A stretch of DNA of 39,253 bases from Nostoc sp. FACHB-152 (GTDB taxonomy: Bacteria; Cyanobacteriota; Cyanobacteriia; Cyanobacteriales; Nostocaceae). The first letter of the stretch is position 1. Every line of letters starts with the position of its first letter. Positions 1 to 39,253 of the stretch are shown piece by piece. The translations under genes were made by a program, and so were the position numbers. The DNA lies in assembly GCF_014697475.1 (NCBI RefSeq), contig NZ_JACJRV010000068.1, forward strand, positions 1-39,253, in the 5' to 3' direction. Below the pieces are notes generated by a model, which was given only the letters and a program-made list of their open reading frames with translations, searched no databases and was not told the origin of the DNA.

Positions 1-60
1 TCTGGAGACACTTGCGTGGGCGGGTTTCCCGACTTGAGCAAAGTGTCGTCCTCCTGCCTC
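1..60. repeat. Nostoc-type dispersed palindromic repeat, partial
   Basis: The left edge of the window carries a GC-rich segment containing GCGTGGGCGGGTTTCCCGAC. The same motif family recurs near 39200-39253 and, in reverse orientation, near 29868-29920. It is followed by a CCTCCTGCCTCCTGCC tract, a kind of low-complexity filler common in Nostoc spacers. No gene is visible here. Confidence 0.5.
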
Positions 61-126
61 CTGCCTTCTCCTAATTACAATTATTTATGTCCCTCTACTT
101 AAGCATGATATCGAGATACTTCAGTC

Positions 127-393
127 TTACGAGTCCTCAGATGAAACTTTCCTTTTAATTAAACGGTGAAGCAGACGGCAAGGCCAAATGCAAGCTCCAC
201 AAACAGTTACAGTACCAATGGCAACAAAAATACGCCAGTTCTGTTCAAATTGATTAGCAGACTTTGATAACTGGGGTCGGGTATTTTTAGATATTTCGGG
301 CAATGAATGAGATAGCTGACTAGCTGTACCTATCCCTTCAATCGCCGCTCCCATGAGATAAGCTACAAAGGCAATACTTAGCCAGTGACTCAT
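127..393 (-). CDS. small predicted membrane protein, unknown function
   Basis: This is an 88-residue reading frame that I do not recognise. It has two hydrophobic stretches, roughly residues 4-20 and 53-75, separated by a polar stretch with several Ser, Lys and Gln residues. The tail is basic and then acidic (KRKVSSEDS). This fits a two-helix inner-membrane or thylakoid peptide with its loop on one side. It stands alone, with a 565-bp spacer upstream. The start at MSHW has no convincing Shine-Dalgarno sequence. It could be a lineage-specific protein or, less likely, a chance frame; its membrane-like composition makes it more credible than a shadow frame. Confidence 0.5.
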   Translation of the reverse strand: MSHWLSIAFVAYLMGAAIEGIGTASQLSHSLPEISKNTRPQLSKSANQFEQNWRIFVAIGTVTVCGACIWPCRLLHRLIKRKVSSEDS

Positions 394-958
394 TATATTT
401 TATGGGTAAACTTTTGTATTAGTAATTCTCTGACCCAAAGCATAATCTGTCTTCTTATTTGCTTCGCAATGATAAATGTTGTCGCTTCTTCTAATGTTTT
501 AAGTATAGTTTATTATTTTGATTTTTTCTGAAGTTGCAAATAATAAACTCAAAATATTATTTAATTTTGATGTTAGAAAAATAATACAGCATTTTTCGGT
601 TGAGTGCAGTACAAGTAGATAGGGAACAGAGGCTAGTACCGCAAAGCGGAAGTCAAAATTTAAAAATCAACAGTCAAAAGCATGATTGAATAAGCTGTTT
701 AGGATTTTTCAATTGTCTGCTTTTTCCGCTGTGATGTACTAGAGGAATGTAATACCGTTTCACTTTAAATTTGATACAAATTGACCGCAGGGGAGCAGAG
801 GGGCAGAGGAGAAATTATTTGGATCATTTATTTGGTGAAATGGTATAACCATTGGGATGAACATTGCTGTAAATATTTCTTGACTGAGATATTGCACGCA
901 TATTTAATTTTTTAATTTCTAGAGATGTTTACTAAATAAGTACGATTAGGAGATAAAT
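394..958. other. 565-bp spacer, no gene recognised
   Basis: The spacer is AT-rich and has no supported reading frame. It contains a MITE-like inverted repeat at 751-847, listed separately. The last bases before 959 carry AGGAGATAAAT, the ribosome binding site of the next gene. Confidence 0.6.
751..847. repeat. MITE-like inverted-repeat element
   Basis: The left end ATACCGTTTCAC (752-763) is mirrored by GTGAAATGGTAT (835-846) with one mismatch. The similarity continues loosely inward as TTTAAAT against ATTTATTTG. The interior is a purine-rich tract of the GGGGAGCAGAGG type. The element is about 97 bp and has no coding capacity. No target duplication is evident, so mobility is inferred only from the inverted ends. 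Confidence 0.5.
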
Positions 959-1432
959 ATGAAATCTGAAAACATTCAACCTGAAAAGCAACTAGATTAT
1001 CCAGTCTTATTAGCTGCTGCTAAGGAAGCTTTAAAACTTGAATACCAGAGATCAGCAGCTTTGATTTCACAACTACAAGCCGTAAAAACTGAGTTAGAGC
1101 AAGTTCAGCTAGAAAATAAAATCTTGAGAGAGAGTAGTTATGAGGATGTAATTAAGCATTTTGAGGCGCGCATTCAAGCAGCAGAAGCGCGATCGCTCAA
1201 AACCGAAGTGCGTCAAAATTTCCTTGAAGTTAATGGTCGCCAGGATGATGAAAGCTTCGATACTCTCTGGGAGAGCATTAAGAATAAGATTCAGATCCAA
1301 GACGGTGAAGTGATCATTGTTTCTCAAAATGGCACTCCTAAGTTCACCTTAAATGGCAAACTCATAACTTTGAAAGATTTCCTTCAATCTCTCAAACAAG
1401 ACCCAATCTCAAGCAAATTTTTCTTGAACTAG
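959..1432 (+). CDS. hypothetical coiled-coil protein
   Basis: A 157-residue soluble protein that I do not recognise. Residues about 18-85 are rich in Glu, Lys, Leu, Ala and Gln with heptad-like spacing and are very likely a coiled coil. The C-terminal half (about 100-157) looks like a small mixed alpha/beta unit with short hydrophobic strands (EVIIVS, KFTLNGKLITL). There is no signal peptide or membrane segment. The start is well supported by AGGAGATAAAT directly upstream of the ATG. The gene is alone on this strand and converges with the radical SAM gene. A structural or adaptor role is possible, but nothing in the sequence fixes it. Confidence 0.7.
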   Translation: MKSENIQPEKQLDYPVLLAAAKEALKLEYQRSAALISQLQAVKTELEQVQLENKILRESSYEDVIKHFEARIQAAEARSLKTEVRQNFLEVNGRQDDESFDTLWESIKNKIQIQDGEVIIVSQNGTPKFTLNGKLITLKDFLQSLKQDPISSKFFLN

Positions 1433-1494
1433 CTGACTTTGCCTCTCGTCGATGGTTTTCTGATTCAGTTGCCAATCTCTAGAACCAAACTGCT

Positions 1495-3084
1495 CTATTT
1501 GATCAGCATTGGTTCTGGCTTAGGTAACACAGAGACATTGAGTGGATCGTAGCCTAATTGTTGAGTAATCCGTTCCCTAGCTAAAGCGCGGTACTCCCAA
1601 AAATGTTCTCCAGCAGCGCATAGCCCTAAATACATATTGAGAACTTGAGGCTTTGTCAACACAATAGCCCATAGTTGTTGCCAAAATTGCCCCCGAATTT
1701 CTGGTCGCCGTAAGCCTTGATGCCAGATTAACTGAGCAACGAGCCGCAAGCCCTTACCTGGAGAAAATTGCATGGTTTGCTTTCGCTTTTCTAGGGAGCC
1801 AATACTCAGGCATTGCTGAAAACAACGTCTGAGATAGTTGCTAGGTTCGTATAACATCCATAAGCCTTCTACATACTCTCTAGCGATTTCATCAATAGAA
1901 CGGGTGGGGATGAAATTCATTAAGGTATTTTGGTCGCCCACTTCAGTGCCACCAATACCCTTACTCTCTAATAAACGCTGCTCGTTTTGCAGACGGTTCC
2001 ATAAAGCAGTATTAGGCAAAGCTTGAAGGATGCCCAACATCGGTTGAGGAATACTAGTTTGTTCTACAAAAGCTTGAATTCGTTCTCCGGCTCCTGGGCG
2101 TTCTCCATCAAAACCAAGAATAAACCCTGCATAAATCAGCATTCCTGCTTCATTGATCTTGCGGCAGGCTTCCACGAGTGGATGGCGAGTATTTTGCAGT
2201 TTTTGTGTTACTTGCAGGCTGTCTTGGTCAGGAGTCTCTATGCCGAGAAAAACTGCATAGAAACCTGCTTCACTCATTAATTGCAACAGTTCATCATCTT
2301 CAGCCAAATTCACAGAAGCTTCTGTGATGAAGGTGAAGGGATAGTTATGCTGCTTCACCCAAGGAATTAACTCTCGCAGGAAGCGTTTGACGTTACGCTG
2401 ATTGCCAATAAAGTTGTCGTCAACGATGAACAGTGACCCTCGCCAGCCTAAATCATAAAGAGCCTGTAACTCGGCTATGGTTTGCTGAGGTTCTTTTGTG
2501 CGGGGTTTGCGACCGTAGAGTGTAATAATATCGCAAAACTCGCAGTTGAAGGGGCAACCGCGAGAAAACTGGATAGCCATCATCAAGTAAGCATCCCGTT
2601 GCAGCAAGTCAAAACGCGGCATCGGGCTTTGGCTGACATCAGGTTTTTCTAGAGAGCGAAAGATTCCTTGTTCTTGACCTTGGTTGAGGGCTTCCAGAAA
2701 CTGAGGAACTGTCAACTCACCCTCATCCAAAATCAAATAATCCGCTCCAGAGTTTAGAGCATCTTGGGGGATCGATGTCGGGTAAGGGCCACCAACTGCA
2801 ATTTTTTTGCCTAAGCGCACTGCTTTTTGAATTAGGGCATGAAAATCTGGTTTCTGCACTAGCATTGCGGAAAGGATAACGAGGTCACACCACTCCCAAT
2901 CAGCTTCAGTTTCCAGATTGACGTTGCGATCGCAAAATCTAATTTCCCAGTCTTTAGGGAGAAGTGCTGCTACTGTAATAATTCCCAAAGGAGGCAATAC
3001 GGCTTTGAGTCCAGCGATTTCCATGAAGCGATCATAAGACCAAAAAGATTGCGGGAACTGAGGGTAGAGCAATAATACTTTCAT
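1495..3084 (-). CDS. B12-binding-domain radical SAM protein (DUF4070-type)
   Basis: A 529-residue cytosolic radical SAM enzyme. Residues 1-135 form a Rossmann-like cobalamin-binding domain (VLPPLGIITVAALLP near 29-43, the VGGP segment and the EGE motif near 121-123). Residues about 168-380 form the radical SAM barrel, with the 4Fe-4S ligands C177, C181 and C184 in SRGCPFNCEFCD. The C-terminal 150 residues match the helical extension (DUF4070) of this class. Members are typically methylases of unactivated carbons; the hopanoid C-2 methylase HpnP is one, and the overall layout fits, but cyanobacteria carry several paralogues and I cannot separate them by eye. The start is supported by AAGGA five bases before the ATG. 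No neighbouring biosynthetic genes indicate a substrate. Confidence 0.85.
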   Translation of the reverse strand: MKVLLLYPQFPQSFWSYDRFMEIAGLKAVLPPLGIITVAALLPKDWEIRFCDRNVNLETEADWEWCDLVILSAMLVQKPDFHALIQKAVRLGKKIAVGGPYPTSIPQDALNSGADYLILDEGELTVPQFLEALNQGQEQGIFRSLEKPDVSQSPMPRFDLLQRDAYLMMAIQFSRGCPFNCEFCDIITLYGRKPRTKEPQQTIAELQALYDLGWRGSLFIVDDNFIGNQRNVKRFLRELIPWVKQHNYPFTFITEASVNLAEDDELLQLMSEAGFYAVFLGIETPDQDSLQVTQKLQNTRHPLVEACRKINEAGMLIYAGFILGFDGERPGAGERIQAFVEQTSIPQPMLGILQALPNTALWNRLQNEQRLLESKGIGGTEVGDQNTLMNFIPTRSIDEIAREYVEGLWMLYEPSNYLRRCFQQCLSIGSLEKRKQTMQFSPGKGLRLVAQLIWHQGLRRPEIRGQFWQQLWAIVLTKPQVLNMYLGLCAAGEHFWEYRALARERITQQLGYDPLNVSVLPKPEPMLIK

Positions 3085-3596
3085 AAAATCCTTGTTCCAA
3101 AACTTCTGGTATCTCGAACACCCATCAATAGCTAATGTGATCCGTTCTAGAACTCAAATACTCCTCCAAATAAATTAACGTCTATAAGTAGCTTTGATAG
3201 CTTTAATCTCTGCACTACGAGCTTAGATACATAGAATATTAAAACTAAGGCAACTTTAACCTCTCTCTCTAAAGGAATAAGACTACAGCCTAAAATTTTA
3301 TTAGAGAGAACTGCTTCTCTTCCTAACCATAGCAGCAAAACCTCTCTCCACTGTGGCTCAAAAACTCGATAGTTTACCTTTGACTTGCAAATGAAAACTG
3401 AAACAGTGAAGACTTACATGAAGCTGGCGTTTGGGAGTGAAGGCGATCGCACTTTCAATTATTAGTTTGATTTTAATTATCTTTCTTGCGGAAGATGATT
3501 TAAGCTTCTAGATCAGTCTAAAGACAAATAGAGTCAAGTAGAACTAAGAATTAAAATATAAATCAATTTAATTTACCTTAACAAAATAATAAATAT
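3085..3596. other. spacer without a supported gene
   Basis: This is an AT-rich spacer between the divergent radical SAM gene and the small membrane peptide gene. A 63-codon minus frame at 3147-3338 lacks a ribosome binding site and a recognisable fold, so I do not call it. One HIP1-like site lies near 3442. Confidence 0.5.
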
Positions 3597-3749
3597 ATGT
3601 TGAGTATACTTTGGGGTATCGTGGTTTTGCTGGTAGCTTTTTGGGTATTAGGGCTAGTGTTTCATATTGCGGGAAATTTAATTCATATGGCGTTGCTTAT
3701 AGCCATTGCCCTTGCTATCTACAATTTTTTCAAAGCTCGTGATGTATAA
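3597..3749 (+). CDS. lmo0937/DUF5670-type small membrane protein
   Basis: A 50-residue reading frame from ATG to TAA, shorter than usual gene-calling cut-offs. Two hydrophobic helices cover about residues 2-22 and 30-44, separated by HIAGNLIH, and the tail is NFFKARDV. The pattern of a short helix starting MLxxLW, a central G-x-xxH and a second helix is that of the tiny lmo0937 (DUF5670) membrane proteins, many of which are stress-associated. It stands alone. No Shine-Dalgarno is visible, which is common in cyanobacteria. The function of the family is not established. Confidence 0.75.
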   Translation: MLSILWGIVVLLVAFWVLGLVFHIAGNLIHMALLIAIALAIYNFFKARDV

Positions 3750-4064
3750 AGAAATAACTCGGAAAAATCCAGTATTTTTTTAATTAAAACCTGTCAAAAA
3801 TCAACCGATAGACTCTGTAAACGAGTTAAAGTTCTGGCTGCAAACAGTATGGTTTCTTTCATCCATAGTGAGCGATCGCTCCTGAACAGCTTCTGTCACT
3901 TTCAGAGTATGTTAATACACTTCTACTTCGTAAGTTATGAAAAATTCTGAGTAAATTTAAGTAACTCTACCATAATTGGTTATTTTAAACACAATTTTTT
4001 CTTTTTGAGTATCTAAGATGAAATGTATAACTTTTATCTATCAGATGCTCTGTGAGGATTTTTT
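3750..4064. other. spacer upstream of the cupin gene
   Basis: An AT-rich spacer of about 315 bp. It contains one HIP1 site in GAGCGATCGCTC (about 3871-3882). I see no convincing promoter pair, hairpin or reading frame. Confidence 0.4.
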
Positions 4065-4547
4065 ATGGGTATTAGGGAAATCAAAATCCGTCAGTTAGAG
4101 TCAATTAAGGGCGGAATGGTTGAGTTCTTTACTCTTCAAACCAGTCATGAAACCATTCTGGCCCAAATTGCACCCAATACGATAGATGATTTATTTGTTC
4201 ATAAGTCACAAACTGACCAATTACTTGTCGTCAAAGGACAAGTCGTACTCGTATCTTTAATTAATAAGCAATATCAGTATATTCCTTTAAGTGAAGACTA
4301 TCCTGTAGTAGTGACTATTCCTCCTGGAGTTCTGCACGGTGCAATTAATTTAAGTTCGCAACCATGTTTAGTGGTGAATGCCGTACTGCGCCATCGTCCT
4401 CCTCAAGAAAGGGATTATATGACTTGTCGTAGACCTTTTCCTTACGATTTAGAAGCGGCAACTCTGGCGTTGAAACAATTGGAAGCAACAAAGCAAAAAG
4501 AGTTAATCCAGCGATCGACAGATGTTCTTGAGGTAAACCCTAGTTGA
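4065..4547 (+). CDS. cupin-fold protein, dTDP-sugar epimerase (RmlC)-like
   Basis: A 160-residue single-domain cupin. The beta-barrel signature is visible as DQLLVVKGQVVLV (about 56-68) followed by VVVTIPPGVLHGAINL (about 82-97), with Pro-Pro-Gly and His at the usual second-motif position. A conserved-looking tail, RRPFPYDLE, follows. The family resembles dTDP-4-dehydrorhamnose 3,5-epimerases in fold. The usual first-motif histidines are not obvious, so catalysis as an epimerase is uncertain. No sugar-nucleotide genes lie nearby. The start MGIREIKI is preceded by GAGGATTTTTT, an acceptable ribosome binding site. It may act as a sugar-binding or regulatory cupin. Confidence 0.7.
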   Translation: MGIREIKIRQLESIKGGMVEFFTLQTSHETILAQIAPNTIDDLFVHKSQTDQLLVVKGQVVLVSLINKQYQYIPLSEDYPVVVTIPPGVLHGAINLSSQPCLVVNAVLRHRPPQERDYMTCRRPFPYDLEAATLALKQLEATKQKELIQRSTDVLEVNPS

Positions 4548-4704
4548 GTGCTATGGCACAAAGCACAAAGCAACAGCATTTTCTCTGCAAGGAAGAACAG
4601 TAGGGATTATCAGCAGACTTACTATTAAGCTTGTGTTCGAGAGTGGGGAAGATCGCCTGTTACTAGACAACAAAGCTGGGACTGACATGATCTAATGTTA
4701 ATAA

Positions 4705-6384
4705 TCATACTTTAGCTAGGTAGCGATGTATAAACTGTACGCACACGCTACCCTCTCCAACACCAGATGCCACTCGTTTTACTGAGGCATAGCGCACATC
4801 ACCGGCTACAAAAATACCAGGCACACTAGTTTCTAATAGAAAAGGATCTCGTTCCAATGTCCACCCTTTGGGACGACGCTTGTCTCGGATTAAATCAGCA
4901 CCCGCTAGAATAAAACCATTCTCATCGCGTTCGACGATGCCATCTAGCCAATCAGTTTGGGGACGAGCGCCAATGAAAATAAACAGTGACTTTGCTGGTA
5001 CAGTTTCAATTGCTCCTGTTTGGTCATTTATTAGTACGACAGCTTCTAAATTTTTTTCCCCCTTGACTTCCACAACTTTAGTTTGAGTGCGGACAGTAAT
5101 GTTCTGTGTGGCTGTTATCTGGTCAATCAGGTATTGCGACATACTTTTGGCAAGCGAATCAGCACGTACTAACATTGTCACCGAGTGGGCATACTTGGCG
5201 AAGTGAATCGCCGCCTGTCCAGCCGAGTTCGCACCGCCAATAACAAATACTTCTTCACCTTGACAGGCAATTGCTTCGGTCATTGCCGCACCATAATAAA
5301 CACCAGCACCACACAGATGATCCTCACCTGGAATATTCAGCTTGCGGTACGATACTCCTGTCGCAATCAACAGTGCATGACAACTGATCTCACTACCATC
5401 TGCCAGTAAAATCACCCGATAGGGGTTTTGAATCCGAACCCCGATTACTGTTTGCGGGGTCAAAATTTCGACTCCAAAGCGTTTTGCCTGCGTTACTGCC
5501 CGACGCGCTAAATCTGCACCACTTAATCCTATAGGAAAGCCCAGATAATTTTCGATGCGAGAACTTGAGCCTGCTTGTCCACCTGGTGCTTCTTTTTCAA
5601 TCATCACGGTGCTGAGTCCTTCGGATGCACCATAAACAGCCGCAGCCAGTCCAGCCGGGCCACCCCCAACAATTGCCAAATCATAAAATGGACGTTCTGC
5701 CTGAGTTCGCAATCCAATATGTTCAGCAATTTGCAGATTTGTTGGTTGTATGAGTGTAGAGCCATCTGGAAATAATACTAATGGTAAGCTTTGCACACCA
5801 TCGGGTTTAGTATAAGTCAATAGTTGATTTGCTTCTTTTTCTAACTCTACATCCATCCATTGATAAGGAATTTGATTGCGTGCCAAAAAATCTTTTACTT
5901 GGTGTGACTGTGGCGACCAACGGTTTCCTACTACCCGAATACCTTCAAACGGTGGACTATAATCTGCTAGCCAATCATCAATCAAATCATCCAGCACCGG
6001 ATACAGACGTTCTTCTGGCGGGTTCCAAGGTTTGAGCAGATAATAGTCGAGTTTAGCGTTATTAATGGCACGAATAGCCGCATCAGTATCTGCGTAAGCA
6101 GTCAGCAAAACTCGCTTGGCATTAGGAAACAGAACTATCGCCTGTTCCAAAAATTCCACCCCACTCATGAGCGGCATTCGTTGATCGACAACAAATGTGG
6201 CAACAGTTTCATTGCGAATCTTTAGTTGTTTTAAGATATCTAATGCAGTTACGCCGGAGTCGGCTCGCATAATCCGAAAGCGATCGCCATATTCTTTTCG
6301 CAAGTCTCGCGCGATCGCTTGCAGCACATCGGGATCGTCATCAACGCTGAGAATAACTGGTTTTGCCACGCGCTTGCTCTCCAA
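4705..6384 (-). CDS. response regulator / glutaredoxin-like / thioredoxin-reductase-like fusion
   Basis: A 559-residue cytosolic fusion. Residues 10-130 are a receiver with the acidic cluster D15-D17, phospho-acceptor D67 and K118. Residues about 150-225 fold like a glutaredoxin (WSPQSHQVKDFL, then LPLVLFPDG), but the redox cysteines are replaced by serines. Residues 234-559 are a pyridine-nucleotide:FAD oxidoreductase of the thioredoxin-reductase type, with GGGPAG at 240-245, VIGGANSAGQ at 381-390 and a GD motif near the C-terminus. The reductase CxxC is reduced to a lone C358 in CGAGVYYGA. The family is known as a fused response regulator/thioredoxin-disulfide reductase, yet disulfide reduction looks impossible here. 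It is divergent from the histidine kinase at 6522, its probable phospho-donor, across a 137-bp shared promoter region. Confidence 0.85.
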   Translation of the reverse strand: MESKRVAKPVILSVDDDPDVLQAIARDLRKEYGDRFRIMRADSGVTALDILKQLKIRNETVATFVVDQRMPLMSGVEFLEQAIVLFPNAKRVLLTAYADTDAAIRAINNAKLDYYLLKPWNPPEERLYPVLDDLIDDWLADYSPPFEGIRVVGNRWSPQSHQVKDFLARNQIPYQWMDVELEKEANQLLTYTKPDGVQSLPLVLFPDGSTLIQPTNLQIAEHIGLRTQAERPFYDLAIVGGGPAGLAAAVYGASEGLSTVMIEKEAPGGQAGSSSRIENYLGFPIGLSGADLARRAVTQAKRFGVEILTPQTVIGVRIQNPYRVILLADGSEISCHALLIATGVSYRKLNIPGEDHLCGAGVYYGAAMTEAIACQGEEVFVIGGANSAGQAAIHFAKYAHSVTMLVRADSLAKSMSQYLIDQITATQNITVRTQTKVVEVKGEKNLEAVVLINDQTGAIETVPAKSLFIFIGARPQTDWLDGIVERDENGFILAGADLIRDKRRPKGWTLERDPFLLETSVPGIFVAGDVRYASVKRVASGVGEGSVCVQFIHRYLAKV

Positions 6385-6521
6385 AATTTAACCAGCTGCG
6401 CTCTCAGCCTAAAGCTAGATACTAATAAAGCGATTCTATCTAAAGGCTGAGTTTCAAATGCACGACAGTCGGCTTTGATAAGGAAAAGCTTTATTATGCT
6501 ATCCCAGCAGACGAGGAAATT
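6385..6521. promoter_or_regulatory. shared divergent promoter region
   Basis: This 137-bp segment must hold the promoters of both the receiver/reductase fusion (minus) and the cNMP-domain kinase (plus). A GAGGAAATT ribosome binding site precedes the plus-strand ATG at 6522. I cannot pick specific -35 and -10 boxes with confidence. Confidence 0.5.
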
Positions 6522-7928
6522 ATGCTTTGTCTTGAAGAACTGCTGACTCTGGAATTGTTTCAAGCCTTGCCAAGAAACCGCCTCGACTGGATCTGTGAGC
6601 GCGCCAAAACGATTGACTTAAATACTGATGAGGTATTGGTAAAGGAAGGCGACCCCCCGCAGGGATTTTTTATTCTATTGTGTGGTCGTATGGGGTTAAC
6701 CCGACGAAGTGAGGGACTGGAAATACCGATTGGACAACATGAAGCTCCTAGCTTTTTTGGTGAAATTCCAGTCTTAACTGGCGAACCTGCCCCTGTGACT
6801 GCCAGAGCAATCACAGACTGTCATTTTTATGAACTATCAGCTGACGATTTCCTGACATTGCTCCATGAGTGCCGCACCTTTGAGCAGATGATTTTTCAAA
6901 GTGTGGCAAAGCGATCGCGTGGATTAGAGTCTTTCATCCGCAACCGGGAAAAAATGGCAGCTTTGGGTACCCTAGCAGCAGGACTGGCACACGAACTAAA
7001 TAATCCCGCAGCAGCATTGGTTCGCGCTTTACGAGATGTTACCCCTGCATTAGTGGAATTACAACACATGAATTTAGTCGTTGGACGACACCAAATTGAT
7101 GAAGCACATACACAAGAATGGCTCAAAGCACGTGATGAAGGGTATGAGGCAATTGTCCACAAACGGATTGATCCGATGAGTTTAAACGAACGCGAAGACC
7201 AAATGCTGAATTGGTTGGAAGATTACGGCGTGGAGGATGCCTGGAAACTGGCACAACCGCTAGCTGAAAGCGGTATTACAATTGAAACCCTCTCACAATT
7301 AACCACTCAATGGCGAGATGATTTAACTCAAATGCGTGACATAGGGCTGCGTTGGTTGGCACTCTCGTTTGAAGTAATGTCAATGACCGCCAGTGGATTG
7401 CATGGTGCAGAACGCATTGCTGAATTAGTACAGTCGATGAAGTCTTATTCTCATTTAGACCAGGGTGCGCGACAACTAGTTGATGTGCATCAAGGGCTAG
7501 AGGATACACTACGATTATTTTCCTACAAACTGAAGCATGGTGTAGAAATTCGTCGTTCCTACGCTCCAGCAATTCCTAAAATCTGGGCGTATGGCAGCGA
7601 ATTAAATCAGGTATGGACAAATTTAATTGATAATGCGATTGATGCAATGGAAGACAAAGGCGTGCTTGAAATTCTTACGAGCCACCACAGCGATCGCATT
7701 GAAGTACAAATTATAGATTCGGGTTCAGGTATCCCACCAGAAATCCAATCACGAATTTTTGAACCATTTTTTACGACAAAGCCCGTTGGCAAAGGGTCAG
7801 GTTTGGGCTTAGAAGTAGTGCGTCGAATTGTCGAAATTCGCCATCAAGGAACAATAACACTAGCATCCAAAGCAGGCAAAACTCAGTTTACTGTTTGTTT
7901 GCCAATCGTTCAGCATGGGACTCCATGA
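6522..7928 (+). CDS. cyclic-nucleotide-binding-domain sensor histidine kinase
   Basis: A 468-residue soluble kinase. Residues about 10-130 are a cNMP-binding (CRP-like) beta-barrel with the FGE turn at 79-81. The phosphate-binding arginine expected after it is not present (GEPAPVTARA), so cyclic nucleotides may not be the ligand. The dimerisation/phospho-acceptor box is AAGLAHELNNP with H157. The HATPase has the N-box NLIDNAIDAM, a DSGSGIPP G1 box, FFTTKPVGKGSGLGL and a terminal beta strand. There is no membrane segment. The GAGGAAATT ribosome binding site fixes the start. The gene is divergent from the receiver/reductase fusion at 4705-6384, a pairing that I recall from other bacteria, so the two are probably a cognate two-component pair sensing redox or metabolic state. 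Confidence 0.87.
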   Translation: MLCLEELLTLELFQALPRNRLDWICERAKTIDLNTDEVLVKEGDPPQGFFILLCGRMGLTRRSEGLEIPIGQHEAPSFFGEIPVLTGEPAPVTARAITDCHFYELSADDFLTLLHECRTFEQMIFQSVAKRSRGLESFIRNREKMAALGTLAAGLAHELNNPAAALVRALRDVTPALVELQHMNLVVGRHQIDEAHTQEWLKARDEGYEAIVHKRIDPMSLNEREDQMLNWLEDYGVEDAWKLAQPLAESGITIETLSQLTTQWRDDLTQMRDIGLRWLALSFEVMSMTASGLHGAERIAELVQSMKSYSHLDQGARQLVDVHQGLEDTLRLFSYKLKHGVEIRRSYAPAIPKIWAYGSELNQVWTNLIDNAIDAMEDKGVLEILTSHHSDRIEVQIIDSGSGIPPEIQSRIFEPFFTTKPVGKGSGLGLEVVRRIVEIRHQGTITLASKAGKTQFTVCLPIVQHGTP

Positions 7929-8029
7929 CTTTTGAACGCTTATTTTAGTTCATGGTAAGTCATAGTCCGCTTGTCACAGTGCAAACTCACGGCCTATTTA
8001 AATAGTTTTAAAACAATATATTAGTTTGA

Positions 8030-8060
8030 TTGACAAACCATATAACTATATGGTTATATA
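8030..8060 (+). promoter_or_regulatory. psbA (D1') promoter with 20-bp palindromic operator
   Basis: TTGACA at 8030-8035 is a perfect -35 box. The palindrome ATATAACTATATGGTTATAT occupies 8040-8059 (9 of 10 base pairs symmetric) and runs into the likely -10, TATATA at 8055-8060. The spacing of about 19 bp is longer than the 17-bp optimum. A regulator bound here would block or distort the promoter. The same arrangement and nearly the same palindrome occur at 12297-12328 in front of the SQR gene. Confidence 0.7.
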
Positions 8061-8112
8061 GAACATAAGGTTAACTTGCCTTGAACAACGATTAACCTCG
8101 GAATTAAACATT

Positions 8113-9198
8113 ATGACTATTTCTCTGCAACAACGCCAAAGTAGTAACAATCTTTGGGAGAAATTTTGCAATTGGATTACCAGTACTGACAACCGTATGT
8201 ACATTGGTTGGTTTGGTGTACTGATGATTCCCACACTCTTAACAGCAACCATTTGTTTCATCATCGCTTTCATTGCTGCACCACCTGTAGACATAGATGG
8301 TATTCGCGAACCTGTCGCTGGTGCTTTACTTTATGGCAATAACATCATTACTGCTGCGGTTGTGCCTAGTTCCAATGCTATTGGTCTGCACTTTTACCCC
8401 ATTTGGGAAGCGGCTAGCTTAGATGAGTGGTTATATAATGGTGGCCCTTACCAGTTGATTATTTTCCATTTCCTGATTGGTATTTTCTGCTACATGGGTC
8501 GGCAATGGGAATTATCTTACCGCTTAGGGATGCGTCCTTGGATTTCTATCGCCTACAGCGCACCTGTTGCTGCTGCCACTGCGGTACTATTAGTCTACTC
8601 TGTGGGTCAAGGTTCCTTTTCTGATGGTTTGCCTTTAGGGATTAGTGGTACTTTTAACTTCATGTTTGTACTGCAAGCCGAACACAACGTTCTCATGCAC
8701 CCATTACATATGTTGGGCGTAGCAGGTGTCTTCGGTGGTGCTTTATTCGCTGCCATGCATGGTTCTCTAGTCACTTCGTCTTTAGTTCGGGAAACCTCTG
8801 AAATTGAATCCCAAAACTACGGTTACAAATTCGGTCAAGAAGAAGAAACTTACAATATTGTTGCGGCTCACGGTTACTTCGGCAGATTGATCTTTCAATA
8901 CGCATCTTTTAACAATAGTCGTGCTTTACACTTCTTTTTAGGTGCTTGGCCAGTAATTGGTATCTGGTGCGCTGCCTTAGCTGTATCTTCTTTCGCCTTT
9001 AACCTCAATGGTTTGAACTTTAATAACTCTGTTCTTGATGCTCAAGGTCGTGTAATTAATACTTGGGCTGATGTTTTAAACCGGGCTAACTTGGGAATGG
9101 AAACAATGCACGAACGCAACGTTCACAACTTCCCCTTAGATTTAGCGGCTGGAGATATTCAACCTGTAGCTTTAGTTGCTCCTGCTATTCACGGTTAA
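8113..9198 (+). CDS. psbA: photosystem II D1 protein, D1' (low-oxygen) variant
   Basis: A 361-residue D1 reaction-centre protein of the thylakoid membrane with five transmembrane helices. It has one extra residue near the N-terminus, so standard numbering is this numbering minus one. In standard numbering Tyr161, His190, His198, Asp170, Glu189, His332, Glu333, His337, Asp342 and Ala344 are all kept. The manganese cluster ligands, TyrZ and the chlorophyll ligand are therefore intact, and a 16-residue tail remains for CtpA processing. The three substitutions that define D1' are all present: Ala80, Leu158 and Ala286. Residue 130 is Gln, as in low-light D1, and residue 162 next to TyrZ is Ser instead of Pro. 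D1' forms are reported as induced by low oxygen in Synechocystis, Anabaena and Thermosynechococcus. The gene is monocistronic and ends at a strong terminator. Confidence 0.97.
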
Positions 9199-9243
9199 TT
9201 AATTCTGAATTCAGTTCGTTCTAACTCCTCAAAAACAATGTCA

Positions 9244-9272
9244 GCAACCCAAATGGTTTGGGTTGCTTTTTT
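9244..9272 (+). terminator. rho-independent terminator of psbA
   Basis: The stem GCAACCCAAA (9244-9253) pairs perfectly with TTTGGGTTGC (9257-9266) around a TGG loop and is followed directly by six T residues. It begins 46 bp after the psbA stop codon. Confidence 0.93.
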
Positions 9273-9386
9273 ATCAAAATGGCTTTGCTGCAAGGGAAAA
9301 ATTATTGTTTGGCGATGGGCTACGCCCCACTGGAAGCGATGGCGCAACAGCCATAAAAAACTAACTTCAGCCTGGATAATATATTA

Positions 9387-9650
9387 CTATTGACGGTTTG
9401 CCATCAAACTTTTTAACTCTTCAACCTTAGCAATCGTGTAATATCCCGATGGTATTGACATGAGATACTGATCTATGGCTGATTCCAATTTAGGAAATCC
9501 TTTCTGATCTGACAGAATATCGGTTTCAGCCATTGAGTCTAATGAAGTGGAAATTTCCGATACCATCAAGTTTTTTTGAATGCTTAAAAAGAGACAGAAC
9601 AACAAAACAATTCCGAGCAGTAGAGTTTGGATTGACTTTTTAAACTTCAT
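9387..9650 (-). CDS. short secreted or anchored protein, possibly truncated rhodanese-family N-terminus
   Basis: An 87-residue frame with a basic N-terminus (MKFKK) and one hydrophobic helix at about 7-24, giving a signal peptide or membrane anchor. The rest is polar. The end, IPSGYYTIAKVEELKSLMANR, resembles from memory the linker that precedes the rhodanese domain in cyanobacterial exported rhodaneses. That domain is absent because the frame stops at once. The sequence downstream (about 9313-9355) is a small dispersed repeat, GGCTACGCCCC...GGCGCAAC. It may be a 3'-truncated gene or a genuine short protein. It converges with psbA. No clear ribosome binding site is visible. Confidence 0.5.
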   Translation of the reverse strand: MKFKKSIQTLLLGIVLLFCLFLSIQKNLMVSEISTSLDSMAETDILSDQKGFPKLESAIDQYLMSIPSGYYTIAKVEELKSLMANRQ

Positions 9651-10146
9651 AAATTTCTACTAAAATGGGTAGCACTCGCAGGTGTTTTAACTAAGGGCGA
9701 TAGTAGATTAATAAAGATTTATATCGTTATCTGATAGAACTTTCTCACGCTGCACCATTCTTCATCATTTGGCTAACAATCCATAATGCAATACAGTTCA
9801 GTTAAGCATTTATTTCTTCTCTTTGCGTCCTTGGCGGTTCGTTAAAAAAATTGACTTTGACAAAGAGTTTTAGGCTTAACTGAACCGTATTGATCCATAA
9901 TGGGTATTTCCAAAGTAGCTATGGAGAATTAATTAATCACAAAAAAAAATGTGACATTTGATTGTTTTAAATTATGCTTGAATACTATATGAATTACATG
10001 ATTTATATTATAAATACACAAGTCTTGATATTAAAATATCCCAATCATTTAAGGGTTATAATAAAAGAGAATATAAAAAAAAATTAATCCTTGAGAGTTG
10101 CTTATTGCATAATTGTACTAAGGGTTTTCTCAGAGGATGAAGTGAT
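9651..10146. other. spacer upstream of the DsbA-like gene
   Basis: About 500 bp. It contains the MITE at 9789-9892, a perfect AT palindrome ATTTATATTATAAAT at 10001-10015, and AT-rich DNA leading to the DsbA-like gene. The octamer ACTATATG near 9983-9990 equals the core of the psbA operator, but the flanks do not match. No reading frame is supported. Confidence 0.5.
9779..9902. mobile_element. MITE with 10-bp target duplication, copy 1
   Basis: The element spans 9789-9892 (104 bp). The left end CAATACAGTTCAGTTAAGC (9789-9807) is matched by GCTTAACTGAACCGTATTG (9874-9892) with one mismatch. The direct repeat ATCCATAATG lies immediately outside on both sides (9779-9788 and 9893-9902), as expected of a target-site duplication. 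The interior is non-coding. It shares its ends with the element at 19580-19703, so the two belong to one family that needs a transposase elsewhere in the genome. Confidence 0.82.
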
Positions 10147-10824
10147 ATGGAACCGATTCGTATTTTTTACTTTTCCGATGTTCTCTGCGTTTGGGCTTAT
10201 ATTGCCCAAATTCGTTTGGATGAGTTGAAAACAACCTTTCAAGACAAAATTATGCTCGCACAGCACTTTGTCCCCGTCTTTGGCGTTGCTCGTGAAAAGC
10301 TGGAAAACCGATGGCGCGATCGCGGTGGTTTGCAAGGATATAGCAATCATGTCCAAGAGGTTGCGAAAAAGTTCGATCACATTACCGTTCATCCTGATAT
10401 TTGGACTCACGTTACACCACCTTCATCGACATCCTGTCATTTGTTTCTTCATGCGATTGAATTACTAGAAGCGAAGGGTTTAGTAGAGGGAGATCAACAG
10501 ATATTTGAAAAAATAACCTGGGCATTTCGGGAGGCGTTTTTTACCCAACTGGCAGATGTTTCTGACCGCAAGGTGCAATTTGGAATTGCGGAGGAATTAA
10601 AACTACCGATCGCAGCTATCCAAGCTCAGATCGATAGTGGTGAGGCTTATGCCAAGCTATCCCAGGATTTTGAATTAGTTAAAGAACATACGGTTACAGT
10701 CAGCCCCACCCTAATTTTTAATGAAGGACGGCAGAGACTCAACGGCAATGTGGGCTATCGAGTCATTGAAGCCAATATTCGGGAGTTACTACACAATCCT
10801 CCAGGAGAGCAATCCTGGTGTTAA
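10147..10824 (+). CDS. DsbA-family (FrnE/HCCA-isomerase-like) oxidoreductase
   Basis: A 225-residue cytosolic protein with a DsbA-like thioredoxin fold and helical insertion. The first strand and active-site turn are IRIFYFSDVLCVWAY, where the usual CxxC is C14-V-W-A17, so only one cysteine remains at the active site. The cis-proline loop is TVSPTLIFN with P187, followed by the C-terminal helix. The architecture is that of FrnE and 2-hydroxychromene-2-carboxylate isomerases. A single Cys suggests a glutathione-dependent, persulfide or isomerase activity instead of disulfide formation. It is followed after 85 bp by a mini-thioredoxin and a permease, with which it may form a transcription unit. 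The ATG is preceded by GAGGATGAAGTGAT. Confidence 0.8.
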   Translation: MEPIRIFYFSDVLCVWAYIAQIRLDELKTTFQDKIMLAQHFVPVFGVAREKLENRWRDRGGLQGYSNHVQEVAKKFDHITVHPDIWTHVTPPSSTSCHLFLHAIELLEAKGLVEGDQQIFEKITWAFREAFFTQLADVSDRKVQFGIAEELKLPIAAIQAQIDSGEAYAKLSQDFELVKEHTVTVSPTLIFNEGRQRLNGNVGYRVIEANIRELLHNPPGEQSWC

Positions 10825-10909
10825 GTATGTTGAGCGATTGCCATTTAGTTGACTGGTAAAGTCGATGTTGACGGAACTAAATTAGAAAACACAAAAAGGG
10901 AGTCACGTA

Positions 10910-11152
10910 ATGAATGCTATCAAGATTGAAATTTTGGGTACAGGCTGCAAAAAATGCCAACAGTTAGAGGCAAATGCTAAAGAAGCTGTAACTAATCTCA
11001 ATTTAACTGCTGAAGTTTCACATATTACCGACCCAATCGAAATTGCTAAACGAGGTGTGATGTCTACTCCCGCTATGACAATCAATGGCAAAGTTGTCAG
11101 CAAAGGTCAAGTAATCAGTGCTGAACAAATTCAGCCCCTATTGCAGCGTTAA
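10910..11152 (+). CDS. small thioredoxin-family protein (redox-active disulfide protein 2 type)
   Basis: An 80-residue mini-thioredoxin. It begins with a strand, IKIEILGTG, and the active site C13-K-K-C16. It has the cis-proline loop STPAMTINGK (P54) and a last helix, SAEQIQPLLQR. This is the MTH895/TM0996 family, usually encoded beside permeases or ArsR regulators. The AAAGGGAG ribosome binding site at 10895-10902 fixes the start. The stop is 12 bp before the permease start, so both are certainly co-transcribed. It probably supplies reducing power or thiol chemistry for the permease substrate. The CxxC contrasts with the single-Cys DsbA-like neighbour. Confidence 0.9.
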   Translation: MNAIKIEILGTGCKKCQQLEANAKEAVTNLNLTAEVSHITDPIEIAKRGVMSTPAMTINGKVVSKGQVISAEQIQPLLQR

Positions 11153-11164
11153 AGAGGCAAATTC

Positions 11165-12163
11165 ATGTTCGATCCGTTTTATCCTTTTAATTGGTTGGCA
11201 ACCCAGATCATTACTCAAATCTTGGGCTTGTCGATTTCATCGCATTTAGGATCGAGTCTGCACTTCTTTCTTTATGATGTGCCAAAAGTCTTAACATTAC
11301 TGATTCTAATTAGCTTCATTGTTGGAACATTTCAAAGCTTTTTAGAACCAGAGCGCGTTCGTTCTTTGCTAGAAGGAAAGCGCACTTTTGCAGGAAATAT
11401 TTTGGCGGCAATAGTAGGAATCGTCACACCATTCTGTTCTTGTTCTGCGGTTCCTTTGTTTATCGGCTTTTTGGAAGCAGGTGTACCTTTAGGCGTGACC
11501 TTTTCTTATCTGATGGCAGCGCCAATGGTAAATGAGGTTGCTGTTATCCTTCTCTGGGGATTGTTTGGGTTGAAGGTGACGCTGATCTACATTGGCTTTG
11601 GCGTGGGTTTAGCGATCGCCTCTGGATATATCATCGGACTCCTGAAATTAGAAAAATGGGTGGAACCATTTGTTTGGGAACTGCAAAAATCTCGTCAAGC
11701 AAAGCCTCTAGAAGATGAAGAAACCCTAGAACCAGTGGCGTTAACCTGGGGACAAAGATTTGAGCAAGGCAGATTCCAATCCAGTGAAATTGTGCGATCG
11801 GTTTGGCTTTATGTGGTGGGTGGAATTGCGATCGGTGCAGGGATTCATGGTTATGTACCGACAGATTTTATTACCCACTATGCAGGTGCGAATAATCCTT
11901 TTGCAGTGCCGATTGCAGTAATTTTAGGTGTTCCACTCTATGCAAACATTGCGGGTGTAATGCCAATTACTGAAGCTTTGGTAAATAAAGGAATGCCTAT
12001 GGGTACAGTTTTAGCTTTCACAATGGCGGTAACAGCACTATCTCTTCCTGAAATAGTGATTCTCAAAAAAGTGCTACAACCCCAATTATTAGCCGTATTT
12101 GTCGGGTTAATGACCATTGGCATTATCAGTATTGGTTATATATTCAACGCCATAATTAATTGA
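11165..12163 (+). CDS. permease of the DUF318 / ArsP-like family
   Basis: A 332-residue inner-membrane permease with about eight hydrophobic segments and a soluble loop near residues 170-205. The family signature TPFCSCSAVPLFIGFLEAGVP carries C91 and C93, and is followed by SYLMAAPMVNEVA. A second internal repeat carries ILGVPLYANIAGVMPITEAL. Relatives include ArsP, an exporter of trivalent organoarsenicals, but many DUF318 members have no proven substrate and commonly sit with mini-thioredoxins, as here. The ribosome binding site is AGAGG, just upstream. The substrate is unknown; a thiol-reactive or metalloid compound is an inference from the CxC motif and the neighbours. Confidence 0.85.
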   Translation: MFDPFYPFNWLATQIITQILGLSISSHLGSSLHFFLYDVPKVLTLLILISFIVGTFQSFLEPERVRSLLEGKRTFAGNILAAIVGIVTPFCSCSAVPLFIGFLEAGVPLGVTFSYLMAAPMVNEVAVILLWGLFGLKVTLIYIGFGVGLAIASGYIIGLLKLEKWVEPFVWELQKSRQAKPLEDEETLEPVALTWGQRFEQGRFQSSEIVRSVWLYVVGGIAIGAGIHGYVPTDFITHYAGANNPFAVPIAVILGVPLYANIAGVMPITEALVNKGMPMGTVLAFTMAVTALSLPEIVILKKVLQPQLLAVFVGLMTIGIISIGYIFNAIIN

Positions 12164-12189
12164 CTTACCCCACTTAGTCAGGCTGATGA

Positions 12190-12275
12190 AATCAGGAGTA
12201 GCGATAGCTGCGCTCGCCGTACCCCTCCGGGGAAGCAAGCTACGCGTAGCGTCTCGTAGAGAAGGCATCGCCTGG
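12190..12275. repeat. Nostoc dispersed palindromic repeat
   Basis: A GC-rich patch in an AT-rich spacer, containing small palindromes such as CCCCTCCGGGG and GCTACGCGTAGC. Such patches are widespread in Nostoc spacers and often arise as insertions. It separates the permease from the SQR promoter, which supports a transcription break here. Confidence 0.6.
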
Positions 12276-12296
12276 TAAATTTGGAAACGTTTCAAT

Positions 12297-12328
12297 TTGT
12301 CAACAATATTACTATATAGCAATATAAT
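12297..12328 (+). promoter_or_regulatory. SQR-arsR operon promoter with 20-bp palindromic operator
   Basis: TTGTCA (12297-12302) and TATAAT (12323-12328) are close to consensus and enclose the palindrome ATATTACTATATAGCAATAT at 12306-12325 (9 of 10 pairs symmetric). The spacing is 20 bp. It lies about 110 bp before the SQR start codon. A site with 16 of 20 identical bases sits in the same position of the psbA promoter (8040-8059). The operon encodes an ArsR-type repressor, the simplest candidate for binding both. Confidence 0.75.
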
Positions 12329-12434
12329 GATGTTAGTCTAAATTCAAACCTCGTCTAAAACTCTTTTGAATAAAGATGGGGTTCAGAAAGCATTAAAAAC
12401 TCAACTTAAAAAATTACCTTTAGGAGTCGTTATT

Positions 12435-13754
12435 ATGGCTCGCGTTATTGTCATTGGTGCTGGACTGGGAGGATTGCCTGCTGCTTATGAACTGAGGCAT
12501 ACATTGCCACGTAAACATCAAATTACACTCATTTCTAATCAACCAAAGTTTACATTTGTTCCTTCGTTGCCTTGGGTTGGATTGGGGTTAAAGTCCCTTG
12601 ATCGCATTCAATTAGATTTAGCCAAGATTCTTCCTCGGCATGGTATTGAGTTTATTCATGCTGCCGTCACCGCCATTGATCCGAAATCTCGTCAGATAAC
12701 GATGAGCAATCAAACACTGGACTACGACTATGCCGTTATTGCCACGGGGCCAGAACTGGCGCTGGATGCCCTACCGGGATTAGGGCCAGAAGGTGGTTAT
12801 ACCCAGTCAGTTTGTAATCCGCACCATGCTGTGTTGGCAGGTGTGGCGTGGGAGAAATTTTTAGACGATCCAGGCCCGGTTGTGGTGGGTGCAGCACCGG
12901 GAGCAAGTTGTTTTGGCCCCGCCTATGAATTTGCCTTGTTGATCCATCACGTTTTGAAGCAGAAGGGATTGCGAAATTGCACCGCAACGTCAAAGCGATC
13001 GCAAATACCGATTACCTTCATTACCTCCGAACCCTACGCCGGACATCTGGGCATTGGCGGTATGGCTAACTCCCGGTGGCTAATCCGCAAGTTCATGGCA
13101 GATCGAGAAATTGAGCTAATGGAAAATACTGCCATTTCCCATTTTGAACCTGACGCGGTTTATCTGGCTGATGGGCGGAGGATTCCAGCTAAGTACATAA
13201 TGGTCTTGCCGCCGTTTCGCGGGCCACGCTTCTTACGTGAAGCACCAGGGCTAACCGATGCCAAGGGGTTTATACCTGTATTGCCCACCTATCGTCACCC
13301 TGACTTTGAGTCGATTTACGCCGTAGGAGTGATCACCCAACTCAAACCAGTAGAGCAAACCCCCATCCCTACAGGCGCTCCCAAGGTGGGATTGATGTCC
13401 GAGGAAATGGCTCTGGCTGTTGCCCATAATATTGCCCTGGAATTAGGGGTGATTTCTGGATGTCAGAACAAACCAACTCTACAAGCCATTTGCTTCGCGG
13501 ATTTTGGTGATACTGGAGCGCTGTTTTTGGCCGATCCACTATTACCAGATGAGACAGGACATCGCCACCGGGCTTTAACCTATGACGGCATCTGGGTATC
13601 TTGGATGAAAGCAGGATTCGAGAAATATTTTCTGACGAAATTACGCCTGGGCTGGACGATTCCCTGGTTTGAGCGTTGGGCCTTTCGGGTGATCGGTCTG
13701 CCTCTAGTGGAACCGATTATTCCCAGCCCACAACTGATTCAGGTAAAAGGATGA
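12435..13754 (+). CDS. sqr: sulfide:quinone oxidoreductase
   Basis: A 439-residue peripheral-membrane flavoprotein that oxidises sulfide and reduces quinone. I chose the ATG at 12435 because AGGAG (12422-12426) precedes it and the FAD-binding strand ARVIVIGAGLGG starts directly after; a TTG 69 bp upstream adds only an unfolded tail. The three redox cysteines of classical SQR are present: C127 (QSVCNPHHA), C159 (GASCFGPAYEF) and C353 (ICFADFG). Their spacing is close to C128, C160 and C356 recalled for the Acidithiobacillus enzyme. The C-terminal amphipathic segment LRLGWTIPWFERWAF suits membrane attachment. The arsR gene follows after 48 bp. In cyanobacteria SQR serves sulfide detoxification or sulfide-driven electron input. 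All three cysteines argue against a type II NADH dehydrogenase. Confidence 0.9.
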   Translation: MARVIVIGAGLGGLPAAYELRHTLPRKHQITLISNQPKFTFVPSLPWVGLGLKSLDRIQLDLAKILPRHGIEFIHAAVTAIDPKSRQITMSNQTLDYDYAVIATGPELALDALPGLGPEGGYTQSVCNPHHAVLAGVAWEKFLDDPGPVVVGAAPGASCFGPAYEFALLIHHVLKQKGLRNCTATSKRSQIPITFITSEPYAGHLGIGGMANSRWLIRKFMADREIELMENTAISHFEPDAVYLADGRRIPAKYIMVLPPFRGPRFLREAPGLTDAKGFIPVLPTYRHPDFESIYAVGVITQLKPVEQTPIPTGAPKVGLMSEEMALAVAHNIALELGVISGCQNKPTLQAICFADFGDTGALFLADPLLPDETGHRHRALTYDGIWVSWMKAGFEKYFLTKLRLGWTIPWFERWAFRVIGLPLVEPIIPSPQLIQVKG

Positions 13755-13802
13755 AGATGATTAATCGCTGCGATCGCAATTTACTGGAGTGACGCAAGGG
13801 AT

Positions 13803-14105
13803 ATGGAAATTGCCTTCAACCCTGGTGAACTAGAGGCACTCGCAAGCCGATTTAAGATCCTGGCAGAACCAACCCGACTGCAAATTCTAGCAGCCCTATG
13901 CAATCAGGAACGCAGTGTGCAAGAAATTTGTGGTTACACAGGATTACTTCAAGGCAATGTCTCCAAACATTTGCGATTGATGAAGGATGCTGGCGTGGTG
14001 GCGTGTCGTCGAGAAGGGGTATGGCGCTATTACCGCGTAATTGATACTGAGTTATTGGCACTTTGTTCTTATCGGCAAAAGTTACGCAACCATTTGAAGG
14101 AATGA
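13803..14105 (+). CDS. ArsR/SmtB-family transcriptional repressor
   Basis: A 100-residue winged-helix protein. The recognition region is VQEICGYTGLLQGNVSKHLRLMKDAGVV (about 39-66), followed by the wing RREGVWRYYRV. Cysteines are C33, C43, C68 and C88. The ELCVCDL metal motif of classic ArsR is reduced to EICGYTG, so arsenite sensing by that site is unlikely. A cysteine-pair persulfide sensor like SqrR or BigR is an attractive alternative, but I could not confirm that the cysteines align with theirs. It sits 48 bp behind SQR and is likely autoregulated through the palindrome at 12306-12325. A weak AAGGG ribosome binding site precedes the ATG. Confidence 0.9.
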   Translation: MEIAFNPGELEALASRFKILAEPTRLQILAALCNQERSVQEICGYTGLLQGNVSKHLRLMKDAGVVACRREGVWRYYRVIDTELLALCSYRQKLRNHLKE

Positions 14106-14152
14106 TTTACGTTCAATCTAAGGTTAACTAGCAAATTAAGTTGGAGAAAACA

Positions 14153-14548
14153 ATGGCAGACTTATTTTCAGCCGAATGGATGCAGGCTTTTGCTCAAGAA
14201 TGGAATGCAGAACCTGAGCTAGCCGATGCCCTTGCGAAGATTCATTTTAATTCCGCGATCGCTTATGGTTTTGTGGACAATCCAAACCCGATGGGCGTTC
14301 TGATCGTTCAAGAAGGACGAGTGGTTTCTGCCGAAAGTTATGACGGACAAAAACTTAACTGGGATTTACGCGCTGATTGCGACCACTGGCAACAGTGGAA
14401 AACCAAAGGGTTGAACATGATGGGATTGAGCATGGCATACATGAGTCGAAAATTACAATTTCGGGTAGGAGATTACACCGCCATGATTAAAGATCCTCGT
14501 ATGGCAGCTCCTTTTATCAAATCATTTGCGGTGATGAGTAGAGTTTGA
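14153..14548 (+). CDS. SCP2-like sterol-carrier-fold protein
   Basis: A 131-residue soluble protein. I start it at ATG 14153 because GGAG lies 6 bp upstream; the earlier TTG at 14141 would overlap that ribosome binding site. The pattern is an N-terminal helix (SAEWMQAFAQEWNAEPELADAL), strands (AIAYGFVD, MGVLIVQEGRVVSAES), then a DYTAMIKD turn and a C-terminal helix KDPRMAAPFIKSFAVMSRV. This fits the SCP2/lipid-carrier fold, where the DY...D turn and a final hydrophobic helix line a tunnel. It is in line with arsR and the efflux genes. A role in carrying a hydrophobic substrate to the pump, or in persulfide handling, would be speculation. Confidence 0.65.
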   Translation: MADLFSAEWMQAFAQEWNAEPELADALAKIHFNSAIAYGFVDNPNPMGVLIVQEGRVVSAESYDGQKLNWDLRADCDHWQQWKTKGLNMMGLSMAYMSRKLQFRVGDYTAMIKDPRMAAPFIKSFAVMSRV

Positions 14549-14613
14549 GATATTTACCCATCATCCTCATCACTCCAGTACCCGATGACTACTAGGAAGA
14601 AAGACTTGATTCT

Positions 14614-15996
14614 ATGACTCACACTACCTCAGATGAATCGCGGAATGAACCGGTCGATACAACAATTGATGGATTAACTGAGCAAAAACAGTCTCCTTCA
14701 CCAAGGCTTTCTCGTCAAGGGTGGGGATTATGGCTCTTAGGTGCATTACTGCTGGCAGGAGGAACCTGGAGCATTCTGCAATTGACTCGCTCTACCCATT
14801 CACCAGAAGCCGCCTTAGTCCCAGCGATGCCTGCGGCGGGCGGAGCCATCGCAGTTGAAACCCTAACTATTCGTTCTCAACCAATCGTCAATACTTTGGA
14901 ACTTTCTGGTTCAATTCGCCCTGTCGATCAGGCAACCCTATCAACGCGGGTTATGGGAAGGATTACCAAGTTGTCGCTAGAATCAGGCGATCGCTTTCGT
15001 AAAGGTGAAGTTCTGGCTCAGATTGATGTCACAGATATGACTGCCCAAACCAATCAGGCGAAGTCTGGGGTTGTTCAAGCTCAGTCTGTTGTAATGCAAC
15101 ACCAAGCAGAATTATCGCGCTCTCAAGCAATGTTGAATCAGTTTGAGGAGCAAAAAATCGAGACTCAGGCGGCGCTACAGTTAGCAACTATCGATCAAAG
15201 GCGGATGGCAACCCTGCGGGCAGATGGGGCTGTTTCCCAAGAGCAACTGGATCGGGCAAACACTGTCCTCACCCAGGCAAAGTCTAAGGTTGCTCAGATT
15301 AACGCCGGGATTCGCCAAGCAGAAGCGGCAATTAGTCAATCTCAAGCAGCGATCGCTCAGTTCCGTTCTGCTGTCAAACAGGCAGAATCTGGTGTCACCT
15401 CCGCAGATATCAATGAAAGCTACGGAACAATAATTGCCCCCTTTAATGGAGTTGTGATTCAGAAGTTGGCTTATGAAGGGGAAATGGCAACTCCAGGAAC
15501 GCCATTGCTAAAAGTCGAAAATCCAGAAAAACTTCAGCTAGAGATTGCTGTACCGGAAGAGAAGTTGCGTTTCGTGCGTGTTGGTCAATCAGTCAAAGTA
15601 CGGTTTGATGCCGTCAATCAAACTCTCAATACTACCATTCAACAAATTGTTCCAGCCGCAGACCCAAAATCTCGCAGTTTCTTGGTCAAAATCCCTCTCA
15701 GCAATTCTGGCAGGTTAATTTCTGGGATGTTTGGGAGAATTACTTTGCCTTTAGGTGAAAAACAGCAAACAATGCTCATCCCTGCGGATGTCTTGATGCA
15801 ACGGGGGCAATTACAAGGGGTTTATGTGGTAGAAAAAAGCGACTCTCAACCGATCGCTGTTTTACGTTGGGTAAAAGTCGGGAAAGTGCAAAACAAACAG
15901 GTAGAGATTGTTGCCGGATTGATGAGTGGCGATCGCATCATTACCAACAAAATCAATCAACTCAGTGACGGACAAGCGATCGCAATTGAGCAATAG
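14614..15996 (+). CDS. RND efflux periplasmic adaptor (membrane fusion protein)
   Basis: A 460-residue HlyD/AcrA-type adaptor. A cytoplasmic N-terminus of about 35 residues precedes one membrane anchor (GLWLLGALLLAGGTW). The first lipoyl half-motif, RVMGRITKLSLESGDRFRKG, comes next. A long coiled-coil hairpin rich in Gln, Ala and Ser (about 145-265) follows, then the second lipoyl half (GTIIAPFNGVVIQKLAYEGE), the beta-barrel and the membrane-proximal domain ending ...MSGDRIITNKINQLSDGQ. It is 15 bp upstream of the RND permease and is certainly its partner. An outer-membrane TolC-like protein is not encoded in the window. The start ATG has AGGAAG upstream at a somewhat long distance. Confidence 0.92.
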   Translation: MTHTTSDESRNEPVDTTIDGLTEQKQSPSPRLSRQGWGLWLLGALLLAGGTWSILQLTRSTHSPEAALVPAMPAAGGAIAVETLTIRSQPIVNTLELSGSIRPVDQATLSTRVMGRITKLSLESGDRFRKGEVLAQIDVTDMTAQTNQAKSGVVQAQSVVMQHQAELSRSQAMLNQFEEQKIETQAALQLATIDQRRMATLRADGAVSQEQLDRANTVLTQAKSKVAQINAGIRQAEAAISQSQAAIAQFRSAVKQAESGVTSADINESYGTIIAPFNGVVIQKLAYEGEMATPGTPLLKVENPEKLQLEIAVPEEKLRFVRVGQSVKVRFDAVNQTLNTTIQQIVPAADPKSRSFLVKIPLSNSGRLISGMFGRITLPLGEKQQTMLIPADVLMQRGQLQGVYVVEKSDSQPIAVLRWVKVGKVQNKQVEIVAGLMSGDRIITNKINQLSDGQAIAIEQ

Positions 15997-16011
15997 GGAG
16001 TGGAGAAAATT

Positions 16012-19000
16012 ATGCAGAACGAATCTAATGGTCATCAATCCCCATCTCCTCATCTCCACAAATTGGGATTTGTTGGTAACTTAGCCAAGAAATTCATCGA
16101 CTCCAAATTAACACCACTAATCATTCTGGTGGCGTTACTGTTAGGGATTGGAGCAACCCTGATTCTGCCACGGGAAGAGGAACCACAAATTACCGTCCCG
16201 ATGGCAGATGTATTTGTGCAAATGCCGGGAGCATCGGCGAAGGATGTCGAGCAGCGCGTCACTGCACCGATGGAGAAGTTGATTAAGGAATTGCCGGGAG
16301 TGGAATATGTTTACTCGACTTCCAAACCCGGCTCATCTCTAGTAATTGTGCGATTCCTAGTTGGTCAAAATACAGAAGATTCTATTGTTCAGCTTTATAA
16401 CAAACTCTACGCCAACTTTGACAAGATTCCGCCCGGTGTTTCCCAACCTTTAATTAAGTCACGAGCGATTAATGATGTACCCATTCTTGCTTTATCTTTA
16501 TGGGGAGAACAGAGTACTGGCGCAGAATTACGGCAAATTGCGGCTCAATTAGACGAACAAATTAAGCAAATTCCCGATGTTTCTGAAACTACAATTATTG
16601 GTGGACAGAAGCGACAACTGAGAGTAGAACTCGACCCCACCCGACTAAATGGATTTGGATTAACACCACTAGAAATTTCCCAGGCTTTGCAGTCTCAGAA
16701 TGTTGAACTTGCTAGTGGTGCTTTAAGTCAAAATAATCAATCGTTTCTAGTTAGAACTCAAAGTTTTATTCGGTCGGCTGAAGATGCCAAAGGACTTGTA
16801 GTTGCTGTTGCAAATAATCAACCCGTTTATTTGCGAGATGTGGCGATCGTTACCGATGGTTCAGAAGAACCCGCCAGCTATGTATTTTTTGGACAAGGAA
16901 GTAGGCGAGGGGAGGAGCAGAAAAGCATCACCCAAAATGCTAGTGAAACTGAAGCAGTGACGATCGCGATCGCTAAACGCGCTGGAGCCAATGCCATTCA
17001 GGTGTCTCATCGAGTTCTCCACAAACTGGAGCAAATTAAGCATAACTATATTCCTCATAATGTCCATTTGACAGTCACTCGTGACTATGGTGAAACAGCC
17101 GCAGAACGTTCTAATGAACTTCTGTTTCATATGCTAATTGCTGTCGTTTCTGTGACGTTGCTGATGTGGTTTGTGATGGGGAAAAAAGAGGCAATGGTGG
17201 TGGCTGTCTCGATTCCAGTCACTTTATCATTAACTCTGGCCAGCTTTGTTTTTTATGGATTCACACTCAATCGGGTAACATTCTTTGCCTTAATCTTCTC
17301 AATTGGGATTTTAGTAGATGACGCGATCGTGGTCGTGGAAAATGTCGGTCGTCATCTGGAATTACCAGAAAATAAAACCCGCTTACAATTGTCTCCAAAT
17401 CGCCGCCGCACCCTGAAACAGATTGTCTTAGAAGCAGTGGATGAAGTTGGTAATCCGACGATTCTGGCAACTGTGGCAGTAATTGCGGCAATTTTACCAA
17501 TGGCGTTCGTTGGCGGCTTGATGGGGCCTTATATGCGCCCAATTCCTCTGGGTGCTTCGGCGGCGATGATCTTCTCAGCACTGGTAGCATTTATTGTGGT
17601 TCCCTGGACAACAATGCGAGTATTCACTGGCTCTAGTCATGCTGCTCATGCTCACGGGGAAGATGCTCTGAGTAAATTGTATCGGCGCTTTATGTATCCT
17701 CTGGTGCATTATCCGCGTCGGGGAACGGCTTTTTTGGTGGCAACTGCGATCGCTTTAATCCTAATTGTGGGCGGACTGGCAGGATTTCGTTTAGTTATCC
17801 TCAAAATGCTGCCCTTTGACAACAAGAGCGAGTTACAGGTGGTCGTAAATATGCCTGAAGGCACGACGCTAGAGCAGACTGCTAGAGCGACAAGAGAAAT
17901 GGGACAATATCTTGCCACCGTTCCCGAAGTAATTAACTATCAAAGTTATGTTGGTACAGCTTCACCTTATAACTTCAATGGTTTAGTGCGGCATTACTTT
18001 TTGCGATCGGGTGCAAATGTTGCTGATATTCAGGTGAACTTTTTGCCCAAGGGCGATCGCCAACGTCAGAGCCATGATATTGCTAAATCAATTCGTCCCA
18101 AACTGAAGGAAATTAGCGATCGCTACAATGCTCGGATTCAAATTGCTGAAATTCCACCCGGCCCCCCGGTGCTGCAAACGCTAGTGACAGAAGTCTATGG
18201 CCCCGATTACAAAGGTCAAATCGACCTCGCCAAGCAAATTTATCAATTATATCAGTCAACTGATGGTGTTGTTGATGTGGACTGGTATGTAGAAACTCCG
18301 CAGACGGATTATCGATTAGTAATTGATCGTGAGAAAGCTACACTCAACGGTATTAGTCCCACCCAAATTTCCCAAGTCTTGCAAATGGCAATTTCTGGTG
18401 AAAATGTCGGACTTTTACATGATAAAAATGCCCGTGAGGATGTGGCGATCAATCTGCGTTTCAGCCAATCAAGCCGCACTAGCTTAGAGGATCTCAAATC
18501 TCTTAACCTCAAGGGCGCAAATGGCAATCTAGTACCTCTGAGTTCCTTGGTGAAAACAGAAACAGCGATCGCTGATACTAGCATTTATCACAAAAACTTA
18601 CAGCCTGTTGTCTATGTTCTGGGTGACGTGTCTGGCAAAGTCGAGAGTTCTGTTTATGCCATGCTCAACCTGCAACCAAAAATCAATAAACTGACTCCCG
18701 CAACAGGTGCAAAAATTCAGACTTACCTGACTGAACAACCCCCAACCACTGAAACCTACTCGATTAAGTGGGATGGCGAATGGCAAGTTACTTATGAAGT
18801 CTTCCGTGACTTGGGCATTGCCTTTGCAGTAGTGCTTGTACTGATTTATGCGCTGGTGGTGGGTTGGTTCCAATCATTTACAACCCCATTAGCAATTATG
18901 GCTGCCATTCCCTTTTCTCTAATCGGAATTATGCCTGCTCACTGGTTAATGGGATCATTTTTTACAGCCACATCGATGATTGGCTTTATTGCTGGAGCCG

Positions 19001-19353
19001 GAATTGTGGTGCGGAATTCCATCATCTTGGTAGATTTCATCGAGTTACGTCTGAAAGAAGGAATGCCTTTAGAAGAAGCCGTAATTGATGCGGGAGCCGT
19101 CCGCTTCCGGCCGATGCTGTTAACCGCCGCCGCCGTAGTTGTGGGATCGGCAATTATTCTTGCTGACCCGATCTTTCAAGGGCTAGCAATCTCGCTGATG
19201 GCGGGTGAAGTTGCATCCTTGTTACTGTCGCGATCGGCAGTACCAATCCTCTACTATAAACTCTGGCGTAAGCGCAAAGGAATTCAGAAAGATGCCAATA
19301 CTGAAGTAGCTCAACCTGTTGTCGAAATGACGAGTAACGGAATGATCGGATAA
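16012..19353 (+). CDS. RND efflux transporter permease (AcrB/HAE-like)
   Basis: A 1113-residue inner-membrane proton-driven pump. I use ATG 16012 because GGAG lies 6 bp upstream; the GTG at 16000 would precede that site. It has the RND layout: TM1 near residue 30, a first porter loop, TM2-6, TM7, a second porter loop and TM8-12. The proton-relay aspartates occur in [22 protein letters not shown] of TM4. A Gly-rich TM10-12 region ([19 protein letters not shown]) is intact. It has no HME-type metal residues that I can identify, so an organic or sulfur-containing substrate is as likely as a metal. It is co-transcribed with the adaptor and probably with SQR and arsR. The related clusters I recall in sulfur bacteria place similar pumps beside SQR. 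Confidence 0.93.
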
Positions 19354-19883
19354 CGCGATGATGAGACTTTTCACCCACCTATCATTCCTCCCGTTCTCTT
19401 AGCAGTCTGGCAAGTCAACTTTGCAGAGTCATGGGAAGAAAATAAAATTTTTTCCTCCTGCTTCCCCTACCTGCCCTAACCCATCATTTTTGGGTTGCCA
19501 GACCACTAATTTCTTCATGCTAGAGGATCTGGCGGTTCGTTTTCTAGGTGTTCAACCCGGTGTTGACGTGATAGGTAGGCAATACCTTTCGGTTAAGGGG
19601 GAAAGGGGAAGGGGAAAAAGTAGAAGAAAACCTTTAACCCTTAACCTTTAACCTTTTCCCAAAACCAGATTACAAGTTAAAAATGCTTAACCGAATAGTA
19701 TTGGATAGGTAGGCACTATACAGTAGAACTATGCCAAAGACAATAGCGATCGCTTTGGTAGAAACCATTCCTGCCACAATTGCCCCTGCTGCCTTAAGAC
19801 GAGCTATTTACTGATTTAATGCCGCCGAATTTTCTGCCTGTTCTCTAGACTAAACACAGGCATAGGTCAACACTTCGGAAATT
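19354..19883. other. spacer with repeats, no gene called
   Basis: About 530 bp between the RND permease and moaE. It holds a CTTCCCCTACCTGCCC-type low-complexity filler and the MITE at 19580-19703. The frame 19421-19651 runs through these repeats and is not a gene. A 27-codon frame at 19731-19814 is too short to support. Confidence 0.6.
19570..19713. mobile_element. MITE with 10-bp target duplication, copy 2
   Basis: The element spans 19580-19703 (124 bp). The left end CAATACCTTTCGGTTAAG is mirrored by CTTAACCGAATAGTATTG with two mismatches. The direct repeat GATAGGTAGG flanks it on both sides (19570-19579 and 19704-19713), a target-site duplication. The interior is a purine-rich run then a pyrimidine-rich run able to fold as a hairpin. 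An apparent partial relative begins at 39113. Confidence 0.83.
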
Positions 19884-20381
19884 TTAGCAATTTTGTCCTG
19901 GCTGTTCACAAGCACCAATACTCACCCAACTGCTAGATAGTTTACCATCTAGCTCGCTATACCACTCCTTCTTCCAAATAGGTGCATTATGCTTTAGGGT
20001 ATCAATTGCATAGCGACAAGCTTCAAACGCTTCACCACGATGGGGACAGCCAACTGCAACTAATACGCTAATTTCTCCTACTTGCAACCGCCCAACGCGA
20101 TGATGAATCACGACTCGCTTGACATCCGGCCAAAAGGTGCGAATATCAGCAGCAATTTGATAAAACACCCGCAACGCCATTGGTTCGTAGGCTTGATATT
20201 CTAAAGCAACAACAGGTTGTCCATCAGTATTATTCCGAACCATACCACTCATGACCACTACTGCCCCATTAGCTGGGTCGTCAGCCTTAGCGTAGATTTC
20301 TTCAAGAGACAATGGTGCAAAAGTAATAGCAAAGCTATCTTCACCTCTAGGCTTAATAGGAGCAGTAAATGTACTTATCAT
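19884..20381 (-). CDS. moaE: molybdopterin synthase catalytic subunit MoaE
   Basis: A 165-residue cytosolic enzyme subunit that, with thiocarboxylated MoaD, converts cyclic pyranopterin monophosphate to molybdopterin in molybdenum cofactor synthesis. Family motifs are clear: GAVVVMSGMVRN (39-50), LEYQAYEPMA (60-69), HHRVGRLQVGE (93-103), GCPHRGEAFEACRYAID (111-127) and the active-site stretch KHNAPIWKKE with K130 and K137. Its length is close to the usual 140-150 residues with a short N-terminal extension. The partner moaD is not in the window. The gene stands alone and converges with the RND operon across the MITE-bearing spacer. Cyanobacteria need the cofactor for nitrate reductase. Confidence 0.96.
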   Translation of the reverse strand: MISTFTAPIKPRGEDSFAITFAPLSLEEIYAKADDPANGAVVVMSGMVRNNTDGQPVVALEYQAYEPMALRVFYQIAADIRTFWPDVKRVVIHHRVGRLQVGEISVLVAVGCPHRGEAFEACRYAIDTLKHNAPIWKKEWYSELDGKLSSSWVSIGACEQPGQNC

Positions 20382-21201
20382 AGTTTAGTTCATATATCGG
20401 ATCATTAAGCATCCTAAGGCTTAAGGCCCAGTCTTTTATGTTAGCCAATTTAGCACAAATTACTTGAGAGGTATTGTCTGAATTAAAGCTGACCCGCTAC
20501 AAATGCATCAATATCGGACTCATATTTGATTTTTGAAAAAAATCAGTACATCGTTACCTGCCTTCTTTGCTATTGCCTATTGCCTGACTACACAAGTAGT
20601 TCAGTAATCAAACCAGATTCCTATATAAAGCAAAACTTACTCGCCAATACGCTGAAATTTCAGCGTCAATATGTGCTGCTTGTGGTCAAATCTATAGTCA
20701 ATATAGAAATCATATTTGATTAAAAAAACAGTAAATTGTTACCTGCCTTCTTTGCTATTGCCGATTGCTCTCCTATCGCGCTTCGCGGATCACACAAGTA
20801 TATTCAATAATCAATCATTTCACGTTGCTGTCAGTTCTAAACTTTGATAGATTAACGTCGAAGATAATGGTATAAGTTTTGAACAGCAGTATTGCGATCG
20901 CATTCCTTACATATTTAACATTTAGATAGTCTTATCTAATACATAAGTAAAGGTATAAGTTAAGCTATTTATCGTAAAATTTCAGACTAGTATTATCGTA
21001 TTATTACTGCCAAAATCCCAGTCTGGACAGGCTCAGAATAGATGATAATTTTGCTGATAAATTCGCAAACATATAATTTCTTTCTTTAGAGTAATTACTA
21101 AATGTATCTAAGTTGCGATTGATTGTACAGCTATGCCCTTTAATAAGAAAAAATTCAAATTTTAACTCATACTAAATAACTAGTTAAGGAGAAATTACAA
21201 A
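20382..21201. other. 820-bp spacer with a direct repeat
   Basis: No supported gene. Two copies of a segment of roughly 80-90 bp lie at 20521-20600 and 20711-20800, described separately. The remainder is AT-rich and leads into the response regulator gene, whose ribosome binding site AAGGAG lies about 12 bp before the GTG at 21202. Confidence 0.55.
20521..20800. repeat. imperfect direct repeat pair
   Basis: Both copies begin CATATTTGAT (20521 and 20711) and share GTTACCTGCCTTCTTTGCTA, followed by TTGCC, ATTGC and then ACACAAGTA. The second copy (about 20711-20800) has an extra stretch of roughly 20 bp containing TCGCGCTTCGCGGA, a typical Nostoc palindromic insert. Neither copy encodes anything evident. 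Confidence 0.65.
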
Positions 21202-21699
21202 GTGCAGCGTCGGCAAGCAACCGTGACCATCTTAATGGCTGATGATGATGAAGATGACATTATGTTAGTACGTGAGGCATTTACACTCAGCCAATTGCCG
21301 GTCTACTTACATACTGTAAGTAATGGTGAGGAGTTGATGGATTATCTTTATCATCGTGTGCAATACAATGATCACAGGCTTGCTCCACGTCCTGATTTAA
21401 TTTTATTAGATTTAAATATGCCTAAAAAAAATGGGCAGGAGGCGCTGCAAGAAATTAAAAACGACATCCAATTGCGATGCATTCCCATCATTGTCCTGAC
21501 CACTTCTAAAGCAGAAGAAAACATCTACAATACCTATAGTTTGGGAGCTAATTCATACATTGTTAAACCAATTACATTTTCTGCCTTATTAGAACTGATG
21601 ACAACTTTAGGTAAATACTGGCTTGAAGTAGTGGAATTACCACTAACAACTGTGGGAGGGAAAAATGAACACAAACCCAATCAGAGTTCTACTTGTTGA
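21202..21699 (+). CDS. single-domain response regulator (Rcp1-like)
   Basis: A 165-residue receiver with no output domain. The acidic pocket is ADDDEDD near 13-19, the phospho-acceptor is D70 in LILLDLNMP, the Thr switch lies in IIVLTTS and the Lys is in YIVKPIT. The sequence around DDDEDDIMLVREAF resembles cyanobacterial phytochrome partner regulators of the Rcp1 type. The start is GTG, selected by AAGGAG upstream. The gene overlaps the hybrid kinase by 35 bp, so translation of the two is coupled and the kinase is its probable phospho-partner. No phytochrome gene is in the window. Confidence 0.9.
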   Translation: MQRRQATVTILMADDDEDDIMLVREAFTLSQLPVYLHTVSNGEELMDYLYHRVQYNDHRLAPRPDLILLDLNMPKKNGQEALQEIKNDIQLRCIPIIVLTTSKAEENIYNTYSLGANSYIVKPITFSALLELMTTLGKYWLEVVELPLTTVGGKNEHKPNQSSTC

Positions 21700-23557
21700 T
21701 GATGAAGAAGACGACTATCTTTTAACTCGTGATTGGTTTAGAGAATTTCAAGTATCTGGTTGCGAGCTGTCATGGGTAGATAATTATGGCATGGCTGCAT
21801 TGGCGATCGCACAAAACCAATATGATATATATCTTGTAGATTACCGCTTAGGCATCCACAACGGTCTAAAACTGTTACGTGAAGCTATTGCTAACGGCTG
21901 TCATGCACCCATAATTTTGCTCACAGGTCAAGGCGACAGAGAAGTTGACCTAGAAGCCATGAAAGCCGGAGCCGCAGATTATTTAGAAAAAGGTCAGTTA
22001 ACAGCACCTTTACTAGAACGTTCTATTCGTTACGCTCTTGAACGTCAACAAACACAACAAAAAATCCGCGAACAAGCAGCTTTACTTGATGTAGCCACCG
22101 ATGCCATTTTTGTGCGAGATATAAACGACAACATCTTATTTTGGAACCAAGCAGCCCAAAGTTTATACGGTTGGCGAAAAGAAGAGGCAATTGGAAAAAA
22201 TACACAAGAACTGTGGCAAGAAAAACACTTATCTCGTTTGCAAGAAGCATTATATATGTTAATGAAAAATGGTTCTTGGCAAGGAGAGTTACATCAAAAA
22301 ACCGCATCTAACAAAAAAATTATTGTCGAAAGCCGTTGGACATTAGTCAGAGATTTTGCTAATCAACCACAATCAATTCTGGTTGTGAATACAGATATTA
22401 CTCAAAAACAACAACTAGAAGCACAATTTCTCCGCGCACAACGATTAGAAAGCATTGGCACCTTGGCTAGTGGTATTGCTCATGACCTCAATAATGTCTT
22501 GGCTCCCATTTTGATGACCGCCCAACTTTTAGAATCACAATTACAAGATGAGCGTTCACGCAAACTTATACCAATCTTAATTGGTAATGCTAAACGTGGA
22601 GCCAATTTAGTTAAACAAGTACTATCTTTTACTCGTGGTGTTGAGGGAGAGCGAACCCTATTACAATGCAAGCATTTAATTATTGAAATCCAGCAAATTG
22701 TTAAAGAAACATTTCCCAAAAGCATCCAAATTACGACCGGAATTCCACAAAATTTGTGGACAATATCTGGTGATGCAACGCAACTACATCAAGTGCTGAT
22801 GAATTTGTGTGTCAACGCTCGTGATGCCATGCCCAATGGTGGAATACTGAACATTACCGCAGAAAATCTCTTGGTTGATGAAAATTATGCCAAAATGCAC
22901 ATTGATGCTCAAGTTGGCCCTTATGTTGTAATTTCTGTAATTGACACGGGTCTTGGGATTCCAACAGAAATATTAGACCGCATATTTGAGCCATTTTTCA
23001 CTACAAAAGAACTTGGTAAAGGGACTGGACTTGGCCTTTCTACAGTATTAGGAATTGTCAAAAATCACGGTGGTTTTATCAATGTCTACAGTGAAGAAGG
23101 AAGAGGCACTCAATTTAAAATATATTTGCCAGCACAGCAAATAACTAAAACAGAAGAAGATTTAGAACCAGAATTTCATCAAGGTAATGGAGAATTAATT
23201 TTAATTGTTGATGACGAAGCAGCTATTCGTGAAGTGACTAAAACCTCTTTAGAAAAATATAACTATCAAGCCATTACAGCCAGCGATGGAATTGAGGCGA
23301 TCGCTTTATATGCCGAACGGCAACAAGAAATATCTTTAGTTTTGACTGATATGTTGATGCCTTTTATGGATGGTATCACTACAATTCGCACTTTGCAAAA
23401 GATTAACCCAGATGTCAAAATTATTGCTGTTAGCGGATTAGCTTCTAGTGATAAGGTAAATACAGTGTATGATATGGGTATTAAGGCTTTTTTATCTAAA
23501 CCTTACACAGCTAACCAGTTATTACAAGTGATTAATGTTATTAAAAATAATAACTAG
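21665..23557 (+). CDS. hybrid sensor histidine kinase REC-PAS-HisKA-HATPase-REC
   Basis: A 630-residue soluble hybrid kinase. The first receiver (6-122) has D59 in YLVDYRLG. A PAS domain follows at about 130-248 (AIFVRDINDNILFWNQAAQSLYGW). The phospho-acceptor histidine is H273 in ASGIAHDLNNVLAP. The ATPase has MNLCVNARDAMPNGG, DTGLGIP and FFTTKELGKGTGLGL. The last receiver (about 510-628) has D562 in VLTDMLMPFMDG. The ribosome binding site GGGAGGG sits inside the end of the upstream response regulator gene, which it overlaps by 35 bp. PAS suggests sensing of a small molecule, light or redox through an unknown cofactor. The three receivers of this pair imply a branched relay. Confidence 0.92.
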   Translation: MNTNPIRVLLVDDEEDDYLLTRDWFREFQVSGCELSWVDNYGMAALAIAQNQYDIYLVDYRLGIHNGLKLLREAIANGCHAPIILLTGQGDREVDLEAMKAGAADYLEKGQLTAPLLERSIRYALERQQTQQKIREQAALLDVATDAIFVRDINDNILFWNQAAQSLYGWRKEEAIGKNTQELWQEKHLSRLQEALYMLMKNGSWQGELHQKTASNKKIIVESRWTLVRDFANQPQSILVVNTDITQKQQLEAQFLRAQRLESIGTLASGIAHDLNNVLAPILMTAQLLESQLQDERSRKLIPILIGNAKRGANLVKQVLSFTRGVEGERTLLQCKHLIIEIQQIVKETFPKSIQITTGIPQNLWTISGDATQLHQVLMNLCVNARDAMPNGGILNITAENLLVDENYAKMHIDAQVGPYVVISVIDTGLGIPTEILDRIFEPFFTTKELGKGTGLGLSTVLGIVKNHGGFINVYSEEGRGTQFKIYLPAQQITKTEEDLEPEFHQGNGELILIVDDEAAIREVTKTSLEKYNYQAITASDGIEAIALYAERQQEISLVLTDMLMPFMDGITTIRTLQKINPDVKIIAVSGLASSDKVNTVYDMGIKAFLSKPYTANQLLQVINVIKNNN

Positions 23558-23681
23558 TTCAATGAAAAAAAGGAAACAGGGAATGGGCAACAGTTAAGAT
23601 AAGCTAGTAGGTTGGATTTAACGAGGTAAAACCTAATATACTAGAACTTTTTTAATTACGAATTACGAATTGGTATTACCC

Positions 23682-24062
23682 ATGACATCTGAAGTTTTAG
23701 CTGTTAATGTAGCTTTTTATCGGGCTTTTGAAAAAAAAGATATTGAAGCAATGAGTGCTGTATGGTCACAGGGAACAGAAAGTTTATGTGTTCATCCAGG
23801 GCGTAATGCTTTGCGTGGTTGGAAAGCAATTCGCACTTCGTGGGAAAAAATATTTCAAAATACCGCATATATAGAAATTAATATCGATATTGTTACTACA
23901 CAAGTAAATGATAATATTGCTTACATTGTCCTAATTGAAAATATCTTACAAGTTCTTGGGGGCAAAAGAATAGAAGCACAATCGATGGCGACAAATGTAT
24001 TTCAGCATTTAGGTGGCAAATGGTATTTAGTTCATCATCACGGTAGTCCAATTATTCGTTAA
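23682..24062 (+). CDS. NTF2-like / SnoaL-fold protein
   Basis: A 126-residue protein with the cone-shaped NTF2-like fold. The pattern includes FYRAFEKKDIEAMSAVWSQ, then SLCVHPGRNALRGWKAIRTSWEKIF and a final strand pair ending GKWYLVHHHGSPI. This variety (SnoaL_3/DUF4440-like) is common beside cyanobacterial metabolic genes with unassigned functions. The ATG at 23682 is a better start than the TTG at 23670, which adds only four residues. There is no clear ribosome binding site. It is 124 bp behind the hybrid kinase and may be independent. Confidence 0.78.
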   Translation: MTSEVLAVNVAFYRAFEKKDIEAMSAVWSQGTESLCVHPGRNALRGWKAIRTSWEKIFQNTAYIEINIDIVTTQVNDNIAYIVLIENILQVLGGKRIEAQSMATNVFQHLGGKWYLVHHHGSPIIR

Positions 24063-24215
24063 GTCATTTCTCAACAGATAGGAAACACAAAGCTAAAGGA
24101 TGAAATTACCCTGTGGGAAGCCATCCAAAGGGTGTCTACAGACTTTACACTTCATCCTTTATACTAGCCTCTGGCAAGCCGCTAAAAGCGTCTACACACT
24201 TCATACTTTTCCCGA

Positions 24216-24752
24216 TTAATCTCCAATCAATTCCACCGCATCTCGTTCATCGAAATCTTGTAAGTAAACTTTGACTATTTCTTCTTTAGAGGTAGGTAAT
24301 TGTTTGCCGATAAAATCTGGGTGAATTGGTACTTCTCGATGGCCTCTGTCTACTAAAACAGCTAAACGAATAATTTCTGGTCTGCCATATTCGGTGACAG
24401 CATTCAAAGCCGCACGAATTGTTCTGCCTTTAAAAATTACATCATCGACAAGGAGAACAGTTTTTCCAGTCAGGTCAAAAGGGATGTCTGTTTTGGCTGG
24501 AGTCCGCAACCCAATTTTGTCAAGGTCGTCCCGATAAAAAGTGATGTCTAAAGCTCCTACAGGTACGCTTATACCTTCCAGTGCCTCAATTTGACGCGCT
24601 AATATTTCTGCTAAAAATACTCCTCTGGTATAAATCCCTACGAGTACCAACTGGGATAAGTCACGCGTTCTTTCTACAATTTGAGAAGCCAAGCGGTTTA
24701 AGGTACGGCGCAGGTCTTCTGATGAGAGAATTTCAACTACTTTTGCAGACAT
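24216..24752 (-). CDS. pyrR: bifunctional pyrimidine regulator / uracil phosphoribosyltransferase PyrR
   Basis: A 178-residue phosphoribosyltransferase-fold protein. The PRPP loop [18 protein letters not shown] (99-116) is intact, and the family segments [17 protein letters not shown] and [12 protein letters not shown] are clear. In Bacillus PyrR binds pyr mRNA to cause attenuation and has weak uracil phosphoribosyltransferase activity; whether the cyanobacterial form attenuates transcription is not established. No pyr genes adjoin it. Tandem heptamers GTCAAGG begin 8 bp upstream of its start codon and replace any normal ribosome binding site. Confidence 0.93.
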
Positions 24753-24760
24753 AGCATTTA

Positions 24761-24793
24761 GTCAAGGGTCAAGGGTCAAGGGTCAAGGGTCAA
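24761..24793. repeat. short tandem heptamer repeat (STRR-type)
   Basis: Four full copies of GTCAAGG plus a partial fifth copy (GTCAA) are arranged head to tail. Short tandemly repeated heptamers of this kind are characteristic of heterocystous cyanobacteria. On the minus strand they form the leader immediately before the pyrR start codon. Confidence 0.9.
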
Positions 24794-24836
24794 AATATTG
24801 ACTATTGACTCAATTAGCAATTTGCTATTTCTATGA

Positions 24837-25793
24837 TTACTTGTTTGGGAGTAGAAATAATATAGCGATCGCTATTCCTAACCACAATAAAAAACTATCA
24901 CGAGTCAATTGCAAAGCTTGGTGAATGGTAGTTGGCGTTATTGGGTAAATCGCATCTCCTAACAGTGGTTTTTGTTTGGCTACCCCACGATACCAATTTG
25001 TCCCTCCCATTTGCACGCCCAAAATCGCAGCATAAGCACATTCACTCCAACCAGAGTTGGGGCTAGGGTCTAAAATGGCATCTCTGCGACAAATGCGCCA
25101 AACTTGCAATGGCTTCCCCGATAACAGTGCCAAAGTAATTACCGTTAACCGACAAGGTATCCAAGTTAAGCAATCTTCTAACCGCGCACTAAACCAGCCC
25201 AAATAAGTGTATGGTGCTTCCTTATAACCCACCATTGAGTCTAGAGTGCTGCTGGCTTTGTATGCTAATGCTAAAGGAATTGCCCCGACATTTGGTATAC
25301 AAGCACCAATAACAGCATAAAACAGTGGAGCCATCACACCATCGGTCGCATTTTCGCTCACCGTTTCTAAAACTGCCCGCAAAATTTCTGCTTCTGAAAG
25401 GTTTTGGGTATCTCGACCAACATAATTACTTAAAGCAGTCCGCGCCTGGGGTAAATTTCCGGCAATTAAAGGTTCTAAAACATCTGTTGCGGCTTTTCTC
25501 AAACTTCTCAACGCAAAACAGCTGGCCAGAATAATGCTTTCTATAACTATTCCTAAAAGTGGATGCAACCATCTGGCAGCTTGAATTATTGACCAACCTA
25601 TAAAACCGCTACCAATGATTAAAATTAACCCTAGTAAAATTCCGGCAATTTTTTGTGTTATGGAATTTTGACATATATGTAACCAAAATTTTGTGAGGCG
25701 AGAAATTACCCATCCCATTGCTTGTACTGGATGAGGCCAACCCCAAGGATCACCTATTAAAAAATCTAAAAACGCGGCGATGATGAATATCAT
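24837..25793 (-). CDS. cobD: adenosylcobinamide-phosphate synthase CobD/CbiB
   Basis: A 318-residue inner-membrane enzyme that attaches aminopropanol phosphate (or ethanolamine phosphate) to adenosylcobyric acid late in cobalamin synthesis. The signature start FIIAAFLDFLIGDPWGWPHPVQAMGWVI is clear. The motifs ENATDGVMAPLFYAVIG, YKASSTLDSMVGYKEAPYTYLGWFSARLEDCLTWIP and PNSGWSECAYAAILGVQMGGTNWYRG follow, all diagnostic. It has about five membrane segments. Its length is normal for the family. No other cob genes are adjacent, and I see no cobalamin riboswitch in the 115-bp leader. The B12-dependent-type radical SAM enzyme at 1495 may use its end product. Confidence 0.96.
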   Translation of the reverse strand: MIFIIAAFLDFLIGDPWGWPHPVQAMGWVISRLTKFWLHICQNSITQKIAGILLGLILIIGSGFIGWSIIQAARWLHPLLGIVIESIILASCFALRSLRKAATDVLEPLIAGNLPQARTALSNYVGRDTQNLSEAEILRAVLETVSENATDGVMAPLFYAVIGACIPNVGAIPLALAYKASSTLDSMVGYKEAPYTYLGWFSARLEDCLTWIPCRLTVITLALLSGKPLQVWRICRRDAILDPSPNSGWSECAYAAILGVQMGGTNWYRGVAKQKPLLGDAIYPITPTTIHQALQLTRDSFLLWLGIAIAILFLLPNK

Positions 25794-25813
25794 TTGTGCT
25801 TTGTCCTCTCTTA

Positions 25814-25851
25814 CAAAGTTCTGAGCGGAGGAAGCCTCCGCTCAGACTTTG
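25814..25851. repeat. strong hairpin between cobD and the Rrf2 gene
   Basis: CTGAGCGGAGG (25821-25831) pairs perfectly with CCTCCGCTCAG (25835-25845) around a 3-nt loop. CAAAGT and ACTTTG extend the stem past a one-base bulge. It lies downstream of the Rrf2 gene and 21 bp upstream of cobD. No T-run follows on the minus strand, so it could be an RNA stability hairpin or a dispersed palindrome instead of a normal terminator. Confidence 0.7.
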
Positions 25852-25908
25852 CGCTTTGTCATTTGTTCTTGGGGTCATACTAATGGACTAATGACTAATG
25901 ACCGTTAA

Positions 25909-26352
25909 CTAAACTACAAAACTCGCCTCTTCCCCTAAAGATGCTTGCCAACTGCGAGCGTCGTAATACAAATCGGCCAATGTAATACTGTATAAAGCTT
26001 CTTTGAGTTTTTGGTTGAGTCTTTGCCAGAGAGTATATGTTACCCAATCTTCTGCTTGTGCTGGGGTTGGGTGACGATCTGGTACATGGCTAATAGTTTC
26101 GCCAACGGCTTCTAATATTTGTCCGATAGAAATTTTAATAGGTTCTCTTGCTAATTGGTAGCCGCCTATGCTGCCACGAATAGATTTTACTAAACCAGCA
26201 CGACGCATTTCTATTAGTAATTTTTCGAGGTAAGGTGCAGGAATATCTTGACGTTTGGCGATCGCTCTTACAGAGACCGGCCCATAACTTGGCTGTAAGC
26301 TTAAATCTAGCAATGCCTTTACACTGTAATGTCCTTTGGTAGTTAGCTTCAT
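25909..26352 (-). CDS. Rrf2-family transcriptional regulator lacking cysteines
   Basis: A 147-residue winged-helix regulator. The Rrf2 signature is complete: MKLTTKGHYSVKALLDLS, VSVRAIAKRQDIPAPYLEKLLIEMRRAGLVKSIRG and GGYQLAREPIKISIGQILEAV. IscR, NsrR and RirA bind an Fe-S cluster with three cysteines after this point. This protein has no cysteine at all, and the region reads GETISHVPDRHPTPAQAEDW. It therefore cannot ligate a cluster by cysteine, and it may sense another signal or act as a cluster-free repressor like CymR. A long C-terminal tail ends SLGEEASFVV. No suf or isc genes are adjacent. Confidence 0.93.
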   Translation of the reverse strand: MKLTTKGHYSVKALLDLSLQPSYGPVSVRAIAKRQDIPAPYLEKLLIEMRRAGLVKSIRGSIGGYQLAREPIKISIGQILEAVGETISHVPDRHPTPAQAEDWVTYTLWQRLNQKLKEALYSITLADLYYDARSWQASLGEEASFVV

Positions 26353-26906
26353 TATTTCTTCATCACAAGGTTATAGTACATAACCAAAAATCAATAGTTC
26401 ATAGTCTAAATATTGACTATGCCAATTTTAGATTTTAGATTGCCGATTTTAGATTTTTGAGTTCATGCCTTACCTCTTGTGGGTAAAACAAATCCAAGTA
26501 TTCACCCATCACTTAGCCCCTGAAGAAGGGTGGCTGGGGTCAATCCAAAATCCCAAATCCAAAATTGCTTGACTGTTGACTATTGACTAGAGAACAGGTT
26601 TACTTATCATTCTTTGTTCCAACAATCAAGCTGAATAAGTAGATTAACTTTTTAGCTGACTTTAGAAAACTTAAACAAATATAGTTTAGCAGTATTTCAC
26701 ACTTTATATATAGTGATCAGGATTGTCGATATCTACTCAATAGATTGTCTTGACATTATTGATAATTGTGCAACAATTCTGGCTAGGATTGTAATATACT
26801 TGGCTAGGCTGATATAAAAAATAAAGGATTTTGTTCCTAGTATCTCAACCTCAGCTAAAATAAAATCGATTCAACAACTTCAACCATTCATTTTCCATCT
26901 AAGTTG
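26353..26906. other. divergent spacer between the Rrf2 and cyAbrB genes
   Basis: About 554 bp. A repeat-bearing segment spans 26423-26567: CAATTTTAGATTTTAGATTG at the left and CCAAATCCAAAATTG at the right form an imperfect inverted pair. Nearer cyAbrB are the dyad AATTGTGCAACAATT at 26764-26778 and two GGCTAGG copies around 26781 and 26802. These could be regulatory, but I cannot assign boxes. Confidence 0.5.
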
Positions 26907-27320
26907 ATGCCTAAACAGAAAAAAATTGAACCCCTAGTCGGTGAAGATCTGCTCAAAAAAGTCAAAGAGCTAGAGAACCTTAGCAAAGAAGAAAAAGCTA
27001 AACAGTGCGGCTACTATACCGTTACTAAAAATGGTGTAGAGCGTGTCAATATGATGAAATTCTTAAACGCCCTCATTGATGCTGAAGGTATTCAGTTAGA
27101 TACCTCACCCAATGCAAATGGTCGCGGTGGACGCAGTGCTAGCTATCGAATTAGTGTACAATCCAACGGTAACTTACTGATAGGTTCAGCTTATACAAAA
27201 CAGATGAATCTTAAACCAGGTGATGAGTTTCTGATCACTTTAGGGAAGAAACATATTCGCTTGCGGCAAGTAGATCCAGAAGATAGAGAAGGTCTGGAAG
27301 AAATAGAAGCCACAGCTTAA
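26907..27320 (+). CDS. cyAbrB-type transcriptional regulator
   Basis: A 137-residue cyanobacterial AbrB-like regulator. It is recognisable from EPLVGEDLLKKVKELENLSKEEKAKQCGYYT at the N-terminus, VNMMKFLNALIDAEGI in the middle, and a C-terminal swapped-hairpin AbrB DNA-binding domain (SYRISVQSNGNLLIG...LKPGDEFLITLGKKHIRL). Unlike Bacillus AbrB the DNA-binding domain is at the C-terminus. In Synechocystis and Anabaena the two paralogues affect nitrogen and carbon genes, hydrogenase and heterocyst genes. I cannot decide which paralogue this is. The ATG at 26907 is preferred over the TTG one codon earlier. A long leader with a dyad precedes it. Confidence 0.93.
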   Translation: MPKQKKIEPLVGEDLLKKVKELENLSKEEKAKQCGYYTVTKNGVERVNMMKFLNALIDAEGIQLDTSPNANGRGGRSASYRISVQSNGNLLIGSAYTKQMNLKPGDEFLITLGKKHIRLRQVDPEDREGLEEIEATA

Positions 27321-27498
27321 TAAATAGACCAGAGTCTAACACAATCAGTCAATAGTCATGAGTAAAGACCATTGACCAAAAATTTACCAGACGCGGAGAA
27401 TGTAAGACGGAGAAAGCAACGCTTCTGCAAACTCCGCACATGGTCGCATTAGAGCGAATTAATTTGTGGAGACTAAAAAATTATTTCTCTTGACTTAA

Positions 27499-27523
27499 AA
27501 CCCCTAACTATTAGTTAGGGGTT
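27499..27523. terminator. bidirectional terminator hairpin
   Basis: AACCCCTAACTA (27499-27510) and TAGTTAGGGGTT (27512-27523) form a perfect 12-bp inverted repeat between convergent cyAbrB and ClC genes. On the minus strand it runs into a T tract (AAAA on the plus strand at its left edge); on the plus strand the following sequence is only moderately T-rich. It probably serves the ClC gene best. Confidence 0.8.
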
Positions 27524-27557
27524 ATTGTGGTGTGTTTACTTCTTCTGCTACCATTGT

Positions 27558-29456
27558 CTATTGACTATATCTATTATTGATAGCACTAGTAATATAATTG
27601 TGAAGTGTTTTTCGGGTAACTGCCAAATTGCAAGTTAAGGCAATTTGCTCCTTTTCTAATAAACCTAAAATTCGCTCTTGGTTGTCTCTCGCTACTACGG
27701 GTAACTGATGCAAACCACGCAAAGCCATCCGATCTAAAGCTTCAGATAAAGGTTCATCTCGCCAAGCATAAAGAATTTCAGTGGTGCAGATATCCATGAG
27801 TGTTTGACTAGATAACTCAGAGGGAATTCCTGTAGCAGAATCTTGGTAGTTTTTCCAGCGAGCAAGAGAGCGATTAATATCTTCTAAAGAGATAATACCG
27901 ACTAACTGCTCGGCTTCATTAATTACTAAAGCACTGCGTGTGCGATCGCGGGTCATTTCCATCGCCGCTTCTAGTAAACTAAAAGTTGCTGGTAATTTTT
28001 TCGGGCAGGAAAGAACAGCATCTTCAACTAAAATTTGCTGCACAATTTCGGCTTGTTCATCTTTTAAATCAGCCAGACCGAATTGTTGAAGTTTCGAGTT
28101 AGAGTTAACATTTGGCTTAATTTGATCTATTAACCATACACTCAAACCCACCGCCGCCATCAAAGGTAAAACAATGCGGTAGTCACGAGTTAATTCAAAC
28201 AACATCAAAATTGCGGTTAGTGGCGCTCTGACACTAGCGGCTAACACTGCTGCCATTCCTACCATTGCATAGGCAGGTGGTGCAGCCATATATGCGTCAA
28301 TTCCCGGAGCTATAATGCATAAAATTTTGGCATAAGCCGAACCAAACGAAGCACCCAAAAACATAGCTGGTGCAAACAAACCACCTACAAAACCACTCCC
28401 TGCACTAATGGCTGTCATCAGCAACTTGACAACCAGCAACGCCACCAACAGAGAGAGCGAAAACTCCACATCTTGAAGCATCGCTTGGACAGTGCCATAA
28501 CCAATGCCTAAAATTTGCGGGAATTGCAAAGCCACCAAACCCACAATTACGCCGCCAATAATCGGATGAATTGACTTAGGAATGCGTTTAAAAAACCCAA
28601 ACCCAGGAACTGAACCAGCAAAGCAAGCCTTTGCTAACCTAATTAATTCTGTATAAGCCAGAGAAACTAAACTTGCTCCTAAACCCAAGCCAAGATATAA
28701 AGGTAATTCAAAGGGACTCCGGACTTGGTAGACAGGTAAAGCAAAAGCAGGTTGTGCGCCTAAACCAATTTGAGCGACTAATGCGGCTACAACTGCGGCA
28801 AGTAGCACCACACTCACCGCCGAAGTTGCAAAAGATGTCGCCCCCATAACTACTTCTAGCGCAAAAAATACCCCCGCGATCGGAGCGTTAAATCCAGCAG
28901 CTAACCCCGCAGCCGCACCAGCACTTAAAAGCAAACGCTGACGCTCTTGTGAGACTTGGAGGATGAGAGACAACAACATCCCGAAATTAGCACCAATTTC
29001 GACACTTGGCCCCTCCGGCCCCAGAGAAGCACCACTTCCCAAAGAAACAGATGCAGCGAACATCTTTGTGACTGGTCTTAAGGGTCGCTTAATCGCTGTT
29101 CCTTGCGAAGCTGCTATTAAAGATGACAAACCAGGGCCAAAATCTTGAGTGCGCCAGCGCATCAATCCCACAATTAATCCGCCCATAATGGGGACACAGG
29201 CTAATGTCCAAGCTCCCCAAGTACCAATGACGCTCATTAAATCTTCCAGCATTAGATGATGAACCAGCTGGATTAAATAGTGAAACGTCACTACGCCCAT
29301 ACCAGTACCGCCACCAATCAGTACGGCTAAAAATAGCACAACTGTTTCTGGTGAAGGTTGAAAACGATTAACTAGATGTGTAAAACGGCTCGAAGGTGTA
29401 GGAAAGGCAGGTTCTTCCATTACCTTCCTGAGGTTGGTGGGAGGCAAGAGAGTCAT
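27558..29456 (-). CDS. ClC-family anion transporter with two CBS domains
   Basis: A 632-residue membrane transporter. Residues about 35-450 form the ClC membrane domain. Two CBS domains follow (about 478-530 and 553-608, with the terminal part LHQLPVVARDNQERILGLLEKEQI). The gating glutamate is present as E149 in GSGASLGPEGPSVEIG. The anion-site motif GSGIP reads GPGLS, that is, Pro at the Ser position, as in nitrate-preferring plant CLCs. The inner proton glutamate of ClC-ec1 appears to be Val (FFALEVVMG). Nitrate or chloride exchange is possible; coupling is uncertain. CBS domains probably bind an adenine nucleotide. The gene stands alone and converges with cyAbrB. Confidence 0.93.
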   Translation of the reverse strand: MTLLPPTNLRKVMEEPAFPTPSSRFTHLVNRFQPSPETVVLFLAVLIGGGTGMGVVTFHYLIQLVHHLMLEDLMSVIGTWGAWTLACVPIMGGLIVGLMRWRTQDFGPGLSSLIAASQGTAIKRPLRPVTKMFAASVSLGSGASLGPEGPSVEIGANFGMLLSLILQVSQERQRLLLSAGAAAGLAAGFNAPIAGVFFALEVVMGATSFATSAVSVVLLAAVVAALVAQIGLGAQPAFALPVYQVRSPFELPLYLGLGLGASLVSLAYTELIRLAKACFAGSVPGFGFFKRIPKSIHPIIGGVIVGLVALQFPQILGIGYGTVQAMLQDVEFSLSLLVALLVVKLLMTAISAGSGFVGGLFAPAMFLGASFGSAYAKILCIIAPGIDAYMAAPPAYAMVGMAAVLAASVRAPLTAILMLFELTRDYRIVLPLMAAVGLSVWLIDQIKPNVNSNSKLQQFGLADLKDEQAEIVQQILVEDAVLSCPKKLPATFSLLEAAMEMTRDRTRSALVINEAEQLVGIISLEDINRSLARWKNYQDSATGIPSELSSQTLMDICTTEILYAWRDEPLSEALDRMALRGLHQLPVVARDNQERILGLLEKEQIALTCNLAVTRKTLHNYITSAINNRYSQ

Positions 29457-30171
29457 GGAAAAGTTAGGGTAAATGTAAGAAAAAATTTAAGTTTTAATCT
29501 GTTACTTCTCATTGTGAGCCATTATTTATCAACCGGACAAGTTAAGTTAGATGAGTTTGGTTGACTAAGCTTTAATTAGAAAAAATTTTGCTGCCAGAAG
29601 AGCTACATCAAAGAAAATTAATATTCAGTGGGCTGCGATCGCTGCTATGGTACGAATAGATAGTGTCACAATTATCTGTAAAAAATATAGTATCTATAAA
29701 ATTGAGTAAATTTACTAATGGTAAGCAACAAACAAGAGCCATCCTCATTAAAATCTAGCTATACTCATGTTGCGACCATTAAAAATTCCCTAATGGTCTG
29801 TCAACCCAAATAATAATGATGGGTGAAGACAGACAAGGGAGGTAGTGCAGTCTTGGGGTCTCACGCCACTCCCCTCCAGTCGGCAAACCCGCCTACGGCG
29901 GTGGCTCCCCAAGTCGAGAAGGCAGCGAAGTCATGGCGGAACCTCTATTAGGGGGCTGCCCTCAACTGCCGTAAAGCAGGGAAAGTGGAAAAGAAAGAAT
30001 TTGATTTTCTTACTATTAACCCAGCAAAGTTGACTTAACCCAGTAGTAAAACACTTTGTGTATGATTGGCTAATGCTTTCATCCCACATCGTGAATCCTG
30101 CTAAGGATTGTTCAACAATTCAATATAACTATTTTTATAAAGCGAGTAGATGGACTAGGCGGACAAGGTAG
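29457..30171. other. 715-bp spacer with dispersed repeat
   Basis: AT-rich DNA with a GC-rich repeat at about 29845-29960. That repeat contains CCAGTCGGCAAACCCGCC, CTACGGCGGTGGCTCCCC and AAGTCGAG, the reverse-orientation relative of the patches at both window ends. Frames across the repeat are not genes. No RNA gene is recognised. Confidence 0.55.
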
Positions 30172-30552
30172 ATGAATACACCCATCTTTGATAATCATTA
30201 TGTTACTTGCCCTATTTGCCAAAGGAATACTAAACCCAAACCAATCAAGGCTTACATGGGTTTGTTTACTTGCCCCTATTGCCAAGAAAAATTAGTAGTT
30301 TGTCGTAGCGGCCATTATGTTCGCGATCCTTTTACTTTAAAGCAAATCATGCTTTGTGCGTCACTGCGCCGACAAAGCAGCCCTTTTGCCAGAATAGCCA
30401 GAGATTTTCTGCCTTTCAAAGGGCCTTTAATCGCTTTAGCAGTAGGCAGCGCGGTTTTATTCAGCATGATGAGTATAACTCAGCAAAATACTAATCACGA
30501 CGAGCCACCATTGCCAAAAACTGAAAAAATTCACGAAAACACTAAAAATTAG
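30172..30552 (+). CDS. zinc-ribbon membrane-anchored protein, unknown function
   Basis: A 126-residue protein. The N-terminal zinc ribbon has C13-P-I-C16 and C34-P-Y-C37, four ligands in the usual knuckle spacing, with another C44 nearby. A positively charged stretch (SLRRQSSPFARIARDF) precedes one membrane helix (about 83-104, GPLIALAVGSAVLFSMMS). The tail is polar and charged. The topology suggests a cytoplasmic zinc ribbon with a short outside tail. I do not recognise the family. The hairpin at 30562-30600 follows. Confidence 0.7.
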   Translation: MNTPIFDNHYVTCPICQRNTKPKPIKAYMGLFTCPYCQEKLVVCRSGHYVRDPFTLKQIMLCASLRRQSSPFARIARDFLPFKGPLIALAVGSAVLFSMMSITQQNTNHDEPPLPKTEKIHENTKN

Positions 30553-30561
30553 GAATTAGGC

Positions 30562-30600
30562 TAATTTGCGTTTAGAAATACTATTTTTGAACGCAAATTA
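30562..30600 (+). terminator. possible hairpin terminator
   Basis: TAATTTGCGTT (30562-30572) pairs with AACGCAAATTA (30590-30600), an 11-bp stem with a 17-base loop, starting 10 bp after the zinc-ribbon gene. The flanking sequence is AT-rich but has no continuous T-run, so termination is plausible but not certain. Confidence 0.45.
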
Positions 30601-30845
30601 TGTATTAATAGTTAACACAAAATATATTAATACTTTCACTCATGGATGAGAAAGCGGGCAATACGGTTCAACTTATTTTTAAAATCTGAAATCTTGGACT
30701 AATTTTAGTAATACTGAACATAATTAATCTAATAAATACTAGGTAATAAAAACTAATTAATACTAATTGCAATTTAGATTGTTACTTTAATATTTATCAA
30801 ACAAAAAAGATAAAATATTACACTAGTAATTACTAAAGTTAGTAA

Positions 30846-32165
30846 TTGTTTATTTTGAATCAGCGTTCAGAATTTAACCGCAATTTTTTCAAGTTGGCAT
30901 CTGTTAATGTGCTATCAAATTTAATGGTTCCGTTAGCGGGATTATTAGATGTAATGTTTTTAGGACATTTAACGGAAATTCGTCATTTAGCAGGTGTGGC
31001 ATTAGCAACCATTTTGTTCAATTACATTTATTGGACATTTGGTTTCTTACGTATGAGTACAACGGGAATGGTAGCACAGGCACTTGGACGTAAGGATAAT
31101 CAATCAGTTCTATTGATTGGGTTACAGCACGGGATTTTAGCATTAATATTAGGATGTTTCATCCTGATATTGCAACAACCTTTACAACTGTTGGGGTTTG
31201 CAATTTTAAGTGCCACACCCGAAGTGAAAAAATCTGGAATTGAGTTCTATAATGCTTTAGTCTGGGGTGCGCCTGCAACGCTGATTAACTTTGTGTTGAT
31301 CGGTTGGTTTTTGGGACAGGCAAAAAGTAGTAAAGTGTTGTTACTTTCAGCCGTTAGCAACTGTGCAAATGTTTTACTTGATTATCTATTTATTGTTAAA
31401 TTCGGATGGGAAAGTAGAGGGGCTGGTTTAGCAACAGCTATCAGCCAATATCTGATGCTTATAATTGGTCTTGTACTGTGTTATCCAGAAATTTCATGGC
31501 TACATCTCCAAGCCTTAAAGAGAAAAGTATTTGACCTGTCCGCCTTAAAGTCAGCTTTAATGCTTAACGGTGAAATTATTCTTCGGACTTTTGCCTTGAT
31601 CTCGACAATGGCGATATTTACAAACCTCAGTTCCATGTTAGGAACCCAAATTTTAGCGGCTAATACCGTGCTGATGCAAGTTGTGGGCTTGACAGCATAT
31701 TTTATTGATGGTTTGGCATTCGCTACTGAAAGTTTAGCCGGAATTTATCAAGGTAGCGGCAATAAGAGTTATTTAAAACAACTGTTACAAATTTCTCTAA
31801 TCAGCAGTTTGATTATTGGGTTAACTTTTGCTGCTGTATTTATTTTGGCTCCACAACCACTGTTTAAGTTGTTGACTAATCATAATGAAATTATTCTGAC
31901 ATTGTATTCTTATGTTCCTTGGTTACTACCAGTTTTGGGATTTGGTTCTATTGCTTATGCACTAGACGGTTATTTTTTAGGACTAACTCAAGGTTATATC
32001 CTGCGTCAAGCCATGCTCACAGCCACCGCAATTGGTTTTATTCCATTAGCTATAACAGCGTGGTATTTCCGTAATAGCCATCTATTATGGCTATCAATGG
32101 CTTCTTTTATGGCAGCAAGAACAATAACTCTAGCATTGCGCTTACCAAAAACAGTGACTAAATAA
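30846..32165 (+). CDS. MATE-family multidrug/cation exporter (DinF-like)
   Basis: A 439-residue transporter with 12 hydrophobic segments in two homologous halves, as in the MATE/DinF family. Recognisable parts are NVLSNLMVPLAGLLDVMFLGHL (first helix), YWTFGFLRMSTTGMVAQALGR and ANTVLMQVVGLTAYFIDGLAFATESLAG in the second half. Substrates of this subgroup are not predictable from sequence. No ATG opens the frame before residue 27, which falls inside the first helix, so the start must be TTG at 30846 or TTG at 30855. No Shine-Dalgarno is visible, so the start is uncertain. It is not in an operon with its flanking genes. Confidence 0.9.
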   Translation: MFILNQRSEFNRNFFKLASVNVLSNLMVPLAGLLDVMFLGHLTEIRHLAGVALATILFNYIYWTFGFLRMSTTGMVAQALGRKDNQSVLLIGLQHGILALILGCFILILQQPLQLLGFAILSATPEVKKSGIEFYNALVWGAPATLINFVLIGWFLGQAKSSKVLLLSAVSNCANVLLDYLFIVKFGWESRGAGLATAISQYLMLIIGLVLCYPEISWLHLQALKRKVFDLSALKSALMLNGEIILRTFALISTMAIFTNLSSMLGTQILAANTVLMQVVGLTAYFIDGLAFATESLAGIYQGSGNKSYLKQLLQISLISSLIIGLTFAAVFILAPQPLFKLLTNHNEIILTLYSYVPWLLPVLGFGSIAYALDGYFLGLTQGYILRQAMLTATAIGFIPLAITAWYFRNSHLLWLSMASFMAARTITLALRLPKTVTK

Positions 32166-32289
32166 GCTATTACCCTACCCTGTTGTATACTAGTCGTTTT
32201 TCTAGGTTATACTCTCCCCATTTTTCTGATGCTAAATGTAGAGATAAAACAGCATCATAGGAGCATCACAAAATATTGCGGAGAATTTT

Positions 32290-33195
32290 ATGTCTTCATT
32301 ACTGGCACTGTCTAATAGTTTAGCCGATATAGCTGAACAAGCAGGAGGTAGTGTAGTTGCACTCAATACTGGTAAACGTATTGCTCCAAGTGGGATTCAT
32401 TGGCAAAACGGTATCATTGTCACTTCGGATGAGTCACTTCAAAGTTACGAAGACATCACCATTACTTTATCAGATGGACAAAATAAACCAATTTCGTTCC
32501 TCGGTCATGACCCTAGTACTGATATAGCTGCATTTCAATTGCAAAATCATGAACTTCCTACAGCACAAGTTGGCGATGCGACAAAACTCAAGGTTGGCCA
32601 TTTAGTGCTGGGATTGGCAAGAAGTAGCGAAGGCGACTTAAGAGCAGCAATGGGAGCCGTCAGTGTAGTTAGTGGTGCGTGGCGAAGTATAAGCGGTGGT
32701 AATATTGATCAATTCATTCGCCCTGATATTACTCTTTATCCTGGTTTTGCAGGTGGGCCACTCGTAGATGCTGCTGGTTATGTAGTTGGGATGAATACAT
32801 CGGGGCGACGCGGTACGGCTTTAACTATTCCTGCGGTGACAGTCGAGCGCGTAGTAAATCAACTGCTCACTAAAGGGCGGATTTCACGGGGCTATTTAGG
32901 TGTAGGAATGCAGGCTGTACGCTTGCCTGCAAACCTGAAAACTGCATTAAATTTACCGACAGCAACGGGAGTGATTGTCGTCAATGTTGAACCTTCTGGG
33001 CCTGCCGATCATGCTGGACTGTTATTAGGAGATGTGGTAGTAACATTTGATGGAATTGCCGTCAGTGATACGGCTGATGTACTAGCACTGCTGAATAATA
33101 GCGATCGCATAGGTAAAACTGTCCAGATTCAGATTGTCCGTGGTGGCGCATTAGTCCAATTAGATGTTGTCATTGGTGAACGGCCTGCTGAATAA
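32290..33195 (+). CDS. catalytically inactive HtrA-like (S1C) pseudoprotease with PDZ domain
   Basis: A 301-residue trypsin-fold protein with a C-terminal PDZ domain (about 200-298, GYLGVGMQAVRLPANLKTALNL and VEPSGPADHAGLLLGDVVVTFDG). The fold is intact but the active site is not. The histidine in the TNAHV position is Glu48 (IIVTSDESLQ), the Asp is kept (D78 in DPSTDIAAF), and the serine of GNSGGP is Ala154 (GFAGGP). There is no signal peptide or membrane anchor, unlike most Deg/HtrA proteins, so it is cytoplasmic. It lies 112 bp upstream of an intact paralogue and a LuxR-type regulator. I infer a substrate- or peptide-sensing scaffold. The frame is clean and conserved outside the triad, so it does not look like a decaying pseudogene. 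Confidence 0.85.
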   Translation: MSSLLALSNSLADIAEQAGGSVVALNTGKRIAPSGIHWQNGIIVTSDESLQSYEDITITLSDGQNKPISFLGHDPSTDIAAFQLQNHELPTAQVGDATKLKVGHLVLGLARSSEGDLRAAMGAVSVVSGAWRSISGGNIDQFIRPDITLYPGFAGGPLVDAAGYVVGMNTSGRRGTALTIPAVTVERVVNQLLTKGRISRGYLGVGMQAVRLPANLKTALNLPTATGVIVVNVEPSGPADHAGLLLGDVVVTFDGIAVSDTADVLALLNNSDRIGKTVQIQIVRGGALVQLDVVIGERPAE

Positions 33196-33307
33196 ATATA
33201 GCAATCCTATTTGATTTACAAACTACTCGTAGGGGCAGGCAATAGGCAATAGATTTGTTTGGCACTCCTACACGGGTTGCTCTAATTACTACCGAATCAA
33301 AGCAATT

Positions 33308-34123
33308 ATGATTACACAATTTAATGATGAACTATCAGCAGTAGCCGCTAAACTTCGTCAAAGCACAGTCAAAATTAAAAGCGGCACTACAAGCGTCGGT
33401 TCGGGTGTTATTTGGCAAGCTGACGGGTTGATTATTACAAATGCTCATGTAGCAACCAGCTTACAGTTAACAGTCGAACTATCGGATGGTAGAGAATTTC
33501 CGGCAGTGCGATCGCACTTTGACCCCCAGCAAGATTTAGCCGCACTGAAAATTAATGCCACAAATTTAAATACTGCAACTCTCTGCGATCGCGATCAGTT
33601 ACGAGTGGGAGAATTAGTTTTGGCAGTAGGAAATCCCTTAGCTAATAGTGGTGCAGTCACTATCGGGATTGTTCACACTCATCATCCACAAGCAGTGATA
33701 GCAGATTTACAGCTATACCCTGGTAATTCTGGCGGGCCATTAGCTGATTGTCTTGGTCGAGTTGTTGGCATTAACACAATGATTGTCAACAATTTGGCTG
33801 TGGCAATTCCTATCGCTACTGTCAACCGCTTTTTATCTAATAGTCAACGTCTGCAATTAGGAGTAACACTGCAACCTGTGGTCTTAGGCAGACGATCTTT
33901 CGGTTTACTAGTATTATCAATACTTCCTGGTAGTGTAGCGGAAAACGTCGGATTACAAATTGGTGATGTGTTAGTTGGAGTTTCAGGAAGGTCTTTAACA
34001 CGGCCAGATGACTTGGCTAAATACCTGCATCAAACTCACTTGTCTATCCCATTACAAATCCTCCGAAATGGTCAGCAATTTGTAGTTTACATCACCCGGA
34101 AAAATGTTGTGGAGGTAAGATGA
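33308..34123 (+). CDS. HtrA-like (S1C) serine protease with PDZ domain
   Basis: A 271-residue paralogue of the preceding protein with a complete catalytic triad: H47 (GLIITNAHVA), D76 (DPQQDLAALKI) and S141 (YPGNSGGPL). It has GSGVIW before the first strand and a PDZ domain (about 185-265, QLGVTLQPVV and ILPGSVAENVGLQIGDVLVGVSG). It has no signal peptide or membrane segment, so it should act in the cytoplasm. It is short for the family because an N-terminal anchor is lacking. Its stop overlaps the start of the downstream regulator by 4 bp (ATGA), so the two are translationally coupled. Substrates may be released by the inactive paralogue. Confidence 0.9.
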   Translation: MITQFNDELSAVAAKLRQSTVKIKSGTTSVGSGVIWQADGLIITNAHVATSLQLTVELSDGREFPAVRSHFDPQQDLAALKINATNLNTATLCDRDQLRVGELVLAVGNPLANSGAVTIGIVHTHHPQAVIADLQLYPGNSGGPLADCLGRVVGINTMIVNNLAVAIPIATVNRFLSNSQRLQLGVTLQPVVLGRRSFGLLVLSILPGSVAENVGLQIGDVLVGVSGRSLTRPDDLAKYLHQTHLSIPLQILRNGQQFVVYITRKNVVEVR

Positions 34124-34740
34124 TTCGGGTGATAGTGGTTGCGGCTTCGCCTGTGGTGCGGGCAGGTTTATCAGCAGTGGTAAGCCGTAACCCGCAATTA
34201 ACAGTTGTGGGCAGTGTATCTAGTTTAGATGCATTGCCTGAAGAAATTGAGCAATTACAAACAGATGTAGTTTTAATCGATCTAGGTACTAACCCAGGAA
34301 CAACAATATGGGACAAATTGCAGTTGTTCCCAGAACAGCAAATTATAGTGATTGCCGAGGATATCGATAGAATTGACCTGGAAACAGCATTTCGTTTCGG
34401 TATCCAAGGTATATTATCTAGTACCAGCACAGAGACAGAAATTATTGCAGGTATTGAGGCAGTTGCTTCTGGTTTAGTAATACTGCACCCTGATTGTTTG
34501 AAATTGCTGTCGATGCGGGAAAAAGTGTTAGCTAATCCCGTGCAAGCCCTAACTCCACGAGAAATAGAGGTTTTAGGAATGCTCAGTATTGGGTTAGGAA
34601 ATAAAGTAATCGCAAAACGTCTGCAAATTTCTGAACATACTGTCAAATTTCATGTCTCATCAATTTTTCAAAAGCTTAATGTTTCATCTCGTACTGAGGC
34701 GGTGACTGCTGGAATTAGATTAGGTTTAATTATGCTTTGA
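34120..34740 (+). CDS. LuxR/NarL-type regulator with a degenerate receiver
   Basis: A 206-residue protein: receiver-like domain (1-120) plus a canonical LuxR-type HTH (142-202, LTPREIEVLGMLSIGLGNKVIAKRLQISEHTVKFHVSSIFQKLNV). The phospho-acceptor position is kept (D54 in VVLIDLGTNPG). The acidic pair is replaced by A8-A9 (VVAASPVVR), the switch Thr by A79, and the conserved Lys by Ser near 100. Phosphorylation is therefore doubtful. It starts in the ATGA overlap with the HtrA-like protease, so the protease or its partner may set its activity instead of a kinase. It could activate genes by dimerisation or degradation control. Confidence 0.9.
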   Translation: MIRVIVVAASPVVRAGLSAVVSRNPQLTVVGSVSSLDALPEEIEQLQTDVVLIDLGTNPGTTIWDKLQLFPEQQIIVIAEDIDRIDLETAFRFGIQGILSSTSTETEIIAGIEAVASGLVILHPDCLKLLSMREKVLANPVQALTPREIEVLGMLSIGLGNKVIAKRLQISEHTVKFHVSSIFQKLNVSSRTEAVTAGIRLGLIML

Positions 34741-34813
34741 TAATTAGTCTCTAACGTACTTAATGGAAAAATTCAGATTGTACAAGAATGATTGGAAATT
34801 TGAGTTTTAAAGC

Positions 34814-36118
34814 TCAGATTGGAATTTGAATCATAAATTTTGTACCTTTGCCCAAAACAGAGTCACAATTCAATTTACCACCGTGGGCTTCTTCCACAAT
34901 TTGTCGAGAAATTGCCAGTCCCAAACCAGTTCCCTGACCCACAGGCTTAGTTGTAAAAGATGGCTCGAAAATTTTAGCCTGCACCTCAGACGGCATACCA
35001 AGAGCATTATCTTCAATACAAATTAAAACGGTTTTTTGTTGATCATTTACAGATGTAGTAATTACGATGGTGTGAGGGCAAGCAGTACCTATCTCCCGAT
35101 TTGAACGGTTATGATGAAGGTCATCAAATGCATCAATAGCATTGGCGATCACATTCATAAATACTTGGTTGAGTTGTCCGGGATAGCAATTAATTGGAGG
35201 TAACTCACCGTATTGTCTGACAACCTCGATTTTAGGACGATCTCCTTGGTCTTTCAGCCGATGTTTTAATAACATTAAGCTACTATCAATTCCTTCATGA
35301 ATTTGAAACTGTATCTTAGACGAAATATCAGATCGAGCAAAGGTTCTTAAAGAGAGGCTAATCTCTTTAAGATGTTTAATTCCTTTGTGCATTGAGAAGA
35401 TAAGTTTTGGTAAATCCGCCGTCAGATACTCTAAGTCAATTTCTTCAACAAATTCTTCAATTTCTGGCTCTGGATGTGGTAGTTTTTGCTGTTGTAGCTT
35501 TACCAAATGCAGCAAACTATTCACATATTCTTCAATATAAGAGCAATTTCCACTGATAAAACCTATTGGGTTATTAATTTCATGACCTATGCCGGCAATA
35601 AGCTGTCCCAGAGTGGACATTTTCTCACTCTGTATTAGTTGTAGTTGAGTTTGTTGTAGCTGATGTAGAGATTGAGTTAATTCCGAGGTGCGTTCTTGCA
35701 CTCTTTGTTCTAGGGTGCGGGTAAGATGAGAAATTTTTAGGTGTAACTTTAATCGAGCAATGACTTCTTCCTGTTGGAAGGGTTTGGTGATGTAGTCAAC
35801 TGCGCCCATTTCCAATCCTTTCACTTTGTCTGTGGCATCAGACAAGGCAGTCATAAAAATGATCGGAATATTCTGAGTTATGGTGTTGGCTTTTAGTCTG
35901 CGGCAAGTTTCAAATCCGTCCAAACCGGGCATCATCACATCCAGGAGAATGAGTTCAGGATGGGCGTATTCTGTTTGTTCGAGTGCCGATTCTCCATCTG
36001 TTGCCATGAGTGCTTTCCAACCACATCCTTGAATCGCTTCAGATAGCACCTTCAGATTAGTGGGATTATCATCCACCAATAGGATATGTATGGGCTTCAA
36101 AAGAGCTTCGGTCATCAT
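34814..36118 (-). CDS. receiver-histidine kinase
   Basis: A kinase of about 434 residues with an N-terminal receiver: acidic LLVDDNPTN and phospho-acceptor D60 when counted from the ATG at 36118. A coiled coil follows, then a HisKA box [16 protein letters not shown] (H179) and an HATPase with [15 protein letters not shown] and [15 protein letters not shown]. No membrane segment. The ATG of 36116-36118 overlaps the stop of the upstream CHASE2 kinase as ATGA; another ATG six bases earlier and one just after are also possible. The coupling says that both kinases are made together, so this is probably its relay partner. Confidence 0.9.
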
Positions 36119-38967
36119 GAACATGACTCCGTTGTTAAAAATGATTTGAGAAATTTACGGATTTTTGCAGTTTGAAAGTTGGCAGTGAATTTGCTCAACT
36201 GGGTTGCGAAAGGAGTTAACTGATTGTCTTGTTCCATTAGCTCTTTTATTATTCCCTCGATTGTGGGGATATCTCCCATCATGGCTAGATGATAGAGTTG
36301 CTGCAAAATCTCCCCGGATGGTAAAATCAACTCGTTATTATCTACTGGCTGATTCTGGGTAGATACCTGCTGCGGTTGAGACTGAGTATAGATCCAGTCA
36401 ACTTCTAGTAGCGATCGCTTCGCTGCTACCTCGAAGGCAGAACGCAGTGCATGCAATAGTTCATCAATTTGCAGGGGTTTAGGCAAAAATGCTTTTGCTC
36501 CTGCTTGCAAACTCCGTTGCCAATTTTCTTCAAATACGTTGGCACTAGAAACAATAATCGGAATCGAACGAGTTTGGGGATTCTCTTGTAAGTGAACCAT
36601 TAGTTCAAAACCATCCATATTAGGCATTGCTAAATCCAGCACAATGACATCCGGCTGATGTTCAGTTGCAAGTTGTAGCCCATGTTTGCCATCGCTGGCT
36701 TCCAAGGTTCGACAGCCAATTCCTTGTAACAGACTGGTCAAAATAGCGCAGTGGTTGCAATCATCATCAACAATCAGAATTTGAGGCACATGACCCCGAA
36801 GACCTACGATTTTTTGGTGGGTTGAGGCGATAGTTTCTATCTGCCAATCATGGGAGACTGGGACTGGTACTGTCAAATCCAGCCAAAATAGACTGCCTTC
36901 ACCTAAACGACTCTGTACTTGAATTTGGCTGCCCATTAATGCTGCAATTCTTTGACTAATGGCTAATCCCAACCCAGTACCTTCAGATTTCCGTCCAGCC
37001 TCACCTACTTGCTCAAAGGCTAAAAAGATTTTCTCTAGTTGGTCTGGTGACATCCCAATACCCGTATCTTCAATCTGAAAGCGAATCTTTTGATGTGTGA
37101 TTTGTGTAGTTTCGTTTGTTGGTTGCGGTAATTCTTGCTCAATCACATCTACTTTAAACTTCACGCTACCGTTGTCTGTGAATTTGATCGCGTTACCTAG
37201 TAAGTTGATCAACACTTGCCGTAACCGCTTTTCATCTACTTGAATCGCAACTGGGAGACTCTCATCGATTAAGACTTGAAATTTAATTCCTCTTTCATCA
37301 GCTCGAATACTACAAATCTCGGTAACACTATGTAAGAATTTTGGCAAATTTACATTAGTCTCAACCAATTCTAATTTCCGAGCTTCGATTTTTGAAAGGT
37401 CGAGAATGTCATTGATCAGCATCAACAAATGTGTTCCACATTGGAAGATAATGCTGACTCCTTCTAGGTCTTTCTCTTTCAGGTTGGGCGATCGCTCCAG
37501 CACCTGAGCAAAGCCAAGGATACCATTAAGCGGTGTGCGTAGTTCATGACTCATATTGGCGAGAAACTCGCTTTTTGCTTGGTTAGCAGCATCAGCAGCT
37601 TGCTTGGCCTCTAGCAGTTCACAAGTTCGCTCTTCAACTTTAAACTCCAAGGTTTTCGAGTAATCTAATAATTGACCATTGGCAATTTCTAGTTGCTGAT
37701 TAGCTTCTTCTAACTTTTGCTGTTTATAAGCATTGGTTGTGGCAATTACGCTGCTGATAAACGCAGCTAAGGCAGGTGTAACCGGAATCAGCAGACCAGA
37801 CAACAACATCCCGTAGCCACCACCGATAAATGCGCCACTGATACCTACAGTTGCCCAAAGAATTTTGCCACCTGGAATCTTTCGCCCAGTATGCACAGTA
37901 GCTAAATACCAACTACCACCAGAACCAATCAAAGACCACAAAAGAATCCAGAACCATAAAGCTATGTGTGAAATGCCGTGGAGATTTGCTTTGCCTGTTT
38001 TTGCTCCTTGCACTAGTTGATTGGCGATATTGGCATGGATAACTACACCTGGTGTAGGTTTTTGGGCAGAAATTAAAGTAGAACTGAAGGGTGTGCTAAA
38101 GAAGTCATTGGTACTGGCAGCAGTTGAGCCAATAAACACCATGCGATCGCGCATCAGGTTTGCTGGAATTTTCCCAGCCAATACATCCCGCATCGCAACT
38201 GTGCGGAATGCTGTTTCTGAACCATACCAGTTAAGTAAAATTTGATAGCCACCAACATCAGTATCAGAGTAACCTGCTTCTTGATTTTGTAGTGGTAGGT
38301 AGATTTGATTACCTAAGCGAAACTTCTGCTGCTTTTCATCAACAGATTCTAATGTGATTTTTTCAGCTTCAAGGTACTTGAGGGCTACAAGGGTTGCTAG
38401 TCCTGCTTTAATTTTTCCTTCTTCTTTGGCATCGACTGCTGTTAGTAAGGCTCGACGCACATGGCGATCGCCATCTAAGACTAAATCTGCTAATCCTACG
38501 CGATCGAGTTTTTTCAGTTCTGGTGGTGCATTGACACGTTCCCCAGTCATTTTCTCAACGCCAATCAAATTAGCACTGTTGCGGAAGACTTTAACAAGTT
38601 GCTCATGTCCACTGCCCTCTGGTAAATCTCTATAAAGATCTAAGCCAATAGACCGGGGTTGTTGCGCCTGAATTTTTTCTAGTAATTTGGCTAATGACCA
38701 ATCTGGAATTGGCCATTTACCAACTGATTGAATATCGTGTTCATCAATTGTTACAATGACGATTTCGTCAGCTATGGTATTTTGTGAACACGCAACAAGG
38801 GTACGTGCTTCGCAAGAACGCTGTCGTATCCATTCATCACGAAGTTTCCACTCAGGCAAATTAAAAATTCCCAATGACTGCCCAACAATAACTGTCAGAG
38901 CAACACTGGGAGTAATAATCAAAATACTGCGAGAGCTTTGGATGAAAGCTTGGAATTTACGCCACAT
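36115..38967 (-). CDS. CHASE2-domain hybrid sensor histidine kinase
   Basis: A 950-residue membrane-bound sensor. TM1 covers about 15-35. The CHASE2 sensory domain (about 37-330) has [37 protein letters not shown] and [16 protein letters not shown]. Three more membrane helices (about 335-355, 370-390 and 393-411) follow. A coiled coil then leads to HisKA (H474 in [20 protein letters not shown]), an HATPase with ATP lid ([17 protein letters not shown]) and a receiver with D778 ([13 protein letters not shown]). The last 90 residues are helical and could be a degenerate HPt-like region, but I see no clear HPt histidine motif. It probably phosphorylates the downstream translationally coupled receiver-kinase. 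Confidence 0.92.
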
Positions 38968-39253
38968 AATTTCGCCAGAGCTTTAAATAATATTGAAGAG
39001 AATTCGTCAGCCATGACTCTACTCATTTCTGGTCTGGAATTTAATCAGAGGTAAGGGAAAAAATCAACAAAGTTCTTTCCCTTTAACCTTGCCCTTTTTC
39101 CTCCTCTTATCTCAATACGGTTCGGTTAAAGGGGAAAGGGGAAGAAAAAACTTTTAACCCTTACCCTTTAACCCCTTCGGGGTGACGCTCGCAAGCTCGC
39201 TAACGCCAGTCGCTCATGGGGAGCCAGTCTCGTGGGCGGCTCTGCCGACTTGA
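38968..39253. repeat. spacer with MITE-like end and dispersed repeat
   Basis: The region upstream of the CHASE2 kinase. CAATACGGTTCGGTTAA at 39113-39129 matches the left end of the two MITEs, followed by the same purine-rich interior and AACCCTTACCCTTTAACCCC. The right end is not found in the window and is replaced by a GC-rich dispersed repeat (CGCTCGCAAGCTCGC and GTGGGCGGCTCTGCCGACTT). No gene is visible. Confidence 0.5.

Follow-up and report, generated by a model that had tools for sequence, protein, structure and literature searches.

Introduction

D1' has been called a cryptic, microaerobic form of psbA, and the window analyzed here (the whole stretch of 39,253 nucleotides) contains a gene of this type together with an operon for sulfide oxidation. 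Grim and Dick reportedly noted the proximity of psbA and sqr genes in 2016, with no mechanism given. In the papers that could be searched, neither an operator nor an ArsR regulator was described for D1', and the D1' regulator that we found in print is ChlR, from work in Synechocystis. If real, a shared operator would link sulfide oxidation to the reshaping of photosystem II, and the frequent psbA-sqr neighborhood would have an explanation. It would also be a testable handle on the switching of photosynthetic mode by cyanobacteria in sulfidic mats, which matters for present-day mats and for early Earth.

Two Palindromes in the Window

The psbA gene (8113-9198, forward strand) encodes a protein of 361 aa with A81, L159, and A287, which correspond to A80, L158, and A286 of D1, the residues that we take to be the D1' signature. 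In the psbA alignment, 80 of the 85 rows had G, F, and T at these positions and three had A, L, and A; the window protein (L147) has the D1' residues, and it retains D, E, H, E, H, D, and A at the positions presumed to be the Mn ligands of D1. The sqr gene (12435-13754, forward strand) encodes a sulfide:quinone oxidoreductase (SQR) of 439 aa that matched the Aquifex-type SQR 3hyv (E 4.5e-102), and both cysteine regions aligned with those of this solved structure, which places the protein among the SQRs. It is followed by the gene for a putative ArsR-family repressor of the sqr operon (13803-14105, forward strand; 100 aa, with Cys33, Cys43, Cys68, and Cys88).

The D1' promoter contains the palindrome ATATAACTATATGGTTATAT (8040-8059) and the sqr-arsR promoter the palindrome ATATTACTATATAGCAATAT (12306-12325), neither being assigned to a strand. 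The first-pass annotation had placed both correctly, and counting from the sequence reproduced its claims that 16 of the 20 bases are common to the two and that in each only one of the 10 pairs breaks the symmetry. Its placement of the palindromes on the promoters also held, as follows (all boxes on the forward strand). The -35 box TTGACA (8030-8035) is separated from the D1' palindrome by 4 bp, and the possible -35 box TTGTCA (12297-12302) from the sqr palindrome by 3 bp; the first palindrome contains a putative -10 box, TTATAT (8054-8059), inferred from its position, and the second overlaps a putative -10 box, TATAAT (12323-12328).

The annotation had further left room for a MerR-type activator acting on a long spacer of 19-20 bp, and the distance from TTGTCA to TATAAT in the sqr promoter is indeed 20 bp. 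However, in ten aligned D1' promoters, TTGAC(A/T) stands at the matching place, the -10 box is TTAAAT in eight of the ten, the site lies between TTGAC(A/T) and TTAAAT/TTATAT, and the spacers are 17-18 bp; the sqr promoter can itself be read with TCAACA at 12300 and a 17-bp spacer. A Pfam search with nine of the window's proteins returned no MerR-type protein. Because the spacers are ordinary, such an activator is not needed, and we give it almost no credence.

Allowing up to three mismatches, the consensus matched the window four times, on both strands at each of the two palindromes and nowhere else, whereas 0.06 matches were expected in shuffled windows and none of 100 shuffles reached four. 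When psbA was kept out of the training (the training set included the window's sqr site but not its D1' site), the resulting motif ranked the D1' site first with 22.4 bits and the sqr site second with 22.2 bits, the next place in the window having 12.5 bits. Across the 8.6-Mb genome, matches at three mismatches are common (14 forward and 11 reverse, against 8 and 6 for a backwards control). At up to two mismatches, there were five places: both window sites, C103:26966, C125:283822, and C127:56287.

Between the D1' promoter and the gene lies a conserved leader, AAGGTTAAC...AACATT, with GGTTAA/TTAACC arms (8067-8112, forward strand). An RNA hairpin in this leader is unsupported, since none of the 10 predicted pairs was changed on both sides among the eight leaders compared.

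The Palindrome in Other Cyanobacteria

The 20-bp palindrome ATATaACTAatTAGTtATAT was learned from 14 sqr promoters, with psbA unused, by an EM procedure that presupposed a palindrome. When this sqr-trained motif was applied to psbA upstream regions, 21 of 27 D1' promoters scored 12 bits or more, whereas none of 83 standard psbA promoters did, the latter set including several copies from one genome; two upstream regions shorter than 150 bp and exact duplicates had been removed before counting. Shuffled D1' upstream regions reached 12 bits in 0.6% of cases. The D1' genes number at least 27, as these came from the best 30 loci with at most five candidates scored per genome. This out-of-sample comparison carries weight because the other site scans used a consensus written from the first sites. 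The site is thus kept in orthologous D1' and sqr-arsR promoters. The first-pass annotation had named, as grounds for refutation, a motif that is common or is lost from orthologous promoters, and this check did not overturn its claim. In 388 genomes of the class, no D1' gene was found outside the order of the source at E 1e-233; 10 genomes matched, all of that order.

Of the 21 motif-positive D1' upstream regions, 16 have a site at -72 to -76 relative to the aligned start. The site is not confined to the core promoter everywhere: we read the alignment as placing it upstream of the -35 box in L146 and L148 (-123), and as covering the -10 box and extending beyond it in the six g57 loci (L145, L150, L155, L161, L163, and L168). 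In L133 (genome G071), an sqr-arsR operon is present, yet the motif gave 7.6 bits.

Two Candidate ArsR Regulators

The annotation had proposed one regulator, with the ArsR of the sqr operon as the leading candidate. The shared operator type stands, given that orthologues keep the site, and an ArsR-family binder is likely. However, the operon ArsR is unlikely to be the sole or principal regulator of D1': its type was recognized in only 3 of the 27 D1' genomes, against 22 of 27 (at 57% identity or more) for the type encoded by a second arsR gene on contig C127. In the source genome, each of the two arsR genes, or the operon that contains it, is itself preceded by a site, which for the second begins 45 bp upstream of the gene at C127:56287. 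The C127-type arsR gene adjoins D1' in G342 and G207 and is one or two genes away in G103, G249, and G149. With a site in its own promoter, its presence in most D1' genomes, and its nearness to D1' in five, the C127 ArsR is the better candidate for the D1' regulator. The two types form separate clades (100/100), so it is from the promoters alone that we infer a shared operator.

The C127 ArsR belongs to the ArsR winged-helix family NF033788 (82.4 bits, cut-off 55). Its best solved relative is 6o8k (E 2.3e-10), taken here to be the SqrR structure from Rhodobacter capsulatus; the helix-2 cysteine of that structure is matched by C29 in the alignment. Among 26 C127-type rows, this cysteine is at the position in 19, one residue later in four, and missing in three (L196, L198, and L199). 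C87 and C91 are present in all 26; they seem to lie about one helical turn before the C-terminal cysteine of SqrR, which the alignment to 6o8k stops short of. The operon ArsR has Ala30 in place of the helix-2 sensor cysteine, and its four cysteines are kept in 12 of 12 rows of its type. Both proteins score below the BigR cut-off (NF040642, 155 bits), at 43.5 bits for the operon ArsR and 42.1 bits for the C127 ArsR.

A different possibility is that the palindrome is bound by an unlinked third regulator, responding to low oxygen or redox state, for which the arsR genes would be just further targets; the target set does span chlAII and D1' besides sulfur genes. A site was found within 250 bp upstream of the C127-type arsR at 11 of 26 loci with up to three mismatches of 16 and, more strictly, at five (L141, L140, L179, L193, and L197) with up to two; the remaining 15 genes, with no site at up to three mismatches in these 250 bp, would suit a third regulator. 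In contrast, sites precede arsR genes or operons of both clades, also in genomes with no detected D1' (L129, L130, L131, L137, and L139), which resembles autoregulation. Furthermore, genomes G036 and G078, which have D1' without the site, also lack a close ArsR of the C127 type, their best hits being 67.5 and 64.8 bits compared to at least 96 bits in the other 25 genomes. We therefore consider a third regulator rather improbable. Two further genomes without the site, G053 and G029, encode no more than a 45% relative that lacks the first cysteine. In G007, a C127-type ArsR is present (66%, likewise lacking that cysteine), but the D1' upstream region reached only 9.7 bits.

Other Possible Targets of the Palindrome and Comparison with ChlR

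In relatives, the site was also found upstream of arsR, MBL-fold, Rieske, and YeeE-like genes, and upstream of 13 of 21 low-oxygen chlA/acsF genes, the division of chlA copies into classes being our own. In the source genome, no site was found in the promoters of the closest MBL-fold gene (L298) and Rieske gene (L300, 47% identity), and the score for chlAII was only 8.3 bits. A second MBL match there (L299) lies inside an open frame of 784 aa, so the sequence upstream of it is no promoter test.

In Synechocystis 6803, ChlR, a MarR-type, O2-sensing activator at low oxygen, is known to act on chlAII and on psbA1, binding the promoter of the latter (PMC4500134). The palindrome is found on the same two gene classes and might be thought to be a ChlR site. 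However, the ChlR box is TTMCC-N3/4-GGWAA (PMC13421787), and exact matches to it were found in only 2 of 27 D1' upstream regions (L153 and L158), both of which are below 12 bits for the palindrome; an exact scan found none in the 400 bp upstream of the window D1' gene. Of 30 chlA upstream regions, four have the box: three of the four loci L259-L262, which are palindrome-free, and L252, which has the palindrome. Palindromes are found at sqr-arsR operons and arsR genes as well. It is thus very unlikely that ChlR is the binder, although the low-oxygen cyclase and D1' are targets common to ChlR (PMC4500134, PMC13421787) and the system described here.

Proposed Mechanism and Inducing Signal

We consider it likely, from sequence comparison, that both palindromes are operators of ArsR-family thiol repressors related to SqrR, with two ArsRs probably sharing the operator and the C127 type being the more general D1' regulator. 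ArsR binding, repression, and the inducer are what we infer in the following model. In the absence of signal, a repressor dimer would lie over the promoter core, and the D1' gene and the sqr-arsR operon would both be silent. Once a sulfur or redox signal (a sulfide-derived persulfide being the likeliest) had reacted with its cysteines, the repressor would come off the DNA, and both would be expressed. SQR would then oxidize sulfide and feed its electrons into the quinone pool, and D1' would take the place of the standard D1. Sulfide and low oxygen may in this way be under one switch.

SqrR of Rhodobacter capsulatus, BigR, and YgaV are described as persulfide-sensing ArsR repressors (PMC9774250). 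The proteins considered here resemble them, as described there, in the ArsR fold, in the helix-2 sensor cysteine of most C127-type rows, in the putative control of sqr and sulfur genes suggested by promoter context, and in the autoregulation-like sites. They differ from them in falling below the BigR equivalog cut-off, in the operator, ATATaACTAatTAGTtATAT, and in their putative targets, which include a subunit of photosystem II and a gene of chlorophyll synthesis.

In a variant of this explanation, ArsR binds as proposed but responds to arsenite or some other metal(loid) that reacts with thiols, sulfide being incidental. SuoR (of SuoR-suoS), an ArsR repressor beside an sqr gene in Synechocystis 6803, as the operon ArsR is here, is part of an arsenic resistance system (Nagy et al. 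2014, via PMC4307280), and no link between SuoR and psbA appears in the account of SuoR in PMC4307280. The conserved cysteines of the operon-type ArsR and an ArsP_1-family permease gene upstream of the sqr operon (11165-12163) would also fit arsenite. The wider gene set in relatives, however, consists of sulfur and low-oxygen genes, and the C127-type helix-2 cysteine aligns with that of SqrR; an arsenite signal is accordingly the less probable variant, though the most credible of the alternatives.

RexT, an ArsR peroxide sensor of Nostoc 7120, is likewise a cyanobacterial ArsR with a cysteine switch, but its described operator is ATTCG-N15-CGAAT and its target trxA2 (PMC8960804). A RexT-type site was ruled out by comparison of the letters rather than by a scan.

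More tentatively, the persulfide-responsive repressor model might extend to most cyanobacteria with D1'. SqrR-like ArsR repressors, which would govern sulfide oxidation too, would then control the low-oxygen photosynthesis set of D1' and the ChlAII cyclase in place of the oxygen sensor ChlR, and the cue for rebuilding photosystem II would be sulfide or persulfide rather than oxygen itself, with ChlR and ArsR as lineage alternatives. We regard this extension as plausible but somewhat doubtful.

Genomic Clustering of the Sites

The sites, their spread, their placement on promoters, and their linkage to arsR are features of the genomes themselves, and at up to two mismatches the sites cluster with D1' and sulfur genes. 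In eight genomes, we found 43 such sites, compared to 16 for a backwards control. In G342, five of seven lie within 15.3 kb of a 7.1-Mb genome, and in G149, seven of eight are on one 45.8-kb contig. In G249, five of eight are on one contig. The clustered fraction was 3/3 in G309, 4/10 in G207, and 2/2 in G382, and in G000 two of four sites fall in the window. For G309 and G382, the numbers of sites (3 and 2) are barely above the backwards control (2 and 2), and only the placement differs.

Loose matches to the consensus are common in the source genome, as would be expected of chance or of generic AT-rich promoter sequence. However, the shuffled-window expectation, the out-of-sample difference between D1' and standard psbA promoters, and the clustering in islands all argue against this explanation, which we regard as scarcely credible. 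In G103, the sole two-mismatch site is away from D1', and the D1' site there reached 16.9 bits.

Two palindromes within the window

It was found that the two 20-bp palindromes lie where the first-pass annotation had placed them, at 8040-8059 before psbA and at 12306-12325 before sqr-arsR, with 16 of 20 bases in common. Searched through the whole window at up to 3 mismatches, the consensus matched at these two places only, relative to 0.06 matches expected, and none of 100 shuffles gave as many as observed. Across the whole genome (G000), the suggested tolerance of 3 mismatches proved too loose (14 forward matches vs. 8 in a backwards control), whereas at up to 2 mismatches five places were obtained, one of which is on contig C127, starting 45 bp upstream of a second arsR gene. 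Further strong sites are present at C103:26966-26985 and C125:283822-283841 (L003 and L004; 15.8 and 16.5 bits); one precedes a 153-aa gene of unknown function, and the other is about 420 bp before a gene that we take to be carB-like.

The psbA gene at 8113-9198 encodes D1', with A81, L159, and A287 in its own numbering, which we take to be the D1' signature residues; among 85 psbA rows compared, 80 had the standard residues, 3 the D1' residues, and 2 a mixture. Directly upstream (4705-7928) lie genes for a response regulator that carries a fused pyridine-nucleotide-disulfide domain (thioredoxin-reductase-like) and for a cNMP-binding histidine kinase. The second operon encodes, by sequence, a sulfide:quinone oxidoreductase (SQR; 12435-13754; matched to 3hyv at E 4.5e-102, with both cysteine regions in the alignment) and an ArsR identified by family match (13803-14105). 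A 131-aa protein encoded at 14153-14548, for which Pfam and NCBIfam gave no match at E 0.001, is also found near SQR in several relatives (L129, L130, L132, L134, L135, L136, and L205).

Conservation of the palindrome before sqr and D1'

Among 148 genomes of the order searched, nine others encoded an ArsR sharing 58% identity or more with that of the window, and wider DNA was read for, among others, these nine and two at about 50% identity. In all of the 11 but L138, SQR adjoins ArsR; of the ten loci that remain (L129-L137 and L139), nine have the site before sqr with at most 3 mismatches of 16, L133 having none. A de novo motif from 14 sqr upstreams, in which a palindrome was assumed and no psbA was included, was ATATaACTAatTAGTtATAT; in sample, it reached at least 12 bits in 13 of the 14, the miss being L133 (7.6 bits).

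A profile built from four D1' proteins was used to search 388 genomes of the order, and the best 30 loci comprised 27 D1' and 3 standard genes. Of these 27 D1' upstreams, 21, that of the window included, scored 12 bits or more with the sqr-trained motif, compared to none of 83 upstreams of standard psbA (AUC 0.94, D1' vs. standard); shuffled D1' upstreams reached 12 bits in 0.6% of cases. The predicted conservation in orthologous promoters was borne out for both genes, and the putative operator is real and common to D1' and sulfide oxidation. By genus label, the D1' upstreams with the site cover 14 of the 16 D1' genera. The six misses are L162, L166, L165 (9.7 bits), L154 (at a contig edge), and L153 and L158, from the Synechocystis-like genomes G078 and G036; the L153 upstream is identical to that of Synechocystis salina (L105).

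Of the 21 upstreams, 16 have a site at -72 to -76; in the others it is at -80, -85, -112, and -123 (twice). In ten D1' promoters compared, it lies between TTGAC(A/T) and TTAAAT or TTATAT, 17-18 bp apart, and a dimer bound there would block RNA polymerase. As we read the aligned promoters, the site precedes the -35 box in L146 and L148; in the six loci with genus label g57, it covers the -10 box and extends beyond it.

The D1' leader (8067-8112, about 46 nt, reaching to the start codon) carries GGTTAA and TTAACC arms and varies little among several genera (the window, L149, L151, L152, L156, L157, L159, L160, L164, and L167). No pair changed on both sides among eight leaders folded, and so the leader may be the target of a protein or sRNA instead of forming a hairpin.

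ChlR as a possible alternative regulator

The main alternative is that the palindrome is bound by ChlR, a MarR-type activator described in Synechocystis 6803, where it has chlAII under its control and binds to the promoter of psbA1 (PMC4500134); its box is TTMCC-N3/4-GGWAA (PMC13421787, PMC5295598). However, the exact box was present in only 2 of the 27 D1' upstreams, both Synechocystis-like and without a strong palindrome; it was found in 4 of 30 chlA upstreams (L252, L259, L260, and L262) and 1 of 78 standard psbA upstreams. Because box and strong palindrome occur in different D1' upstreams, ChlR and the palindrome look, from these sequences, like lineage alternatives. In the two Synechocystis-like genomes, the D1' (L158 and L153) and chlAII (L259 and L262) upstreams have GAAACTGTCTTGT in common, its start being 28-30 bp downstream of that of the ChlR box.

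Candidate ArsR proteins

A search of the 27 D1' genomes with 13 ArsR sequences yielded two types, which form separate clades (100/100 support each). The SQR-operon type was recognized in three genomes (G000, G099, and G149); for the C127 type the figure was 22, G000 counted, with identities of at least 57%. G053 and G029 had a C127-type relative at 45% identity only, lacking the first cysteine; this is also missing from the ArsR read in G007, a genome in which the site before D1' is no more than weak. In G036 and G078, no close C127-type ArsR was found (67.5 and 64.8 bits), and D1' there is without the site; G099 gave a 98.9-bit hit outside the set read. The C127-type arsR adjoins D1' in G342 and G207 and is one or two genes off in G103, G249, and G149. 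Among solved structures, 6o8k (E 2.3e-10), presumably SqrR, was the best match to the C127 ArsR; the ArsR of the window's operon is closer to 2kko and 6jmi.

The putative operator likely belongs to an ArsR-family thiol repressor, for which there are two candidate ArsR proteins. Within 250 bp of the 26 C127-type arsR genes read, the palindrome was present in 11 cases at up to 3 mismatches (5 at up to 2), and none was found before the other 15. These 15 genes, together with the varied site position in some D1' promoters, led us to lower slightly the weight of the ArsR interpretation and to raise slightly that of a third regulator binding the palindrome, which we nevertheless regard as improbable. 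Overall, we consider it quite probable that the palindromes are operators of ArsR-family thiol repressors.

No operator or ArsR regulator for D1' was found in the literature searched, which lay largely outside subscription journals, and by term count a 2026 review of redox regulators contains neither "sulfide" nor "SqrR". In Synechococcus 7002, psbA and petC RNA are reported to be raised by polysulfide (PMC12466478), which is compatible with the palindrome interpretation and is not a test of it.

A wider set of genes

In 20 stretches mapped, the site was found in at least one relative before SQR, an MBL-fold gene, Rieske PetC, YeeE-like genes, and arsR (family checks on the proteins of L205, L206, and L209); no site precedes the MBL-fold and Rieske genes of G000. 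The MBL-fold protein matched sulfur dioxygenase Blh and GloB in part, each under the cut-off. At 2 mismatches, eight D1' genomes held 43 sites vs. 16 in the backwards control, and these were often clustered: 5 of 7 within 15.3 kb in G342, serving chlAII, arsR, D1', sqr, and petC (for petC, whose site falls where the fetched DNA ends, the assignment is by coordinates); 7 of 8 on a single 45.8-kb contig in G149; 5 of 8 on one contig in G249; 3 of 3 in G309; 4 of 10 in G207; 2 of 2 in G382; and 2 of 4 in G000, in the window. The sole such site of G103 lies elsewhere than at D1'. The sqr and D1' genes of G382 are in tandem, with a strong D1' site (22.0 bits) and a weaker sqr site (13.9).

A site of at least 12 bits precedes chlAII, which encodes the low-oxygen cyclase, in 13 of 21 loci (L238-L258), compared to 0 of 9 other chlA loci (L259-L267), the copies having been split by us on identity and neighborhood; chlAII of G000 scored only 8.3 bits, although a palindrome variant is present.

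A second, distant SQR-like protein was seen at L206:11122-12471, L209:6798-8141, and L210:2343-3704; that of L206 is 23% identical to the window's SQR and scored 251 bits with the type III SQR model, below the cut-off of 525. In G207, G249, and G149, this SQR-like gene is oriented convergently with a C127-type arsR and divergently from the MBL-fold gene, and palindromes are present between the two divergent genes.
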